In this document: in pieces, positions 1 to 64,000 of the stretch
Numbering within the stretch: the stretch's first letter is position 1
How the letters are laid out: each line of letters begins with the position of its first letter
Source of the DNA: Bacillota bacterium
Lineage (GTDB): Bacteria > Bacillota > Syntrophomonadia > Syntrophomonadales > Syntrophomonadaceae
Direction of reading: 5' to 3'
Length of the DNA stretch: 64,000 nucleotides
NCBI GenBank assembly: GCA_029550685.1
Contig: JAKPGY010000076.1
Coordinates: forward strand, 1-64,000
Position numbers and translations under genes: made by a program
Notes under the pieces: generated by a model
Databases searched by the model: none
Told to the model about the DNA's origin: nothing
The model's input: the letters and a program-made list of their open reading frames with translations, nothing else

Positions 1-671
1 CCCGCCAGCAGGAAATTGAAGCTGCCGCAGCTCAAGTATCCTATAAAGAAGCTGCTCTGCAAAAAGCTCAGCAGGATCTAGCCCGGGCTGAATCCCTTTC
101 CCAGGCTGGAGCTCTATCCCAGGAAGAACTGGAACAAGCCCGGCTAAAATTGCAGCAAATTGAAACCGAGCTCAAAGTAGCCAAGGCACAGCTTAACCTG
201 CTACAGGCGGGTAACCGTCCGGCTACCATTGAAGCTGCTCAAGCAGAGGTAGAACGCAGCCGCGCAGTATTGCAGGCCAGCCAAGCTATGCTGGACGACT
301 TAAAATTGATTTCTCCCCTTAGTGGAACCGTAGTAAGCCGCAATTATGAACCAGGTGAATATGTAACCGCTGGAGCAGCTTTAGTCACCATAGCCGACCT
401 CAGCTCCATGTGGATTAAGGTTTATGTACCCACCGTTGATCTGCCAAGAATTTATTTAGGGCAACCTGTGGCAGTCACCGTCAGCGGCAGTAACCAGACC
501 TTTGCCGGTACTGTTTCTCACATAGCCACCCAGGGAGAATTTACACCTAAAACCATACAAACCGAAAAAGAACGAACCAATGTAGTATATGCTGTCAAGA
601 TATTGCTGGATGAGCCGGACAATATCCTTAAGCCAGGCATGCCGGCCGATGTTACCTTTTTGAAGGAGTAA
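1..671 (+). CDS. HlyD/YbhG-family membrane fusion protein, 3' part (5' end outside window)
   Basis: This is the C-terminal part of a periplasmic-adaptor-like subunit of an ABC exporter. The frame is open from base 3, so the gene starts before the window. The first visible residues form an Ala/Gln/Glu-rich coiled coil, about residues 1-95 of the fragment, typical of the hairpin of HlyD-type proteins. A lipoyl/beta-barrel region follows, with LISPLSGTVVSRNYEPGEYV and then VTIADLSSMWIKVYVP. The product ends in KPGMPADVTF, a common C-terminal motif of the family. It lies 3 bp before an ABC ATPase gene, and the run continues with a second ATPase, an ABC-2 permease and a TetR regulator. The order matches ybhGFSR-like drug or solvent export operons. 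The substrate cannot be read from sequence. Confidence 0.85.
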   Translation, partial: RQQEIEAAAAQVSYKEAALQKAQQDLARAESLSQAGALSQEELEQARLKLQQIETELKVAKAQLNLLQAGNRPATIEAAQAEVERSRAVLQASQAMLDDLKLISPLSGTVVSRNYEPGEYVTAGAALVTIADLSSMWIKVYVPTVDLPRIYLGQPVAVTVSGSNQTFAGTVSHIATQGEFTPKTIQTEKERTNVVYAVKILLDEPDNILKPGMPADVTFLKE

Positions 672-674
672 CCC

Positions 675-1571
675 ATGATCAGAGCGGAAAATATATCGAA
701 AAGATTCTCCTCCATCCAAGCTTTGGACCGGGTCAGCCTGCAGGTCAACCAGCAGGATATTTTCGGGCTGATCGGACCTGATGGTGCCGGTAAAACTACC
801 CTTATGCGCATTATCTGCGGTCTCATGTCTCAAGACGAAGGTCAAGTCAGACTTATGGATCAGGCTCCTGAACTGATTGACCGGCAGAACCTGGGCTATA
901 TGCCCCAGCGGTTCAGCTTGTATCCAGATTTAACTATCCAGGAAAACATAGAATTTTTTGGTTCTCTTTATAGCTTGCCCAAGCAGGTCATACGCAACCG
1001 TGCCAAGGAGATTTTGGAAATCACCGGTTTGTCACCTTTTACTAATCGCCTGGCCGGCAGCTTGTCGGGAGGCATGAAGCAGAAGCTGGCCCTCACCTGT
1101 GCCTTGATTACCCGTCCGGCTCTGCTGGTTTTGGATGAACCCACCTATGGAGTTGATCCTCAATCGCGCCAGGAATTCTGGCGTATACTCTACCAACTCA
1201 ATCACCAGGGTATGACTATTATGGTTTCCACTCCTTATATGGATGAAGCGGAATTATGTACCCGGGTGGCTTTTATTAATCAGGGACATATCCTGGCCTG
1301 CGACACCCCGCAAAATTTGAAGAAACCTTTTAGCCAGCGGGTTCTGGAGGTGCGCACTCCCTGTCAGGATCCCCGCCTGTTTGACAACCTGGAGGAAGTC
1401 GAAGATGCCTCCTTTTTTGGTTATAAGTACCGGCTGGTAGTTAGCGATGGTCCCCAGGGGCAACAGGCAATACGGTCATACCTGGCTGCCCAGGGCCTGG
1501 ATGGCATTATCGAGCCGGTTTCACCAGCAATGGAGGACCTTTTTGTTATTATGACCGGGAAGGATGATTGA
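675..1571 (+). CDS. ABC transporter ATPase (first of two, YbhF-like)
   Basis: Nucleotide-binding subunit of an ABC-2 type exporter, 298 aa. It has Walker A GPDGAGKTTL at about residues 34-43, a signature LSGGMKQKL at about 133-141, and Walker B LLVLDEP at about 153-159. The C-terminal 80 residues resemble the accessory domain of drug-exporting ABC-2 ATPases. The gene starts at ATG 675, just after an AAGGAG ribosome site, and runs into the next ATPase gene. Having two adjacent ATPase genes instead of one fused YbhF is a variant of the same design, in which the two proteins probably form a heterodimer on the permease. Expression is probably controlled by the TetR protein at the end of the operon. 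Confidence 0.9.
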   Translation: MIRAENISKRFSSIQALDRVSLQVNQQDIFGLIGPDGAGKTTLMRIICGLMSQDEGQVRLMDQAPELIDRQNLGYMPQRFSLYPDLTIQENIEFFGSLYSLPKQVIRNRAKEILEITGLSPFTNRLAGSLSGGMKQKLALTCALITRPALLVLDEPTYGVDPQSRQEFWRILYQLNHQGMTIMVSTPYMDEAELCTRVAFINQGHILACDTPQNLKKPFSQRVLEVRTPCQDPRLFDNLEEVEDASFFGYKYRLVVSDGPQGQQAIRSYLAAQGLDGIIEPVSPAMEDLFVIMTGKDD

Positions 1572-1572
1572 T

Positions 1573-2493
1573 ATGGATTATGCGGTGATTACCCAGGATC
1601 TCACCCGCTGCTTTGGAAATTTTACCGCCGTAGACCGCATCAATCTTGCTATTCCCACCGGACAGGTATGCGGTTTTTTGGGACCCAATGGCGCCGGTAA
1701 AACCACCGCCATGCGCATGCTGTGCGGCATACTGGAACCCACCAGCGGTTCAGGCGAGGTACTAGGATATGATATCGCTACCCAGAGCGAACTTATAAAA
1801 CAGCACATTGGCTATATGTCACAAAAATTCAGCCTGTACGAAGACCTCACTGTGTTGGAAAATCTGGATTTTTATGCGGGTCTGTACAATTTGTCCGGTT
1901 CTGCCAAACGCAGGCGGATTGAAGAGATGATCGAACTGGCCCAACTAAAGGAACGCAAAGACCAATTGGTTAGTACCCTTAGTCTGGGATTTAAGCAGCG
2001 CCTGGCTTTGGGTTGTGCTCTGGTGTCTCACCCGCAACTGGTATTTCTGGATGAACCTACCAGCGGGGTCAGCCCTGCCAGTCGACGGGCTTTCTTTAAC
2101 ATCATCCAGGATCTGGCTGCCGGCGGTACTACTGTGATTGTTACCACCCATTTTATGGAAGAAGCTGAACGCTGCCACCAGATCGCCTTTTTCTCACGGG
2201 GAAAACTGCTGGCTTTAGCCTCCCCCGATGAGCTCAAAAAGACCACTTTGGAAGGAATACTGCTGGAATTGATCCTGCCTGATCCTTTAAGGGTTATCGA
2301 TGATCTGCTGAATTTGCCCTATGTGAAGAATTGCAGTGTGCATGGTTCCAGCCTGCATGTGCTGGTAGAAGAAGAATCCTGTATCCGGCAGCTGGCCGCC
2401 TATATTGGTGTGCAGCCCAAATTGATTACTCCTACTTTGGATGATGTATTTGTTGCTCTGGCCAAGCGACAGGAAAGCGAGGTACCTGTATGA
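1573..2493 (+). CDS. ABC transporter ATPase (second of two)
   Basis: Second nucleotide-binding subunit of the exporter, 306 aa from the preferred ATG at 1573. An earlier ATG at 1564 lies within the GAAGGA ribosome site and is unlikely to be used. Walker A is GPNGAGKTTA and Walker B is LVFLDEPTSGVSP. The signature is LSLGFKQRL instead of LSGGQ, so one composite ATP site may be weak, as in asymmetric heterodimeric ABC proteins. The stop codon overlaps the start of the permease gene (ATGA), which indicates translational coupling. It is paired with the ATPase just upstream. Confidence 0.88.
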   Translation: MDYAVITQDLTRCFGNFTAVDRINLAIPTGQVCGFLGPNGAGKTTAMRMLCGILEPTSGSGEVLGYDIATQSELIKQHIGYMSQKFSLYEDLTVLENLDFYAGLYNLSGSAKRRRIEEMIELAQLKERKDQLVSTLSLGFKQRLALGCALVSHPQLVFLDEPTSGVSPASRRAFFNIIQDLAAGGTTVIVTTHFMEEAERCHQIAFFSRGKLLALASPDELKKTTLEGILLELILPDPLRVIDDLLNLPYVKNCSVHGSSLHVLVEEESCIRQLAAYIGVQPKLITPTLDDVFVALAKRQESEVPV

Positions 2494-3602
2494 ATCGCAT
2501 TGCTGCTGTTATACGCAAAGAATTTATCCAGATGCGCCGTGACCGCATGACCTTGGGTATTATTTTCCTGATACCCTTGGTACAGTTGGTGTTGTTTGGC
2601 TATGCCATTCAAACGGAAGTAAAGCATATTCCCACCGTAGTGTTTGATCAATCCCTTTCGGCAGAAAGCCGGGATTTAACGGAAGCCTTTTCCAGTTCCA
2701 ATTACTTTGATATAGTGGCTTCAGTCGACAGCTATGAAGAAGCAAACCGTATGATTGACAGCGGTAAGGCTAAGGCAGGAATTATCTACCCGCCTGACTT
2801 CGCTACCAGGTTGCAGCGGGGGGAACCGGCTCAGGTGCAAGTTATAGTGGATGCCAGTGACAATATGGTATCCAATCAGGCCATAGCTATCGCCAACTCC
2901 ATTGGTTTACTGAAATCGCAGCAGGTATTAATCGAAAAAGTGCCTTCGGCCAGCCTCCCCTACGATATCCGGGTTCGCCCCTGGTATAACCCGGACGGGA
3001 TCACGGCTTACTATATGGTTCCAGCTATTCTGGGTATAATCGTGACCATGACTATGGTTATCCTGACAGCTATCGCTATAGTACGGGAGCGGGAACGGGG
3101 CACCCTGGAACAGCTGATAGTTACTCCAATCAAGCCTTTTGAGCTAATGATTGGAAAAATAGTACCTTACATCACCCTGGGCTACCTGCAGATAACCGTA
3201 GCCCTCCTGGTGGGAGCTATTTTCTTTCAGGTACCTATTCGGGGCAGCCTACTGCAGCTCTACTTGCTGACCCTGTTTTTCATAACCGCATCATTAGGTC
3301 TGGGATTGATGATTTCCAATATAGCTCAAAATCAAATGCAGGCTTTTCAGATGGCCTTCTTTGTTATGCTGCCCAGCATACTGTTGTCTGGGTTTATGTT
3401 CCCGCGGGAAGCCATGCCCCAGATAATTTATTATATCAGCTGTCTTATCCCGATAACCTATTACCTGGATATTATCCGGGGAATTGTCTTAAAAGGGATT
3501 GGTTTTCAGTACCTGTATGGCCAGGTTACAGCCTTACTCGTGTTCTCCGTGCTGTTTCTAGGGGTGAGTACGGCAAGATTCAAAAAGAAAGTTGTTTCCT
3601 AA
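2490..3602 (+). CDS. ABC-2 type transporter permease (YbhS/YbhR-like)
   Basis: Membrane subunit of the exporter, 370 aa. One N-terminal membrane helix (about residues 20-40) is followed by a large extracytoplasmic domain (about 45-170) and then five hydrophobic segments from about 175 to 365. This is the layout of ABC-2 permeases with an inserted soluble domain. The segment VRERERGTLEQLIVTPIKPFELMIGK is the conserved cytoplasmic coupling region. Only one permease gene is present, so it probably homodimerises. It overlaps the upstream ATPase gene by 4 bp and is followed after 15 bp by a TetR regulator. Confidence 0.88.
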   Translation: MNRIAAVIRKEFIQMRRDRMTLGIIFLIPLVQLVLFGYAIQTEVKHIPTVVFDQSLSAESRDLTEAFSSSNYFDIVASVDSYEEANRMIDSGKAKAGIIYPPDFATRLQRGEPAQVQVIVDASDNMVSNQAIAIANSIGLLKSQQVLIEKVPSASLPYDIRVRPWYNPDGITAYYMVPAILGIIVTMTMVILTAIAIVRERERGTLEQLIVTPIKPFELMIGKIVPYITLGYLQITVALLVGAIFFQVPIRGSLLQLYLLTLFFITASLGLGLMISNIAQNQMQAFQMAFFVMLPSILLSGFMFPREAMPQIIYYISCLIPITYYLDIIRGIVLKGIGFQYLYGQVTALLVFSVLFLGVSTARFKKKVVS

Positions 3603-3617
3603 GGAAAGGAGTAGCAA

Positions 3618-4187
3618 ATGGGAATAAATCAGCGTATTATATCGGCGGTACGCCAGTTAACAACTGAAAGAGGCTTTAAAGGCTGGACCATGGATGAACT
3701 GTCGGCCCAGGCTCACATCAGCAAACGCACTCTTTACCGTTACTATTCCAGTAAGGAAGAACTTATTGCGGCTGTGATTGATGACTTTCTCGCCAGCATG
3801 AGCTCCAAGGCTGATGAATTAATAGCCTCTGGTTCTGCTCCCCAGCAAATAATCCGAACCCTTCTAGCCCATTTGCTGGATCAGGGTAAATTCATAATAT
3901 CCGCTCGAAGCTTGGAGGACTTACGCCTCATCTATCCCCATCTCTGGGATAAAATAGATGCTTTTCGCACCGAAAAAATACGTATCATTATCGATTACAT
4001 TATCAGAACTAATTCTAATTCACCAGTATCCGATATTGACCTGCGCATTTTTTCTGCAGTTGTGACTGCTTCTATTCAGGCCGTGGTTAATCCTGACTTT
4101 ATTTTGGAAAATGGTCTCACCTTTGAAGAAGTCAGTGCCCAGCTGATCCGCTTTCTATTGGCTTCGCTAAACATAGCCTTGGACTAG
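3618..4187 (+). CDS. TetR/AcrR family transcriptional regulator
   Basis: DNA-binding repressor of the TetR family, 189 aa. The N-terminal helix-turn-helix lies at about residues 10-55 (WTMDELSAQAHISKRTLYRYYSSKEEL). The C-terminal helical ligand domain is variable, as is usual. It is the last gene of the HlyD-ATPase-ATPase-permease operon and has its own AAGGAAAGGAG ribosome site. It probably represses the exporter operon, whose promoter lies before this window. No operator could be identified within the window. The ligand is unknown. Confidence 0.85.
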   Translation: MGINQRIISAVRQLTTERGFKGWTMDELSAQAHISKRTLYRYYSSKEELIAAVIDDFLASMSSKADELIASGSAPQQIIRTLLAHLLDQGKFIISARSLEDLRLIYPHLWDKIDAFRTEKIRIIIDYIIRTNSNSPVSDIDLRIFSAVVTASIQAVVNPDFILENGLTFEEVSAQLIRFLLASLNIALD

Positions 4188-4415
4188 CCGCTCTTTCCTG
4201 ATTTGTCTCTTAAATTCAGATCATCCTTACTGCGCGTCAAAATTTGGGTAAAATCATTTGTTTTGCAGGCTTATACGAATTTTTCCCGAAAAAAGAGAGC
4301 AGGAGATCTATTATTTTTGTTTAATTAGTTAAAACATATCTGCTAGTATTTTCAAGGGGAGGGTGGTAGCTAAATCATTTATAATGTTATTTATAAACTG
4401 AGGAGGGCGATTGAA

Positions 4416-5402
4416 TTGATAAAACCTGTTAGACGTAGTATTGCTTTACTGGTAGTTATGGTTATGCTGGCTGCCCTGGTAATTGGCTGTAGTTCTTCTG
4501 GTTCAGACACCGGAGAACAGACCCCGAAAGCCCAGACCCAATACATAAATATCGCTACTGGCGGAACCGCCGGTACTTATTACCCTCTGGGCGGAGCTAT
4601 GGCAGAAATATTAAAGGACAGTATTCCTGGAGTGAATGCTACCGCCGAGGCCACCAATGCATCAGTGGCCAATGTGAACCTGCTTAACGGCGGCAGTGTA
4701 CAATTAGCCTTTATTCAGAATGATGTCAGTTATTATGCCGATAAAGGGGAAGAACTGTTTCAGGATAATCAGGTAACAGGTCTGCGGGCCCTGTGCACCC
4801 TTTATCCGGAAACTGTGCAGATGATTACCCTGAAAAGTTCAGGAATCAAGTCGGTGGCTGACATGAAGGGCAAGCGTATCGCGGTGGGTGCAGCCGGCAG
4901 CGGTGTAGAAGCAAATGCCCGCCAGATCCTGCTGGCCAATGGTATTACTTACGACGATATACAGGTACAATACCTGTCCTTTGCCGAAGCTGCCAATGGC
5001 TTGAAGGACGGTAACATTGATGCCGGCTTCATAACGGCCGGATTCCCCACGGCAGCTATCCAGGATATTGCCGCTCAGCACGATGTGGTGCTGATTCCGG
5101 TAGATGATGCCACAGCTGACAAGCTGATGGCCCAGTACCCGTTCTATACTAAAATCACCATTCCCGCAGGTACCTATCCAAAGCAGGAAGCTGATGTACA
5201 GTCATTGGCAGTCAAAGCCATGCTGGTGACCACTGAGGACATGGACGAGCAATTAGCCTATGATATTGTCAAGGCGATCTATTCCAACCTGGATAAGTTA
5301 AAGGCTGCTCACTCCGTGGGCGAACTTATAAACAAGGAAACAGCTAAAGAAGGTATTTCTATTCCCATGCATCCGGGAGCAGAAAAGTACTTCGATGAAT
5401 AG
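4416..5402 (+). CDS. TAXI family TRAP transporter solute-binding lipoprotein
   Basis: Extracytoplasmic receptor of a TRAP transporter of the TAXI class, 328 aa. An N-terminal lipoprotein signal ends in the lipobox VIGC at about residues 22-25, giving a membrane-anchored receptor. The TAXI signature region is clear: IATGGTAGTYYPLGGAMAEILKD. Further conserved blocks are VQLAFIQNDV and KGKRIAVGAAGSGVEANA. It starts with TTG at 4416 after the strong AGGAGG site at 4401. A DUF1850 protein and a fused TRAP permease follow in the same operon. TAXI receptors commonly bind small carboxylates or amino acids such as glutamate, but the substrate here is unknown. Confidence 0.93.
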   Translation: MIKPVRRSIALLVVMVMLAALVIGCSSSGSDTGEQTPKAQTQYINIATGGTAGTYYPLGGAMAEILKDSIPGVNATAEATNASVANVNLLNGGSVQLAFIQNDVSYYADKGEELFQDNQVTGLRALCTLYPETVQMITLKSSGIKSVADMKGKRIAVGAAGSGVEANARQILLANGITYDDIQVQYLSFAEAANGLKDGNIDAGFITAGFPTAAIQDIAAQHDVVLIPVDDATADKLMAQYPFYTKITIPAGTYPKQEADVQSLAVKAMLVTTEDMDEQLAYDIVKAIYSNLDKLKAAHSVGELINKETAKEGISIPMHPGAEKYFDE

Positions 5403-5415
5403 GGATTAGGAAAAG

Positions 5416-5937
5416 GTGAAAAGCAAGGCTTGGATTAAAAGGCTATTAGCATTTTTATGTATAGTGCTGGCAGCCGGGTTAATATTACACCCGCTGCCAG
5501 TGCTGCAAGTTAAGGATAATAACCACCAGGCCTTGCTGATCCCTTTGGTAAAAGGAAAAAACTTTTCTTTGGAATATGTCCACTCTGTGCAAAAGTCCCC
5601 AGTCCGGGAACATTTTGTTGTAGTGGCAGGGAATCAAATACAACTTGTTTCTACCACCTACCAATCCCTGGGAGTAGGCCTGCCTTTCCTACCATCTGAA
5701 GGCCAATTGGTCAACAACCAGGGTACATTTGAACTAAGTGGCTTAAACCGGGTATTCCGGGAAATACGACTGGCGGTTATGCCCGTGTCCTACCAGGGCC
5801 TGGTATACAATAATCACCGTTATTTATTGAGCAATTACTTTTTGCCAGGCAGTCTGGTAGAGATCAGTATTCAGTCGTATTCCCCAGGATACCTGATCTG
5901 GCACAGAATCGCAGCTTTTAAGGGAGGATTATTGTGA
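5416..5937 (+). CDS. DUF1850 domain protein of TAXI-TRAP transporter
   Basis: Small protein of 173 aa with an N-terminal membrane helix (about residues 8-28) followed by a mostly beta-rich domain. FSLEYVHSVQKSPVREHFVV is characteristic of DUF1850. This family is regularly encoded between the TAXI receptor and its permease, and its role is unknown. It starts at GTG 5416, 13 bp after the receptor gene, and its stop overlaps the permease start by 4 bp. That tight packing suggests equal expression with the transporter. It was assigned from family pattern and context only. Confidence 0.75.
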   Translation: MKSKAWIKRLLAFLCIVLAAGLILHPLPVLQVKDNNHQALLIPLVKGKNFSLEYVHSVQKSPVREHFVVVAGNQIQLVSTTYQSLGVGLPFLPSEGQLVNNQGTFELSGLNRVFREIRLAVMPVSYQGLVYNNHRYLLSNYFLPGSLVEISIQSYSPGYLIWHRIAAFKGGLL

Positions 5938-7898
5938 ACAAACCAGACGTCACACCAGGAAATGAAGTAAATATAGATGAATTGCTGGCCCGCTATGATC
6001 GAGAATCGGATTACCGCCGTTTCGGAGGCTTTGGTAAATGGGTGGTGGCCCTTATAGCCATCAGCTTTTCTCTGTTCCAGCTTTACACCGCAGCCTTTGG
6101 GGTACTGGATGCTCACCTGCAGCGGGCAGTTCACTTGGCTTTTGCCATGAGTCTAGTGTTCTTGCTATATCCCAGCCGAAAAAGTTGGTCCCGTGAACAC
6201 CTGCACTGGATAGATGCGATTTTGGCGGTAGTTGCCACGGCAATGCCCCTATACATCGTGATCTTCTACAAAGAACTGGTGTATCGCGCGGGAATGGCAA
6301 CCACCATCGATATGGTAATAGGAGCTCTGGGTATCCTGCTGGTTTTGGAAGCCGCTCGCCGTGTGGTAGGCTGGCCACTGGTAACTGTAGCTCTGATATT
6401 TATCGCCTATGCCTTTGCCGGCCCTCATATCCCCGGCACCTTTGGTCACCGGGGCGTACAACTGGAATTACTGGTTGACCATCTCTTCTTCACCACGGAA
6501 GGTATTTTCGGCATACCTTTGGGGGTTTCGTCCACCTTTATCTTCCTGTTCATTCTTTTCGGTGCTTATCTGGATAAAACCGGACTGGGCAGGTTCTTCA
6601 TAGACCTGGCCAATGCCGTAGCGGGCTGGGCCAGCGGAGGCCCTGCCAAAGTAGCGGTGATCTCCAGTGGTTTGATGGGGACCGTCTCTGGAAGTTCAGT
6701 AGCTAATGTGGTAGGCACCGGAAGCTTTACCATTCCCATGATGAAGAAATTGGGCTACCGTCCGGAGTTTGCGGGTGCTGTAGAAGCGGCTGCTTCTACC
6801 GGAGGTCAGCTTATGCCTCCCATTATGGGAGCAGCGGCCTTTTTAATGGCCGATTTTGTGGGTATGCCTTATATAGAAATAGTTAAAGCGGCGGTAATTC
6901 CTGCTCTGCTATATTTTACAGGTGTCATGATCGGTGTTCACCTGGAAGCCAAAAAACATGGATTAAAGGGCATGTCCCGCGATGAATTGCCCAATGTATG
7001 GCGTTTGTTATTGGACCGGGGTCATCTGGCCTTGCCCTTGATAGCCATTGTCTACCTTCTGGTAGCGGGCTACACTCCCATGCGAGCCGCCTTATGGGCC
7101 ATTGGTCTTACCATTGTAGCTTCCATGCTGCGGAAGTCTACCCGTATTTCCTGGCGCACTATAATCAAGGGTTTGGAGGATGGAGCTCGTTCAGCTCTGG
7201 GGGTAATCGTTGCCTGTGCCACCGCCGGTATTATTATTGGCGTAGTAACCAAAACCGGCCTGGGATTAAAACTGGCTTCCTCCCTGGTAGATCTGGCACA
7301 TGGCTATCTGCTTCCCACCCTATTCTTTACCATGATTACCTCGATTCTGTTGGGTATGGGGGTTCCTACAACTGCCAATTACGTTATCACCTCAACTATT
7401 GCTGCTCCAGCTATCATACAGCTGGGAGTTCCTGTACTGGCGGCTCATATGTTTGTGTTCTATTTCGGAATTATTGCCGATATTACTCCTCCGGTAGCCC
7501 TGGCGGCCTTTGCTGGCTCCGGTATAGCCAGGAGTGATCCGCTCATTACGGGAGTGCAGGCTTCCAAATTGGCTATAGCCGCTTTCATCGTACCCTATAT
7601 CTTTGTAATGTCACCGGTTTTATTAATGGTGGATGTTACCCTGCCTAAGGTGCTGATGATAATATTGACGTCTACTCTAGGAATGTTGGGAATAGCAGCA
7701 GCGGTTTCCGGTTATTTGCTGACTTATGCCCACTGGCTGGAACGCATCCTGTTCTTTGTGGGAGGTTTGCTGATGATAGATCCCAATGTCACCTCCGATG
7801 TTATTGGTTTTGCATTGCTGGCCATCACCTTTATTATTCATAAGGTAAGGGCTAACGTTGGGTCCAATAAAAGTAAATCCGGCCCCGTGTTAAATTAA
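5934..7898 (+). CDS. TRAP transporter fused small/large permease (TAXI type)
   Basis: Integral membrane subunit of 654 aa with the small (DctQ-like, about residues 35-170) and large (DctM-like, about 175-640) subunits in one chain. At least 15 hydrophobic segments can be seen. GTVSGSSVANVVGTGSFTIPMMKK and GGQLMPPIMGAAAFLMADF are typical DctM blocks, as is LGMGVPTTANYVITSTIAAPA in the second half. It works with the receptor at 4416 to import a solute using an ion gradient. The GTG start at 5934 follows an AAGGGAGG site. A strong terminator follows. Confidence 0.93.
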   Translation: MNKPDVTPGNEVNIDELLARYDRESDYRRFGGFGKWVVALIAISFSLFQLYTAAFGVLDAHLQRAVHLAFAMSLVFLLYPSRKSWSREHLHWIDAILAVVATAMPLYIVIFYKELVYRAGMATTIDMVIGALGILLVLEAARRVVGWPLVTVALIFIAYAFAGPHIPGTFGHRGVQLELLVDHLFFTTEGIFGIPLGVSSTFIFLFILFGAYLDKTGLGRFFIDLANAVAGWASGGPAKVAVISSGLMGTVSGSSVANVVGTGSFTIPMMKKLGYRPEFAGAVEAAASTGGQLMPPIMGAAAFLMADFVGMPYIEIVKAAVIPALLYFTGVMIGVHLEAKKHGLKGMSRDELPNVWRLLLDRGHLALPLIAIVYLLVAGYTPMRAALWAIGLTIVASMLRKSTRISWRTIIKGLEDGARSALGVIVACATAGIIIGVVTKTGLGLKLASSLVDLAHGYLLPTLFFTMITSILLGMGVPTTANYVITSTIAAPAIIQLGVPVLAAHMFVFYFGIIADITPPVALAAFAGSGIARSDPLITGVQASKLAIAAFIVPYIFVMSPVLLMVDVTLPKVLMIILTSTLGMLGIAAAVSGYLLTYAHWLERILFFVGGLLMIDPNVTSDVIGFALLAITFIIHKVRANVGSNKSKSGPVLN

Positions 7899-7913
7899 AA
7901 AAGGCATCCTGCC

Positions 7914-7955
7914 AATGCCCCGGAACGTTCCTATGATCCGTTCTGGGGCATTTTC
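7914..7955 (+). terminator. Rho-independent terminator of the TRAP operon
   Basis: A 14-bp inverted repeat, AATGCCCCGGAACG at 7914-7927 against CGTTCTGGGGCATT at 7939-7952, is followed by TTTTC. It lies 16 bp after the permease stop codon. Confidence 0.85.
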
Positions 7956-8040
7956 TATTGCCCATGAAGTTATAAAAAGCTTGTCAATGTCTTACACTGT
8001 GTTAAACAAGTAATTCTTTTAGCTAGAAGGGGGACAGCTC

Positions 8041-8862
8041 TTGGCCCTATGGCTTGAAGTAACCGTCCAATTATACCAGCGATTTAAGGAACATGACCTG
8101 ACTGCGCTTGCAGCTCAGCTCACTTTTTACCTGGTGCTGGCCTTTTTCCCATTTCTAATCTTTTTAATCACCCTGCTCAGCTATTTTCCGGTAGCCAATG
8201 ACCTGCCTCTGGACCAGCTGGCCGGCATATTGCCCTGGGATGCTTATGTACAGGTGCGAAGTATTATTGAGGAAACCTTGCAGGCCCGTTCCCATACCCT
8301 GCTGTCCATTGGTATGATTATTACCATCTGGGCAGCTTCCACAGGTGTCAGTGCTCTTATTCACGGCATAAACCAGGCACATTGTGATAAAGAAAACCGC
8401 TCCTTCTGGAAGGTGCGGGGATTGTCACTGCTATTCACCCTGGCTTTGGCTTTAATTATTTTATTTGCTTTGGTTATGCTGGTCCTGGGCAGGATAATGG
8501 GCGAGTCTTTGTTTTCCTTACTGGGTGCAGATCATTACTTTACCCGTATCTGGAGATATCTACGCTACTTGATTCCCATGATCACTATGCTGCTGGTTTT
8601 CAACCTGCTCTACCGTTTCAGCCCCAACCTTAAACTGAATTCCCGGGAAGCTCTGCCCGGATCCATACTAGCCAGTTTGGGTTGGATCGCTACCTCCTCC
8701 GTGTTTGCTTGGTACGTGGAGCACTTTGCCGATTACACCCTCATCTATGGCAGTCTGGGCGGGATTGTAATACTGCTGATCTGGCTCTATCTAAGCAGTG
8801 TGGTGATACTGCTGGGAGGAGAATTGAATGCGGTATTGCGCCGCATTACACAACTCAACTAG
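8041..8862 (+). CDS. YihY/BrkB family inner-membrane protein
   Basis: Integral membrane protein of 273 aa with six hydrophobic segments. It carries the YihY/virulence factor BrkB pattern: DLTALAAQLTFYLVLAFFPFLI near the N-terminus, IWAASTGVSALIHGINQAH, and YGSLGGIVILLIWLYLSS near the C-terminus. Members were once called RNase BN by mistake, and their actual function is unsettled. The TTG start at 8041 is chosen because of the AGAAGGGGG ribosome site 7 bases before it and because the N-terminus matches the family. It is a single gene whose end overlaps the convergent GGDEF gene by a few bases. Confidence 0.9.
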   Translation: MALWLEVTVQLYQRFKEHDLTALAAQLTFYLVLAFFPFLIFLITLLSYFPVANDLPLDQLAGILPWDAYVQVRSIIEETLQARSHTLLSIGMIITIWAASTGVSALIHGINQAHCDKENRSFWKVRGLSLLFTLALALIILFALVMLVLGRIMGESLFSLLGADHYFTRIWRYLRYLIPMITMLLVFNLLYRFSPNLKLNSREALPGSILASLGWIATSSVFAWYVEHFADYTLIYGSLGGIVILLIWLYLSSVVILLGGELNAVLRRITQLN

Positions 8863-9793
8863 ATGGCTGGGTACCAAATAACACAATTTGGTTATCCCCC
8901 AGCTGCTTGGCAGCATACATGGCCTGATCAGCCTTGTTCAAGAGATCATCCAGAGTGGTACCATGGTCGGGATAAATACTTACGCCCAAGCTAAGGGCTA
9001 TCGGTATCAATTGTCCGTCTATAGAGAAGGGATCGTTAAAGCGATTTACTAGTCTCTCAGCAATAGCCAAAAACTCCTGACGATTACTGCCCTGCAAAAC
9101 TACAACAAACTCATCCCCGCCCACGCGGGCCAGCAAATCCCGGTCCCGTACGGCTTCTTTCAGTCGTGCGGCAATCATTCTTAGGAGTTTGTCACCCGCC
9201 TGGTGTCCCAGACTGTCGTTAACAGATTTAAATCTGTTCAGATCCATAAATAATACTGCCACCTTACTATCCGTTTGCTTAGCCTCTTGCAGTATGTAAT
9301 GTGAACTTATCTCCAGATAGGCTCGATTGGGAAGTCCGGTTAAACTATCATGATATGCCAAATGTTCAATCTTTTCTTCCATGTGTTTATGATCAGTAAT
9401 ATCTATTATTACCCCGGCTGACTGCGTAATCTTTCCCTCTTTATCCACAAGGGGAAATATCCGGCTCTGCATCCAGCGAATGCTTCCATCCTTGCCAATA
9501 ATCCGGAAGTCAGCCGTGGCGGGGATTCCCTTATTAGTCTGATGCAGAGCTGCTTCTATTAACTTGATGTCTTCGGGATGAGTAAACTTTCGCCAGGAAT
9601 TCTCGTCTTGATTAACAAGTTCAGTAGGGACACCGGTTACCCTCTGCAAACTGGAAGACAATTCAAACTCACCAGTCTTTACATCATAGGTCCAGGTAGC
9701 AATATCTACATTCTCTAAAATATTGTTAAGCTGAATTTGGCTTTTTTGAGCTTTTAGCCATAGATTACGGATGAAGCGGGTCATAGCCAGCAA
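8855..9793 (-). CDS. Diguanylate cyclase, PAS-GGDEF part of a frame-split gene
   Basis: C-terminal part of a c-di-GMP-synthesising enzyme. A PAS domain (about residues 20-145, with a PAC-like end IDITDHKHMEEK) precedes a GGDEF domain. The active-site motif RVGGDEF is intact. RDRD lies exactly five residues before it, so the product-inhibition I-site is kept and the enzyme is probably active. The called start is a TTG inside a hydrophobic helix (LLAMTRFIRN). The frame stays open upstream through IILFNIFLTLI, so the true protein begins in the membrane domain at 9823-10263. The break lies at the A8 run 9879-9886. Confidence 0.85.
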   Translation of the reverse strand: MLAMTRFIRNLWLKAQKSQIQLNNILENVDIATWTYDVKTGEFELSSSLQRVTGVPTELVNQDENSWRKFTHPEDIKLIEAALHQTNKGIPATADFRIIGKDGSIRWMQSRIFPLVDKEGKITQSAGVIIDITDHKHMEEKIEHLAYHDSLTGLPNRAYLEISSHYILQEAKQTDSKVAVLFMDLNRFKSVNDSLGHQAGDKLLRMIAARLKEAVRDRDLLARVGGDEFVVVLQGSNRQEFLAIAERLVNRFNDPFSIDGQLIPIALSLGVSIYPDHGTTLDDLLNKADQAMYAAKQLGDNQIVLFGTQPSS

Positions 9794-9822
9794 GATCAGA
9801 GTTAAGAATATATTAAACAGTA

Positions 9823-10263
9823 TTATGTAGACAAAATGTGAATAAGGTACCTGGGGGAAAATAATATCATGCTTGATGAAAAAAAAGCATAAAAGCTGAT
9901 CAGCAGAGAAAAAGTACCTGACAATACAATAATGATATAGGACTGGTATATAGCACTAAAAACTAATCCTAGCCACATAAACAGAAAATTTACTAACAGC
10001 GGGGATCCGGTAATAAGCAGAAAAAAATATAGATATATTAAGCAGATATATCCATACATGACAGGAATTGTGAAGACTTTCTTTGCCACAAAAGCTGTAA
10101 GAATTAAACCCAGAACCACTGCAAACATAATAGGATGAACTAACAGAGCAGCTAAGTCTTTCCCCATATGCAGTCCGGCTATTAGGGCTACTGCCAAAAA
10201 TCCCCAGGATAACTTGCAGACCAACAGGTTACGTTTATGAACCAAATATGTTGTCTGATCCAT
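9823..10263 (-). CDS. Diguanylate cyclase, N-terminal membrane part of the same frame-split gene
   Basis: A 146-aa reading frame with about five hydrophobic helices and no soluble domain. It starts at ATG 10263 after a GGGTGAG site. It ends prematurely in frame 0 soon after the run of eight T (coding strand), where -1 slippage joins it to the PAS-GGDEF frame. The bridged reading, FFIKHDIIFPQVPYSHFVYI and onward, completes a last membrane helix. The intact product would be a protein of about 470 aa with an N-terminal sensory membrane domain, PAS and GGDEF. It may be a pseudogene, a phase-variable gene, a programmed frameshift or a sequencing error. Confidence 0.7.
   Translation of the reverse strand: MDQTTYLVHKRNLLVCKLSWGFLAVALIAGLHMGKDLAALLVHPIMFAVVLGLILTAFVAKKVFTIPVMYGYICLIYLYFFLLITGSPLLVNFLFMWLGLVFSAIYQSYIIIVLSGTFSLLISFYAFFSSSMILFSPRYLIHILST
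9879..9886 (-). other. A8/T8 homopolymer with -1 slippery heptamer
   Basis: On the coding strand the frame-0 codons read GC-T TTT TTT T-CA, which contains an in-phase T_TTT_TTT slippery heptamer. A -1 shift here joins the membrane-domain frame (9823-10263) to the PAS-GGDEF frame (8855-9793) with continuous hydrophobic sequence. A ninth T in the DNA would also restore the frame. Confidence 0.65.
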
Positions 10264-10386
10264 TGCTTCTCACCCCAAAGCCTGAATACAATTCTATTAT
10301 CACTTAATTGGAAATAATTAAAAAGTTCCTATTCATAATTGTACAAGAGGAAAAATGAGGTGCATTAAGAGATTATCTCCATATCA

Positions 10387-11256
10387 TTATATTTGCGCGA
10401 GTAAATTTCTCCTGCGGGCATAAAGGGCTTGCTGTACAAATTCAGTTAGCCGTATTCTGCAGCCCGGCTGGTACTCGGCCAGACCGTGGCTTATAACCGG
10501 CTGCCATTCATAGTGGCTCAGCTGTTCATCAAGCTGGCAAGCGATATCTATTCTATCTGTTATAGCAGTTGCCTCCTCTATTGAACACTGAGGCAAGATA
10601 ACCATTAATTCGTCCTCACCCATGCGAAACACAGTTTCAGAAATGCGAATATTGCTCTGGATAATCCGGCTCAGCTCTTTTACCATTTGATCTACGCAAT
10701 CATGTCCATACCTTTCCTTCACTTGCTTGAGATTATCAATATTAATAGACCAGATAGTAAGTGGCCACTGGTAACGTTCCGACCTTTGCATCTGGCTAAC
10801 CAGCAAGGCCATGCCTGTTCTTCTATTAGGTAATCCTGTCACTGAATCAGTAGTGGCTTGGTTTTTCAATTGTTCGGCTAAAAGGCGGCGTTGTTCACTT
10901 TCCTGGTCTAACTGGGTAACGGCCCTTTTTAACTCGGCCTTCAAGAGGCTGACTTTCTGTTCCAGTGCGGCATTGCTCACCCGCATTTTTTCGGTCAGCA
11001 TACGCTGATGATGAACTATATACCTGGCATGCCGCAGCTTGCTTAAACCATATGCCACCAGACCTACTGATACAGCCAACAGCACGTTAAGTATTACCAA
11101 AATGCTTGTTACCATCATATTAAAGCCTTGGTGATCATACAACTGGTGCGGCAATTCTCGAAAAAAGTCATGAATCACCATCAGGAGATAAACAGCTCCT
11201 CCTGCCAATGAAAGCCATAAAACGATGCCGGCAACTAGAGTAGTTTTACACTTCAT
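10387..11256 (-). CDS. Membrane GGDEF-domain protein with degenerate active site
   Basis: A 289-aa protein with two membrane helices (about residues 8-30 and 45-68), a coiled coil (about 75-125) and a GGDEF domain (about 130-285). NQATTDSVTGLPNRRTG and INIDNLKQVKERYGHDCVD are normal for the fold. However, the signature reads RMGEDEL instead of RxGGDEF, so the second Gly is Glu and the Phe is Leu. Catalysis is therefore doubtful, and it may instead act as a GTP- or c-di-GMP-binding or structural protein. It lies next to the other cyclase but is separated from it by about 120 bp. A 16-codon ORF precedes its start. Confidence 0.8.
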   Translation of the reverse strand: MKCKTTLVAGIVLWLSLAGGAVYLLMVIHDFFRELPHQLYDHQGFNMMVTSILVILNVLLAVSVGLVAYGLSKLRHARYIVHHQRMLTEKMRVSNAALEQKVSLLKAELKRAVTQLDQESEQRRLLAEQLKNQATTDSVTGLPNRRTGMALLVSQMQRSERYQWPLTIWSINIDNLKQVKERYGHDCVDQMVKELSRIIQSNIRISETVFRMGEDELMVILPQCSIEEATAITDRIDIACQLDEQLSHYEWQPVISHGLAEYQPGCRIRLTEFVQQALYARRRNLLAQI

Positions 11257-11259
11257 TGG

Positions 11260-11310
11260 CTAGTACTCCGCTCCCATGTTATATTCAAAATGCTTTCTCC
11301 ATGGGGTCAT
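11260..11310 (-). CDS. Possible 16-aa upstream ORF coupled to the GGDEF gene
   Basis: A short frame, MTPWRKHFEYNMGAEY, begins at ATG 11310 behind a good AGGATAGGAGG ribosome site. It ends with TAG only 3 bases before the ATG of the GGDEF gene at 11256. The larger gene has only a modest GGAG site, located inside this small frame. The arrangement would allow translational coupling. The peptide is not recognised, and expression is not shown. Confidence 0.35.
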   Translation of the reverse strand: MTPWRKHFEYNMGAEY

Positions 11311-11402
11311 ATTTTTCCTCCTATCCTGTCGAAATCTGGTCTTAGGTCCCTGGCACTCTTACAGGTGTTTAGGCAAATTGTCTTAATACGATTATTACGC
11401 AA

Positions 11403-12647
11403 CTATTTAAACTCCATTGGTCTTGGGGAGGTAACGTACTTCCCTTTAGTACCTACTAAATACCGGTACCAATAGTCAGCTGTCTGGTCCATTATCTTTT
11501 CCCGGAGGTTACGTGGCCACCCCCGCTTAGTGCTAACCAAATCAAATATTTTTTCTGATTTACTCAAATCCCGGTAACTTGCTCGAAGCAGGTTCAGAAA
11601 TTCTTCCAGATGATATATTTTGAATCGCTCCACACCGCATCGCCCCGCAATTTCCTCCAGCAACCGCAGCCCTATTTCCTCATAATCGGACTGTTGATTT
11701 ATTCCCAACAAGTCGCAGTAACGCGGTAAAATCTGCTCAAAAAGCATGCGCCGGTAAGATCTCCCCTTAAAACCCATCAGCCGGCCTAGGTCGCGTACCA
11801 TCTCTTCATCCAGTGATAGAAAACAATCCAGAAAATAATCATTATCCCAGGGGTAAATATAAAAGCGGAAACCCTTTAATTGGTGCAGGGTTTTAAAGGC
11901 ATCATAGTATCCCATTCTTAGATTGGTGCGGGCTCTTTCTGGACTAAACTCCAGTATGCCCCCCAAATGGTCTGATGGGCTGATATAGGTGAGATGCAGT
12001 CCTTTTTGCCGCACCCGCCGGTAGCGTCCTGGCCCATGGGTTCGCAGAATAATAATCTCCTGGTACCCTTTGTCCACCAGCAACTTAACCGGCAGGTTAT
12101 CATGCAGCCCTCCGTCAATCATGCGGCGACCTTCCACCGGATCTACCTTAAAACCGGGAAAACTGGCACTGGCCATCAGGTAATCTGCCAGCATTCCCTG
12201 GGGAATATCTTCCAGAAACAACTCCAGAGGGCGCAGGTCATGGAGGGATACTGCCACCAGGCCAAAGTCCAGACCGGCTTGGCGAATCACTTTTTCCTTA
12301 ACAACCTCGGTTATTAGCTCTTTCAGCGGAGTAACATCCAGACCTCTTTCGTGGAAAATTTCCCGCAGGCGCTGCAGCAAGCGAGGCAGGCTTTCCCTCC
12401 TTAAGCCCAGGCTATTGATGTGTTTCATTCCCGCAGAATCCAGCTTAAATACCCGATCCGGTGTGATATCCCACCACAGTTGATAGGCAAGTTCAGCATC
12501 GCCTTGAGCGATCATGGCACCGTTCAGAGCTCCCACTGATGTTCCGGCAATACCCCTGATTTCTATTCCTATTTCCTGAATAGCCCTGTAAGCTCCTATT
12601 TGATAGGCACCCCGAGCTCCTCCGCCTTCTAGTACCAGTCCGATCAC
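11403..12647 (-). CDS. Patatin-like phospholipase family protein
   Basis: Serine hydrolase of the patatin family, 414 aa, expected to cleave acyl esters of lipids. The oxyanion-hole loop EGGGARGAYQ is at about residues 7-16. The nucleophile elbow GTSVG places Ser37 as catalytic serine. The DGG motif places Asp178 as the second member of the catalytic dyad. No signal peptide is visible, so it is likely cytoplasmic or membrane-associated. It starts at GTG 12647 after a GGGGGTGG site. The C-terminal 200 residues are less conserved. It is not in an obvious operon, and the upstream side carries a repeat element. Confidence 0.9.
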   Translation of the reverse strand: MIGLVLEGGGARGAYQIGAYRAIQEIGIEIRGIAGTSVGALNGAMIAQGDAELAYQLWWDITPDRVFKLDSAGMKHINSLGLRRESLPRLLQRLREIFHERGLDVTPLKELITEVVKEKVIRQAGLDFGLVAVSLHDLRPLELFLEDIPQGMLADYLMASASFPGFKVDPVEGRRMIDGGLHDNLPVKLLVDKGYQEIIILRTHGPGRYRRVRQKGLHLTYISPSDHLGGILEFSPERARTNLRMGYYDAFKTLHQLKGFRFYIYPWDNDYFLDCFLSLDEEMVRDLGRLMGFKGRSYRRMLFEQILPRYCDLLGINQQSDYEEIGLRLLEEIAGRCGVERFKIYHLEEFLNLLRASYRDLSKSEKIFDLVSTKRGWPRNLREKIMDQTADYWYRYLVGTKGKYVTSPRPMEFK

Positions 12648-12682
12648 AGTTCCACCCCCGTAAACAATGTATCGCCATTAGC

Positions 12683-13004
12683 ACCTGTGGAACATGCCAC
12701 GATGAACGAAAACAAACATCGCTTTACGGCTTAAGCAGGAGTATTATCCGGACGAGTGACGTACGACGAGCCGTTGCAACGCACGGCGAAACCGGGGGCA
12801 GCGAAGCGGAGCGAGAAACAGGATGTTTCTAGCAGCGAGGACTGAGTGCTGGATGCCTAACTCCGAACGGTTCGCTTCGCACCGAAGTAAGCCCATGGGT
12901 TGCATGGCGAGGAATTCCGGAACGAGCCGGCTAACACTCTGCCAAGCCATGGTTAGTGTAGATCGACACAGAGATTGCCACACCCCTTGCGGGGCTCGCA
13001 ATGA
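12683..13004. repeat. Interspersed repeat, copy A (about 320 bp)
   Basis: This segment aligns along its length with 48712-49048 in the same orientation, with frequent substitutions and small indels. Strongly kept parts include CGCTTCGCAYCGAAGTAAG and the right end GAGATYGCCAC...CTCGC. Internal arms at 12735-12756 and 12923-12942 are inverted copies of each other, so the element can fold into a long hairpin. Short ORFs on both strands inside it have no independent support. Confidence 0.75.
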
Positions 13005-13010
13005 ACTGCA

Positions 13011-13040
13011 AAACCCCCCGCTTAATTCAGCGGGAGGTTT
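13011..13040 (-). terminator. Terminator downstream of the EamA gene
   Basis: AAACCCCCCGC at 13011-13021 pairs with GCGGGAGGTTT at 13030-13040 with one mismatch. On the minus strand the stem is followed by TTTTG. It is about 110 bp past the EamA stop codon. Confidence 0.6.
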
Positions 13041-13150
13041 ACCATCTTATCATTAGCATTTCATCACTGTCACATTTTATTCTAAGCTTCTGACAGGCAT
13101 ATAATACAGGTAGAGCTGGAAGAAACCTTTCCCAAACACCTTTTTATTTA

Positions 13151-14065
13151 TCAGGTAATATCTTCTGCCGGATGGCTATATAGTTCACGAGCAGCCTTCT
13201 GGGTAAATTGGACACCTACCAATATAACCAAGGCGCCCCCAAACTGGAGCAGGCTAAAGCTTTCCTCCAAAACCAGCCAGGCTGTGACCACGGCAAAGAC
13301 AGGAGTTATATTATTAAATACTGCTACCCGGGTACTGCCTAAATATTTTATTCCCCATCCCCAGACTAGGTTTCCCAGGGCTAAAGCCAGGATTCCTGAA
13401 TAAGCCACACTGGACCAGCCTAGGATGGTAACCTTTTGCCAATCTGCAGACAACAACTGTGGCAGGGTACCAGCAGTAAAAAATACTGCCGCCACCGTGA
13501 GCAACCAGGCCATGATCTGGAAAGGATGATATTTCTCCAGCAAAGGCCGGGAATAAACTGTGAAGTATGCACATAGGAACTGGGCAGCCAGCATAACCAG
13601 CACCCCTTTTATATCAGCAGCCGATATGGACAAACCAGCACTGCTGCCCAGTACAATTAATATTACCCCCGATAAGGAAACACCTACCCCTGCTGCTAAT
13701 TTGAGGCTGCTTTTTTCCATACCAGTAAAGCGGTTGATAATTAATACGCTCACCGGAATCAAAGCCATTATTATCGAGCAGTTTCCAGCTGCAGTTAGGC
13801 TGACGCCAAAAGTTATACCTACCTGAGGCAAAGCAAAACCTAGAATACCCAAGGACAATACCGCTCTGCGATCCTCAGGCAGCATGGTCCGGTATATCCT
13901 CATCGCCCCAACACACGCCCAAGCTGCCCCAGCGCTTACAACCAGCCGGGTAGTATTAAAAACCAGGGGGGAAAGTTCCTGCAGCCCCAGCTTCATTACC
14001 GTAAAATTGGCTCCCCAAATGGCAGTAACCACCGACAGGCAGAAGGCTATACGAAGCGGACTCAT
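13151..14065 (-). CDS. EamA/DMT family transporter
   Basis: Drug/metabolite-type exporter of 304 aa with ten hydrophobic segments arranged as two EamA repeats (about residues 8-140 and 150-290). WGANFTVMKLGLQELSPLVF in the first helix pair is typical. The start is ATG 14065, because GGAGGGAAG lies 8 bases before it; the upstream in-frame codon lacks such a site. It probably exports an amino acid or metabolite, and the substrate is unknown. It follows glutaminyl-tRNA synthetase on the same strand but is separated from it by a terminator hairpin. Confidence 0.88.
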   Translation of the reverse strand: MSPLRIAFCLSVVTAIWGANFTVMKLGLQELSPLVFNTTRLVVSAGAAWACVGAMRIYRTMLPEDRRAVLSLGILGFALPQVGITFGVSLTAAGNCSIIMALIPVSVLIINRFTGMEKSSLKLAAGVGVSLSGVILIVLGSSAGLSISAADIKGVLVMLAAQFLCAYFTVYSRPLLEKYHPFQIMAWLLTVAAVFFTAGTLPQLLSADWQKVTILGWSSVAYSGILALALGNLVWGWGIKYLGSTRVAVFNNITPVFAVVTAWLVLEESFSLLQFGGALVILVGVQFTQKAARELYSHPAEDIT

Positions 14066-14112
14066 TTTTAGTGCTTCCCTCCATTGCACCGGTAATGATC
14101 AACCCAAGCAAA

Positions 14113-14136
14113 AAGGCTGCCCGGTGAGGCAGCCTT
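14113..14136 (-). terminator. Terminator of glnS (bidirectional hairpin)
   Basis: AAGGCTGCC at 14113-14121 pairs perfectly with GGCAGCCTT at 14128-14136 around a six-base loop. T-tracts flank it on both strands. It is 13 bp past the glnS stop codon. Confidence 0.8.
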
Positions 14137-14149
14137 GGTTTTTTTAGCC

Positions 14150-15880
14150 TCAGCTATCCCGGCTTTGAATTTTAGCCCAGGAGTCACGCAAACCCACCAC
14201 ACGATTGAAGACCAGCCGTCCGTTTCTGCTATCCGGGTCTACCACAAAATAGCCTTGCCGTAAAAACTGATACCTGCTTTCCACGGGAGCATCGGCTAGA
14301 CTGGGTTCTACCAGGCAATCAGTGAGAACCTCCAAGGAATTCGGATTTATAAAACTGGTAAAATCCGTCCCGTCTTCATCATCATCCGGGTTCTCTTTCA
14401 GGAAGAGGTTATCGTAGAGGCGCACTTCCGCCGGTATGGCATGGTCAGCAGATACCCAGTGCAAAGTACCTTTCACCTTGCGGCCGGCATTAGGTCCGCC
14501 TGTTTTGGAATCAGGGTCATAGGTGCAGTGCAGTTCTATAATATTGCCCTGGTCATCCTTGATTACCTCCTGGCACTGAATAATATAGGCACTTTTTAGC
14601 CGTACTTCTCCTCCTGGTTTGAGCCGGAAAAACTTTTTGGGAGGGTCCTCCATAAAATCTTCCCGCTCAATAAATATCTCCCGGGTAAAAGGTATTTCCC
14701 TGGATCCCATTTCCGGCTGCTCCACATTATTTTCCGTGGTCAGCCACTCCACCTGGCCCTCGGGATAATTGGTAATAATCACCTTTAAGGGACGGAGAAC
14801 TGCCATCACCCGGGGAGCCCGGCTATTTAGGTCTTCGCGAATACAGTGTTCCAGCAATGCTATATCAACTGTGCTATTGCGTTTAGCCACCCCGATACGA
14901 TCGCAAAAATCGCGAATGGATTCGGGAGTATATCCCCGGCGCCGCAATCCGGCAATAGTTGGCATGCGCGGATCATCCCAGCCCCGTACAAAACCTTTTT
15001 CCACCAACAGCCGCAGCTTGCGTTTGCTCATTACCGTATAGGTTAAATTCAAGCGGGCAAATTCAATTTGCTGGGGCCGGCCATGGATTTCCTTGCCATA
15101 GTCAACATTATCAACGAACCAATCATACAGAGGACGGTGATCGGCAAATTCCAGAGTACAAATGGAGTGGGTAATGCCTTCCAGGGCATCGGACAGCGGA
15201 TGAGCAAAATCATACATAGGATATATGCACCATTTATCACCGGTGCGGTGATGATGGGAATGCTGAATCCTGTACATAACTGGATCCCGCATATTCAGGT
15301 TAGGGGAAGCCATGTCGATTTTGGCCCTCAGTACCCGTGTTCCATCCGGGAACTCTCCATTTTTCATGCGCTGGAACAGGTCCAAATTTTCTTCTACGGA
15401 GCGGTTGCGATAAGGACTTTCCCGACCAGGTTCAGTCAGAGTCCCCCGGTACTCCCTAATCTGTTCGGCACTCAGATCGCAGACATAAGCCTTGCCCTTT
15501 TTAATCAATTGGCAGGCAAATTCATACAGCTGATCAAAGTAATCAGAAGCATAATACAGACGGTCATCCCAGTCAAAACCTAACCAGCGCACATTATCCT
15601 TTATGGATTCAACATACTCCGTTTCCTCTTTGCTGGGATTGGTATCGTCAAAGCGAAGATTGCATAACCCTCCATTAGCAGCTGCCAAGCCAAAGTTGAG
15701 GCAAATGGACTTAGCATGTCCAATGTGAAGATAGCCATTGGGTTCGGGAGGAAAACGTGTGTGCACCCGTCCATTATTTTTGCCTGTTTTTAGGTCCTCA
15801 TTGATTATAGTCTGGATAAAATTCACGGGCAAACTGTCAGCTGTCTCCTGATCCAGCGATCTTTCGTCCCGGTCATTCAT
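14150..15880 (-). CDS. glnS: Glutaminyl-tRNA synthetase
   Basis: Class I aminoacyl-tRNA synthetase of 576 aa that charges tRNA-Gln directly. The HIGH motif lies at residues 52-55 within [15 protein letters not shown]. The KMSKS loop is VMSKRKL. The C-terminal half has the two beta-barrels of GlnRS. The correct start is ATG 15880 with AGGAGGAAG just before it; an upstream TTG at 15904 overlaps that ribosome site. Most Firmicutes make Gln-tRNA by amidation with GatCAB, so a GlnRS of this bacterial/eukaryotic type points to transfer at some time. No T-box was found upstream. Confidence 0.96.
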
Positions 15881-16116
15881 AAAATAACTTCCTCCTATCC
15901 TCAAAGCATACAGCCATTCTTAAATCTCAAGTCTTATACCATCATAATTAATCCCCTTGCTGCTTTCAAGCCATTCGCCCTGCTTCGAATAAGATCAGCT
16001 TCCCTCCGTTAATAATAATGTTAACTCAGCAAGAAAACTAGTTCTTACTTCATGCATACCGCAGCAGAAAAATACTCACATTAGTAGTATGTGGCACAGA
16101 AAGGAGTTTGTGATCA

Positions 16117-17424
16117 ATGCGCCTTGAAATCGGTAATTTTCCTGTGAAAGACATTCGCTTCGGTGATCGGACTGAATACCAGCAGGGCATCCTGACGATT
16201 AACAAAACCGAAGCTCTGGAGGTAGTTTATGAAGACGATCACATTATTGATGCTGATTTGGTAATTGCCCGCCCTGGGGACTCGGTGCGGATTACCCCGG
16301 TTAAGGAAGCTATTGAGCCGCGCTGTAAAGTATCAGGCGGGGTCATGTTTCCCGGAATGACCAATGACTTAATACGAGCCGGGCAGGGCAGAACTCACGC
16401 CCTAAAAGGTATGAGTCTCACCGTAGTGGGCAAACACTGGGGCGGGTTCCAGGATGGGGTAATTGACATGAGCGGCCCGGGAGCTGTCCATAGTTATTAT
16501 TCCAGTCTTATAAACCTGTGCCTGGTGGGAGATACGGATGAGGAATTTGAACGGTATGAGCAGCAGAAGAAAAACCGGGCTTTGCGCTGGGCTGGGCATC
16601 GTCTGGCCGAGTATATCGGTAAATGTGTGGAAAACCAAACTCCTGAAGAAATTGAGGTATATGACCTTCCGCCCATTACCCAGCGTCCACCGGACGTAAT
16701 GGCTTTACCCGGAGTAGTATATGTGATGCAGTTGGATTCCCAAATGGAGGAGATGGGTTACAATGCCCTGGTGTACGGCTGGGACTCCAATCACATGCTC
16801 CCCACTCTTATGCATCCCAATGAAGTTTTAGATGGAGCTATAGTGTCGGGAAGCTTCATGCCCAGTTCCTCTAAGTTCTCCACTTACGACCACCAGAATA
16901 ACCCGACTCTGAAACGTCTCTACCAGGAACATGGGAAGACTATTAACTTCCTGGGGGTTATCATGTCTAACCTGAATGTTAAGTTAGTACAGAAAACCCG
17001 TTCCGCTTTGTTCGTAGCACAGATCGCTAGTACTCTGGGCGCCCAGGGAGCCATTGTAGCCGAAGAAGGTTATGGTAATCCCGATGCTGATTTCATTCAA
17101 TGCATCGTGGAGCTAGAAAAAACCGGAGTTAAAACGGTGGGCATCACCAACGAATGTACCGGGCGCGACGGCAAATCCCAGCCTCTGGTGGCTCTGGATC
17201 GCCTGGCTGATGCCATTGTCTCCACCGGTAATGTCTCCGAACTGTTAGACTTACCCCCCATGCAAACGGTGATCGGTGAACTGGAATCCCTGGCTCGTGA
17301 TGGCAATTCCGGGGGCTGGGCAGAGTCCGTTAGACCTGACGGCTCCATTATTATCGAGGATAATGCCATGTTCTGCGGAGATATGATTTGCGGTTTTTCT
17401 ACCAAGACGGTTAAGGAATACTAA
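16117..17424 (+). CDS. Betaine/sarcosine reductase component B, GrdI/GrdG-like subunit
   Basis: Substrate-binding subunit of the selenoenzyme that reductively cleaves betaine or sarcosine, 435 aa. The family is clear from DGAIVSG, AEEGYGNPDAD and NECTGRDGKSQPLVALD. In the glycine enzyme (GrdE) the motif VSGNC is cleaved and Cys becomes a pyruvoyl group. Here the same place reads VSGSF (Ser246-Phe247), so that cleavage is not possible. As I recall, betaine and sarcosine B components have an uncleaved subunit of about 48 kDa, which agrees with GrdI/GrdG. The downstream BCCT transporter favours betaine. ATG 16117 follows AAAGGAG. The component A and C genes are not in this window. Confidence 0.88.
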   Translation: MRLEIGNFPVKDIRFGDRTEYQQGILTINKTEALEVVYEDDHIIDADLVIARPGDSVRITPVKEAIEPRCKVSGGVMFPGMTNDLIRAGQGRTHALKGMSLTVVGKHWGGFQDGVIDMSGPGAVHSYYSSLINLCLVGDTDEEFERYEQQKKNRALRWAGHRLAEYIGKCVENQTPEEIEVYDLPPITQRPPDVMALPGVVYVMQLDSQMEEMGYNALVYGWDSNHMLPTLMHPNEVLDGAIVSGSFMPSSSKFSTYDHQNNPTLKRLYQEHGKTINFLGVIMSNLNVKLVQKTRSALFVAQIASTLGAQGAIVAEEGYGNPDADFIQCIVELEKTGVKTVGITNECTGRDGKSQPLVALDRLADAIVSTGNVSELLDLPPMQTVIGELESLARDGNSGGWAESVRPDGSIIIEDNAMFCGDMICGFSTKTVKEY

Positions 17425-17437
17425 GGGGGCGAAAAAG

Positions 17438-18754
17438 GTGAAAAAAGGCATTCACTATGTCAATCAGTTTTTCGGTCAGATAGGCGGTGAGGAATCAGCG
17501 GATTTTGAGCCGGTTATCCGGGAAGGTTTAGTAGGACCAGCTACAGCTTTAAACGAAACTTTAGCCGATGTTACTATTACCCACACTATTATTTGCGGAG
17601 ACAACTATATGGGGTCCAATACGGAAGAGGCCCTAAAAAGAATCAGCGATTTTCTGCGGGACAAGGACTTTGACATTTTCTTCGCTGGCCCCGCTTTCCG
17701 GGCTGGACGTTATGGCATTGCCTGCGGCAATGTGTGCCAAATGGTCCAGGAACAATTCAATGTGCCGGTGGTTACATCTATGAATGATGAAAACCCCGGT
17801 GTAGAAATGTTCCGCCAAAAAATGTACATCCTCAAAGGCGGAAAAAGTGCAGCCGATATGCGCAAAGATATCAAGGCCATGGCCCAGCTGGGACAAAAAC
17901 TGGCTAAGGGAGAGCCCATAGGTTCAGCCCAGGATGAAGGCTACTTTGGTCGCGGAGAGCGTCACCAGACCCTTTTAGATCCACCCATACCTGCTGCCGA
18001 CCGGGTAGTGGATATGCTGTTGAAAAAGCTTAATAACCAGCCTTTTCAAACGGAACTGCCTATTCCCGAAGCGGACCGGGTTCCGATTGCTCCAGCCGTT
18101 AAAGACTTAAGTAAAGCAACCATAGCCTTTGTCACCTCCGGAGGCATTGTACCGGCGGATAACCCGGACCGTATCCAGTCTGCCTCGGCAACCAAATGGG
18201 GTCGTTATAATATTTCCCAATATAAGGACCGTTTGCCGGCCGGGGAATATAAGACCATCCACGCCGGCTATGATCCAGCCGCTGCCAACGAAGATCCCAA
18301 CCGGATTTTCCCTCTGGATGCTCTGCGGGCGTATGAAAGGGAAGGAAAGTTCGGCAAGCTGCACGAGTATTATTACGCCACGGTGGGAACAGGTACCACT
18401 CAAGGTGAAGCAGCCCGTATGGGTCGAGAGATCTCTGAATACTTGCATGAGGCTAATGTAGACGCAGTTATTTTGGTTTCCACCTGAGGGACCTGCACTC
18501 GTTGCGGAGCAACGATAGTAAAAGAGATTGAGAAGACCGGCCTCCCCATTGTGCAAATGTGCAACCTGGTGCCCATTGCCCTCACCGTAGGTGCCAATCG
18601 AATTGTACCCACTATATCCATCCCTTATCCTCTGGGAGACCCTGACACCCCTCCGGAAGAACAATGGAAACTTCGCTATCACCGGGTCGGAGTAGCTTTG
18701 GATGCTCTGGCTACCGATATAAGCGAGCAAACCGTTTTCCGGGTAAAAGTATAG
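17438..18754 (+). CDS. Betaine/sarcosine reductase component B selenoprotein (GrdH/GrdF-like), UGA = Sec350
   Basis: Selenocysteine subunit of component B, 438 aa when the UGA at 18485-18487 is read through. Stopping there would give a truncated 349-residue product ending in VILVST. Beyond the UGA the frame continues as GTCTRCGATIVKEIEKTG to a stop at 18754, exactly the UxxCxxC-type active site of GrdB/F/H. The substrate's C-N bond is broken there and a carboxymethyl group is passed to protein A. A hairpin typical of bacterial SECIS lies just after the UGA. The GTG start at 17438 is 13 bp after the partner subunit gene. The assignment to betaine rather than sarcosine rests on the BCCT gene next door. 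Confidence 0.93.
18488..18520 (+). promoter_or_regulatory. Bacterial SECIS element of grdH-like gene
   Basis: A perfect 7-bp stem, TCGTTGC at 18499-18505 with GCAACGA at 18509-18515, closes a GGA loop. The loop G lies about 19 bases after the UGA, inside the usual spacing for SelB-binding hairpins. Confidence 0.85.
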
Positions 18755-18772
18755 TGAAAAGGAGATGAACTC

Positions 18773-20272
18773 ATGGGCAGTTCCAGGTCCAGCAACTCCG
18801 TCTATTACATTTCACTGGTAATCACTTTCCTAATCTCTGCATGGGCTATTGCTCTTCCTGAACACTTTGGCGGGGTGGCTAATGCAGTATTCAACTTTCT
18901 GGTTACTGACTTTGGCTGGCTGTATTTGCTGGCTATGTTCGTATTCGTTGCATTTTCCCTGGGGTTAGCCTTCAGCCGCTATGGCAATATTCGCCTGGGC
19001 AATGACGACGACCGTCCTGAATTCTCTACTCTAGTATGGTTTGGCATGCTGTTTGGTGCCGGCATGGGCATCGGCCTGGTTTTCTGGGGTGCTGCTGAAC
19101 CCCTAAATCACTTTGCAAGTCCTGACCTGGGAATAACCCCGTTTTCTCCCGAAGCCGCGGATTTTGCCATGTTTGCCTCTTTCTTTCACTGGGGATTTCA
19201 CCCCTGGGCCAATTACTGTATTATAGGAATGGCCCTGGCTTATTTCCAGTTTCGCCGGAATAAGCCAGGCTTGATCAGCACCATCTTTATCCCCTTGTTA
19301 GGTGAAGAAAGGGTAAGAGGTCCCATCGGACAGACTATTGATGTTTTGGCCGTGTTCGCAACCGTAGCCGGGGTGGCTACCTCTCTGGGACTGGGCACCC
19401 TGCAGATAGGCAGTGGCCTTAATTTCCTGTTTAACCTGCCGGTTACCACCATAACAACTCTGGGGATTATTGCCGTAATCGCGGTAATCTACATCTGGAC
19501 CGCGGTCAGCGGCATTGAGAGAGGCATAAAGTGGCTGGCCAATATCAATTTGACTCTGGCCTTTGTTATTGCGCTGCTGGCTATTTTAATAGGTCCTACC
19601 GTTAAAATGATCAATGTTTTTACCAATTCTTTGGGCGTTTATATAAACCAGTTCATCCAGGAGAGTATGCGTATCAACGCCTTTGGTGACAACTCCTGGA
19701 TAGATGGCTGGCGTATTTTCTACTGGGCCTGGTGGATTGCCTGGGCGCCTTTTGTGGGCACATTTATTGCCCGTATATCCCGGGGCAGAACTATCCGGGA
19801 GTTTGTTCTGGGAGTAACGGTGGTTCCTGCTTTGGCTTCCCTGGTATGGTTTGCTATATTCGGAACTCTGGCTTTGGAAACGGGTCCCGAGATTGCCAAA
19901 CAAGCCGTACAGGTAACGGAAACCGCTTTGTTTGTGGTACTGCGGCAGTACCCGCTGTTTACTTTAATCTCAGCTATTGTGGTGGTACTGCTGGTAACCT
20001 TTTTCGTAACCTCAGCCAATTCAGCAACTTTCGTGCTGGGGATGTTTTCCTCTCACGGTGATTTGGACCCTACCGCAGGTAAAAAGCTAGCCTGGGGAGT
20101 AATCCAGGCTCTGCTGGCTCTTGGCTTGTTGTTGGCGGGCGGTCTAAAGACCCTGCAGATTGCTTCCATAGCAGCAGCTTTCCCCTTTGCCATCGTAATG
20201 CTGCTAGCCTGCGTTTCCCTATACCGGGCGGTTCAGGAAGAGTATCCCGCCGTGAATGCTAAGGACGGTTGA
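18773..20272 (+). CDS. BCCT family transporter (glycine betaine type)
   Basis: Betaine/carnitine/choline transporter of 499 aa with twelve membrane helices. The glycine-rich helix 3 reads GAGMGIGLVFWGAAEP, like sodium-coupled betaine carriers such as BetP/OpuD. The Trp-rich signature FYWAWWIAWAPFVGTFIARIS forms the substrate cage in helix 8. No long regulatory C-terminal tail is present, so it is probably a catabolic uptake system rather than an osmosensor. It starts at ATG 18773 after AAAGGAGATG, 18 bp behind the reductase selenoprotein, and very likely supplies that enzyme. Confidence 0.93.
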   Translation: MGSSRSSNSVYYISLVITFLISAWAIALPEHFGGVANAVFNFLVTDFGWLYLLAMFVFVAFSLGLAFSRYGNIRLGNDDDRPEFSTLVWFGMLFGAGMGIGLVFWGAAEPLNHFASPDLGITPFSPEAADFAMFASFFHWGFHPWANYCIIGMALAYFQFRRNKPGLISTIFIPLLGEERVRGPIGQTIDVLAVFATVAGVATSLGLGTLQIGSGLNFLFNLPVTTITTLGIIAVIAVIYIWTAVSGIERGIKWLANINLTLAFVIALLAILIGPTVKMINVFTNSLGVYINQFIQESMRINAFGDNSWIDGWRIFYWAWWIAWAPFVGTFIARISRGRTIREFVLGVTVVPALASLVWFAIFGTLALETGPEIAKQAVQVTETALFVVLRQYPLFTLISAIVVVLLVTFFVTSANSATFVLGMFSSHGDLDPTAGKKLAWGVIQALLALGLLLAGGLKTLQIASIAAAFPFAIVMLLACVSLYRAVQEEYPAVNAKDG

Positions 20273-20294
20273 TAGCCAACCGTCCTTAGTTTTT
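20261..20294 (+). terminator. Terminator of the betaine reductase/BCCT operon
   Basis: AAGGACGGTTG (20261-20271) pairs perfectly with CAACCGTCCTT (20277-20287), then AGTTTTT. The left arm includes the last codons of the BCCT gene. Confidence 0.85.
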
Positions 20295-21459
20295 ATGGTT
20301 GTACAGGTTTAAGACGGGCTCCGCTTTTTATACCTAAACTTCCGTCCCGCACTACCAATTGCCCGGGCTGGATCCCCGATACAACCTCTACGAACTGTTG
20401 ATTTTTCTCTCCAATTTGCACCGGTTGAATAACCATACGGTTATCAACCACCATCATAACCTGATTGCTGCCATCACTATTGACCTGCACCGTCTCCCGG
20501 GGCAGCAGAACAACATTTTCCTTATGAACGGTTTCTATGTTTACCCTTACTTCATACCCAGGACGCAAATTCCCGGTTTCATCAAGATTTATCAATACCG
20601 GCACCCTTCTTTGGATAACTCCCAGAGCAGATACTCTCTCATAAGCCTGGGGATAGATTTTAGAAACCTGGCCGGACAGGCTCTCTTCTCCTAAAACCGG
20701 CGAGGTTATGATGGCCTTTTGACCAATTTGCACTAACCGTATCTCATCGCTCAAGAGTTCGGTTCTTACTTCCATTCCATTCCCGGCGGCGATTTGGGCC
20801 AGCAAGGTTCCGGGGGCTACCAGCTGCCCTTCCTTGACCGGCACATCCAGCAAGGTGCCCTCTACGGCACTTCTGACCTCCAATTCTGCACTCTTGCGCA
20901 AAAGAGCATCCAGCATCTGCTCCTGGTTTTGCAGCTGCTTGGTCAACCCGGCTGTGCTGCTTTCCAGCTGGGCCAGCTGATTCTCCATTTGTGACAGTTC
21001 CAGCAGGGCAGCCTCATACTCTGCTGCTGCCAGAGCCCCGGCCTCCAGCAACGCTTTCTTTCTAGCCAGGTTATCCTGGGCCTGCTTTAGCTTAGCCTGC
21101 CCGGAAACCAAAGCCAATTGGGATGCCTCCAGCTGTGATTCCACCTGAGCCAGCTGAGACTGTACTGAAGCCAATTCTGCTTCCAATTCAGGACTGGTCA
21201 GAACCATCACCAGCTGCCCTTTTTCCACCCTATCCCCGGCTTCCAGCAAAACCTGGCTGATCTTTGCGGCCTGGGTTGCCTGAATCTGCTGTTCCTCAAT
21301 AACCTGCACATATCCAGTTTCCTCAATAACCTGGGTAAATGTCCCTTTCTCAGCCCGGACAACCTCTACCTGCTGTCCGCCGCTCACAACCGCCGCCGCT
21401 GCCACCAGCAGCACAACTACAGCTACAACAGCGGCTAACCAGGTTTTCTTGATCTTCAT
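20293..21459 (-). CDS. HlyD/RND-type efflux membrane fusion protein
   Basis: Adaptor subunit of an ABC efflux system, 388 aa. An N-terminal membrane anchor (about residues 5-26) is followed by a lipoyl half, a long Gln/Glu/Leu coiled coil (about 90-190), the second lipoyl half (LDVPVKEGQLVAPGTLLAQI) and beta-barrel domains. The C-terminal GIQPGQLVVRDGSLGIKSGARLKP is typical of MacA-like proteins. It is the last gene of the minus-strand operon TetR, ATPase, FtsX permease, adaptor. In Firmicutes such adaptors work without an outer-membrane channel. Confidence 0.9.
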   Translation of the reverse strand: MKIKKTWLAAVVAVVVLLVAAAAVVSGGQQVEVVRAEKGTFTQVIEETGYVQVIEEQQIQATQAAKISQVLLEAGDRVEKGQLVMVLTSPELEAELASVQSQLAQVESQLEASQLALVSGQAKLKQAQDNLARKKALLEAGALAAAEYEAALLELSQMENQLAQLESSTAGLTKQLQNQEQMLDALLRKSAELEVRSAVEGTLLDVPVKEGQLVAPGTLLAQIAAGNGMEVRTELLSDEIRLVQIGQKAIITSPVLGEESLSGQVSKIYPQAYERVSALGVIQRRVPVLINLDETGNLRPGYEVRVNIETVHKENVVLLPRETVQVNSDGSNQVMMVVDNRMVIQPVQIGEKNQQFVEVVSGIQPGQLVVRDGSLGIKSGARLKPVQP

Positions 21460-21474
21460 AGGCGCTCTCCCCTC

Positions 21475-23850
21475 TTAATCTCGGTTTTTCAGGGCTTCAA
21501 CCATATCTATTTGTCCTGTTTTGCGGATAGCCAATTGCTGGCCTATCCCGATGAAAATTAAAGCCAGCAGGGCGGCAATCAAATAGGTACGAGGATAAAT
21601 AATTGCCGGCATGCTGTAAAGATCGGTACTGATACTGGCCATCAGGGCACTTCCCATAACTTTGCCAGCCGGCAATCCGATTACAATTCCCAGTACAGCC
21701 TGTATCCCGGTCTCCTTACGCAGCAGGCCGGCTATTTCCCCCTGGGAAAAACCAAGGACTCGCAGGGAAGCCAGTTCCCTTCTGCGTTCCTGAAAAGTCA
21801 TTATCGAAGTGTTGTACACGATAGCCAGCCCCAATAATCCCGCCATCAGAACCATAATGGCAATAAATACAATTATGGTGTCCATATACTGCAGAAAAGC
21901 AGCTTGTTCCCGCTGGGGACTCAATACTGAACTGACCCCGGTCATTTCATACAGGCGAGTCTCCACGCTTTTCATTTCCGGCCGGTCCAGTTTCAGCATC
22001 ACTGCGGACACCGCCTGGCTTTCCCCTAGGAGACGGTTAGCCGTTTCCCATGATATATAAGATCCGCTGCCGGACATAGGCTGATTAACTCCTGTTATGC
22101 GCAGGTGATCGGTCCGGGTTGGTCCGATTCCTAGAGTGGTTTGCACCTCTACCTCATCACCAGGTTTGAGTCCCAATTTGTCAGCGATTCTTTTGCTGAG
22201 CAAAATACCCTCTTCCGGAATCTGCTTCTGCTGGCCATGCATGTCGTATACTTTTCTGAGCTCACCGGTTACCCCAGCTCCTACCAGCAGTTCGTCCTCC
22301 GCCCGTTCACCCACTTTTATTTTCACGGGCACTTCCAGGAGGGGTTCCATTTTTTGCACTTCGCTCCAGCGGTTCCAGTAGGCAACATCGGTATACTTGA
22401 CCGGTTGGGTAAACCTGACTATATAGTCATAGCGGTTGCTCATGGAAAAACTCTGCTGCAGCAAGTAGTCTACGGCATCATTGGAAAACAGAGCAAAAAT
22501 CAGCAGGCATACTGTAAATACTACTCCCAGCACGGTAACCGCAAAACGCATCCGGTTGCGCAGGATAGAACGCAGGCTCATCTTCCAGCTGCTGCTAAGA
22601 TGCTGCCACAGCCAGGTCCAGTTTTCCAGCAGGGTATGCTTCCCGGAAGCAGGCGGTTCCGGGCGCATGGCTTCGGCGGGACGAATGCGGACTACTGACC
22701 GGGAAGCATACAGTCCCGCTGCCCCACCCACCACCAGGCTGATTACCACACTGCGGATTACTACAGATAGATTGATTCCTCCGATAGTACTGGGCAGATT
22801 AAAAAACTGGGCATAAACCTGAGACATACCTGCCGCCATGCTGATTCCCAGAGCAATTCCCAGAACTGAACCGACACCGCTCACCAGCAGAGCGTAACTG
22901 GTATAATTACCCATAATTTGCAAGCTGCTGTAGCCCAGAGCTTTCATCACACCAATCGGCAGTCGCTGGGTCTTTATCAACCGGCTGATAATCACAGACT
23001 GAATGGCCGCCGCAATCAAGAAAAATACCAGCGGCAGCGAATCAGACATGGTCTTCAGCCCCTCCAGTTCTGCCTGCAGGGCAGCATGGCTTAACTGGTC
23101 ACGGCGGGGATAACTGGCCAAATTGCCATAGGGCTCCAGAATTCTTTCTATTTCTCTGACCACCGCACTCTCATCTGCTCCCGGTGCCAGGTCAATTACC
23201 ACTTGATTAATCTGGCCGGAATAGTTCAGAATTTGCTGGGCCTGTATTTGCGGTATCATAATAATGCCAAAACGCCCCGGCTCAGGTACAAGAGCCCCGC
23301 TATCCGGCATGGGATAAATAAATTCCGGGCTTATAGCAGTTCCTATAACCGTCAGGGCTGCCTTCTTGCCATCGGCAATAACCTCCAGCCTATCACCAAT
23401 GGACAGGTGGTTGGCGGCAAAAAACTGGGGATCAACTAAAACTCCCACATTTCCTGCCGGGCTTTCCTCAAACCAGCTGCCCGACAGCAAATGCAGGCGG
23501 TTTACTTCTCCTTCCAGAGGTAGGGGATAACCGGTCAGCCTGCCGATAGCCCGTTGGTCCTCAGCTTTGACAATGGGTATATCCTTTTGCACCCGGCCGG
23601 TAGCTTTTATAACTCCCGGTACCGCTTCGATCCTGCTCACTACGGATTCGGGAGCCTTCACCACAGCAAAGGTATAATCAGCGAACCGGTATTCCTGGTA
23701 AAACCGCTCCTGGGACTGGCTCATATTGGAAAAAGCCGTATTCATACCGATATATATCATGACTCCCAGCATAACAATCAGAACCAGAGCCACAAACTGT
23801 CCCCAGCTGGCGGTTACCATGCGTACTAGTTTGCGGGTTAGGGTAGTCAT
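21475..23850 (-). CDS. ABC transporter permease, two FtsX domains
   Basis: Large membrane subunit of about 791 aa. One N-terminal helix precedes an extracytoplasmic MacB-type domain (about residues 45-235), an FtsX block of three helices (about 270-385), a central helix, a second extracytoplasmic domain (about 465-640) and a final FtsX block (about 660-790). ATG 23850 overlaps the ATPase stop (TGATG), so the two are translationally coupled. Together with the ATPase and adaptor it would form an efflux or lipoprotein/lipid-handling machine of the MacB/LolCDE superfamily. The substrate is unknown. Confidence 0.9.
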
Positions 23851-24560
23851 CACCAGTCAATCCTTTCTGGGGGAACCGGTTGCTGGTTAACGGTAATATC
23901 AGCGATTTTTCCGCTGCGCATACGCACCACCCGGTCGGCTATGGCACCAATAGCAGTATTATGGGTTACAATAATTACCGTACCGGAGCGTTTTGGGCGG
24001 ATATCATACAGCAAACGGAGCACATTCTTACCGGTTTCAAAATCCAATGCTCCCGTAGGCTCATCACACAGCAAAAGGCGGGGCTGCTTCACAATAGCCC
24101 GGGCTATGGCCACCCGCTGCTGCTCTCCGCCGCTTAATTGGGAAGGGAAGTGATCCCGGCGATCCAGCAGGCCTACTTCCTGCAGTACTTCGTCCACCGG
24201 GCGGGGGCTATTCACCAGCTCAGCAGCTAAAGCCACATTTTCGGCAGCAGTCAGGTCAGGAATCAAGTTGTAAAACTGGAAAACGAACCCCACCTCACGG
24301 CGGCGATAATTGGTAAGTTCTTTTTCCGCTGCACTAGTAAGAGGTTTCCCCGCAAAATATATTTCTCCAGTGCTGGGCTGATCAATACCGCCCATCAGGT
24401 TCAAGAGCGTGCTCTTGCCTGAGCCGCTGGGTCCCAGTATCACCAGCAGTTCCCCGTCATAAATATCCAAAGTGGTCGCTTTTAGAGCTTCCACTTGAAC
24501 CTCGCCCATAACATAAGTTTTGCTGACACTTTGTAAGCTCATTAAAATTGGCGATGTCAT
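23850..24560 (-). CDS. ABC transporter ATPase, MacB/LolD type
   Basis: ATPase of the FtsX-permease transporter, 236 aa from ATG 24560, which lies 6 bases behind AAAGGAGAT. The frame stays open further upstream without a better start. Walker A is GPSGSGKST, the Q-loop region is [17 protein letters not shown], the signature is [14 protein letters not shown], and Walker B is [12 protein letters not shown]. These are the hallmarks of the LolD/MacB subclass. It lies directly after a TetR gene and overlaps the permease gene. Confidence 0.93.
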
Positions 24561-24600
24561 TCCATTATCTCCTTTGGTACGGTAATGCCCTGATACTAGG

Positions 24601-25224
24601 CTATTTATCCTTGGAAGCACCCAACCCATTTTGCAAAAATTCCATATAGTAATCGGTCTGCTGCTTTATCTGGGCTTGATCCAGATCGCCATCGCTGCTG
24701 TCCAGTATCAGCTGGCCAAGTGCCATCAGGGTATATTTGAGCAGTTTCTTGGTAAATTCGGGGTCCATATCCTGGCGCAGTTCTCCCTTTTGCTGCGCTT
24801 CGGTCACTGCAGCATCAAAGGCCTGGTCATAATATGCCGGCATCAGGGCTAAAGCTTTGGCTTTCAGCTCCGGGTTTTTCAAGACATTCAATAGAAAAGC
24901 ACTTAATTCCGGGCGCTGCCTGGCAAATTCAATCCCCCCGGCCATCTGTAAACGAAGCTGGTCAAAGAAACCCAGGGTTTCATGGCCAGGACAATTCTGC
25001 ACTATCCACTGGCTGATAAAAGCTAACTTCTCTTGAGCCGCGCGATGAATAACATTGTTGAACAACTCTTCCTTGTTGGCGAAGTGATGATAAAAGCTGC
25101 CCTTGGAAATACCCGCTCGCTTGATTATCTGATTCAGGGACGCTGAATCAAAACCTCGGTCCGCAAATTCTTTCAAGGCTTCATATATCAATTTTTCCTT
25201 GGGGGTAAAGTCTTTGTCTTCCAT
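24601..25224 (-). CDS. TetR/AcrR family regulator of the efflux operon
   Basis: Repressor of 207 aa with an N-terminal helix-turn-helix (about residues 10-55, ASLNQIIKRAGISKGSFYHHFANKEELF) and a helical ligand domain. It is the first gene of the minus-strand TetR-ATPase-permease-adaptor operon. Two overlapping palindromic sites immediately upstream of its start fit autoregulation. The HTH resembles AcrR/QacR-like multidrug sensors. The inducer is unknown. Confidence 0.88.
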   Translation of the reverse strand: MEDKDFTPKEKLIYEALKEFADRGFDSASLNQIIKRAGISKGSFYHHFANKEELFNNVIHRAAQEKLAFISQWIVQNCPGHETLGFFDQLRLQMAGGIEFARQRPELSAFLLNVLKNPELKAKALALMPAYYDQAFDAAVTEAQQKGELRQDMDPEFTKKLLKYTLMALGQLILDSSDGDLDQAQIKQQTDYYMEFLQNGLGASKDK

Positions 25225-25247
25225 AGGTTTAACACTCCCGCTGGGTA

Positions 25248-25277
25248 TGGACCAGCCGGTCTAGACCAGTTGGTCTA
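25248..25277. promoter_or_regulatory. Double TetR-type operator
   Basis: TAGACCA-GT-TGGTCTA at 25262-25277 is a perfect 7+7 palindrome. TGGACCAGCCGGTCTA at 25248-25263 is an imperfect copy that shares its last two bases. The pair ends 24 bp before the TetR start codon, so a bound repressor would sit in the promoter/leader region. Confidence 0.7.
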
Positions 25278-25433
25278 ATCCCAGTCTAGTTTAGTTTTCC
25301 CGCCGCGTCAATGGGGCTTTTATCCACCTATTCCTGCCCCTTCAGACAGTACTTCAAGGTGTTTTTAGCAAGGGCGGATTTTCTGAGCTGCCACAGGGAA
25401 ATATAGGGAAAAGCCAACAAGGTAAGGTAAGTT

Positions 25434-26282
25434 ATGAAAAGAGTACTGGTAAGCTTTCTTTTATTGAATGTGGGGGCATTTATGGACGCCGCCGGCTTCT
25501 ACTTTTTCCTGTCCCCGGACAACATTGCTGCCGGGGGCATTAACGGCCTGGCGCTGGTTCTTAATCACTACCTGCCTTTTTTGCCTTTAGGGGCTCTGGT
25601 ATTAATATTAAGTATTATATTGTTAACCACCGGATTCGTCCTGATTGGCACCAGTTTTGGGGTAAAGACCGTTTATTGCAGCATTATCATTCCCCTTTGG
25701 ATATGGGCTTTGGAAAAGCTGTATCCCCTGAAAAATCCGCTGGCAGAAGATTTGCTCATTCAAATGATTTTTGGAGTCATAATATCCAGCATCGGTTTAG
25801 CCATTCTCTTTAACCAGAATGCTTCCTCAGGAGGCACTGATATTGCTGCCCGTATCCTCTACAAGTATTACAGTCTGGATATGGGTAAAGGGCTGTTTGT
25901 TATTGATTTCTTCATTGTTATTTCCGCCGCTTTTACTTTCGGCATTGAAAAAGGCCTCTATGCTTTACTGGGTGTTATATTATACAGCTTTGCCATCGAT
26001 TACATAATCGAAGGAATCGACACCAGCCAGCAGGTTACCATTATTACCCGGGAAACGGAAAGGGTCAGGGAATTCATAGTGAATGAGCTGGGACGGGGAG
26101 TAACCATCTATAAAGCTCAGGGCGGTTACTCCTTGGAAGATAGGGATGTATTAGTAACCATAGTAAAACGCCGGGAATATATCAAGCTGCGAGATTACAT
26201 CCGCCTCCTGGACAACCATGCTTTTATTGCTGTACAAACTACCCACAAAGTATTGGGAGAAGGGTTTGCCCCGCTGGATTAG
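25434..26282 (+). CDS. YitT family membrane protein (DUF161/DUF2179)
   Basis: Membrane protein of 282 aa. Five hydrophobic segments (about residues 5-200) form the YitT domain, with FFLSPDNIAAGGINGLALVLNH and NQNASSGGTDIAARIL typical of the family. A C-terminal soluble DUF2179 domain (about 215-275) contains GRGVTIYKAQGGYS. The function of the family is not established. The start is ATG 25434. The ribosome site is weak (AAGGTAAGG). It is convergent with msrAB with only 4 bp between stop codons. Confidence 0.9.
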   Translation: MKRVLVSFLLLNVGAFMDAAGFYFFLSPDNIAAGGINGLALVLNHYLPFLPLGALVLILSIILLTTGFVLIGTSFGVKTVYCSIIIPLWIWALEKLYPLKNPLAEDLLIQMIFGVIISSIGLAILFNQNASSGGTDIAARILYKYYSLDMGKGLFVIDFFIVISAAFTFGIEKGLYALLGVILYSFAIDYIIEGIDTSQQVTIITRETERVREFIVNELGRGVTIYKAQGGYSLEDRDVLVTIVKRREYIKLRDYIRLLDNHAFIAVQTTHKVLGEGFAPLD

Positions 26283-26286
26283 GCTG

Positions 26287-27258
26287 TCATTTATCAAACA
26301 GGTGACGGTATTCACCATAGCCTTCCTTCTCCAAGTCTTCCTTGGGTATGAAACGCAGGGCGGCTGAATTAATACAATAGCGTAAACCGGCAGGTGCCGG
26401 ACCGTCGTTAAATACATGACCCAGGTGAGAGTCAGCCTGGCGGCTGCGTACTTCGGTGCGCACCATACCATGACTCTTATCCAGCTTTTCTATAATACTG
26501 CTGTGATCGATGGGACGAGTAAAACTGGGCCAGCCACAGCCGGAATCAAATTTATCCAGAGAAGTAAACAATGGCTCCCCGGACACTACATCCACATAAA
26601 TCCCTTCCCGGTTATTATCCCAATACTCATTACGAAAAGGCGGTTCGGTAGCATTGTTCTGGGTCACATCAAACTGCAGCTTGGTTAACCTTTTACGCAG
26701 CTCATCAAGATTTAAAGCCGGCTTTCCCCAGGTCTCTTCGAGAAAAGCCTCTCTTCCTGACCCCCGCTTATATTGGCCATAATGAACCGGGTTTTTTTTA
26801 TGATAATCCTGGTGGTAGTCCTCCGCCGGGTAGAATTCCGATGCAGGCAGGATTTTGGTAACAATCGGTGCTTGGAAATACCCGCTGGCTTGCAGGCGGT
26901 CTCGTGACTCCTCGGCCTGCTTTTTTTGCTGCTCATCATGGTAGAAAATTGCCGTCTGATAGGACTGGCCTCGATCATGGAACTGCCCTCCCGGGTCAGT
27001 GGGATCAATCTGCCTCCAAAAAATCTCTAACAACTCAGGATAGGAAATGCGGCTGGGATCATAAGTTACCTGAACTGCTTCATAATGCCCGGTTTGACCG
27101 GAACATACTTCTCTATAGGTAGGGTTTTCTTTATGGCCGCCGGTATATCCTGATACTACTTGCAGGACCCCTTCTTGTTCCTGAAAAGGTGCCACCATAC
27201 ACCAGAAGCAGCCCCCGGCAAAAGTGGCTTTATCTGTCTTGAGGTTCTCTTTGTTCAT
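26287..27258 (-). CDS. msrAB: Bifunctional peptide methionine sulfoxide reductase MsrA/MsrB
   Basis: Fusion of 323 aa that repairs both stereoisomers of oxidised methionine. MsrA occupies about residues 10-165. GGCFWC carries the catalytic Cys17, which is selenocysteine in some relatives but is Cys here. MsrB occupies about 185-315. [11 protein letters not shown] and [11 protein letters not shown] mark it, with the second motif holding its catalytic Cys. The start is ATG 27258 after GAGGTG. Thioredoxin would be the reductant. In a strict anaerobe this is an oxygen-stress defence gene. Confidence 0.96.
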
Positions 27259-27336
27259 AAATGTTCACCTCAACAATTGGTTTTATCATCTAATTTTCCA
27301 AAAACCCGGGGTTCTCATGCAACCAGTAAATAGAAA

Positions 27337-27352
27337 GCGCCCGAAGGGGCGC
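27337..27352 (-). terminator. Terminator downstream of the zinc-ribbon gene
   Basis: GCGCCC-GAAG-GGGCGC forms a 6-bp GC stem with a tetraloop, followed on the minus strand by TTTC. It is about 30 bp after the zinc-ribbon gene stop. Confidence 0.6.
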
Positions 27353-27382
27353 AGGCTGTGACAATAGCATAATGCGGGCAGA

Positions 27383-28027
27383 TTATAGCTTTTCCCCGCA
27401 CTCGGGGCAAAACTTGCTGCCCGGGGTGACTTTATTCCCACAGGCAGGACAATTTTCCCGGACCTTCAAAGGTGCACCGCATTCCGGGCAGAACTTGGCA
27501 TTAGATGCCAAGGGGGCTTCACAATTGGGACATGATGCTCTGATATTTTCCCGCCAGTATTCCTTACCCAGTTTTTTGTCTTCTTCGGCCATAGCCGCAT
27601 GAGCCCACACTTCCTCTACTGATCTACTAGCTTGGGCAGCTGCCATTTCCACACCCAGATCCGGCGCACAGGCTTTGCATAATCCCTTTTTGGTGTTCCA
27701 ACATCCCGACCGGCATACCCAGCTGGAACAGCGTGGGCACTGAACAAAATCAGGTTTCATTTCCTCAATAGCTGCTTCAAAAGCTTCGTCATGGGCTTTT
27801 TCCCAGGATACAGAACGAACCCGCTCGCTTACATCAGCCGCTCTGCTGAAAAGGCCTCCAAAAAGGCTGCCGGCGGCATCGAAAACCCCTGCTACTGTAC
27901 CCGTAACCGATGGTTTGAACCTGGTCCTGAATCCGCTGCCGCAGCGATCACAATAAAATTCGAATTGAAATCCCTTGTTGGTGCTGAGGTCACTGTAATT
28001 CCTTACAAATCTAATCTTGTCCGCCAC
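27383..28027 (-). CDS. Multiple zinc-ribbon protein
   Basis: A 214-aa protein with several Cys-pair metal sites. One is YCDRCGSGF near residue 25. A middle cluster reads CPRCSSWVCRSGCW then CKAC. Two C-terminal double zinc ribbons read CPNCEAPLASNAKFCPECG and CPACGNKVTPGSKFCPECG. The start is GTG 28027, because GTAGGAGGAGA lies just before it. A glycine-rich segment (about 40-60) may touch the membrane. The family has no settled role. It is a single gene with its own terminator. Confidence 0.8.
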   Translation of the reverse strand: MADKIRFVRNYSDLSTNKGFQFEFYCDRCGSGFRTRFKPSVTGTVAGVFDAAGSLFGGLFSRAADVSERVRSVSWEKAHDEAFEAAIEEMKPDFVQCPRCSSWVCRSGCWNTKKGLCKACAPDLGVEMAAAQASRSVEEVWAHAAMAEEDKKLGKEYWRENIRASCPNCEAPLASNAKFCPECGAPLKVRENCPACGNKVTPGSKFCPECGEKL

Positions 28028-28314
28028 ACCGTCTCCTCCTACAAAAAGCAATTCGGGTTTTAGTGTAGCAAATTTATGGTATTCCTACTATATACTTCTC
28101 AATTGAAAAAAGCCTATTGAGTAGACACAACCTCCAACCTATGAACATGAAATATTTATTTTGGTGATCGACTATATATGACAATATCTCTAAAGGAAGT
28201 TTTTCGAAAGTGTCAAAAGTTGTTTTATGTAACATTTTTTACAACCCGGCCTGATAACCTATGGATCTGTATTATTCCTGTCAAAGGCACTGATCATTCT
28301 AGTGAGGAGGACCT

Positions 28315-30699
28315 ATGGATTATCGATTGACCGACCTGATTGATACCGAATTACTGCAGAGATCGACTGAACGATTCTCCGACTTAACCGGCATCGCCAC
28401 CAGCATAATAGATCACGATGATGTTTTGATCGCCAGCGCCGGCTGGCAAACAATTTGCACCGACTTTCACCACCGCTGTCCAGCTACTAACCAGATCTGT
28501 CAAATGAACTATACCCGTCTTAAACAACTGGTAACTAAACTACCTTATGCAACCTGTGAATGCCTGAGTGGATTAACCCATTATGCTGCGGCTATCGAAA
28601 TAGATGGGGATCATTTAGGTACGGTTATTACTGGACCAATCTTTCTTAATAACCCGGACCGGCAGCGTTTTATACAGCAGGCACGCCAATTTGGGTTTGA
28701 TGAAGAAGCTTACCTGCAAGCCCTGACCAAAGTTACCGTCATATCCCCCCAGCAAATAGAGAAAAATATGCGGTTCGTCACCGACCAAACTCAGGTGCTG
28801 GCCAGAATTGGATTGGAACGCAAACAACGGCTGGAAGCCGAAAAGAAAGCTTCCACCAGCGAAACTCGTCTCAAAATGATTACGGAATCAAGCAATGACG
28901 GCTTTTGGATCTGGAACGAAGATAATTCTTTTATCATGAGCCCCCGTTGTGCAGAGATTTTAGAGTTCTATACGGAGAAATACGATACCTTGACCTGGTT
29001 GAGCAGGATTCATCCTGAGGATGTTGATCAGGTGATTAATCAAATAAAAGACCATCTGGCTGGCTATATTTCTCATATTTCTACTGAATACCGGGTACGT
29101 ACCCGGCGAGGCATGTGGAAGTGGATTCACTTTAAGGCGCGGATAACCCGATATAATGCCAACGGCTGCCCCAGTCAGGTGGCAGGTTCTATCAGCGATA
29201 TAAGTGAGAGAAAGCAGTTCGAAGCGGACCTGCTGGAGAGAGAAAGCTTGTATCGCTCCCTGGTAGAAACCTCTCCCAGTGCCATCGTCCTGACTGATCG
29301 TAAAGGTATTATCAAGTTTGTAAACTCCCAAGGAGCCATACTATCAGGTTGGAATGACCCTGCCAAGTTGGTTGGGCAGAGCGGTTTGGTTTTGCTGCAC
29401 ACAGATCAATGGGGCCAAATGGGCTTGGATTATCGCCAGATAATAGCATTGGGTTGCTGCAAACAGGATGAATATACCTGTGTGCGAAAGGATGGCTCTA
29501 CCTTCATAGCTGAGCTAAATATGGCCCCTATCTATAACGCCAATCAACGCCTGACCGGCTGCATCAGCATAGCCCAAGATATCACAGCCCGTAAAGCCAT
29601 GGAAAGTGAACTTTTGCAGCACCGCAATCACCTGCAAAAGCTAGTGGAGCAGAAAACCAAAGCCTTGCGCTTATCGGAAGAAAAATTTGCCAAAGCATTT
29701 ACAGCCAGTCCCATCGCTATGAGCATTACCACTTTAGAAGAAGGACGATATATAGAAGTCAATGATGCCTTTTGCAGTTTGATAGGTTATCAACGGGAAG
29801 AAATCATTGGCCAGGCATCACTGGTAATCTGGAATGATCCGGAAGAACGTCACAATTTTAAGCAGTTGATCCAGGAACACGGTTTAATAAAAGATCACGA
29901 ATTTAATTTCGTCACCAGGTCCGGGGAAGTTCGGGTAGGTCTAATATCTGGTCAATATATTCAAATTGGGGAAGATACCTGCATATTAAGCTCAATTAAT
30001 GATATAACCGAAAAACGCCGCATTGACCGGGAGATGGAAAGACTGGACCGCCTGAATCTGATCGGGGAGATGGCCGCCAGCATAGGCCATGAAATCCGCA
30101 ACCCTATGACAACTGTGAGGGGTTTGCTGCAGATACTGAGCAACAATCAATCATATGCCCAGGAGCGGGAATTATTTGAGCTAATGATTGAAGAGTTAGA
30201 CCGGGCTAATTCTATTATCACTGAATTTCTGTCCCTGGCTAAAAACAAGCACGTGGATTTGTTGCCCGGCAATCTATCAAAAATATTGGAAAGTGTTATT
30301 CCCCTGATCCAAGCCAATGCTTTGAGTCATGAGATACATGTAGATTACCAGCTCAATCCGGTCCCCGATATTCTTTTAGACGACAAAGAAATCCGCCAGT
30401 TGATTCTTAATCTCACCCAAAATGGCCTGGAGGCCATGCCGAAAGGCAAGAGCTTAACATTACGAACCTACCGGGATAACGGGCAGGTAGTCTTGATGGT
30501 TAAAGATGAAGGCTCAGGCATTGATGATGCTGTTTTGGATAAACTAGGATTACCTTTTGTAACTACTAAGGAGAAGGGTACCGGTTTAGGCTTATCAGTC
30601 TGCTATCGTATCGCTGCCCGTCATAATGCGGTCATTGATGTGGAAACCGGTCCCCATGGAACCACCTTTTTTGTACGTTTTCCGCTGGCGCTGCAATAA
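28315..30699 (+). CDS. Sensor histidine kinase with PocR and three PAS domains
   Basis: Cytoplasmic signalling kinase of 794 aa with no membrane helix. An N-terminal PocR-type sensory domain (about residues 1-165) has conserved cysteines (CPATNQIC, CECLSG). Three PAS/PAC domains follow (about 180-300, 305-425, 455-575). The HisKA box SIGHEIRNP puts the phosphorylated His at 592. The ATPase domain has N-box NLTQNGLEAM, G1 DEGSGID and G2 GTGLGLSV. PocR domains commonly sense small organic ligands. No response regulator gene is adjacent, so its partner is elsewhere. The start is ATG 28315 after GAGGAGG. Confidence 0.92.
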   Translation: MDYRLTDLIDTELLQRSTERFSDLTGIATSIIDHDDVLIASAGWQTICTDFHHRCPATNQICQMNYTRLKQLVTKLPYATCECLSGLTHYAAAIEIDGDHLGTVITGPIFLNNPDRQRFIQQARQFGFDEEAYLQALTKVTVISPQQIEKNMRFVTDQTQVLARIGLERKQRLEAEKKASTSETRLKMITESSNDGFWIWNEDNSFIMSPRCAEILEFYTEKYDTLTWLSRIHPEDVDQVINQIKDHLAGYISHISTEYRVRTRRGMWKWIHFKARITRYNANGCPSQVAGSISDISERKQFEADLLERESLYRSLVETSPSAIVLTDRKGIIKFVNSQGAILSGWNDPAKLVGQSGLVLLHTDQWGQMGLDYRQIIALGCCKQDEYTCVRKDGSTFIAELNMAPIYNANQRLTGCISIAQDITARKAMESELLQHRNHLQKLVEQKTKALRLSEEKFAKAFTASPIAMSITTLEEGRYIEVNDAFCSLIGYQREEIIGQASLVIWNDPEERHNFKQLIQEHGLIKDHEFNFVTRSGEVRVGLISGQYIQIGEDTCILSSINDITEKRRIDREMERLDRLNLIGEMAASIGHEIRNPMTTVRGLLQILSNNQSYAQERELFELMIEELDRANSIITEFLSLAKNKHVDLLPGNLSKILESVIPLIQANALSHEIHVDYQLNPVPDILLDDKEIRQLILNLTQNGLEAMPKGKSLTLRTYRDNGQVVLMVKDEGSGIDDAVLDKLGLPFVTTKEKGTGLGLSVCYRIAARHNAVIDVETGPHGTTFFVRFPLALQ

Positions 30700-30784
30700 A
30701 TCCATATGGGGGACACACCGAGTCCTTTCTAAAAGTAATACAGGAGTTCGGAACTATTTAATATGCACCTGTCATTTCAACCGG

Positions 30785-30816
30785 GGACCCTACATAGGGA
30801 GGTCCTATTATTTTTT
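30785..30816 (+). terminator. Terminator of the histidine kinase gene
   Basis: GGACC (30785-30789) and GGTCC (30801-30805), with an inner CCCTA/TAGGG, form a stem followed by TATTATTTTTT. Confidence 0.6.
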
Positions 30817-30840
30817 ATTTACCGAAAATTATCCGGCTAC

Positions 30841-30869
30841 TTGTACCGTTTAAGGTTTTCATATATAAT
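30841..30869 (+). promoter_or_regulatory. Sigma-A promoter of the HesB-like selenoprotein gene
   Basis: TTGTAC at 30841-30846 and TATAAT at 30864-30869 are separated by 17 bases. The start codon lies 50 bp after the -10. Confidence 0.75.
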
Positions 30870-30885
30870 ACCCCTAGGGGGTAAT
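30867..30885. promoter_or_regulatory. CsoR/CstR-like operator palindrome
   Basis: TACCCCTAGGGGGTA (30869-30883) starts at the end of the -10 box. Its core CCCCTAGGGG is a perfect palindrome. From memory, this GC-tract palindrome with TA-flanks is the operator shape of the CsoR/CstR/RcnR family, which sense copper, sulfane sulfur or nickel. No such regulator gene lies in the window. Confidence 0.55.
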
Positions 30886-30918
30886 AATCCCTTAATTGCA
30901 AATAAGAGGTGATATTAG

Positions 30919-31245
30919 ATGGAGCTAATTACTGCCACTGCCAGCGTGGTAGACGATATCAAGCAGGTACTTTCAGCTCAGGGAATCAATAAAAACAGTC
31001 TTCGCATTGCCATGAATATGGGCTGAGGGGGAGCCTCTTTTTATCTGGTTCTGGATGAACCAGGTGATTCTGACCAGGTACAGGTTATCGATGGAATTCA
31101 ATTTGTAATCCAGCAGCCACTTATAGATATGTTTGAAGGTTTTACCCTGGAATCCGTTAAACGTGATGAGCAAACCCTGTTTCGAGTTATTCCCAAAGTT
31201 GATCAGGACAGCGGAGGATGCTCTTCCTGTACATCCTGCGGATAA
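30919..31245 (+). CDS. HesB/IscA-like selenoprotein, UGA = Sec36
   Basis: A 108-codon gene interrupted only by an in-frame UGA at 31024-31026. Reading through gives RIAMNMG-Sec-GGASFYLVLDE, then DGIQFVI, and ends in GGCSSCTSCG. This is the A-type iron-sulfur carrier fold (HesB/IscA). Selenocysteine aligns with the first conserved cluster-binding Cys (normally GCGG or GGGCSG), and a Cys-rich tail replaces the usual CGC. HesB-like selenoproteins are known in anaerobes. The start is ATG 30919 after AAGAGGTG, with a clear promoter upstream and a terminator right after. A SECIS-like hairpin follows the UGA. It probably acts in iron-sulfur or sulfur/selenium handling, which is inferred. Confidence 0.88.
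31027..31070 (+). promoter_or_regulatory. Bacterial SECIS-like hairpin of the HesB-like selenoprotein
   Basis: CTGGTTC (31045-31051) pairs perfectly with GAACCAG (31057-31063) around a TGGAT loop. The loop guanines lie about 27 bases after the UGA, within the accepted range. Confidence 0.75.
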
Positions 31246-31250
31246 AATTA

Positions 31251-31280
31251 AGCGAGCCTTCGGGCTCGCTTCTTATTTTT
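31251..31280 (+). terminator. Terminator of the selenoprotein gene (bidirectional)
   Basis: AGCGAGCC-TTCG-GGCTCGCT is a perfect 8-bp stem with a stable UUCG loop, followed by TCTTATTTTT. It lies between convergent genes. Confidence 0.9.
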
Positions 31281-31300
31281 GCAGAATTGTCCAGAGAAGA

Positions 31301-31858
31301 TTAGATAATGTCCAGCACGAATTTCTCCGGAAAACGAGGCGTAATATGCCGGTAGTACTCTATAACCTGCTGCATATCCCGCTGGTAATCCCCGCTGGGA
31401 TAAAAAGCCAATCCCACATGAGCAATTTTCTTCTTGTAATCCAGTGAACTCAATACAATCGGTACTTTGGCCTGCAAAGCCGCTTGATAAAAACCGGTCT
31501 TCCATTTCCCTTTCAGTTTGCGGCTTCCTTCCGGGGAGAGTAAGATCACCAGTCTCTCAGAACGGTTTAATAGCTCTACCATATGACTGACCAGGTTTTC
31601 TGATTTATCACGCCGCACGCTAATACCTCCGGTGGCCTTGAAAAATAATCCCAGCGGGAATATCATTAACTCCTTTTTAATCAAATACTTGACTGGTCTA
31701 TTCATCATATACAAAGCGGCGCGGGAGTAGCCAAAATCAAAATTACTAGTGTGAGGTGCACCCACCATAATACACTTTTTTATCCCGGAATCCAGTTCCC
31801 CCTCCAGCTTCCAGCCACTGAGCTTATAATAAAGTTTTGACAAAGTTCTCATTATCAT
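31301..31858 (-). CDS. 1-acylglycerol-3-phosphate acyltransferase family protein (PlsC-like)
   Basis: Phospholipid acyltransferase family member of 185 aa. The catalytic HX4D motif is His36-Asp41 in APHTSNFDF. The glycerophosphate-binding motif is represented by SPEGSRK. The N-terminal hydrophobic anchor is weak, so it may be a peripheral membrane protein. Short members of this size are common in anaerobes and their exact acceptor is uncertain. ATG 31858 lies behind AAGGAG. It is a single gene, convergent with the selenoprotein gene. Confidence 0.85.
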   Translation of the reverse strand: MIMRTLSKLYYKLSGWKLEGELDSGIKKCIMVGAPHTSNFDFGYSRAALYMMNRPVKYLIKKELMIFPLGLFFKATGGISVRRDKSENLVSHMVELLNRSERLVILLSPEGSRKLKGKWKTGFYQAALQAKVPIVLSSLDYKKKIAHVGLAFYPSGDYQRDMQQVIEYYRHITPRFPEKFVLDII

Positions 31859-32153
31859 TATCTGTTTCTCCTTATATAAATGAATTCGTCAGATAGCGGC
31901 AATATCTTCAAAGCGTACCCCTTATTTTCCTCTATTTCAATAGATAATGCCACGTTAATTTCTGTCACCTCCTGAAAATACCGTCTCCAAAGCAGGTACA
32001 ACACCGAAAACCTGCCTCAGGGTGATAGAGTCATAATACCTTTGAAAACAGCCCAATTTTATGAATATTCAGCGCATCATTTCTGAAGCACGCAAAAGAT
32101 GGCTTAACCGCCTATGCTTGCTCTCGTTTTCACAATCACAATTCCAAACGGTT

Positions 32154-32171
32154 TGCTTCATTTTTGAAGCA
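32154..32171. promoter_or_regulatory. Candidate enhancer (UAS) palindrome of the beta-oxidation promoter
   Basis: TGCTTCA-TTTT-TGAAGCA is a perfect 7+4+7 palindrome that ends 140 bp before the -24 element at 32311. A half-site TGAAGCA lies at 32084-32090. The position fits a binding site for a sigma-54 activator. The rest of 31859-32310 holds no convincing gene. Confidence 0.45.
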
Positions 32172-32310
32172 GCAGCTGTCTTGCAGGTATTTCTTCCCTG
32201 TTACCCTGACTTATTGTTAAGTAAACAACTGCTGATTGGACCGCCGAAGTTACCGCCATTGCCTGTCTTGTATGGTTAATTGCCAATTTCAATTTCCTGG
32301 TTTAGAAGAT

Positions 32311-32325
32311 TGGCACACTCCTTGC
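32311..32325 (+). promoter_or_regulatory. Sigma-54 promoter of the beta-oxidation operon
   Basis: TGGCACACTCCTTGC matches the TGGCAC-N5-TTGC consensus, with GG and GC separated by exactly 10 bases and followed by TTT. The predicted start at about 32337 leaves a leader of about 180 bases before the crotonase gene. Confidence 0.8.
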
Positions 32326-32516
32326 TTTAAATGGTGGCAAGTCCTTTTTCTGGTGGAGCGGAGCCAGCCTATCCTATTATACCATAGCGCAGCAGCAAAA
32401 CCTTAGCAGGGGACCTTAGCCTCCTACACATCTTCCCCGCCGCTCCTCTGATTCTGCGAGACCTTGGCATAGGTCTTTCAACATACCTATTTTGGCGAAG
32501 AAAGGTGGTGGAAAGA

Positions 32517-33299
32517 GTGTCATACCAGAACATTGTCTTGGAAAAGCAGGAGCGTATTGCTATCCTGACCGTCAACCGCCCTCAGGTATTGAACGCTTTG
32601 AACCAGGCCACTCTGCTGGAAATCCGCCAGGCGGTCCTGGAAGCAGCCAACGATGACCAAGTTGATGTCCTCATAATTACAGGTAGTGGTGATAGAGCTT
32701 TTGTGGCCGGAGCTGATATTGCTTATATGCAGGATTTTGAGGCGGTTGAAGGGCGCAGCTTTGGTTTGCTGGGTCAGGAGGTTTTCCGCCTCATCGAAAA
32801 AATGGAGAAGCCCACCATAGCCGCAGTGAATGGCTTTGCTCTCGGCGGAGGCTGCGAGTTGGCCATGTGCTGTGATTTCCGCATTGCTTCCACCAAAGCT
32901 AAATTTGGCCAACCCGAAGTAACCCTGGGCATTACTCCCGGGTTCGGGGGTACACAGAGATTGGCCCGTTTAGTAGGGCCAGGGATGGCCAAGCAACTTA
33001 TCTTCACCGGAGAAACCATTGACGCATCTGAAGCATTACGTATCGGCCTGGTTAACCGGGTGGTTGAACCCCAGCAGCTGATGGACGTGACTCGTGCCAT
33101 AGCCAGGCAAATCTCCGGCAACGCTCAACTGGCAGTACGCTTCTGCAAGACCGCTATAAACGAAGGACTGCAAACGGATATTGACCGGGGTATGACCATT
33201 GAAGCGGATCTATTTGGCATGTGCTTTGCGACTTTTGATCAGAAGGAAGGCATGCAGGCCTTTCTAGACAAGCGCCGCCCTCAATTTATTGCCCAATAA
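32517..33299 (+). CDS. crt: Enoyl-CoA hydratase (crotonase)
   Basis: Hydrates crotonyl-CoA to 3-hydroxybutyryl-CoA in beta-oxidation, 260 aa. The oxyanion-hole and first catalytic Glu are in NGFALGGGCELAM and the second Glu is in FGQPEVTLG, so both catalytic glutamates are present. GTG 32517 is preferred because it gives the family's usual 260 residues and N-terminus. GTG codons at 32505 and 32508 sit inside the AAAGGTGG ribosome site. It is the first gene of the operon crt-hbd-acd-thl, behind a sigma-54 promoter. Confidence 0.95.
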   Translation: MSYQNIVLEKQERIAILTVNRPQVLNALNQATLLEIRQAVLEAANDDQVDVLIITGSGDRAFVAGADIAYMQDFEAVEGRSFGLLGQEVFRLIEKMEKPTIAAVNGFALGGGCELAMCCDFRIASTKAKFGQPEVTLGITPGFGGTQRLARLVGPGMAKQLIFTGETIDASEALRIGLVNRVVEPQQLMDVTRAIARQISGNAQLAVRFCKTAINEGLQTDIDRGMTIEADLFGMCFATFDQKEGMQAFLDKRRPQFIAQ

Positions 33300-33332
33300 G
33301 ACGGTAAACAGAATCGAAGGGAGGATGGGTAT

Positions 33333-34190
33333 ATGGAAATTAAGAAAATCGGAGTACTGGGAGCAGGAACCATGGGAGCAGGAATTGCTCAGGTCTGTGC
33401 TCAATCCGGGTATCAAGTAATTCTCGTAGACATCGAGCAGGCCATCATTGACAAAGCCCTGAAAACCATTAACAAAGCCTGGGGCAAAGCAGTAGAGAAA
33501 GGCAAGTTAACAGAAGATGCGGTCCAGAAAATGCAGTCCCTTATCACTACCGGCACAGACCCCAAAGATTTTGCCGATTGTAACATCGTTATCGAAGCCA
33601 TTGTAGAAAACATGGAGATAAAAAAGAAAGTCTTTGCCCAGTTAGGCGAAATATGCCGTCCGGAAGCCATTCTGGCTACTAATACTTCAGCTCTCAGTAT
33701 TACCGAGATTGCTGTTGCCAGCAAGCGCGCCGCCCAAGTAGTAGGTATGCACTTCTTCAATCCCGTTCCCGTAATGAAATTGGTGGAAATCATCCCCGGG
33801 GTGGAAACATCGCAAGAAACCGTGGATATCGTTACTGATCTCAGCATCAAGATCGGCAAAGAACCTGTTCCTGCCCAGGAAACTCCCGGTTTCATCGTTA
33901 ACCGTCTCCTACTTCCTTACATAAACGAAGCTGCTCATTTGCTCCAGGAGGGAGTTCCTGCCGAGCAAATCGACAAGGCTATGATGCTGGGTGCCAACAT
34001 GCCCATGGGACCCTTGGCCTTGGCCGATCTGGTAGGTCTGGATGTCTGCCTGAACATCTGTGAATATTTCTGGAAAGAATTCGGTGATTCCAAGTATCGT
34101 CCGGCTCTTATTCTCAGGAACAAGGTGCGCGCAGGTCATTTAGGCCGCAAGACCGGCAAAGGGATTTACGATTACACCAAAAGTCTATAA
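33333..34190 (+). CDS. hbd: 3-hydroxybutyryl-CoA dehydrogenase
   Basis: NAD-dependent oxidation of 3-hydroxybutyryl-CoA to acetoacetyl-CoA, 285 aa. The Rossmann motif [10 protein letters not shown] is at about residues 9-18. [14 protein letters not shown] contains the catalytic His region, and [15 protein letters not shown] starts the C-terminal dimerisation domain. The length is normal for bacterial Hbd. ATG 33333 follows GGGAGG, 33 bp behind crotonase. It is the second gene of the beta-oxidation operon. Confidence 0.96.
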
Positions 34191-34233
34191 AACCGCTGAT
34201 GTACAGGACCTAAAACAAAGGGAGGCAGCTATT

Positions 34234-35379
34234 ATGAATTTTAAGCTCAGTGAAGATCATCTCATGATTCAAAAAACCATCCGTGACTTTGCCCTCAATG
34301 AAGTGGCCCCCAGCGCAGCCGAGCGCGACGAAGAAGAACGTTTTGACATAGAAATCTTTCATAAGATGGGTGAGTTAGGACTGACCGGTCTGCCTTGGGA
34401 AGAAAAATACGGCGGCGCAGGTTTCGATTTTCTGGCTTATGCCATCGCTGTTGAAGAACTTTCCAAGGTATGTGCTTCCACCGGCGTTACCCTGTCGGCC
34501 CACGTATCCTTGTGTTCCTGGCCGATATGGAAGTTCGGCACCGAGGAACAGAAGTTAAAATACCTGGTTCCTCTGGCTGAAGGAACCAAGCTGGGCGCTT
34601 TCGGGATAACCGAACCTTCCGCTGGTTCTGATGCCGGCGGCACCAAAACCACCGCGGTTTTGGACGGAGATGCTTATGTACTGAACGGAACCAAGGTGTT
34701 TATTACCAACGGTTATTATGCTGATACCTATGTTATTATTGCCCGCACGGGTCCCAAGGAGCTGGGTCACAAGAGCATAAGTGCCTTCATCGTTGAAAAG
34801 GGGACCCCGGGCTTTAGTTTTGGCAAGAAGGAAAAGAAACTGGGGATTCGCTCCTCGGCCACTTATGAACTGATTTTTGACAACTGCCGCGTACCTAAAG
34901 AAAACCTGCTGGGCAAAGAAGGTGAAGGCTTTAAAATCGGCATGATGATTTTGGACGGCGGCCGTAACGGTATTGCTGCCCAGGCTCTGGGAATTGCCGA
35001 AGGCGCCTACGAGTATGCCCTGGATTATGCCAAGCAGAGAATTCAGTTTGGAAAACCCATCGCGGATCAGCAGGCCATCCGCTTCAAATTAGCCGATATG
35101 GCCACCAGGATCGAAGCCGCTAAACTGCTCACCTACAAAGCCGCCTGGCTGGAGGGTCAGCATGAGCCGTACGGTCTGGCTAGTTCCATGGCCAAGGTAT
35201 TCGCCGGCGATACCGCCATGTATGTAACCACCGAGGCGGTTCAGATCCTGGGCGGCTATGGTTACTGCCGTGATTACCCGGTGGAGCGGATGATGAGAGA
35301 TGCCAAGATCACCCAGATTTATGAAGGCACCAATGAAATCCAGCGGGTGGTTATCTCCAACCTGTTGTTAAAAGGATAA
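34234..35379 (+). CDS. Short-chain (butyryl-CoA type) acyl-CoA dehydrogenase
   Basis: FAD enzyme that oxidises butyryl-CoA to crotonyl-CoA, 381 aa. The flavin and substrate motifs [13 protein letters not shown] and [20 protein letters not shown] are intact. The catalytic base is Glu364 in [10 protein letters not shown], as in short-chain and medium-chain dehydrogenases. In syntrophs this step is energetically uphill and is linked to electron-transfer flavoprotein; no etfAB genes are in the window. ATG 34234 lies behind AAAGGGAGG, between hbd and thiolase. Confidence 0.95.
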
Positions 35380-35397
35380 GGCAAAGGAGGTTTGCTC

Positions 35398-36576
35398 ATG
35401 AGAGAAGCCGTTATTGTCAGCGCCTGCCGTACCCCGGTAGGAAGTTTCGGGGGCAGCCTGAAAGATGTGTCAGCCCGGGAATTAGGAGCCATAACCATAG
35501 CTGAAGCGGTTAAAAGAGCCGGTCTTAAACCGGATATAATCGACGAAGTCATCTTTGGCTGCGTTCTCCAGGCTGGTCTGGGGCAGAACATAGCCCGCCA
35601 ATGCGCTCTGGATGCCGGCTTACCCGTTGAAGTACCAGCCTTCACCGTAAACAAGGTCTGCGGTTCGGGTTTGAAGACAGTAGAGTTGGCTGCTCAGGCT
35701 ATTAGAGCCGGAGACGCTGACATCATCGTGGCCGGTGGAACAGAGAACATGTCAGCCACGTATTTCGGCCTGGCCAAAGCCCGCTTTGGCTACCGGATGA
35801 ACGATGGCAAGTTGGAGGACCTAATGATAAAAGACGGCCTGTGGTGCGCTTTTAACGACTACCATATGGGCATAACCGCTGAAAACATCAATGAAAAATG
35901 GGGAAATACCCGTGAAGAGCAGGATGCCTTTGCCCTGCGCAGCCAGCAGCGGGCCGCGTCAGCCCAGGCAGCAGGCCTGTTCGAGGAGGAGATCGTCCCG
36001 GTAACCATCAAGACCAAAAAGGATACCATAACCTTTGCCACAGACGAATTCATCAGACCCAATACCACTGCTGAGGGCCTGGCCAAGCTCAAGGGAGCCT
36101 TTAAGAAAGATGGGTCGGTTACCGCCGGCAATGCCTCCGGAATCAATGATGCGGCTGCTGCCGTAGTGGTCATGTCAGCGGATAAGGCCAAAGAATTGGG
36201 GATTAAGCCCCTGGCGAAAATAGTCAGTTATGCTTCCGCTGGTGTAGACCCGTCCATAATGGGTATAGGCCCCTGGCCTGCCTCTCTCAAGGCTCTTGAT
36301 AAAGCCGGCTGGACCATAGACAACCTGGATCTGATTGAAGCCAATGAAGCCTTTGCTGCCCAATCGGTGGCGGTTGCCAAGGAACTGAAATTTAACATGG
36401 ATATTGTAAATGTTAATGGGGGCGCCATTGCCATCGGCCATCCCATTGGAGCTTCCGGATGCCGCATACTGGTAAGCCTGCTGTACGAAATGAAAAGACG
36501 AGACGCCAGGCGGGGACTGGCAACCTTGTGCATCGGCGGCGGTATGGGGACGGCCCTGCTGGTAGAGCGTGAATAA
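35398..36576 (+). CDS. Acetyl-CoA acetyltransferase (thiolase)
   Basis: Cleaves acetoacetyl-CoA with CoA to two acetyl-CoA, 392 aa. The nucleophile is Cys88 in [18 protein letters not shown] holds the catalytic His, and CIGGGMG near the end holds the second Cys. The start is ATG 35398 behind AAAGGAGG. It is the last gene of the core operon. A strong hairpin between it and the CoA-transferase gene may terminate or dampen transcription. Confidence 0.96.
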
Positions 36577-36675
36577 AAAAGTACATCTGTATTAGACTAT
36601 TAACAGTTTGCCTAGGGGCTCGGTAGCATTCAGGAACTGGGACCCCAAAGGGTATTAACCGGTATCCCCACGGAT

Positions 36676-36716
36676 GAAGGATCTGCCGGATTGCCCTTCA
36701 TTCCGGCGGATCCTTC
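36676..36716 (+). terminator. Strong hairpin between thiolase and CoA-transferase genes
   Basis: A 15-bp stem, GAAGGATCTGCCGGA at 36676-36690 with TCCGGCGGATCCTTC at 36702-36716, has one G-U pair. It is followed by TCCCCCCCCC rather than a T-tract. It may be an mRNA-stabilising or partial termination site that lowers expression of the last gene. Confidence 0.5.
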
Positions 36717-36752
36717 TCCCCCCCCCCAATAATTTTGGAAGGAGGACAGAAT

Positions 36753-38105
36753 ATGCCATCATACCTGCAAGAATACAAGCAGAAACTGGTCACTGCTGCC
36801 GAGGCGGTTAAAGTAGTAAAATCAGGTGACTGGGTAGAACATGCCTTTGGGGTGTGTGGTGCCAATGAACTGGACCAGGCTTTAGCCCAAAGGGTCAATG
36901 AACTGTACGATGTCAAGATTCGCGTTGATATTGGTGTCTGGCCTCACTATTCCCTGGAAGCGGATCCCACGGGGGAGCATTTTCAGTGGCATGCCTGGCA
37001 TTTTGGCGGCCTGGACCGCAAGTATTACAATCAAGGTCAGATGTACTATGTCCCCATGAAATTCCACGAGTGTCCCCGCATGACCCGCAACGATTGTGCC
37101 GGTCCCAATGTATTCATGGCTACCGTAGCACCTATGGACAGACATGGTTATTTCAGCTTCGGGGCAGGTGCTCCTTCCGCCATGGCTGCCGCTGAAACGG
37201 CTGATTATGTCCTGCTGGAAATCAACACCAATATGCCCCGGGTCTTAGGAGGCAACCAGGAACATATCCATATCAGTCAAGTAGACTACGTGGTAGAAAG
37301 CAGCAACCAACCCCTGCCCACTTTACCGGCCGCTGAGCCCAGTGAAGTGGAAAAGATAATTGCCGGTCATATAATTGAGCGCCTCTATGATGGCTGTTGT
37401 ATTCAGCTGGGAATTGGCGGAATACCCAATGCCATTGGCACCATGGTAGCAGAATCTGACTTAAAGGATTTGGGTGTGCACACGGAAATGTATGTGGATG
37501 CTTACCTGAAGATGACAGAAGCCGGCAAGATTACCGGCGCCAAAAAAAACTTGGACCGGTATAAACAGGTATTTTCCTTTGCCCTGGGAAGCAGGGAACT
37601 TTACGAATTTATTGATGACAATCCCGGAGTCATTGCTTATTCGGTGGATTATACCAACAATCCTTACATAGTGGCCCAAATAGATAATTTTGTCTCCATA
37701 AACGCTTGTATAGAAGTGGACCTTTTTGGCCAGGTATGTGCCGAAAGCGTGGGAACCCGTCATATCAGCGGTACCGGCGGGCAGTTGGACTTCGTAGAAG
37801 GGGCTTACAAATCCAAAAACGGCCAGAGCTTCATATGCATGCCATCCACTTTCGAGTCCCAGGGACAGGTAGTATCCCGAATCAAGCCCATATTAACCCC
37901 GGGGTCCATTGTTACCGACCCGCGAACCGCCACCCATATGGTTGTGACTGAATACGGCATAGCCAATATGAAAGGAAAAAGCACCTGGGAACGAGCTGAG
38001 GCTTTAATTAATATTGCCCATCCCGGCTTCCGGGATGAACTCATTAATGAAGCCGAGAGCATGCGGATATGGAGAAGAAGCAACCGTATTCCCAGTAATG
38101 TTTAG
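36753..38105 (+). CDS. Acetyl-CoA hydrolase/transferase family CoA-transferase (butyrate/acetate type)
   Basis: Moves CoA between acyl-CoA and a free acid, probably butyrate activation with acetyl-CoA or the reverse, 450 aa. The two-domain acetyl-CoA hydrolase/4-hydroxybutyrate CoA-transferase architecture is visible. The catalytic Glu331 is in CAESVGTRHISG and the CoA-binding GTGGQLDF follows. LGIGGIPNAIG is a conserved glycine-rich loop. ATG 36753 is chosen because GGAAGGAGG lies 7 bases before it. Its place directly after the beta-oxidation operon supports a role in butyrate entry. Confidence 0.92.
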   Translation: MPSYLQEYKQKLVTAAEAVKVVKSGDWVEHAFGVCGANELDQALAQRVNELYDVKIRVDIGVWPHYSLEADPTGEHFQWHAWHFGGLDRKYYNQGQMYYVPMKFHECPRMTRNDCAGPNVFMATVAPMDRHGYFSFGAGAPSAMAAAETADYVLLEINTNMPRVLGGNQEHIHISQVDYVVESSNQPLPTLPAAEPSEVEKIIAGHIIERLYDGCCIQLGIGGIPNAIGTMVAESDLKDLGVHTEMYVDAYLKMTEAGKITGAKKNLDRYKQVFSFALGSRELYEFIDDNPGVIAYSVDYTNNPYIVAQIDNFVSINACIEVDLFGQVCAESVGTRHISGTGGQLDFVEGAYKSKNGQSFICMPSTFESQGQVVSRIKPILTPGSIVTDPRTATHMVVTEYGIANMKGKSTWERAEALINIAHPGFRDELINEAESMRIWRRSNRIPSNV

Positions 38106-38213
38106 CCGGTACCGGTCTAATTACATACCATAAAGGAACCCGGTAACAATACCAGTGCTCAACTAGTACAGCACGGCAATTAGTCCTCCTATTAGGCCCT
38201 TTACCGGTCTCAG

Positions 38214-38251
38214 CAGAGAAAGGAGCAGTCTTTTGACTGCTCCTTTCTCTG
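38214..38251. terminator. Bidirectional terminator between convergent genes
   Basis: A perfect 17-bp inverted repeat (38214-38230 and 38235-38251) encloses TTTT. It lies between the CoA-transferase gene (+) and the activator gene (-), with short T/C-rich tracts within the arms. Confidence 0.75.
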
Positions 38252-38257
38252 CCGGGA

Positions 38258-39682
38258 CTAATCCTTTTGTGAGCCCAGAGCTATTCCATATTTATGGGCC
38301 TTGCGCAGCAAGGTGGCCTGACTGATTCCCAATTCTTTGGCGGCCTGCCGGCTGCTTTTGCTGTTCCTAATGACACTCTCCAGCAGTCGCCGTTCAGCAG
38401 CCTCATTTACTTCCTTCAACGAAGGAGTTTTAAAGTTCTCGCCATCCTCCAAGCCTTCAGATTTGGAGCGGTAGGAATCAGGTATGTCCAGCAGGGTGAT
38501 GAAATCCCCCTCCGACACAATAGCCAGTCGTTCAATTATATTCTGTAATTCGCGTACATTACCCGGCCACGGGTAGCGGCACATCCACTTCTTGACTTCG
38601 TCGTCCAGCCTTTTATGCAGACCATACTTGTTATTGAATTTCTGCAGAAAATAATTCGCCAGCAGCAGGATGTCTTCAGGGCGGTGTTTCAAAGGCGGGA
38701 TGGTTATGGGCACGACACACAAACGGTAGTATAAATCCTCGCGGAAGCGGTTTTGGCGGACCAGCTCTTCCAGATCTTTGTTGGTAGCGGTAATAACCCG
38801 GGCTTTCAAGCGAATAGGAGTAACCCCTCCTACCCTGCGGAATTCTCCTTCCTGCAGCACCTGCAGCAGTTTGGCCTGCAGCGAACTTGGCAAATCTGCT
38901 ATCTCATCCAGAAAAATAGTGCCATCTCCGGCCAGTTCCAGCAGTCCAGGTTTGCCCTGTTTCTTGGCACCGGTAAAAGCCCCTTCGTCATAACCAAACA
39001 ATTCCGCTTCAAATAAGTTCTCGGGAATAGCTGCGCAGTTCAGCTGTACAAAAGGCTGGTCCTTTCTCGGTCCCAGTTCGTGTATTTTCCGGGCAATAAC
39101 TCCTTTGCCTACCCCCGACTCTCCATTCAAGAAGATATTGCTGTCTACCTTACTGACCTTCATTACTATGTCCAGGACATCATGCATCTCTTTGCTGCGG
39201 AAAATCAGGTCCTCGCCGGCATCATGCCTTAACTGCTGTTCATAAAACATGCGCAGATTGGCCTCTTTTTCCAGTTCGCGGCGCATTTTTTCCAAAGCGG
39301 TGATATCCCGGGAGGTATAAACAATGCGGTACACTTTACCGTCCTCGTTTAAAATAGGATTGGCGCTGACCAAAAGCCGTCGCCCGCTCTTAACAATGGC
39401 TTCAAAATTCAGGGTCTTTTTCTCCTCTAGAATTTCCGCCATACGGTAGACATCTACCGGGGACAGGAAAGTGTAAAATCCTCCCTCCACAATATTGGTT
39501 AGTTTCTGGCCGACCACTTCTTCCATGGTAAACATATCCAGCAAGGCATGTTTCTGGTTGATCATTATAATGGTGCTGTCAGCCTTGGTGACCAATATGC
39601 CATCGCTGACCAGATTGGCAATGGTTATTAATTGGTCTATAATACGTTCCTTTTTCCTGACAATATCCTCTAGGTCGGTCAT
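38258..39682 (-). CDS. Sigma-54-dependent transcriptional activator, PAS-AAA-HTH
   Basis: Enhancer-binding protein of 474 aa. An N-terminal PAS sensory domain with PAC-like end (about residues 15-140) precedes the AAA+ domain (about 155-390). Walker A is GESGVGKG, the sigma-54 contact loop is EGAFTGA, and Walker B is GTIFLDEIADL. The Fis-type helix-turn-helix (about 425-470, SSRQAAKELGISQATLLRK) binds the enhancer. No receiver domain exists, so a PAS ligand is the likely signal. It lies convergent to the beta-oxidation operon and is a plausible regulator of it. Confidence 0.92.
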   Translation of the reverse strand: MTDLEDIVRKKERIIDQLITIANLVSDGILVTKADSTIIMINQKHALLDMFTMEEVVGQKLTNIVEGGFYTFLSPVDVYRMAEILEEKKTLNFEAIVKSGRRLLVSANPILNEDGKVYRIVYTSRDITALEKMRRELEKEANLRMFYEQQLRHDAGEDLIFRSKEMHDVLDIVMKVSKVDSNIFLNGESGVGKGVIARKIHELGPRKDQPFVQLNCAAIPENLFEAELFGYDEGAFTGAKKQGKPGLLELAGDGTIFLDEIADLPSSLQAKLLQVLQEGEFRRVGGVTPIRLKARVITATNKDLEELVRQNRFREDLYYRLCVVPITIPPLKHRPEDILLLANYFLQKFNNKYGLHKRLDDEVKKWMCRYPWPGNVRELQNIIERLAIVSEGDFITLLDIPDSYRSKSEGLEDGENFKTPSLKEVNEAAERRLLESVIRNSKSSRQAAKELGISQATLLRKAHKYGIALGSQKD

Positions 39683-39932
39683 TGTGAAGACTTCCCCTTT
39701 TCACAGCGATCCAGATAGAGTGTCAAATAAAATCTCATTAAAGGAAGTTATTGCAGATTAAGTATATTGTAGCCGATTTTGACTTCAGTATAAATAATTT
39801 ATGAAGATGTAAATTACTGTCTTTAATATTGTAGATTTGGGTCATTTGAGAGAAAAAAAGATTGGTCTGGCAGAAAGGCATAAAAATACCTGCTGCCCAA
39901 CCGGACAGCAGGAGGGTAAGTACAAATGATTA

Positions 39933-39960
39933 GCGGGCCTGGCAGCAACTCCAGGCCCGC
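39933..39960 (-). terminator. Terminator downstream of the crotonase-like gene
   Basis: GCGGGCCTGG (39933-39942) pairs perfectly with CCAGGCCCGC (39951-39960), 20 bp after the stop of the minus-strand gene. A second small hairpin lies at 39889-39912. The 39683-39932 stretch otherwise shows no gene. Confidence 0.7.
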
Positions 39961-39980
39961 CAAGCTTTAATGAACCGAAC

Positions 39981-40751
39981 TTAGATTCCCAGAGCTTGTT
40001 TAACCATTTTCAAGGTGCCAATAACCTTTTCGTCAGTAAAGACTTTCACCAGTTCGTTAAAGTCAAACTCATCGATTCCCTGGCGGATAATGCTGGCATG
40101 ATGCTCACGATGAATCTTTTTCAAACCGATAAAGGGGCGACCGGGTGTGTCAATGAGAGCTACAACCTTAGCTTTGGCCTTTTCCATAAGCTCTTCCGGA
40201 CTATCAGCCAGTTCATCAAATATACCTCTTTCCACAGCCTCGGTGATAGGTATTAATTCGCCTTTGAATATGATATCACGATAGTTCTTCTCGGTATCCA
40301 AACCCCAGCGCATCAGGCCTGCTTCAGCCGGAGTCAGGGACAAGCCCAGCTTGATTTCGGTCATACCTACTTTAATTTTAGGATGGTTCATGCCAATACG
40401 GTAGTCAGCAGCACAAGCCACAATCATACCCGCAGCAGTAGCTGCACCGTTTACCGCGGCAACAACCGGTTTACTGCATGTAAACAATTTGTAGAGCACT
40501 TCTTCTTCAATTTTGAACCAGTCAATAATTGCCTGAGCATCAGGGAAACTTACAAATTCATTGAGGTCAAAACCGCCGGAGAAATAACGATCCGTCCCCA
40601 CCAGGACAATACCTTTCAGTTCTTCCTCATTGTTAACCCGATCAATAACCTGGTCCAGGGCTTTCAAGGTTTCCAGCTGGATGGAGCTGACTTTGTTGCT
40701 CTTAAACTGGAAGATAACTATGTTGTCCTCAATTCTCATCTCATACGCCAT
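39981..40751 (-). CDS. Crotonase-fold enoyl-CoA hydratase/isomerase with one catalytic Glu
   Basis: A 256-aa crotonase homologue. Aligned by eye with the canonical crotonase at 32517, the first catalytic Glu is replaced (NGAATAAGMIVACA instead of NGFALGGGCELAM). The second is kept (KVGMTEIKLG). A single Glu at the second position is the pattern of delta-3,delta-2-enoyl-CoA isomerases, so hydratase activity is doubtful. ATG 40751 follows AAAGGAG. The gene is alone, divergent from the activator at 41054. Confidence 0.82.
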   Translation of the reverse strand: MAYEMRIEDNIVIFQFKSNKVSSIQLETLKALDQVIDRVNNEEELKGIVLVGTDRYFSGGFDLNEFVSFPDAQAIIDWFKIEEEVLYKLFTCSKPVVAAVNGAATAAGMIVACAADYRIGMNHPKIKVGMTEIKLGLSLTPAEAGLMRWGLDTEKNYRDIIFKGELIPITEAVERGIFDELADSPEELMEKAKAKVVALIDTPGRPFIGLKKIHREHHASIIRQGIDEFDFNELVKVFTDEKVIGTLKMVKQALGI

Positions 40752-40857
40752 AACTTCATCGCTCCTTTACTTCGAATCCAAAATTTCTGTTTCGAACAAT
40801 TCGTCTAACTATATTATTGGTCAACCTATAGTTGGTGTCAATGTTTGATGAAAATGA

Positions 40858-40925
40858 GGATTAACTCAGTATTTTCAGTAAATTTGACCGGAAAAATGCC
40901 GTTCCTATAACTCGTACTGTCATAA
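40858..40925. repeat. Decayed copy of an intergenic terminator-like repeat
   Basis: GATTAACTCAGTATTTT and, about 25 bases on, GAAAAATGCCGTTC match 45105-45150 (GATTAACTCAGTATTTT, GAAAAATGCCTGTTC) at the same spacing. The hairpin that follows is intact at 45140 but degenerate here. Confidence 0.45.
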
Positions 40926-41053
40926 TCAGAATCACGAGCTGACTTTTTTTGTTGACCCTCTGGTGCCCTGATTAAACTTCATGCTCCCCATTCTATATGT
41001 GTACAATAATATTAAAGGGTACTTATGGCGCTAAGCCGAAGGGAAGGGAATAT

Positions 41054-42955
41054 ATGGAAGATGATCTTAAAAAGAATAACATAGCTCCGGGGGACAAACG
41101 CTTCTGGGAAAAAGAAATATTTGCCCAGATAAAAGATACCAACTTTTACCGCCAAATGATGGAAACCATACCTGTGCTGGTCTACGCTTATAAAAACAGT
41201 AAGGTGGTTTATATAAATCCGGCTGTAGAAAAAACTCTGGGATATACTTTCGAAGAAATGACCCAGAAAAACTTTTGGGATATCTGTCACCCGGACTATC
41301 GCAACCTGATCAGGGAAAGAGGCCTCGCCCGCTTGCGAGGTGAAAAAGTTACCACCAATTACGAATTTAAGATCTTAAAGAAAAACGGGGAAGCTATCTG
41401 GGTAGACGTGTTCTTTGGAACCACTCGTATGAATAATGAGCTCATCGGCATCGTAGGGGCTGTCGATATTACCGAACGCAAACTCCTAAAAGAGCAGTTA
41501 CAAGCTGCCAGGGATGAATTGGAACTCCGGGTAAAACAGAGAACGGCTGAACTGAGTCTGAAAAACAAGGAATTGACTATGCTTAACCGCATTCTAAACA
41601 ATGTGGTTAACAATATGTCCGATGGTGTCATAATAGTAAACCGGACCGGGGAAATTGAACTCTCCAACCATGTTTTCGAACAGAACTGGGGCGCTTTAGC
41701 AGATAGTATTAAAATGAAGCTTAAGGATGAAATTTTGCAGCGGAAAAATGACTTCATTAACGATATGTTTGACCGTCGCATCCCTTTTCAGGATGAGGAG
41801 TTTATATATTTTGCCTCCGGCAAGCAGGTCCATTTAGTGGCCTCAGGTACACCGATTATAAATGAAGAGGGAGTTGTCAGCAGCGGGTTGCTTATTATTC
41901 GGCCTATTAAGGATGTTCATAAACTGGTTAATCGCTTTAGCGGTGCCAAAGCCTCCTTTAACTTCGAAGATATCATAACCGGCAATCCGACTATGCAAGA
42001 ACTAATTGACAAGGCTAAAATGGCTGCTTCCACCGTAAGTAACGTACTTATTGAGGGCGAAAGCGGAACCGGAAAAGAACTATTTGCCCAGGCAATACAT
42101 AATTACTCCCAGCGCAGCAAGGGCCCTTTTATTGCCATTAACTGCGGGGCTATCCCCAGAGACCTAATTGGCAGTGAGCTTTTTGGTTATGTTGAGGGTG
42201 CGTTTACCGGAGCCCGTAAAGGAGGTAACCCAGGGAAATTTGAACTGGCTTCCGGCGGAACAATTTTTCTGGATGAAATAGGTGACATGCCCTTGGAACA
42301 ACAATCAGCCCTGCTACGAGTGATTCAGGAAAAAAGTATTACCCGCATTGGAGGAACACAGGCAATCCCCGTTGATGTCCGCATAATCTGTGCTACCAAC
42401 AAGGACCTGCAGACCGAAATGCATAATGGACGCTTTCGCAAGGATTTGTATTACCGCCTAAATGTAATTTCTATTAAAATTCCACCCCTTCGTGAACGTA
42501 AGGAGGACATACGGCTCCTGGTAAATCACTTTTTGAGGAACAGTTCGGCCAATTGGAAACCCGGCCAAGATAGTATTACCCCCGATATGCTGCAAGTTTT
42601 AGAAGCATATGATTGGCCTGGCAATGTGAGAGAACTTCAAAATGTAGTGGAGCGCATGGTTAACAACGCCAAAGATACCAATTTGAGCCTGGCAGACTTG
42701 CCATTCGAACTGTTTTTCCCAGAAGCGATCCCCAAAAAAGAGTTCCTTCATGGCCAGTCATCACCAGCAGGAGGCGGAAAAACCATTCTGGAACTCATGG
42801 AGACAAGAAAAAAGCGTATAAAAGACGAGGAGCGGCGTCTGATCATTGATCTTCTGAAAGTTCATAATGGAAACGTCAGTATGGTAGCCAGGGAAATGGG
42901 CATATCCAGAACTACCCTCTATAAAAAAATGAAACTATATAAAGTGGATGAATAG
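41054..42955 (+). CDS. Sigma-54-dependent transcriptional activator, PAS-AAA-HTH (633 aa)
   Basis: Enhancer-binding protein. A PAS/PAC domain (about residues 30-145, TITERK-like end DITERKLLK) is followed by a coiled coil and a second, atypical sensory region (about 190-300). The AAA+ domain (about 320-560) has Walker A GESGTGKE, the sigma-54 loop EGAFTGA and Walker B GTIFLDEIGDM. A Fis-type HTH (about 590-630) ends MGISRTTLYKKMKLYKVDE. ATG 41054 is used because GGGAAGGG lies before it; the upstream ATG at 40997 has no site. The next gene downstream, an acyl-CoA ligase, has a sigma-54 promoter, so this is its likely activator. Confidence 0.92.
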   Translation: MEDDLKKNNIAPGDKRFWEKEIFAQIKDTNFYRQMMETIPVLVYAYKNSKVVYINPAVEKTLGYTFEEMTQKNFWDICHPDYRNLIRERGLARLRGEKVTTNYEFKILKKNGEAIWVDVFFGTTRMNNELIGIVGAVDITERKLLKEQLQAARDELELRVKQRTAELSLKNKELTMLNRILNNVVNNMSDGVIIVNRTGEIELSNHVFEQNWGALADSIKMKLKDEILQRKNDFINDMFDRRIPFQDEEFIYFASGKQVHLVASGTPIINEEGVVSSGLLIIRPIKDVHKLVNRFSGAKASFNFEDIITGNPTMQELIDKAKMAASTVSNVLIEGESGTGKELFAQAIHNYSQRSKGPFIAINCGAIPRDLIGSELFGYVEGAFTGARKGGNPGKFELASGGTIFLDEIGDMPLEQQSALLRVIQEKSITRIGGTQAIPVDVRIICATNKDLQTEMHNGRFRKDLYYRLNVISIKIPPLRERKEDIRLLVNHFLRNSSANWKPGQDSITPDMLQVLEAYDWPGNVRELQNVVERMVNNAKDTNLSLADLPFELFFPEAIPKKEFLHGQSSPAGGGKTILELMETRKKRIKDEERRLIIDLLKVHNGNVSMVAREMGISRTTLYKKMKLYKVDE

Positions 42956-42972
42956 AATATTGCCTCATTATT

Positions 42973-43014
42973 GTTAATACATGTTCATAGATGATCAGTT
43001 AGTTAACACATGCT
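42973..43014. promoter_or_regulatory. Candidate enhancer direct repeats
   Basis: GTTAATACATGTT (42973-42985) and GTTAACACATGCT (43002-43014) are near-identical and 29 bp apart, about three helical turns. They lie 93-134 bp before the sigma-54 -24 element at 43107. They may bind the activator encoded just upstream. Confidence 0.45.
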
Positions 43015-43056
43015 AACAATCATTGACTGGAACAAAAATTCGAGCAATTTAACTAA

Positions 43057-43099
43057 AAAAAGACAGGTTCGGGCTTTGGAGTGCTCAACCTGTCTTTTT
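43057..43099 (+). terminator. Terminator of the activator gene
   Basis: AAAAAGACAGGTT and AACCTGTCTTTTT form a perfect 13-bp stem ending in a T-tract. It lies just upstream of the sigma-54 promoter and so isolates the ligase gene from the activator transcript. Confidence 0.85.
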
Positions 43100-43106
43100 C
43101 ATGATA

Positions 43107-43121
43107 TGGCATGGTTATTGC
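43107..43121 (+). promoter_or_regulatory. Sigma-54 promoter of the acyl-CoA ligase gene
   Basis: TGGCATGGTTATTGC then TT matches the -24/-12 consensus, with GG and GC separated by 10 bases. The predicted start is about 43133, roughly 74 bases before the start codon at 43207. Confidence 0.82.
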
Positions 43122-43206
43122 TTAACAATGTTTTAGAAGACCATGGTCGGCATTGGTTTGCTTGTCCGGAAACCACCTGTAATTTAGCAGTGAAAGGATG
43201 GTAGAT

Positions 43207-44934
43207 ATGCTTACAATTCCCTTGAAAGAAAAACTGTTGAATGAATGGAAGCTCCCTCTAATAACCGATTACATCAAAAAATGGGCTACGATTACCCCGA
43301 ATAACCCGGCACTGGTCAGCGCCGATACTGGACAAACTTACACCTTTAAAGACTTCGATGAGATGGTTACCCTGTATGCCCTGCGCCTGAAGAAAATGGG
43401 GATAAAAAAAGGCGATGTAGTAGTTTCCCAGTGGTTGGCGTGGCCTGAGTTTTTTATGCTCACCTATGCCTGTGCAACCATTGGCGCTATCATGACACCG
43501 CTGGACGTTCGCTTGATGTCCCATGAAGTCATCCGCGACATGAAAAAAATCGATCCAATCGCCTTTTTCTGCCTTGGTAATACAGCCGTTCGCGATTTTA
43601 GAGATTTAGTCAGAGAAGTTCAGAAGACCGTCACAACTCTAAAATATATTGTGCAACTGACCCCCGGGGGTGGCAAGCAAGATCTGCTTGAGGGTTGTCT
43701 GGATTTTGAAGAGCATTTCGCACCAGCAGCATTGGAGGAGTTAAAACAGGATAATAAATTGATTGAATCTCTGCGCCAGGAATATTATGCATTGAATACC
43801 CGCGACCCACACATTATCATATTTACCACCGGTTCCACCGGCATACCTAAACCAGCGCTTATTTGCCATGAAAACACTCTCACCAACAATGCAGTATTTT
43901 CACGCGAAGTTGGTCTATACGGAACTGACAATCGTTATTTAAATTCAATGCCAACCAGTCACGTCGCCGGAACCTGCCAGGGCCCTATGACTGTGTGGTT
44001 TACTGGCGGCACTGTAATCTCCTTGAGCATGTACAACCCGCAGGCTGTCTTGAAAAACATAGAAAAATACCGTCCCACCTGGTGGGGAGGTGTTCCTACT
44101 ATGTTCCGCATGCTCTGGTCAGACCCCAATTATGACAGTTATGACTTAAGCAGTCTGCGCTACATTCTTTATGGTGGCAGTGCCGTAGATGTTCCTTTCC
44201 TGGAAAAGATGGCAACCATGGCTCCGACATTTGGGACCTCATTAGGGATGACCGAATGCGCTGGCTATTTTACTGCTACTCCACGCGGTATTTCACTGGA
44301 AGAAATGGCCGGCCAGGTAGGCCAAATCTTTCCAGAGTATGCACCGGTTACCATTCGCAAGCCTATGAATGAAGATGGAACGGCCGGTGAAGAACTCCCT
44401 ATCGGAGAAGTTGGGGAAATATGCGTGCATGGACCCATAGTGTTTCTTGGCTATTATAATGACCCAGAAGCTACCGCTGCTACCATTTCCAAAGAAGGGA
44501 TCTTATATACCGGTGATATGGGATATTTTCATGACTTCGGCAGCTACTTAGGTCTAAAATTTGCAGGGCGCAGAAAATTTGTTATAAAACCCAAGGGCTA
44601 TCTGGTATTTCCTGATGAAGTGACTGATTATATTTCCCGTCATCCGAAAGTTGCTCAGGCACAAGTTTTAGGACTACCCCATGATATATTTGTTGATGGT
44701 GTTTTTGCCTTCGTCCAACCCAAGCCCGGCGAAGACCTGAAACCGGAAGAGATTATGGAGTACTGCAAAAACATGGCCGCCTACAAAAGACCCATTCATG
44801 TTGAAATATGGCCGGTCAGTGAGCCTTTCCCCCTTACCCGGGTAGGCAAAGTAGATGTACCCGCATTAATCGAGGCGGGTAAAAAAGTCGTGGAGAAATT
44901 GAGAGCTGAAGGCAAGTGGGACCGAAGTAAATAA
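43207..44934 (+). CDS. AMP-dependent acyl-CoA synthetase/ligase
   Basis: Activates a carboxylic acid to its CoA thioester using ATP, 575 aa. The P-loop-like motif FTTGSTGIPKPALI, the A5 motif GTSLGMTECAGYF, and YTGDMGYF with GRRKFVIKPKGYLVFPDEV are all intact. The C-terminal catalytic Lys region is PFPLTRVGKVD. ATG 43207 is chosen because GAAAGG lies 9 bases before it; ATG 43198 overlaps that site. The acid is unknown: a medium-chain fatty acid, or a compound such as crotonobetaine, would fit the family. It is a single gene under sigma-54 control. Confidence 0.92.
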   Translation: MLTIPLKEKLLNEWKLPLITDYIKKWATITPNNPALVSADTGQTYTFKDFDEMVTLYALRLKKMGIKKGDVVVSQWLAWPEFFMLTYACATIGAIMTPLDVRLMSHEVIRDMKKIDPIAFFCLGNTAVRDFRDLVREVQKTVTTLKYIVQLTPGGGKQDLLEGCLDFEEHFAPAALEELKQDNKLIESLRQEYYALNTRDPHIIIFTTGSTGIPKPALICHENTLTNNAVFSREVGLYGTDNRYLNSMPTSHVAGTCQGPMTVWFTGGTVISLSMYNPQAVLKNIEKYRPTWWGGVPTMFRMLWSDPNYDSYDLSSLRYILYGGSAVDVPFLEKMATMAPTFGTSLGMTECAGYFTATPRGISLEEMAGQVGQIFPEYAPVTIRKPMNEDGTAGEELPIGEVGEICVHGPIVFLGYYNDPEATAATISKEGILYTGDMGYFHDFGSYLGLKFAGRRKFVIKPKGYLVFPDEVTDYISRHPKVAQAQVLGLPHDIFVDGVFAFVQPKPGEDLKPEEIMEYCKNMAAYKRPIHVEIWPVSEPFPLTRVGKVDVPALIEAGKKVVEKLRAEGKWDRSK

Positions 44935-44962
44935 TCTGTTCTACGTATTGTTTAATGTTTTT

Positions 44963-45004
44963 AAGATGCAGTCTCTTATAAAAGCACTCAAGGGACTGCA
45001 TCTT
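44963..45004 (+). terminator. Terminator of the acyl-CoA ligase gene
   Basis: AAGATGCAGTC (44963-44973) pairs with GACTGCATCTT (44994-45004), followed by CTTAG. The stem is strong but the T-tract weak. Confidence 0.65.
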
Positions 45005-45104
45005 CTTAGAAAAGGATGAAATTAACAAAAAGTTCCTCCTCGTTCCATACTGTTTAGATGCTGATCCTTGGTATCATATTTTAATAACCCTGCTGCCTAA
45101 TGAG

Positions 45105-45167
45105 ATTAACTCAGTATTTTTCATTGACTTCAAAGAAAAATGCCTGTTCTGTAACCAGGACAGGCAT
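45105..45167 (-). terminator. Terminator of the DNRLRE gene, part of a duplicated intergenic element
   Basis: The hairpin 45140-45167 has an 11-of-12 bp stem (ATGCCTGT... with ...ACAGGCAT) and a TAAC loop. On the minus strand it runs into TTTTTC. The flanking 45105-45140 sequence repeats that at 40858. Confidence 0.7.
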
Positions 45168-45196
45168 CATCTGCACTATGAGATAGCTTAATATGA

Positions 45197-45751
45197 TCAG
45201 GTCCAGTTGATATAGAGACGCGGCCACAAGGTGGTATCGGGGAACTGCTTGGAATAAAACCCTACCAGGTTGTTAGTGAACTCATCGCCGGTAATCAGTA
45301 CCCCCACATTTACAGCCCCGCCGTCAAACCATCCTCTGACCAGGTTGGTTAGATTAAACTCAATCGTGCCCAAGCCGCTGGAGACGGGGGCGCTGTATAC
45401 TGGCGTCAGAGCATTGAAATTGGGCTGGGTGTTCCAGGTAACCGTGTTTTCCGTCCAGGGGGATAACAGCTGATACGCATTCAACAAATTGCTGAGTCCC
45501 TCCGGAATAAGATTACGATATAGGGTCAGCCGCAAAAAAGCTTCATTTATCGTGACTCCAGGCGGTATCAAGTCAGAACTTAAGCGGGGACTGGACAAAT
45601 CGAAAAGCAGCAAGGTACGATAAATATCCCCCGGCCCCTGAAAACGACCCGCATACAGGTAAGGTGAATCACCAAAGTTTAGGTTCCCGTAAAATTGCGC
45701 AACATAGGTGTCACCCAGGGGTTCAAAGAAAATATTGGGCACCTTTGCCAT
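45197..45751 (-). CDS. DNRLRE domain-containing protein
   Basis: A 184-aa beta-rich protein. DIYRTLLLFDLS, INEAFLRLTLYRN, ENTVTWNTQPNF and FNLTNLVRGWFDGG are characteristic of the DNRLRE (carbohydrate-binding-like) module usually found in exported proteins. No signal peptide or anchor is visible. ATG 45751 lies behind AAAGGG and is a better start than the one 18 codons upstream. The function is unknown. It may be a component of a cell-surface or spore layer assembled without Sec export. It is a single gene with its own terminator. Confidence 0.75.
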   Translation of the reverse strand: MAKVPNIFFEPLGDTYVAQFYGNLNFGDSPYLYAGRFQGPGDIYRTLLLFDLSSPRLSSDLIPPGVTINEAFLRLTLYRNLIPEGLSNLLNAYQLLSPWTENTVTWNTQPNFNALTPVYSAPVSSGLGTIEFNLTNLVRGWFDGGAVNVGVLITGDEFTNNLVGFYSKQFPDTTLWPRLYINWT

Positions 45752-45876
45752 CCCCTTTCCCTTTTTTCTACATAATATTGGAGCGGGAGGCAAATGGTTC
45801 CACACATAACCATTAAACTAAAGCTGTCTTAATAATTAACCCCAAACCAACAACATAAATATATACCTTTATATCT

Positions 45877-47136
45877 TTAATGTCCCTGTCGCAGTAATGT
45901 CAGGCAGCTTAATGCTCCTAGAACAGACATTACCACTAAGAACATAAGCCCGCTGGCATAACTGCCGGTGATCTGAATTAAAAAACCTATTATGAAGGGG
46001 GTCATTGACGAGAACAAGTTAGCCGTACCGCTGATCATTCCTGAACTGGCTGCCATCAGCCTGTCCGGGGTGATGGCTTGCAAAATAGCCCAGGCTGCCG
46101 GGAAAACAAATTCATTTATACCTACCGCCAGAATGATACAAATTACAGCTCCTCTCGAGGAAGGTAGGGCTGAAATGCCAAAGGTGGCCAGGGCTACACT
46201 TGATAAAGCCACAAATCCCACTATGCTCTTGTGCTGTACCCGGTCCACCAGTCTGCCACCTATGAAGCAGCTCCCCATGGCAACCAGGTAGGTAATGGTT
46301 ACATAACTGGTCATACCGGACATATCAAAATTACGGGCTTGTACCAGGTATTGAGGTATCCAGGTGAGCAATCCCCACCAGCTGCACATAAATGCCGCAT
46401 AGGCTATGCACAACAACCAAAAAGCGGGATTATGCCATATCTGGCTGGTTCCTTTTCCTTTCTGGTTGTTATCTTCAGCAGCTGGTAAGACGGGCTGATG
46501 GCTTTTTATATAAGCCACTTCCCCGGCAGATATGGAAGGATTATCGTCCGGCCGGCTGGTAATCCAGCCTAACAGTAAAGGAATAACACAAACCAGTCCC
46601 AAAGCGGCGGGGACAAAGAAGCTGTACTCCCATCCCCAGGATGAAATTAGCCAGCCAAACAGGGGTACAGCCAGAGCCGGGGCAAAAGTCCCGCCCATAC
46701 TATATATGGCATTGGCGGTACCCCGTTCCCAGGGCGGAAACCAGTTCTTTACCAGCACACTGAAATTAGGATATTGAATACCGTGGGCAATACCCAGAAG
46801 TATGCGAACGGCAATAATAGCCGCGAAGGAGGCTGCCCACCCTCCGAACATCAGTATCAATGATCCCATAACAATACCCAGTATTAGGGACCGTCTCGGA
46901 CCCAGGCGGCTAATTACGGGAATCATTAAAATATTGGACAGTGAATAAGCCAATAGAAATACGGTCATCAAAAGGCCTTGCCGGGCAGTCTGCCCCAGCA
47001 AGTTCACTTCCTCCAGGAAGCGAGTATCCACCAGCAGCATGCTTACATTGGTTCGCTGCAGATAGATAAACATGTAGGTGACAGCCAGAATTGCTATCAA
47101 GCAATAACGGTAGTTTCCTCTCCCCGAGCTGATCAT
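45877..47136 (-). CDS. MFS transporter
   Basis: Twelve-helix major facilitator of 419 aa. MFIYLQRTNVS in helix 1 and GPRRSLILGI between helices 2 and 3 fit the anion:cation symporter group. RILLGIAHGIQYPNFSVLVKNWFPPWERGTANAIY also fits (typical GEA/ERG motif). Substrates of this group are organic acids. ATG 47136 follows AGAGGTG. A single gene; no partner hints at the substrate. Confidence 0.9.
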   Translation of the reverse strand: MISSGRGNYRYCLIAILAVTYMFIYLQRTNVSMLLVDTRFLEEVNLLGQTARQGLLMTVFLLAYSLSNILMIPVISRLGPRRSLILGIVMGSLILMFGGWAASFAAIIAVRILLGIAHGIQYPNFSVLVKNWFPPWERGTANAIYSMGGTFAPALAVPLFGWLISSWGWEYSFFVPAALGLVCVIPLLLGWITSRPDDNPSISAGEVAYIKSHQPVLPAAEDNNQKGKGTSQIWHNPAFWLLCIAYAAFMCSWWGLLTWIPQYLVQARNFDMSGMTSYVTITYLVAMGSCFIGGRLVDRVQHKSIVGFVALSSVALATFGISALPSSRGAVICIILAVGINEFVFPAAWAILQAITPDRLMAASSGMISGTANLFSSMTPFIIGFLIQITGSYASGLMFLVVMSVLGALSCLTLLRQGH

Positions 47137-47218
47137 AAAAGCACCTCTATTTATAGCTCATGCTCTACATTATAGACCTGCCGGTTGCTTAATTCATCAA
47201 AAAACTACAAAACAAGCC

Positions 47219-47253
47219 AATGCGCCCTCCCTGATGATTGAGAAGGGCGCATT
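47219..47253 (-). terminator. Terminator of asnS
   Basis: AATGCGCCCT (47219-47228) pairs perfectly with AGGGCGCATT (47244-47253), about 40 bp after the asnS stop on the minus strand. Confidence 0.7.
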
Positions 47254-47294
47254 AGGACCTAAGTGAGACCGAAGGGGACCAACAAAAACTCTGG

Positions 47295-48689
47295 TTAGAA
47301 CTCACAGGAATTAACCGTGCGGGGAAAGGGAATGACGTCCCGGATATTGCTGACCCCGGTTAAATACATAATCATTCTTTCAAAACCCAGGCCGAAGCCA
47401 GCATGCCTGACTCCGCCGTATTTACGCAGTTCCAGATACCACCACAGTTCTTCCTGGGACATATTCAGCTCCTTGATACGGGCTTCCAACCGCTCCAGTC
47501 TCTCTTCCCGCTGGCTGCCGCCGATCAATTCACCTACTCCCGGGACTAGTAAATCCATGGCTGCCACAGTCTGCCCGTCATCATTCTGCCGCATATAAAA
47601 AGCCTTGATATCCCGGGGGTAATCAGTAACAAAAACCGGCTTCTTAAAAATTTTTTCAGTTAAATAACGTTCATGCTCAGTTTGCAGATCATTGCCCCAC
47701 TGGGGCGAATACTCGAATTTTTCCCCGGAGGCTTGCAGCAGCTTGATGGCTTCCGTATAAGTAACCTGAGCGAATTCCTGGCTGACAATGGACTGTAGTC
47801 TCTCCAGGAGGCCTTTATCCACAAACTGGTTGCAGAAATTCGTCTCCTCCGGGGCCTGTTCCAGAACATAGTTGATAATATGCTTGACCATGGCTTCAGC
47901 CAGGCGCATATCATCCTGCAGATCCGCAAAGGCCATTTCCGGTTCAATCATCCAAAACTCAGCAGCATGGCGGGCCGTATTGGAATTTTCCGCCCGAAAA
48001 GTTGGTCCAAAAGTGTAGACGTCCCGAAATGCCAGCGCAAAAGCCTCGGCTTCCAGCTGGCCGCTTACCGTCAAATTGGTTTTGCGTCCAAAGAAATCCT
48101 GACTGAAATCAACCTGGCCATTCTCATCCAGGGGCGGGTGCAGGGGATCCAGGACCGTAACCCGGAACATTTCTCCGGCACCTTCTGCATCACTAGCGGT
48201 GACAATGGGGGTATGCACATACACAAAACCCCGCTGCTGAAAAAACTGGTGGATAGCATAGGCTGCCAGTGAACGTATCCGGAAAACGGCGGAAAACAAA
48301 TTGGTCCGGGGGCGCAAATGGGCTACTTCCCGCAGGAACTCACGAGTGTGCCGTTTGGGCTGGATGGGGTAATCTTCCGGGGCATCTCCTTCCAGAATGA
48401 TCTCCTGGGCCTTGATCTCCCAGGGCTGTTTGGCCTCGGGGGTAGCAACTACTACACCCCGTACCGTTATCGCCGCTCCGACTCGATAGCGGGCTACTTC
48501 GGCAAAATTGCTAAGGGTCTCTTTTTCATAGACCACCTGTGCCGTATTAAAATGAGTGCCATCATTGAGGGCGATAAAGCCAAAGGATTTCTGGTCACGG
48601 TTGTTGCGTATCCAGCCGTTAACCTCAACCGGCTGATTTAAATAACGATCGATATCCCTGAATAGCTGCCTGACTACTACTTTATCCAT
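47295..48689 (-). CDS. asnS: Asparaginyl-tRNA synthetase
   Basis: Class II synthetase of 464 aa that charges tRNA-Asn. An N-terminal OB-fold anticodon-binding domain (about residues 10-105) is followed by the class II core. Motif 2 is in [28 protein letters not shown]. Motif 3 is [15 protein letters not shown] near the C-terminus. Within the core, the AsnRS-type sequences rule out AspRS. ATG 48689 is behind GGGAGGATAG. No T-box leader was found; a repeat element occupies the upstream region instead. Confidence 0.96.
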
Positions 48690-48711
48690 ATCTATCCTCC
48701 CAGTAATTATT

Positions 48712-49048
48712 ACCTGCCGAACAGGCTACGATGAGTGAAAACGTCGCTGCATGGCATCAGCAGGAATATTAGCCGGCGAGTGACTTACGACGAGTCATTG
48801 CAACACACGGCGAAATTGAGGGCTGCGAAGGGGCGCTGGAAACAGGATGTCTCGAGCAGTAAAGACCGAGTGCATGGATGCCGAATTCTTAAGCGGTCCG
48901 CTTCGCATCGAAGTAAGCCGATGGGTTACAGGTGAGGAGTCCCGGAGCGAGCCGGCTAATACCCCTGCCTTCCAGCTAACACTCCTGCCAAGCCGTGGTT
49001 AGAGCAGATGGACATAGAGATCGCCACGCGCTACGCGCTCGCGATGAC
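48712..49048. repeat. Interspersed repeat, copy B (about 335 bp)
   Basis: Homologous over its length to 12683-13004 in the same orientation. Internal inverted arms, GCAGGAATATTAGCCGGC at 48760-48777 and its relative at 48948-48968, enclose about 170 bp. It begins 23 bp upstream of the asnS start codon. The rest of the 48690-49439 gap holds a REP-like module (49055-49110) and no gene. Confidence 0.75.
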
Positions 49049-49439
49049 AGTATAGCTGTCTTTTGCACTAACGCGAGGACAGTTTTCACAGCAATGACAC
49101 AGAGAAAGCTATTTTCACCACAATAATGGATCATAACACCATTTCGTTTTTGCTGACCGGACTCCTTCCTGTTGGTCGTGCTTATTATGCCAATTAAATA
49201 AGATTGTCACTCACCAGAATAGAAGTTCTCGAAATCTAACCATCACCGGGCAGCTTAAATTCTCATTATTTATGGCAAAACCGGACAAAATATGCCCTTA
49301 ATTGACCATCCCGTTAGCTTGTGAAGGTATAATTAGCTGCTTTGCATTATAATAGTGGTATAAGGGAAAGAACTGTTTTTTAATCAGCTTAGTAGCAGGC
49401 GATGCAGCACTGCTAGAAGACAACGTAGGAGATGTTTTT

Positions 49440-50264
49440 ATGAGCTTGATAGAAGTTGATACCAGCAAATGCCAGCGGGATCGCATCTGTGCCCAGGAAT
49501 GCCCGGGCAAACTCATAATTTTCCCGCAAAAAGACAGCTATCCCACTACGATAGAGCAAGCCGGGGAATTCTGCATTGACTGCGGTCATTGCATAGCCGT
49601 GTGTCCCCATGGAGCCCTGAAGCTAAAAGGCCTTGGCCCAGAAAAGCTAGAAGCTGTAAATCACCAACTGCTGCCCAGCCCGAGCCAGGTGCGTCATTTC
49701 TTGACCTCGAGACGTTCAACCCGTACTTTCAAGAAAAAGGTGGTAAGCCGCCAGCAAATTGAGGAATTAATTGATATCGCTCGTTATGCCCCCAGCGGCA
49801 GCAACAAACAACAGGTTCACTGGCTGGTTATAGAAGGCCAGGACAAAGTGCAGCATTTGGCTGGTATGGTGGCAGATTGGATGTGCATGATGCTGCAGCA
49901 TAGCCAGGACGAAGCTATGAACCGCCGTTATGCTCGGGTGGTGGAAGCCTGGGATCAAGGTGTAGACCGGATTCTTCGCCGGGCTCCTTCGGTGATAATT
50001 GCTCATGCCCCCGCTGATGTGTTCGGTGTGGCCACTGACTGCGTAATTAGTTTAACCTACCTGGAGCTAGCCGCTTATTCCCAGGGGTTGGGTACTTGCT
50101 GGGCCGGTTTCCTGACTACCGCTGCCACTTACTACCCTCCCCTGCAAGAAGCCCTTGAGCTGCCTGCGGGACACCTGCCCTATGGAGCTCTTATGCTAGG
50201 CTATCCAGTATATCAATACCAGCGAATTCCCCAACGCCAGCCAGCCCGGGTTATATGGAGCTAA
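49440..50264 (+). CDS. Nitroreductase family protein with N-terminal ferredoxin domain
   Basis: A 274-aa fusion. Residues about 1-65 form a two-cluster 4Fe-4S ferredoxin: CIDCGHCIAVCP is classical, and the first motif is CQRDRICAQECP. Residues about 80-270 are an FMN-binding nitroreductase domain (SRRSTRTFKKKVVSRQQIEELIDIARYAPSGSNKQ). Such fusions are common in anaerobes and may pass electrons from ferredoxin-level donors to flavin, but the substrate is unknown. ATG 49440 lies behind TAGGAGATG. It precedes the CoA-binding protein gene by about 70 bp. Confidence 0.92.
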   Translation: MSLIEVDTSKCQRDRICAQECPGKLIIFPQKDSYPTTIEQAGEFCIDCGHCIAVCPHGALKLKGLGPEKLEAVNHQLLPSPSQVRHFLTSRRSTRTFKKKVVSRQQIEELIDIARYAPSGSNKQQVHWLVIEGQDKVQHLAGMVADWMCMMLQHSQDEAMNRRYARVVEAWDQGVDRILRRAPSVIIAHAPADVFGVATDCVISLTYLELAAYSQGLGTCWAGFLTTAATYYPPLQEALELPAGHLPYGALMLGYPVYQYQRIPQRQPARVIWS

Positions 50265-50333
50265 ATAAGTAGTTATTAATTCAGACATATTATACATACG
50301 GCTGCAAAATCTAACCAAGGAAGGAGTTATTTA

Positions 50334-50744
50334 ATGACGAATAATGATGAACAAAAAAAGGCCCTATTAGAGAATGCTCAGGTGATCGCGGTAGTAGGTC
50401 TGTCGGATAATCCTGATCGTCCCAGCAACCGTATCGGCAGGTACCTGCAGCAGCAGGGATATAAAGTTATTCCGGTCAACCCCTCCCTCACGGAAGTCTT
50501 GGGCGAAAAATGCTACCCCGATCTTCAATCCATCCCCTGCGATGTGGATGTGGTGGATGTGTTCCGGCGCAGCGAAGAAGTATACAACATTGTCAAAGCT
50601 GCTCAGGAGAAAAACATACCTGCGGTTTGGACCCAGATGGGGGTCCGCTGTAATGAAGCCAGTCAAAAATTAGCCCAGGAGCACAACATGACCCTGATCG
50701 AAGACTGCTGTATCATGAGAGAACATCAACGCCTGTTGAAATAA
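50334..50744 (+). CDS. CoA-binding domain protein (YccU-like)
   Basis: A 136-aa single-domain protein with a Rossmann-type CoA-binding fold. IAVVGLSDNPDRPSNRIGRYL near the N-terminus is the nucleotide-binding loop, and DVVDVFRRSEEV and PAVWTQMGVR are family blocks. Its role is unknown; in acyl-CoA synthetases the same fold binds CoA. ATG 50334 follows AAGGAAGGAG. Possibly co-transcribed with the nitroreductase gene. Confidence 0.9.
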   Translation: MTNNDEQKKALLENAQVIAVVGLSDNPDRPSNRIGRYLQQQGYKVIPVNPSLTEVLGEKCYPDLQSIPCDVDVVDVFRRSEEVYNIVKAAQEKNIPAVWTQMGVRCNEASQKLAQEHNMTLIEDCCIMREHQRLLK

Positions 50745-50794
50745 AATAAAAAACAAACCCCCATTCCTTGGCGTTGAGGGGATTATAGACTATC

Positions 50795-51289
50795 GAAAAA
50801 GGCACGTAAAGAGATCGCCACGTGGCTACGCTTCTCGCAACATTAGTCGTGAGCGATAGCGAACATCAGCAACCTTAATTGTGGTCGTAACCCATAGGGT
50901 TTGAACACATCGGGAGTACCCGAAGGGTGTAGTGCCGGAACGGCCGATGACACAACCGAAAGCCCATCATATGTGTCATTGCTGTGAAAACAGACTTCGC
51001 GATGATGAAAAGACTTCTATTGTGTCATCGCGAGGAGCGAAGCGACGTGGCGATCTCATCCAACAGGCCTGCTGTCCACGTTGAGATTGCTTCGCTGCGC
51101 TCGCAATGACACAAATGGTGCCTTTTCATTTATTGTGGCCTGCACCGCGGGTGACAATTGCTGTGAAAACAGATTCCAGACGTGTCATTGCGAGACCCCG
51201 AAGGGGTCGTGGCAATCCCAATGCCGATCTACACTAAACACGTCTTGGCAAGTATGTTAGCCGGAATGCAGGAGTATTAGCCGACCGCT
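50795..51289. repeat. Composite REP-like repeat region with partial copy C of the interspersed repeat
   Basis: No gene is seen in this 545-bp gap. Units related to GTGTCATTGCGAG...CGTGGCAATCTC occur at 50811-50840 (inverted), 51021-51057, 51083-51112 (inverted) and 51181-51220. A module TGCTGTGAAAACAG occurs at about 50981 and 51159, and in inverted form near 49090. The end, 51224-51283, is an inverted partial copy of the repeat at 12683 and 48712. Confidence 0.65.
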
Positions 51290-51973
51290 TTATTCCAGCA
51301 TCAATTTCTCCAATTCCAGGGGCTGCAGATGCCGGCCGTCTTTGTATGCCCGCATATTGCCCCCGGATATTTCATCTATTAAAACGATCTGTTTATCCGG
51401 ACCTACCCGGCCGAATTCAAACTTAATGTCATAGAGTTCGATCCCTTTTTTCGCCAGCTCATCTTTAACAATAGCGGTAATCTTCCGGGTTAAATCTTTT
51501 AAGACTGCGTACTCCTGATGGGTAAGAATACCCAGCATGTCCAGAGCATCCTCAGTTATAGGCGGGTCCTGGCGAGCGTCATCTTTCAGGGTTACTTCCA
51601 CGAAGTAATCCAAGGGCTGCCCCTCCTGCACATAATCTCCATAGCGGCGCAGAAAACTACCTACTGCCCGTAAGCGGCAAATGATTTCCAGCCCTTTGCC
51701 AAAAAGAGTCGCCGGTCTAACGGTCATGGTGGCCTGCTCAATATCAGCATCTATGTAATGAGTAGGGATACCCTTTTGATGTAAAACCTCAAAAAAATAT
51801 TGGGTTAGCCGCAAACCTGCCCGCCCGGCTCCTTCTATGGTTAATCCTACCGAGTTAGAACCTGGATCAAATACTCCATTTTCACCGGTGGCGTCGTCTT
51901 TAAACTTTAGAAGTAAATTGCCGTCTTCCAGTTGATATACGTCTTTGGTTTTACCAGTATAAACTAGCTGCAC
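51290..51973 (-). CDS. purC: Phosphoribosylaminoimidazole-succinocarboxamide synthase
   Basis: Purine biosynthesis enzyme that joins CAIR and aspartate with ATP, 227 aa. YTGKTKDVYQLEDGNLLLKFKDDATG at the N-terminus and FGRVGPDKQIVLIDEISGGNMR near the C-terminus are diagnostic. The length is that of the short bacterial form. The GTG start at 51973 lies behind GGAAGGG. It stands alone, away from other pur genes, flanked by repeats downstream. Confidence 0.96.
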   Translation of the reverse strand: MQLVYTGKTKDVYQLEDGNLLLKFKDDATGENGVFDPGSNSVGLTIEGAGRAGLRLTQYFFEVLHQKGIPTHYIDADIEQATMTVRPATLFGKGLEIICRLRAVGSFLRRYGDYVQEGQPLDYFVEVTLKDDARQDPPITEDALDMLGILTHQEYAVLKDLTRKITAIVKDELAKKGIELYDIKFEFGRVGPDKQIVLIDEISGGNMRAYKDGRHLQPLELEKLMLE

Positions 51974-52274
51974 AATTACCCATTCCCTTCCTCTGATGGT
52001 ACTGACACGATTATACTATATGCTGCTTGGCCTTAAAACGCAAAAAACATGCCACCATACATTTGGAGCCACCCGGTCCTTGCAAACTATTCCAAGTGTT
52101 ACTAAAACAGACTGTTCGGATATGTTACAAAGTAGCTACATGTTACTGTTTGGTTGCTATTGAACAAGCAGTTTACCTGGGAAAAACTACATATCTAATC
52201 GGGGTGTCCCCGAAGCGGCTATGAACATACAATAAAGCAACTCATTTAGTAACCAATTAAAGGAGGTTTTATAA

Positions 52275-52775
52275 ATGTCCCGCTGGCATAATAGAGTACC
52301 ACACTGGGATGATTGTCCTTCCTGGGACAGTACCCCTTTTTGGCATGGCCGCAGACGGCATCACTTCCACGACGAAACCCCACCCGATGAAGAAGTAAGA
52401 TTGTTCAGCTTGGTGGCTTCTGATCCGGCCAATGGTGCTGTGGACGTCCGCTCCGGCCGCTTTACCGTGACTTTGACATTTGATGAAAACGTGGTAAATA
52501 ATGGTGCGTGGGCGCATAACCGCCATAGAATAAGAATGTGGGCCGGTACTTTCCGCATTCCCATTCGCGTTACCCACAATGGGAAAAAGGTCTTTGTAAC
52601 ACCCATTAACGGTCTGCCGGCTAATTCCAAAATTACTGTAGCCGTAGCGCCAGATTTTATGTCCTCATCGGGCCACATTCTAGGGAAAACTGCTATCATA
52701 ATCTTTTCTACCGCTAAATTTTCTTCTACCGTCAGAATTACCCGCCGCCGGCTGATTGCTGCCGTCGAAGAATAA
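52275..52775 (+). CDS. Bacterial Ig-like (Big_5/SbsA-type) domain protein
   Basis: A 166-aa protein. A His/Trp-rich N-terminus (about residues 1-35) precedes one Ig-like domain (about 42-150) with ASDPANGAVDVRSGRFTVTLTFDENV and KITVAVAPDFMSSSGHIL. This is the pattern of Big_5 or SbsA-like domains of surface proteins. No signal peptide or anchor is seen. A strong AAAGGAGG site precedes ATG 52275. The preceding 51974-52262 stretch shows no gene. Function unknown; like the DNRLRE protein, it may belong to an extracellular or spore structure. Confidence 0.7.
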   Translation: MSRWHNRVPHWDDCPSWDSTPFWHGRRRHHFHDETPPDEEVRLFSLVASDPANGAVDVRSGRFTVTLTFDENVVNNGAWAHNRHRIRMWAGTFRIPIRVTHNGKKVFVTPINGLPANSKITVAVAPDFMSSSGHILGKTAIIIFSTAKFSSTVRITRRRLIAAVEE

Positions 52776-52784
52776 ATTTTAATA

Positions 52785-52829
52785 GTCAGGTCCTGGAGCA
52801 GCTGCCCAGTGGTTGTTTCAGGACCTGAC
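52785..52829 (+). terminator. Terminator after the Ig-like protein gene
   Basis: GTCAGGTCCTG (52785-52795) and CAGGACCTGAC (52819-52829) form a perfect 11-bp stem, followed by CCTCTT. It also lies just beyond the convergent crotonase-like gene. Confidence 0.65.
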
Positions 52830-52841
52830 CCTCTTAACAGG

Positions 52842-53606
52842 TCAAACGGTGGACCTTATTCCTGAAGCCATAGTCAGCAAAACCTGGTTACGGTCCTCCA
52901 TGTTCAAAGCCTGTTCCATGCCCCCGGCATCAATATTCATATTAATGGCTTCCTTGGTCAGTCTTAAAACCATGGGATTGCGTTTGGCGATTTTACGAGC
53001 CATTTCCAGTCCGGTATCATATAAAGCCGATCTATCCACCATACGCGAAATCATGCCCAGATCAACTGCCTCCTGAGCCGAGATGAACTCACCCAAATAC
53101 ATTATCTCGTAAGCCCTTCCTGCTCCAATTAAGCGCGGCAACAGGTAGCTGCAGGCCATATCTGCTCCGCCCAGGCCAATATTAATGTAAGCCGCACAAA
53201 AACGAGCATCGGTAGAAATGATGCGAATATCAGAAGCCAGTACAAAGCTGAAACCCAGACCGGCAGCTGCTCCATGCACCAGGGCAATAATTGGCTGCGG
53301 TGCCCGGCGCATAGCCAGATTCAACCGGCCCAGCCTGGCTTGAAACTTATAAAAATCGGCCGCATTTGCTAAGGCACTGTTTTCCAAAGTGTACTTCATA
53401 TCCAGACCGGCACAAAAACCCTTTTCTCCGGCCCCCCGCAACATTATTACCCTGGTATCCATGTCATAGAGGCGGTTACGCCAAAATTCCTCTAATTCAT
53501 CCAGCATTTCCCCGTTTATGGAGTTATAGGCAGCCGGACGATTAAGGGTAAGCAAACCAATGCCGTCTTCAACTATTTCCCAGATAATACTGCGGTATTG
53601 TTCCAT
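52842..53606 (-). CDS. Crotonase-fold protein lacking both classical catalytic Glu
   Basis: A 254-aa enoyl-CoA hydratase/isomerase family member. The places of the two hydratase glutamates read AAAGLGFSFVLA and FCAAYINIGLGGADM, so neither Glu is present. IGLxGADM is typical of a large subgroup in which an Asp may act instead, as in dienoyl-CoA isomerase-like enzymes. The exact reaction is uncertain. It starts at ATG 53606 behind GTGAGGAT. It lies about 100 bp downstream of the long acyl-CoA dehydrogenase gene on the same strand and is probably co-transcribed. Confidence 0.82.
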   Translation of the reverse strand: MEQYRSIIWEIVEDGIGLLTLNRPAAYNSINGEMLDELEEFWRNRLYDMDTRVIMLRGAGEKGFCAGLDMKYTLENSALANAADFYKFQARLGRLNLAMRRAPQPIIALVHGAAAGLGFSFVLASDIRIISTDARFCAAYINIGLGGADMACSYLLPRLIGAGRAYEIMYLGEFISAQEAVDLGMISRMVDRSALYDTGLEMARKIAKRNPMVLRLTKEAINMNIDAGGMEQALNMEDRNQVLLTMASGIRSTV

Positions 53607-53703
53607 ATATCCTCACTCTCCTTAAACTATTGTCTTTACAACTGTGCCACTTCCTGTGGGCTTTGCAAAGTTAAATTTATTATACTTCTCTTTTATAGTT
53701 CTA

Positions 53704-55497
53704 TTATACAAAAGCGGTAACCGGAACCTGGGAAATCATACCCGTACCCCGGGTTAATATGCGGCTCAAGCTGTCTATACGGGGCAGTTCATACTCAAAA
53801 TAATAACTTAAGGTATGTAATTTCCCCTGGTAAAAATATTGGTCCTGGCCATGCCCATTGGTGTCCTGAGCCTGCCGAACCGCCAGTCCCTGAACCAACC
53901 ACTGCCATCCGACAGCAAGAATACTGGCCAGTTCCAAATAAAGGGTGGCATCTCCGAGGAACAGCTCCAGGTCCCCCTGACCGGCGTACTGTAATAAATG
54001 CGTGGTTACCTTATTCATGACCTGCAGAGATTTTTCCAGAGCTTCAGCATAAGGCTGCAAAAGAGCGTCACCCCGCGCCTCCTCAATGGTTCTTAGCACT
54101 TCCTCGCAAAAATATTGGTAAGCCTTCCCCCTTTTCATAGTAACTTTGCGCCCCAGCAGGTCCTGTCCCTGGATACCGGTAGTACCTTCATGAATCGGAT
54201 CAATGCGGATATCACGGTAATACTGCTCTACCGGGAAGTCGCTGCAATAGCCATAACCTCCCAAGCACTGGATAGCAGCGCTGGTAGACAGTATCCCCAT
54301 TTCCGAGGGGTAAGTCTTGACTATCGGCACCAGGAAATCTACCAACAGTTCATGTCGTTCCCGATCTTGCCCAATACGAGCCAGGTCAATATACTTGCTG
54401 ACCTGCAGGCAGAGGGCCAGAGCGCCTTCAGCTACCGCCCGCTGAAAAAGCAGCATCCTCTTGATATCAGGATGTTCAATAATAGGAATTTGAGGGGATT
54501 CCGGATTCTTTTGGGAAAGTCCCCGCCCTTGCAGTCGCTGCCGGCAATATTCTAGAGATGCATAATAGGCAGCGGTTGCTTTTCCGGCTGCACCTATGCC
54601 TACATTTACTCGTTCTTCATTCATCATCTGAAACATATAGGTCAAACCCTTATTAGGTTCACCCACTAGATATCCCCGGCAGTCGTCATTGTCTCCCAGG
54701 GACAGCTGGCAGGCTGGACAACCCCGGTAACCCAGTTTATGTTCAATGCCGGTACAAATCACATCATTGGAAACCAGTCCCGTATCATCAACCCGTAATC
54801 GGGGTACCACAAACAGGGAAATTCCTTTTACTCCTGCCGGGGCACCCTTAATCCGGGCCAACATCATATGTACGGTATTATCGGTAGCATTGGTACAACC
54901 TGCGGTAATAAATATCTTCTGCCCCTTGATTTTATAGTATCCTAATCCAGTATCTTCAGCGGTAGTCCTGATATCGGCTAAAGAACTTCCCGCATTGGGC
55001 TCGGTAAGGGCCATGGTGCCCTGCCAGCATCCGGTTAACATGGGCTGCAGGTAGGTTTCCTGCAGCCGGGGCGACCCAAATGCCGCTAACAGGTTGGCTG
55101 CCCCGGTAGTCAGCTGCAAATAGGCCGACAATGAAAAATTGGCTGCCCCCATGATGAACATCAGAGCTGAGTTAACCACACTGGGCAATTGCTGGCCTCC
55201 TTGCTCATAGGTCATGGTAGGATTTACCCATCCTCCTTCCCCACAGGTTTTCATAAAGGATCGTACTTTTGGGTGAACATGGGCCACTCCATCCACAAAC
55301 CGGGGCGGATTTTTATCCATTTCTTGAAACAGCGGATACATTACCTCCCCCGCCAGTTTGCTTATGGTATCCAGACTCAAGGCAAAGATCTCCGGGCTGT
55401 GATCCCGGTACAGATCATACTGGGTCAACTCTTCCACTTTTAAAACCTCCTGCAGCAGGAAGTCGATATTGCGCCGGCTGAAAAACTGCTGTGCCAT
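53704..55497 (-). CDS. Acyl-CoA dehydrogenase, long form with C-terminal extension
   Basis: FAD-dependent acyl-CoA dehydrogenase of 597 aa, longer than the 380-residue form because of an extra N-terminal block and an AcdA-type C-terminal domain (about residues 465-590). MALTEPNAGSSLADIR and GGYGYCSDFPVEQYYRDIRIDPIHEGTTGIQ are intact, with the catalytic Glu in HEGT. Long members are typical of fatty-acyl substrates or of membrane-linked beta-oxidation in syntrophs. ATG 55497 follows AGAGGAGG. A sigma-54 promoter lies 52 bp upstream. Confidence 0.93.
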   Translation of the reverse strand: MAQQFFSRRNIDFLLQEVLKVEELTQYDLYRDHSPEIFALSLDTISKLAGEVMYPLFQEMDKNPPRFVDGVAHVHPKVRSFMKTCGEGGWVNPTMTYEQGGQQLPSVVNSALMFIMGAANFSLSAYLQLTTGAANLLAAFGSPRLQETYLQPMLTGCWQGTMALTEPNAGSSLADIRTTAEDTGLGYYKIKGQKIFITAGCTNATDNTVHMMLARIKGAPAGVKGISLFVVPRLRVDDTGLVSNDVICTGIEHKLGYRGCPACQLSLGDNDDCRGYLVGEPNKGLTYMFQMMNEERVNVGIGAAGKATAAYYASLEYCRQRLQGRGLSQKNPESPQIPIIEHPDIKRMLLFQRAVAEGALALCLQVSKYIDLARIGQDRERHELLVDFLVPIVKTYPSEMGILSTSAAIQCLGGYGYCSDFPVEQYYRDIRIDPIHEGTTGIQGQDLLGRKVTMKRGKAYQYFCEEVLRTIEEARGDALLQPYAEALEKSLQVMNKVTTHLLQYAGQGDLELFLGDATLYLELASILAVGWQWLVQGLAVRQAQDTNGHGQDQYFYQGKLHTLSYYFEYELPRIDSLSRILTRGTGMISQVPVTAFV

Positions 55498-55548
55498 CTA
55501 ATCCGCCTCCTCTGAAAAATCCTTCTAGTAATACCATCCTGCTGGTTT

Positions 55549-55563
55549 GCAATATTAATGCCA
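55549..55563 (-). promoter_or_regulatory. Sigma-54 promoter of the acyl-CoA dehydrogenase/crotonase pair
   Basis: On the minus strand, TGGCATTAATATTGC then AA matches the -24/-12 consensus, with GG and GC exactly 10 bases apart. The expected start, about 55537, is 40 bp before the dehydrogenase gene. Confidence 0.8.
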
Positions 55564-55622
55564 AAGCTGGGTTGGCTGCCACTTATTTGCAGCCAACCTA
55601 TATAGAGAGCAAAAATGTGAAA

Positions 55623-55648
55623 TCCCGGGCTTTTTCGTGGGCCCGGGA
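55623..55648. other. GC-rich hairpin between activator and dehydrogenase genes
   Basis: TCCCGGGC (55623-55630) pairs perfectly with GCCCGGGA (55641-55648). It lies between the candidate enhancer and the sigma-54 promoter; its role is unclear. Confidence 0.4.
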
Positions 55649-55700
55649 CGGTAGTCTATTATTCTGTATCCGCTAGGATAACACTGGCTTCAAGATTATC

Positions 55701-55718
55701 TGTCCAATTTTTTGGACA
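55701..55718. promoter_or_regulatory. Candidate enhancer palindrome of the dehydrogenase promoter
   Basis: TGTCCAA-TTTT-TTGGACA is a perfect 7+4+7 palindrome starting 138 bp upstream of the -24 element. Length, spacer and distance equal those of the palindrome before the beta-oxidation promoter. Confidence 0.45.
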
Positions 55719-55723
55719 CGAAA

Positions 55724-55757
55724 AGAGCTATAACCGCTTCAATGGGATAATAGCTCT
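55724..55757 (-). terminator. Terminator of the third activator gene
   Basis: AGAGCTAT (55724-55731) and ATAGCTCT (55750-55757) form the stem; on the minus strand it is followed by TTTTCG. Confidence 0.6.
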
Positions 55758-55810
55758 ATTTATAGTATGTCCATAAATATATACATGTCCATGTTTATGG
55801 AAGAGGCTCT

Positions 55811-57187
55811 CTATTCGATGCCCAGTTCCACCAGCTTATTGTATAAGGAAGATCGGCTGATTCCCAGCAGCTTGGCGGCCTGTTGACGGTTTCCTTCGCT
55901 GGCCTGCAACGCATGGCGAATAGTTAACTTCTCAGCCTCCAAGCGCGCTGTCTTAAGGTCGAACCCGGGATAACTATAGTTCTTAAGGAATTGTCCCTTG
56001 CCTACCCCCAGATAACGCAGAATATTTGTCATAGTGATATCTCCTTGCTGGGCATCCAGGCAGGCGCGCTCCACGGCAATAATCAGCTCCCGGACATTGC
56101 CGGGCCAATGATAGGCCATTAAGAAATCCATAGCATCCTTGGTAAAACCGGTAATCTCGGTGCCGTTTTCCCGGTTGTACTGGTCAACAAAATGGTGGCA
56201 TAGAACCGGAATATCCTCAGGTCTTTCCCGCAAGGGCGGTATGTAAATGGTGAAGGCCGCTAACCGGAACATTAGGTCCTTGCGGAAGCTCCCTTCCTCC
56301 ACTAACTTGGTCAGGGGTTGGTTGGTAGCTGAAATAACCCGGGCATCGATTGGTATTAAATGAGTTGAACCGACCCGTTCGATTTCATTTTCCTGCAGAG
56401 CCCGTAATAGCTTGGCTTGAGCGGTACGTGACAGTTCACCGATTTCATCCAAAAATATGCTGCCCTGGTTGGCTAGTTCGAATTTCCCTGGTTTGCCTCC
56501 TTTACGGGCTCCGGTAAAAGCACCTTCATTATAGCCAAACAGCTCCGATTCAATAAGGTTTTCTGGAATAGCGGCACAGTTAACCCTTATAAAAGGGCCA
56601 TGGCGGCGCGGGCTTTCCTGGTGCAGAGCATGAGCAATCAGTTCCTTGCCGGTTCCAGTATCCCCTTGAATCAACACCGGAACATTAGAAGGAGCTATAA
56701 TTTTAACTCGTTCAATGGCCTCCACTATTCCTTCACTAACACCTATGATGGCTGATAAATCATATTTGGCGCTATCCAGGGACCGATTCCCGGGCAGGTT
56801 ATTCAGGAATTCCTGCAGCTGTCGCATCAGCTTCCGGGCATCAGCTTTACTGTGTACCAGGCAGAAGCCCACTGCCCCGATAACTTTCCCTTCAGATGCC
56901 ACCGGCAAGGCAGTAATCATGTGGAGTTGACCATTAGGCAGCTGACAGACTTTACTGGCAATCGGTTCGCCGGTAGTCAAAACCTTTATCAGAGGGGTAT
57001 CGGGCCAAACAGACTCTATCTTTTCTCCTATAACCTGGTCCCTTTTTAAACCGGTGACACGTTGGTAATAAGGGGATATCTCCCTAATGATACCATTTTC
57101 ATCTATAACAATGGCTCCCCCAATGCCAGCCAATACTGCGGCAATGCTTTCCAAATCGCTCTCATTTATTTTGCTGGGAAATACCAT
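55811..57187 (-). CDS. Sigma-54-dependent transcriptional activator, PAS-AAA-HTH (458 aa)
   Basis: Enhancer-binding protein. The PAS domain (about residues 10-115) begins with ESIAAVLAGIGGAIVIDENGIIREI. The AAA+ domain (about 140-375) has Walker A GDTGTGKE, the sigma-54 loop EGAFTGA and Walker B GSIFLDEIGEL. The Fis-type HTH ends ASEGNRQQAAKLLGISRSSLYNKLVELGIE. ATG 57187 is chosen because AGAGGTG lies 6 bases before it; the GTG at 57196 is inside that site. It lies right upstream of the sigma-54-driven dehydrogenase/crotonase genes and probably activates them. Confidence 0.92.
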   Translation of the reverse strand: MVFPSKINESDLESIAAVLAGIGGAIVIDENGIIREISPYYQRVTGLKRDQVIGEKIESVWPDTPLIKVLTTGEPIASKVCQLPNGQLHMITALPVASEGKVIGAVGFCLVHSKADARKLMRQLQEFLNNLPGNRSLDSAKYDLSAIIGVSEGIVEAIERVKIIAPSNVPVLIQGDTGTGKELIAHALHQESPRRHGPFIRVNCAAIPENLIESELFGYNEGAFTGARKGGKPGKFELANQGSIFLDEIGELSRTAQAKLLRALQENEIERVGSTHLIPIDARVISATNQPLTKLVEEGSFRKDLMFRLAAFTIYIPPLRERPEDIPVLCHHFVDQYNRENGTEITGFTKDAMDFLMAYHWPGNVRELIIAVERACLDAQQGDITMTNILRYLGVGKGQFLKNYSYPGFDLKTARLEAEKLTIRHALQASEGNRQQAAKLLGISRSSLYNKLVELGIE

Positions 57188-57204
57188 GGGTTCCACCTCT
57201 TCTG

Positions 57205-57564
57205 TCAGCTATCTCTCAAAGCCTCTGCCAATTCCTCCAATTCACGGCGGGCCAGGTCATCTCTCCCGGCCATAGACTCCAGATGGTGCTGCAGTTCATG
57301 TAGGACCGTATCTATGATTTCTTCTCTCCATACTTCCTCCGGTTCATCTTTCAATAATTCCGCAAAAGAACCATAATAAAACATGATGAAGCAGCCCAGC
57401 TGATCATCTTCAATATATTCTCCTAAAATCCAGAAATCTCCCTCCCGCCGGGCCTCCTCCTGCAAGTTGAATCCGCCAGTCAGCTCACGGCAATAGCGAG
57501 GCGGAATCCTCTCCACCGCCTCATCCAGCCACTCGGCAAACTGATCAATGGAAAATTTGGTCAT
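57205..57564 (-). CDS. Metallopeptidase-family zincin-like protein
   Basis: A 119-aa protein with a zinc-binding HELQH motif at residues 89-93 inside VLHELQHHLESMAG, as in the small bacterial metallopeptidase (zincin-like) family. RIPPRYCRELTGGFNL and FIMFYYGSF are earlier family blocks. The biological substrate is unknown. ATG 57564 lies behind AAGGAG. It ends 17 bp before the activator gene, so the two are probably co-transcribed. Confidence 0.78.
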   Translation of the reverse strand: MTKFSIDQFAEWLDEAVERIPPRYCRELTGGFNLQEEARREGDFWILGEYIEDDQLGCFIMFYYGSFAELLKDEPEEVWREEIIDTVLHELQHHLESMAGRDDLARRELEELAEALRDS

Positions 57565-57653
57565 GAAGCAACTCCTTACCGGGAATTTTTGAATAATGAT
57601 ATTCGTTAACTATTAACTATTATTATAATTTGAGTTTGTGCAAACCGTATAGG

Positions 57654-57690
57654 CATAGAAATTGTCACACCCCTTGCAGGAACTGCAATA
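57654..57690. repeat. Remnant of the interspersed repeat (right end)
   Basis: CATAGAAATTGTCACACCCCTTGC then AACTGCAATA resembles the right end of copy A at 12967-13009. It is the only notable feature of the 57565-57740 gap. Confidence 0.4.
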
Positions 57691-57740
57691 TATGATAGCC
57701 AGCAGGTTTGCCTGCGATTCAGGTAAGAGGCGTTTTCACA

Positions 57741-58859
57741 TCAACCCTTTTCTTCCTTCTGCATATACTCTCTCCACCAGACTGAGCATGGGTAATCGGG
57801 ATCACCAATGATAACTGGCTGTCCTATGTGTGGGGTGGTCACCTGCTGGTTTTTGACGGCTGCCGCTTGGGTCACCCGTTCGATAGGGTCGGTCCAGCTG
57901 TGCAAAGCCAGGGTAAAGGCAGCCCAGTGAATGGGCAAAAGCACCTTTCCTCTCACATCAATATGAGCTTCTACGGTTTGCTCAGGCGTCATATGAATGG
58001 CCGACCAGAGTTTATCGTATTGTCCGCACTCCATCAAAGTCAAATCAAAAGGGCCGTACTTATCTCCTATCTGCTTAAAATGTGATCCATAACCGCCATC
58101 CCCGCTGAAGAATACCCTGGCGTCCGGGCCAATTATTACCCAGGAACACCACAGGGTGGAATTGCGGCTGTTAAGGGTTCTCCCGGAAAAGTGGCGGGCA
58201 GGTGTGCAGGTAAATCGAAGCGACCCATATTCAACCTCCTCCCACCAATCGCACTCGTTGATCTTGGCGGGGGGAATTCCCCACCTCTCCAAATGGCTGC
58301 CCACTCCCAGAGGGACAAAGAACTGCCCCACCCGGTTTCTAAACTTCCGTATGGTCCCATAGTCTAAATGATCGTAATGGTCATGGGATACCAGTACTGC
58401 ATCTATAAAGGGAAGATCAGCGGTATTGACTGGCACTCCTCGGCTGTATCTTCGCCCCCCCAGCGGCGGCAGCGGTGATGGGATCTGTCCCAGCATGGGG
58501 TCCAACAGCAAGAGTTGGCCAGCCATACGCAGCAATAGAGTGGAATGGCCTAACCAGATGGCCTGACTGCGTTGGTCGGTTTGCAGGTAAGTCCGATCCA
58601 GCCGGTCCACTTTGAGGGGATGAGGAGGCCGGGATTGAGGGTGTTTCTTAACCCGGCCGGTCAATATGGCCCAGGCTATATTCCCGCCGCCTTGCATACG
58701 TGCCGGTTTAACGTTGACGAACTTTCCCCTCCGGTAATTGGGCGAGAAGTTAAAGGCCCCGCTTTTGCGTAAATAGGGATTGGCTCCGAAGGCAGGCAAA
58801 CACCACAGGATAATTACAACAGCTGTTACCAACGCTAGGATGACAATGATGGCCTTCAT
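57741..58859 (-). CDS. MBL-fold metallo-hydrolase (NAPE-PLD/UlaG-like), membrane-anchored
   Basis: A 372-aa protein with one N-terminal membrane helix (about residues 3-22) and a metallo-beta-lactamase fold. The metal motif is SHDHYDHLD. Later ligands are in ARHFSGR, FSGDGGYG and LLPIHWAAFTLALHSW. This last segment is typical of the NAPE-hydrolysing phospholipase D-like group, so a lipid phosphodiester could be the substrate. It is a single gene; ATG 58859 is behind GGGGGTAA. Confidence 0.88.
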   Translation of the reverse strand: MKAIIVILALVTAVVIILWCLPAFGANPYLRKSGAFNFSPNYRRGKFVNVKPARMQGGGNIAWAILTGRVKKHPQSRPPHPLKVDRLDRTYLQTDQRSQAIWLGHSTLLLRMAGQLLLLDPMLGQIPSPLPPLGGRRYSRGVPVNTADLPFIDAVLVSHDHYDHLDYGTIRKFRNRVGQFFVPLGVGSHLERWGIPPAKINECDWWEEVEYGSLRFTCTPARHFSGRTLNSRNSTLWCSWVIIGPDARVFFSGDGGYGSHFKQIGDKYGPFDLTLMECGQYDKLWSAIHMTPEQTVEAHIDVRGKVLLPIHWAAFTLALHSWTDPIERVTQAAAVKNQQVTTPHIGQPVIIGDPDYPCSVWWREYMQKEEKG

Positions 58860-58932
58860 GTGTTACCCCCAATAGGTCAGTACTTGGCTTCTTGTCCCTA
58901 TTCTACTACTGGCACCCAATCGGCACCAGCAT

Positions 58933-60657
58933 TTAGGAATGATCTTCCCGTATAAGCCTGGACCGCTGCCGGAGCAGTTCCTGGTATTCCTGATCAAGAG
59001 CTGCATATTCAGGTCGATCGGGCTTGAGCAGGCTCAGTTCACTGAGTACCCGGGAGATGCGAGTCTCCAGAATTAGTCTCTCCTCGGCGCTGGTTGCCAC
59101 CGGATCTGCTTTTTTATCCTCACGCTTCCTGTTTAAATAGTCAGTAAGCTGCCCTTCCACCCTTTTTACCTGCTGCTGCTCAAAAACCAGCATATGATCA
59201 CAAACCCGGTCCAGTAGGTAGCGATCATGGGAAATGAGCAGAATGGTTCCCGGGTACTGGAGCAAGCTTTCCTCCAGAGCTTCCCGGCTGTACACATCCA
59301 GGTGGTTGGTAGGTTCATCCAGTATTAACAGGTCATTCTCACCCCAGATGGCCAGTCCCATGGCTATCTTCATTCTCTCTCCCCGGCTCAGCTGGCCCAA
59401 GGCTACCTGGAAGCGATCATAGCTTAAACCCAAAGCTATCAAAAGCTGCATGATCTGCTTTTGCTGATCGGTGGGCCAATCTCTAATGATATCCCGGAGG
59501 CTTTCTGGTTCTCTCTGGGGCAGTTCCTGGCTGATATAGGCAATTTTAGCAGAACAACTTACAAACAGCTGCCCTTCATCCAGTTCTTCCTGACCCAAAA
59601 TAATGCGAACCAGAGTAGTTTTGCCGCACCCATTGGCACCGAAAATTCCTGCCTTCTCACCCCGGTTTATATAAAAGGAGCTATCAGTAAAAAGAATTTT
59701 TTCCCCATAGGCTTTGCTTATACTGTCCGCTTCCAAAACCCGCCGGCTGCCTTTGGCAGCAAAGTTTACCTGGAACTGTACCCGGGGATCGGCAGTGGGC
59801 CGTTCCACTTGTTCCTGGCGCATTCTTTCCAGTCGTTTCAGCTGGGACTTAACAGCCTGGTCGCGTTTCTTGGCTTTTTTGCGAAAGAATTCCTTCCCGC
59901 CTTTTATGCCTTGGCCCTTACGCCTTGACTCCCGGTGAGCTTTTTCCGACCAGGTTTTTAGCTGTTCAATGGCCTGATCGATCTTACGCTGCTCTTTTTG
60001 CTGGGATTGGTACAAGTGCCATTGGCTTTCCCGCAGTTGTTGTTTTGTTACCCGGAAATCAGAGTAGTTGCCGGGATAAATGGTGATGGTTCCGTTTTCT
60101 ATCTCCGCTATCCGGGAAACAGTTTTATCCAGAAAGAAGCGGTCATGGGAAATAATCACCACAGCTCCGGGAAACCGCTGCAGTTCTTGAATTAAATATT
60201 CCACTCCCTGATAGTCCATATGGTTGGTGGGTTCATCCAAAATAGCCAGGTCCGGCTGAGCGGCCCAAACCGCCGCCAAGGCCAGTTTGGTTTTCTCGCC
60301 GCCGCTCAGCTGGACCAGCTGCTCCTCCTGCAAGTCACTGAAACCAGTTACACCTAAATGACTGGTCAGCCGCTGCAATTCCCCGCTCATACCAATTTCA
60401 TTGATTATAATATCGCGAAAAATCCTGGCATCTTCGGCCTGGCGCAGGTAGCCCACTTTTATCCTCTGCCGGGAAGAGGTGATGGTACCTGCATCAGCGG
60501 TGCTGCTTCCGGTCAGAATATCGGCCAGGGTAGACTTGCCTGCTCCGTTTCTGCCCACCAGGCCGATCCGGTCTCCCCGGCAAATATCTAAATCTATCCC
60601 ATTTAACACCACTTTGTCGCCAAAGCTTTTCTTAATATTACGACAGCTGATTAGCAT
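58933..60657 (-). CDS. ABC-F family ATPase (ribosome-protection type)
   Basis: A soluble protein of 574 aa with two ABC domains and no membrane segment. The first domain has GRNGAGKST, LSGGEKTKLALA and LAILDEPTNHMD. The second has GANGCGKTT, LSRGERMKIAMG and LLILDEPTNHLD. The linker (about residues 195-280) is long and basic, and a coiled C-terminal tail is present. This matches ABC-F proteins, some of which remove antibiotics from the ribosome (Vga/Lsa/Msr types). The 5' region with leader ORF and terminator supports an antibiotic-inducible role. ATG 60657 follows GGAGGG. Which drug is unknown. Confidence 0.9.
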   Translation of the reverse strand: MLISCRNIKKSFGDKVVLNGIDLDICRGDRIGLVGRNGAGKSTLADILTGSSTADAGTITSSRQRIKVGYLRQAEDARIFRDIIINEIGMSGELQRLTSHLGVTGFSDLQEEQLVQLSGGEKTKLALAAVWAAQPDLAILDEPTNHMDYQGVEYLIQELQRFPGAVVIISHDRFFLDKTVSRIAEIENGTITIYPGNYSDFRVTKQQLRESQWHLYQSQQKEQRKIDQAIEQLKTWSEKAHRESRRKGQGIKGGKEFFRKKAKKRDQAVKSQLKRLERMRQEQVERPTADPRVQFQVNFAAKGSRRVLEADSISKAYGEKILFTDSSFYINRGEKAGIFGANGCGKTTLVRIILGQEELDEGQLFVSCSAKIAYISQELPQREPESLRDIIRDWPTDQQKQIMQLLIALGLSYDRFQVALGQLSRGERMKIAMGLAIWGENDLLILDEPTNHLDVYSREALEESLLQYPGTILLISHDRYLLDRVCDHMLVFEQQQVKRVEGQLTDYLNRKREDKKADPVATSAEERLILETRISRVLSELSLLKPDRPEYAALDQEYQELLRQRSRLIREDHS

Positions 60658-60678
60658 ATTTTCCCTCCAATAAATAAA

Positions 60679-60710
60679 AGGCTGCCAGAAACTCCTGTTT
60701 CCTGCAGCCT
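60679..60710 (-). terminator. Attenuator terminator directly before the ABC-F gene
   Basis: On the minus strand AGGCTGC and GCAGCCT close a hairpin with an inner GGAAAC/GTTTC stem (13 of 14 positions paired, AGGA loop), followed by TTTATTTATT. Only about 12 bases separate the T-tract region from the GGAGGG site, so no promoter can fit between, and all transcripts must pass it. Confidence 0.75.
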
Positions 60711-60831
60711 ATCAGCTCATCAACGATCCCGGTGCCTTCTAACTCCGGAGTTATTTTATTTTCAGCAGCAACAAGTATTCTGGTCATAACAGGACCAGCA
60801 GATATATCTCTGCCAACCTGCCAGTATTTAT

Positions 60832-60855
60832 TTAAGCCAGAATACTATTGCGCAT
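60832..60855 (-). CDS. Putative leader peptide MRNSILA of the ABC-F gene
   Basis: A 7-codon frame, ATG CGC AAT AGT ATT CTG GCT TAA, lies behind an AGAGGAAAGG ribosome site. It begins about 30 bases after the predicted transcription start and 122 bases before the attenuator terminator. Short leader ORFs of this kind sense stalled ribosomes in antibiotic-resistance genes. Confidence 0.5.
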   Translation of the reverse strand: MRNSILA

Positions 60856-60891
60856 GCCCTTTCCTCTGTCTTTCTTATTTATGACAAGATT

Positions 60892-60920
60892 ATATTAGCA
60901 TGAATAAAAGGCGCAGACAA
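60892..60920 (-). promoter_or_regulatory. Sigma-A promoter of the ABC-F leader
   Basis: On the minus strand TTGTCT (60915-60920) and TAATAT (60892-60897) are separated by 17 bases. The leader would span about 230 nt to the ABC-F start. Confidence 0.6.
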
Positions 60921-60963
60921 GTACTGCCCGGTGGGTCCAGAAGCGTTATTCAATGGACGGATG

Positions 60964-61320
60964 CTAATAGAATTGAACGCCCTGCTCCGTCAGCTTGTCG
61001 ATCCATATCATTTTCAGCAATTCCAGGTCATCCCGGTAATCTGTTTTAGATTCATCCTTGTCATATTCCAACTGCTCCAAGACTACTATTTGGAAAGCTT
61101 GCTCCCCTTGTTCATTCCAATCTTTCTGCAGTTGGCGGTTAATATGGCTGCCGTTCTTTAACTGAAAGGCCACACTGTTCTGCTTGCCTTTCAAGTTAGT
61201 TGCCGCCTCCAGCCAGCAGCGCTTGCTATCCATATTGATAACCGCCAGTATGCCCATGTCCGGTTTCATCTGCTTAAATTGTTCCTGCAGTTCCTTTTTT
61301 CGTTCACCGGAAATTTTCAT
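60964..61320 (-). CDS. GIY-YIG nuclease family-like small protein
   Basis: A 118-aa protein. KKELQEQFKQMKPDMGILAVINMDSKRCWLEAATNLKGK and QLQKDWNEQGEQAFQIVVLEQLE follow the pattern of a small GIY-YIG-type family common in Firmicutes. The usual GIY and YIG tripeptides are poorly kept (MGILAV and CWLEA), so nuclease activity is doubtful. ATG 61320 lies behind ACAGGAGAG. It is 20 bp after the DUF6530-like gene and probably shares its transcript. Confidence 0.6.
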   Translation of the reverse strand: MKISGERKKELQEQFKQMKPDMGILAVINMDSKRCWLEAATNLKGKQNSVAFQLKNGSHINRQLQKDWNEQGEQAFQIVVLEQLEYDKDESKTDYRDDLELLKMIWIDKLTEQGVQFY

Positions 61321-61339
61321 GATGGTCACTCTCCTGTGG

Positions 61340-61819
61340 TTAATACCCTAATTCTTTTAAAACCCGGGACAAAGTTTTTAATCGTTCTCCAATCAATTCA
61401 TCATCCCGCGCCAGGCAATCCCGGAATAACTTCATGTCCTCATCGATCAATGGGTTATCTGTACATATCTCAACCGTCATAGCATCACCCTGCAAACCAA
61501 TGCGGCCGATGGTGGTGTTGTCCGGATCATACAGCTTTTCATATCGGTAGGCTTCCATGAAATGCCGCCGGGCTTCACAGATCAGCAGGGCTAAATCCAG
61601 TACTCTATGCAAGGGCAGCTCCTCTGACTGGCGCGACCATTTCTCCCCGGTATATCTCCATACTTTGGCGGAAATATCTAACTTGCCGCGATCATTCCAC
61701 TGCGCCAGTCCCACCGACAGTCCTTTGGCATCGGAATTATAGGCCTGTCTGCCGTCAACCTGTTCATAATTGTTTACCACTATTACCGGTTTGTGCTTTA
61801 AGGTGGTGGGGATCTGCAT
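61340..61819 (-). CDS. DUF6530-like hypothetical protein
   Basis: A 159-aa soluble protein with NYEQVDGRQAYNSDAKGLSVGLAQW, KVWRYTGEKWSRQSEELPLHRVLDLALLI and a helical C-terminus. From memory this is the DUF6530 family; function unknown. No catalytic motif is evident. ATG 61819 is behind GAGGTG. It forms a two-gene unit with the GIY-YIG-like gene. Confidence 0.6.
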   Translation of the reverse strand: MQIPTTLKHKPVIVVNNYEQVDGRQAYNSDAKGLSVGLAQWNDRGKLDISAKVWRYTGEKWSRQSEELPLHRVLDLALLICEARRHFMEAYRYEKLYDPDNTTIGRIGLQGDAMTVEICTDNPLIDEDMKLFRDCLARDDELIGERLKTLSRVLKELGY

Positions 61820-62053
61820 GCTTCACACCTCAGTTCTTTGTTTAGTAATTTACTAGTCTACTAATTCACTTATTAAGTATATTGTGTGTACGGCATACCT
61901 GTCAAATTATTCTTTTCGCTTACATTTTGGCCGGGAGAAATCACCAAAGTGATGACGATTCGCATACATAGTTAATGGAACCGATTATACTCTTTTCGGC
62001 TGCCAGCAAAAAGTACCGGTAATCAAAATGTGAAGAAAGCGGTGATGTTGAAA

Positions 62054-63769
62054 ATGGCTGATAACCAATGGCTGTGGCGCAACCCTCTTCCCCAGGGAAA
62101 TGCCCTGCGGGCGGTTACCTATGCAGAAGGACGATTTGTGGCCGTAGGCCAATTCGGTACGATTATGACATCTCCCGACGGCAGCAACTGGACTATACAA
62201 AACAGCGGCACTACTAATTACCTGTCCGGAGTAGGCTATGGCAATGGCCTTTATGTAGCAGTAGGTATGGAAGGTACTATTCTTACCTCCCCCAATGGCG
62301 TAATCTGGAACCCTCAGGAATCGGTCACCTCAGCCTGGTTGGATGATGTTACGTATGGCAACGGTGTGTACGTAGCTGTAGGTCAGCTGGGAACCATTGT
62401 TACCTCCACCGATGGTCAAAACTGGAGCAGCAACGGGGTGTCGGTTTTCTGGCTGCAAGGGGTAGCCTTTGGTAATAATACCTTTGTAGCAGTAGGAATA
62501 GGAGGCTCCATCTTTACTTCCGCGGACGGTATTAGTTGGACTAACCAGGGTTCTTTCGGTGGTTTCCCCTTAAACAGTGTAATTTACGCCCAAGGTCAGT
62601 TTGTAGCTGTAGGCGGCGGGGGTACTATTCTCACTTCTTCTGATGGTGAAACCTGGAGCACTGCCGCTTCCAACAGTACTGCCTTCTTAGAGGAAGTAAC
62701 TTTTGGCAAAGGGCTATATGTTGCGATAGGGCGAGACTTGGATCTTAATACTGGGGTGGTGTTGACCTCCACCGATGGCCAGGAATGGAATGTACAGCTC
62801 ACTGATGATCTGCTTTTATCATTAAGCATTGCCAGCAGCCCTGATTTGTTTGCCGTCACCGGCTTGGGTGGAATCATACTCACTTCATCGGATGGGATCA
62901 GCTGGACCAGGCAGAGTTCCGGTGTTTATGAGGAACTGCATGATGTTGTTTTCGGCTCCAATATGCTGGTAGCAGTAGGTAATAACGGAACTATTATGAC
63001 CTCCCCCGATGGTCTTATCTGGCTGGTGCGAAACAGCGGCATCTCCAACCACCTATGGGGTGTAACTTACGGTAATAAAACCTATATAGCGGTAGGGGAT
63101 AATGGAACCATACTCAGGTCCTCCAATGGAGTCAACTGGAGTCTGGAGCCAGTTCCCATAAGCAACCGGCTTAAAGCCGTCACTTTTGGAGATGGGCGGT
63201 TTACTATCGTAGGAGAAAAGGGTATCATTTTAACCTCTGGGGATGGTAGGGATTGGCAAGTGGTGGAATCAGATGCCACCTCAACCCTTAATGGGGTAGC
63301 TTTTGGAAACGACCGCTTTGTGGCTGTGGGCAACAGCCGCATGATTCTGGTTTCTTCCGATGGTCAGGACTGGCAGCAGGTGGAAGTCGAAGCTGGCTTT
63401 GAGTCTCTGCTGGGTATCAGTCATGGCCAGGGTTTGTTTGTAGCTGCCGGCGATGCGGGTCTGGTAATGACTTCCCCTGATGGCCTCACCTGGACAATAC
63501 TCAGAATAGGTGAGGATGCGCCTTTCTGGCTGGATGTGGTATTCTGCCAGGACCGCTTTGCTTTAAGCGGCACCCCGGGGAAAGTGGCTTACTCCAATGA
63601 TGGCACTATATGGGAAGTGCAAAACACCGCCACCGATCATTTCCTCTACGGCATAACCTGCTCACCTGAGGGGGATGTGGCAGTAGGCGATTTCGGTACC
63701 ATTCTGCAGTCTCCTTCTTCCGGAACCGGAGCAGGAAAAAATGTTTACTCATCTGATATTGCCTGCTGA
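62054..63769 (+). CDS. Beta-propeller protein with 14 BNR/Ycf48-like repeats
   Basis: A 571-aa protein made almost entirely of about 14 copies of a 40-42-residue repeat of the form (F/Y)G-x-x-x-(F/Y)VAVG-x-x-GTI-x-TSxDGxxW. The repeats resemble BNR/Asp-box and Ycf48-like propeller blades. Fourteen blades would fit two seven-bladed propellers. No signal peptide or anchor is visible. ATG 62054 is preferred because GCGGTGATG lies before it; a GTG at 62030 would add eight residues but lacks a ribosome site. The function is unknown; such proteins are often extracellular or binding scaffolds. Confidence 0.78.
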   Translation: MADNQWLWRNPLPQGNALRAVTYAEGRFVAVGQFGTIMTSPDGSNWTIQNSGTTNYLSGVGYGNGLYVAVGMEGTILTSPNGVIWNPQESVTSAWLDDVTYGNGVYVAVGQLGTIVTSTDGQNWSSNGVSVFWLQGVAFGNNTFVAVGIGGSIFTSADGISWTNQGSFGGFPLNSVIYAQGQFVAVGGGGTILTSSDGETWSTAASNSTAFLEEVTFGKGLYVAIGRDLDLNTGVVLTSTDGQEWNVQLTDDLLLSLSIASSPDLFAVTGLGGIILTSSDGISWTRQSSGVYEELHDVVFGSNMLVAVGNNGTIMTSPDGLIWLVRNSGISNHLWGVTYGNKTYIAVGDNGTILRSSNGVNWSLEPVPISNRLKAVTFGDGRFTIVGEKGIILTSGDGRDWQVVESDATSTLNGVAFGNDRFVAVGNSRMILVSSDGQDWQQVEVEAGFESLLGISHGQGLFVAAGDAGLVMTSPDGLTWTILRIGEDAPFWLDVVFCQDRFALSGTPGKVAYSNDGTIWEVQNTATDHFLYGITCSPEGDVAVGDFGTILQSPSSGTGAGKNVYSSDIAC

Positions 63770-63841
63770 TTGTATTATATGTATTATTGCTGTTGCCAGT
63801 GTAGCGGAAACTTAAGTTTCCGCTACCAAACTTGGCCTTTG

Positions 63842-64000
63842 CTAATATACTTCCATCTCTTTTATGAAATACTCATTACCGGATACCAGGTCAAACTTAC
63901 CGTCATTAGAGCAAGACGGGCAGGAAGCTGCTCCCAGCTGCTCTTTTTTAATTTGAAAAGAACATACGCATTGGGGACAGCGAAGGACAATGGGGGTGTA
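63842..64000 (-). CDS. Zinc-ribbon protein, C-terminal part (5' end outside window)
   Basis: An open frame enters from the right edge and ends with TAG at 63842-63844, giving 52 visible residues. CPQC and, 16 residues later, CPSC form a likely zinc ribbon, followed by NDGKFDLVSGNEYFIKEMEVY. The family and total length cannot be judged from this fragment. Confidence 0.55.
   Translation of the reverse strand, partial: YTPIVLRCPQCVCSFQIKKEQLGAASCPSCSNDGKFDLVSGNEYFIKEMEVY

Follow-up and report, generated by a model that had tools for sequence, protein, structure and literature searches.

A reading frame of 108 codons with an ATG start and a single in-frame TGA, at codon 36, is present in the window (the whole stretch of DNA analysed, 64,000 nucleotides), where it lies between a PAS/histidine-kinase-like gene (28315-30699, plus strand) and a convergent acyltransferase-like gene (31301-31858, minus strand), both named by inspection. 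A ribosome binding site, GAGGTGA, is found 6 nt 5' of the ATG, the translation carries the tail GGCSSCTSCG, and the frame is followed by a terminator hairpin with a UUCG loop (31250-31271) and then a T-rich tail (Table 1); in all of these points the original prediction, which was made from the sequence without database searches, described the locus accurately. The sigma-A promoter that it proposed stands in part: the -10 box is a perfect TATAAT, whereas the candidate -35 box, TTGTAC at a spacing of 17 bp, matches at three of six positions and was not listed by the promoter scan. The arrangement is best explained as a single-gene transcription unit for a predicted Sec-containing A-type (IscA/HesB-fold) protein.

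Table 1. Coordinates of the features of the hesB-like locus in the window
Feature	Position	Strand	Basis
Weak candidate -35 box, TTGTAC	30841..30846	+	Inspection only
-10 box TATAAT, overlapped by the operator	30864..30869	+	Sequence inspection; TATAATACCCC conserved in relatives
Putative CsoR-type operator, palindrome ATACCCCTAGGGGGTAA	30868..30884		Genome pattern search, csoR-trx matrix, phylum survey
Ribosome binding site, GAGGTGA	30906..30912	+	Sequence inspection; similar site in homologues
Predicted hesB-like selenoprotein gene, 108 aa, UGA36 read through	30919..31245	+	Frame, homologues, dN/dS (about 0.1-0.3 before and after the UGA)
In-frame UGA, codon 36, predicted to be read as Sec	31024..31026	+	Same-codon TGA in 17 genes of the bacterial family
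Putative SECIS stem-loop, 7 bp, loop UGGAU	31045..31063	+	Covariation and synonymous constraint
C-terminal CxxCxxC codons (C101, C104, C107)	31219..31239	+	Homologue alignment; tail of low model confidence
Intrinsic terminator, UUCG loop	31250..31278	+	Terminator analysis

Also encoded near hesB are a fused MsrA-MsrB methionine sulfoxide reductase (26287-27258, minus strand) and a zinc-ribbon protein (27383-28051, minus strand), and similar genes are found near hesB in several relatives. A second selenoprotein gene of the window (17276-18754, TGA at 18485-18487) was named by inspection as a GrdB-type reductase subunit (STUGTCTRC); it has an Rfam SECIS_4 match at 18488-18525 (54.5 bits) and stands between a GrdE/I-like ORF on its 5' side and a BCCT-type transporter gene on its 3' side (both also named by inspection), and the cluster suggests betaine or sarcosine reduction.

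Decoding of the in-frame UGA

The window genome and 60 relatives were searched for homologues, and 17 genomes of the same bacterial family were found to carry one with TGA at the same codon (39-86% identity). The original prediction had asked whether homologues are conserved beyond residue 35, and conserved residues were found to run through the Cys tail to the C terminus, with no variation at G100, C101 and C104 and almost none at G99 and C107. In close relatives dN/dS, where it could be computed, was about 0.1-0.3 for the parts of the gene before and after the UGA alike, which indicates purifying selection on both sides of UGA36. Two of the 17 genes are irregular: the L034 homologue ends at a contig end, and in L033:1501-1820 (G027) the frame is lost near residue 82 and the remainder lies in another frame, through a frameshift or a sequencing error. 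Conservation in the 17 genes covers the in-frame TGA as well as the frame that follows, and both are taken to be more than chance.

The perfect 7-bp hairpin that had been described about 27 bases after the UGA was located at 31045-31051/31057-31063 (CUGGUUC/GAACCAG, loop 31052-31056), with its stem starting 18 nt and its loop 26 nt past the UGA. Folding of this region, one of the checks proposed with the original prediction, gave a mildly unusual result for the single sequence (z = -1.2 for 71 nt), and comparative evidence was therefore used. Across the 17 homologues 95.8% of the cells of the hairpin pair, 9 cells hold two-sided changes, and three of the seven stem pairs show compensatory two-sided changes; the covariation score was 0.310 against 0.171 (sd 0.022) for shuffles, was reached by 0 of 500 shuffles, and was destroyed when the partner strand was slid by 1-3 columns. 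Synonymous codon identity is 0.73 at codons +3 to +13 and 0.43 elsewhere. Rfam SECIS models gave no match at the hairpin, even with E values up to 10 allowed; because such elements vary from gene to gene in bacteria, this result is not strong counter-evidence. The comparative data support a stem-loop that would direct Sec decoding of UGA36 from just downstream.

A search of the genome for the selenocysteine machinery, likewise proposed at the outset, located adjacent selB and selA (C222:9220-12524), tRNA-Sec (selC; C177:204, confirmed by ARAGORN) and selD, which has an in-frame TGA of its own (C177:8784). The genome thus holds selA, selB, selC and selD together with a gene in which a SECIS-like stem-loop soon follows a UGA that is conserved in homologues at the position of the first conserved Cys of an A-type protein. 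No Cys paralogue of the Sec-HesB protein was found in this genome. The assembly consists of 251 contigs with an estimated contamination of 7%, so that a foreign origin is conceivable for the sel and csoR genes, which lie on other contigs; for csoR this is argued against by 93% identity of its product to the CsoR of a genus-mate (G001).

Codon 36 is a stop in the standard code and the hairpin alone is unexceptional in a single sequence, as a pseudogene, a nonsense mutation or a sequencing error would have it, but these readings were rejected as having next to no probability in view of the same-codon TGA in 17 genes, the purifying selection beyond it, the SECIS covariation and the Sec machinery of the genome. 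The frame in the window almost certainly encodes a selenoprotein with Sec at position 36.

Protein family and predicted fold

The top two NCBIfam matches of the protein are IscA_HesB_Se and HesB_rel_seleno (TIGR01911/NF038090, E about 1e-12 to 1e-11), but both curated cut-offs are missed (45.4 vs 66.35 and 47.5 vs 85 bits), so that the protein is easily overlooked; a Pfam search returned nothing relevant. A profile built from the homologues matched IscA/SufA chains in the PDB and aligned Sec36 to the first cluster Cys of IscA, as originally predicted, and the best structural matches of an AlphaFold2 model (pLDDT 86.3) are IscA and SufA. Assignment to the A-type proteins, also claimed before, thus agrees with both the sequence matches and the predicted fold; the GGCxxCxxC tail has low confidence in the model and is probably mobile. 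A search for related loci with the single protein as query gave no match and a broad alignment of homologues gave no usable stretch; among named genomes in the close alignment, the nearest are metagenome assemblies of Syntrophomonas.

Members of the HesB-like selenoprotein family have been described from anaerobic bacteria and from methanogens (PMC1794560, PMC13188914, PMC11097638), as the original prediction stated for anaerobes. The published selenoproteome of Syntrophomonas wolfei contains none (PMC1794560). For the Methanococcus maripaludis member, which was found through mutagenesis and 75Se labelling, the function "is not clear", and the mutant showed no nitrogen-fixation defect (PMC11097638, 2024). 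The window protein is likewise a small A-type protein in which Sec occupies the first ligand position. It differs from these proteins in its GGCxxCxxC tail and in the motif at Sec, which reads UGGA in the window protein and, within the bacterial family, UGG plus A, S, T, V, M or I, whereas a review lists UxGP (PMC13188914); UGGP and USGP occur in more distant homologues. With IscA, SufA and ErpA it shares the fold and the first ligand position, but it has Sec for their Cys and CxxCxxC for their C-terminal CxC (CGC in IscA), giving U...CxxCxxC instead of the three-ligand C...CxC pattern of A-type carriers, and its gene bears the CsoR-type operator described below. By its sequence the protein is a divergent subgroup (UGGA, CxxCxxC tail) of the HesB-like selenoproteins. 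The original claim of a Sec-HesB protein is therefore right and, taken alone, describes a variant of a known family.

Putative CsoR-type operator

The most informative feature of the locus is one that the original prediction did not mention, the palindrome over the -10 box. Searches of the whole genome gave a sole exact match to ATACCCNNNRGGGGTAT, starting 21 bp ahead of a csoR gene (C165:5832-6065), and a sole one-mismatch match, which is the hesB site; the csoR gene is the only PF02583 (CsoR-family) gene of the genome and is followed by a thioredoxin gene. Matches with two mismatches were mostly noise (41 vs 30 for a reversed control), and only those with zero or one mismatch were used. The palindrome is thus common to the hesB gene and the promoter of csoR itself, and csoR-trx with the same operator was found again in most relatives.

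An operator matrix was built from csoR-trx operators only, with backgrounds from the window and the loci analysed, and is therefore independent of hesB. It scored 17.9-24.4 bits upstream of 16 of the 17 family homologues; the second-best score in the window was 12.1 bits (426 tiles). The one homologue without a site is that of G024, a genome which also has no CsoR gene, and in G033 the operator is present while no CsoR gene was found. The genes neighbouring hesB differ between genera, so that the neighbourhood is uninformative beyond the genus and the pairing of operator and hesB is not an inherited block.

For a survey of the phylum, a draw of 399 genomes plus relatives was used, and 160 bp upstream of each gene were searched for the palindrome with at most one mismatch. 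It was found at 43 of 73 Sec-HesB genes, in 12 of 27 families, at 0 of 22 Cys A-type genes (not a matched control, many of them belonging to other A-type clades), in 1 of 7300 shuffled regions, and in 1.4% of random context windows, true sites included; kinship inflates the counts within families, of which 12 are involved. The site is absent at 30 of the 73 Sec-HesB genes (for example 0/3 in family f6 and 0/4 in f13). Its presence at Sec-HesB genes and absence from Cys A-type genes suggest that the HesB-like selenoproteins of these lineages are probably members of a CsoR-type regulon for thiol/sulfur or metal stress. One genome holds both a UGGM-type and a UGGP-type Sec-HesB gene (L208, G018:C63, and L027, G018:C17), each with the operator palindrome.

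Pseudo-palindromes that contain runs of G or C are the binding sites of most CsoR/RcnR homologues, and in Mycobacterium tuberculosis the site overlaps the promoter (PMC10318464). The site in the window is alike in being a G/C-run palindrome with TAC/GTA ends that overlaps a promoter and is shared with the regulator gene's own promoter; the putative targets, a selenoprotein and a thioredoxin, are unlike the copper efflux or sulfurtransferase genes of known CsoR and CstR regulons. Control of the hesB-like gene by a CsoR-family regulator is very probable on these comparisons: the repressor encoded on C165 would bind the palindrome over the -10 box and start region and keep the gene off until induced. 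A link between a HesB-like selenoprotein and a CsoR-family regulon was not found in the open-access literature searched; it is the new part of this analysis and lies outside the stretch that the original prediction covered.

Proposed inducing signal and role of the protein

The regulator on C165 has C34, H59 and C63, the ligand set of copper-sensing CsoR, and among NCBIfam models it matches RicR best, though below the cut-off. In addition, copper-type ATPases are present in the genome and Sec with CxxCxxC could form a soft-metal site, all of which would suit a copper module in which CsoR responds to Cu(I) and the selenoprotein serves as a sponge or chaperone for Cu(I) in the cytosol, or as an A-type carrier resistant to copper. 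Against this, no operator was found near the genome's own copper-type ATPases, within the bacterial family the csoR genes that adjoin HMA/Cop genes are distinct ones that lack the operator (L098, L109, L118), and among the thioredoxin-linked CsoR proteins, in which both Cys are invariant, three have Tyr at the position of the His ligand. Because most of these proteins are nevertheless C-H-C, and a similar palindrome can occur at copA-linked csoR genes from other parts of the phylum (L092, L102), the site itself does not name the inducer. A copper module is considered unlikely.

Exact palindromes were also observed in three relatives ahead of a gene pair for a TAT-signal Fe-S protein (HmcB/HybA-like) and a cytochrome b561 (L162:1501, L175:1501, L178:1501), and in two relatives the palindrome was found near a CoA-transferase gene (L168:1501, an exact site, and L171:1501); L168 has a DsbD/CcdA-type gene downstream, and in L171 an ArsR-type gene is close by. 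Together with the Tyr-for-His changes and the lack of a site at the ATPases, the sites near the Fe-S/cytochrome b pair and the DsbD-type gene make the signal lean to thiol or reactive sulfur over copper. A CsoR-family regulator of Thermus controls sulfur oxidation genes including a thioredoxin (PMC10318464). The dithiol site of CstR consists of Cys31 and Cys60 (PMC9774590), unlike the regulators here, which are mostly C-H-C.

The inducer may accordingly differ from simple copper excess and be a thiol-reactive signal, such as a persulfide, another reactive sulfur or selenium species, or an oxidant. The Sec36 selenolate and the mobile CxxCxxC tail would capture or reduce the reactive species, or a soft metal, and the thioredoxin would re-reduce the selenoprotein. 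Such a thiol/reactive-sulfur role is proposed tentatively, and the explanation as a whole, which combines a Sec-HesB transcription unit, CsoR control and a thiol-linked role, is judged reasonably likely.

That the protein is an ordinary Fe-S cluster carrier or repair protein, with Sec merely in place of a ligand Cys, is an improbable reading: the A-type fold and the alignment of Sec with the first cluster Cys are as expected for such a carrier, but CxxCxxC replaces the CGC tail, no isc or suf genes are adjacent in the loci seen, a housekeeping carrier would not usually have a CsoR-type operator, and the Cys A-type carriers are without the operator. The reading preferred here may apply more widely, and is possible if somewhat short of probable in this broad form: the HesB-like selenoproteins of many Bacillota families would form, with thioredoxin, a CsoR-family regulon that senses reactive sulfur or selenium species (or Cu(I)) and removes them, with Sec and the Cys tail as a sulfur- or metal-trafficking site and not an Fe-S assembly scaffold.

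HesB-like selenoproteins have been known for about two decades, and the divergent subgroup to which the window protein belongs scores below the thresholds now used for annotation, and genome records probably truncate or omit it. If the broad reading of a regulon in many Bacillota families is true, it would be a first functional assignment for the HesB-like selenoprotein family. The operator links this family to a thioredoxin and to a CsoR-type repressor that would sense thiols or metals and, as it is shared with one repressor gene, makes the question of function directly testable, namely which inducer frees CsoR from the hesB promoter.
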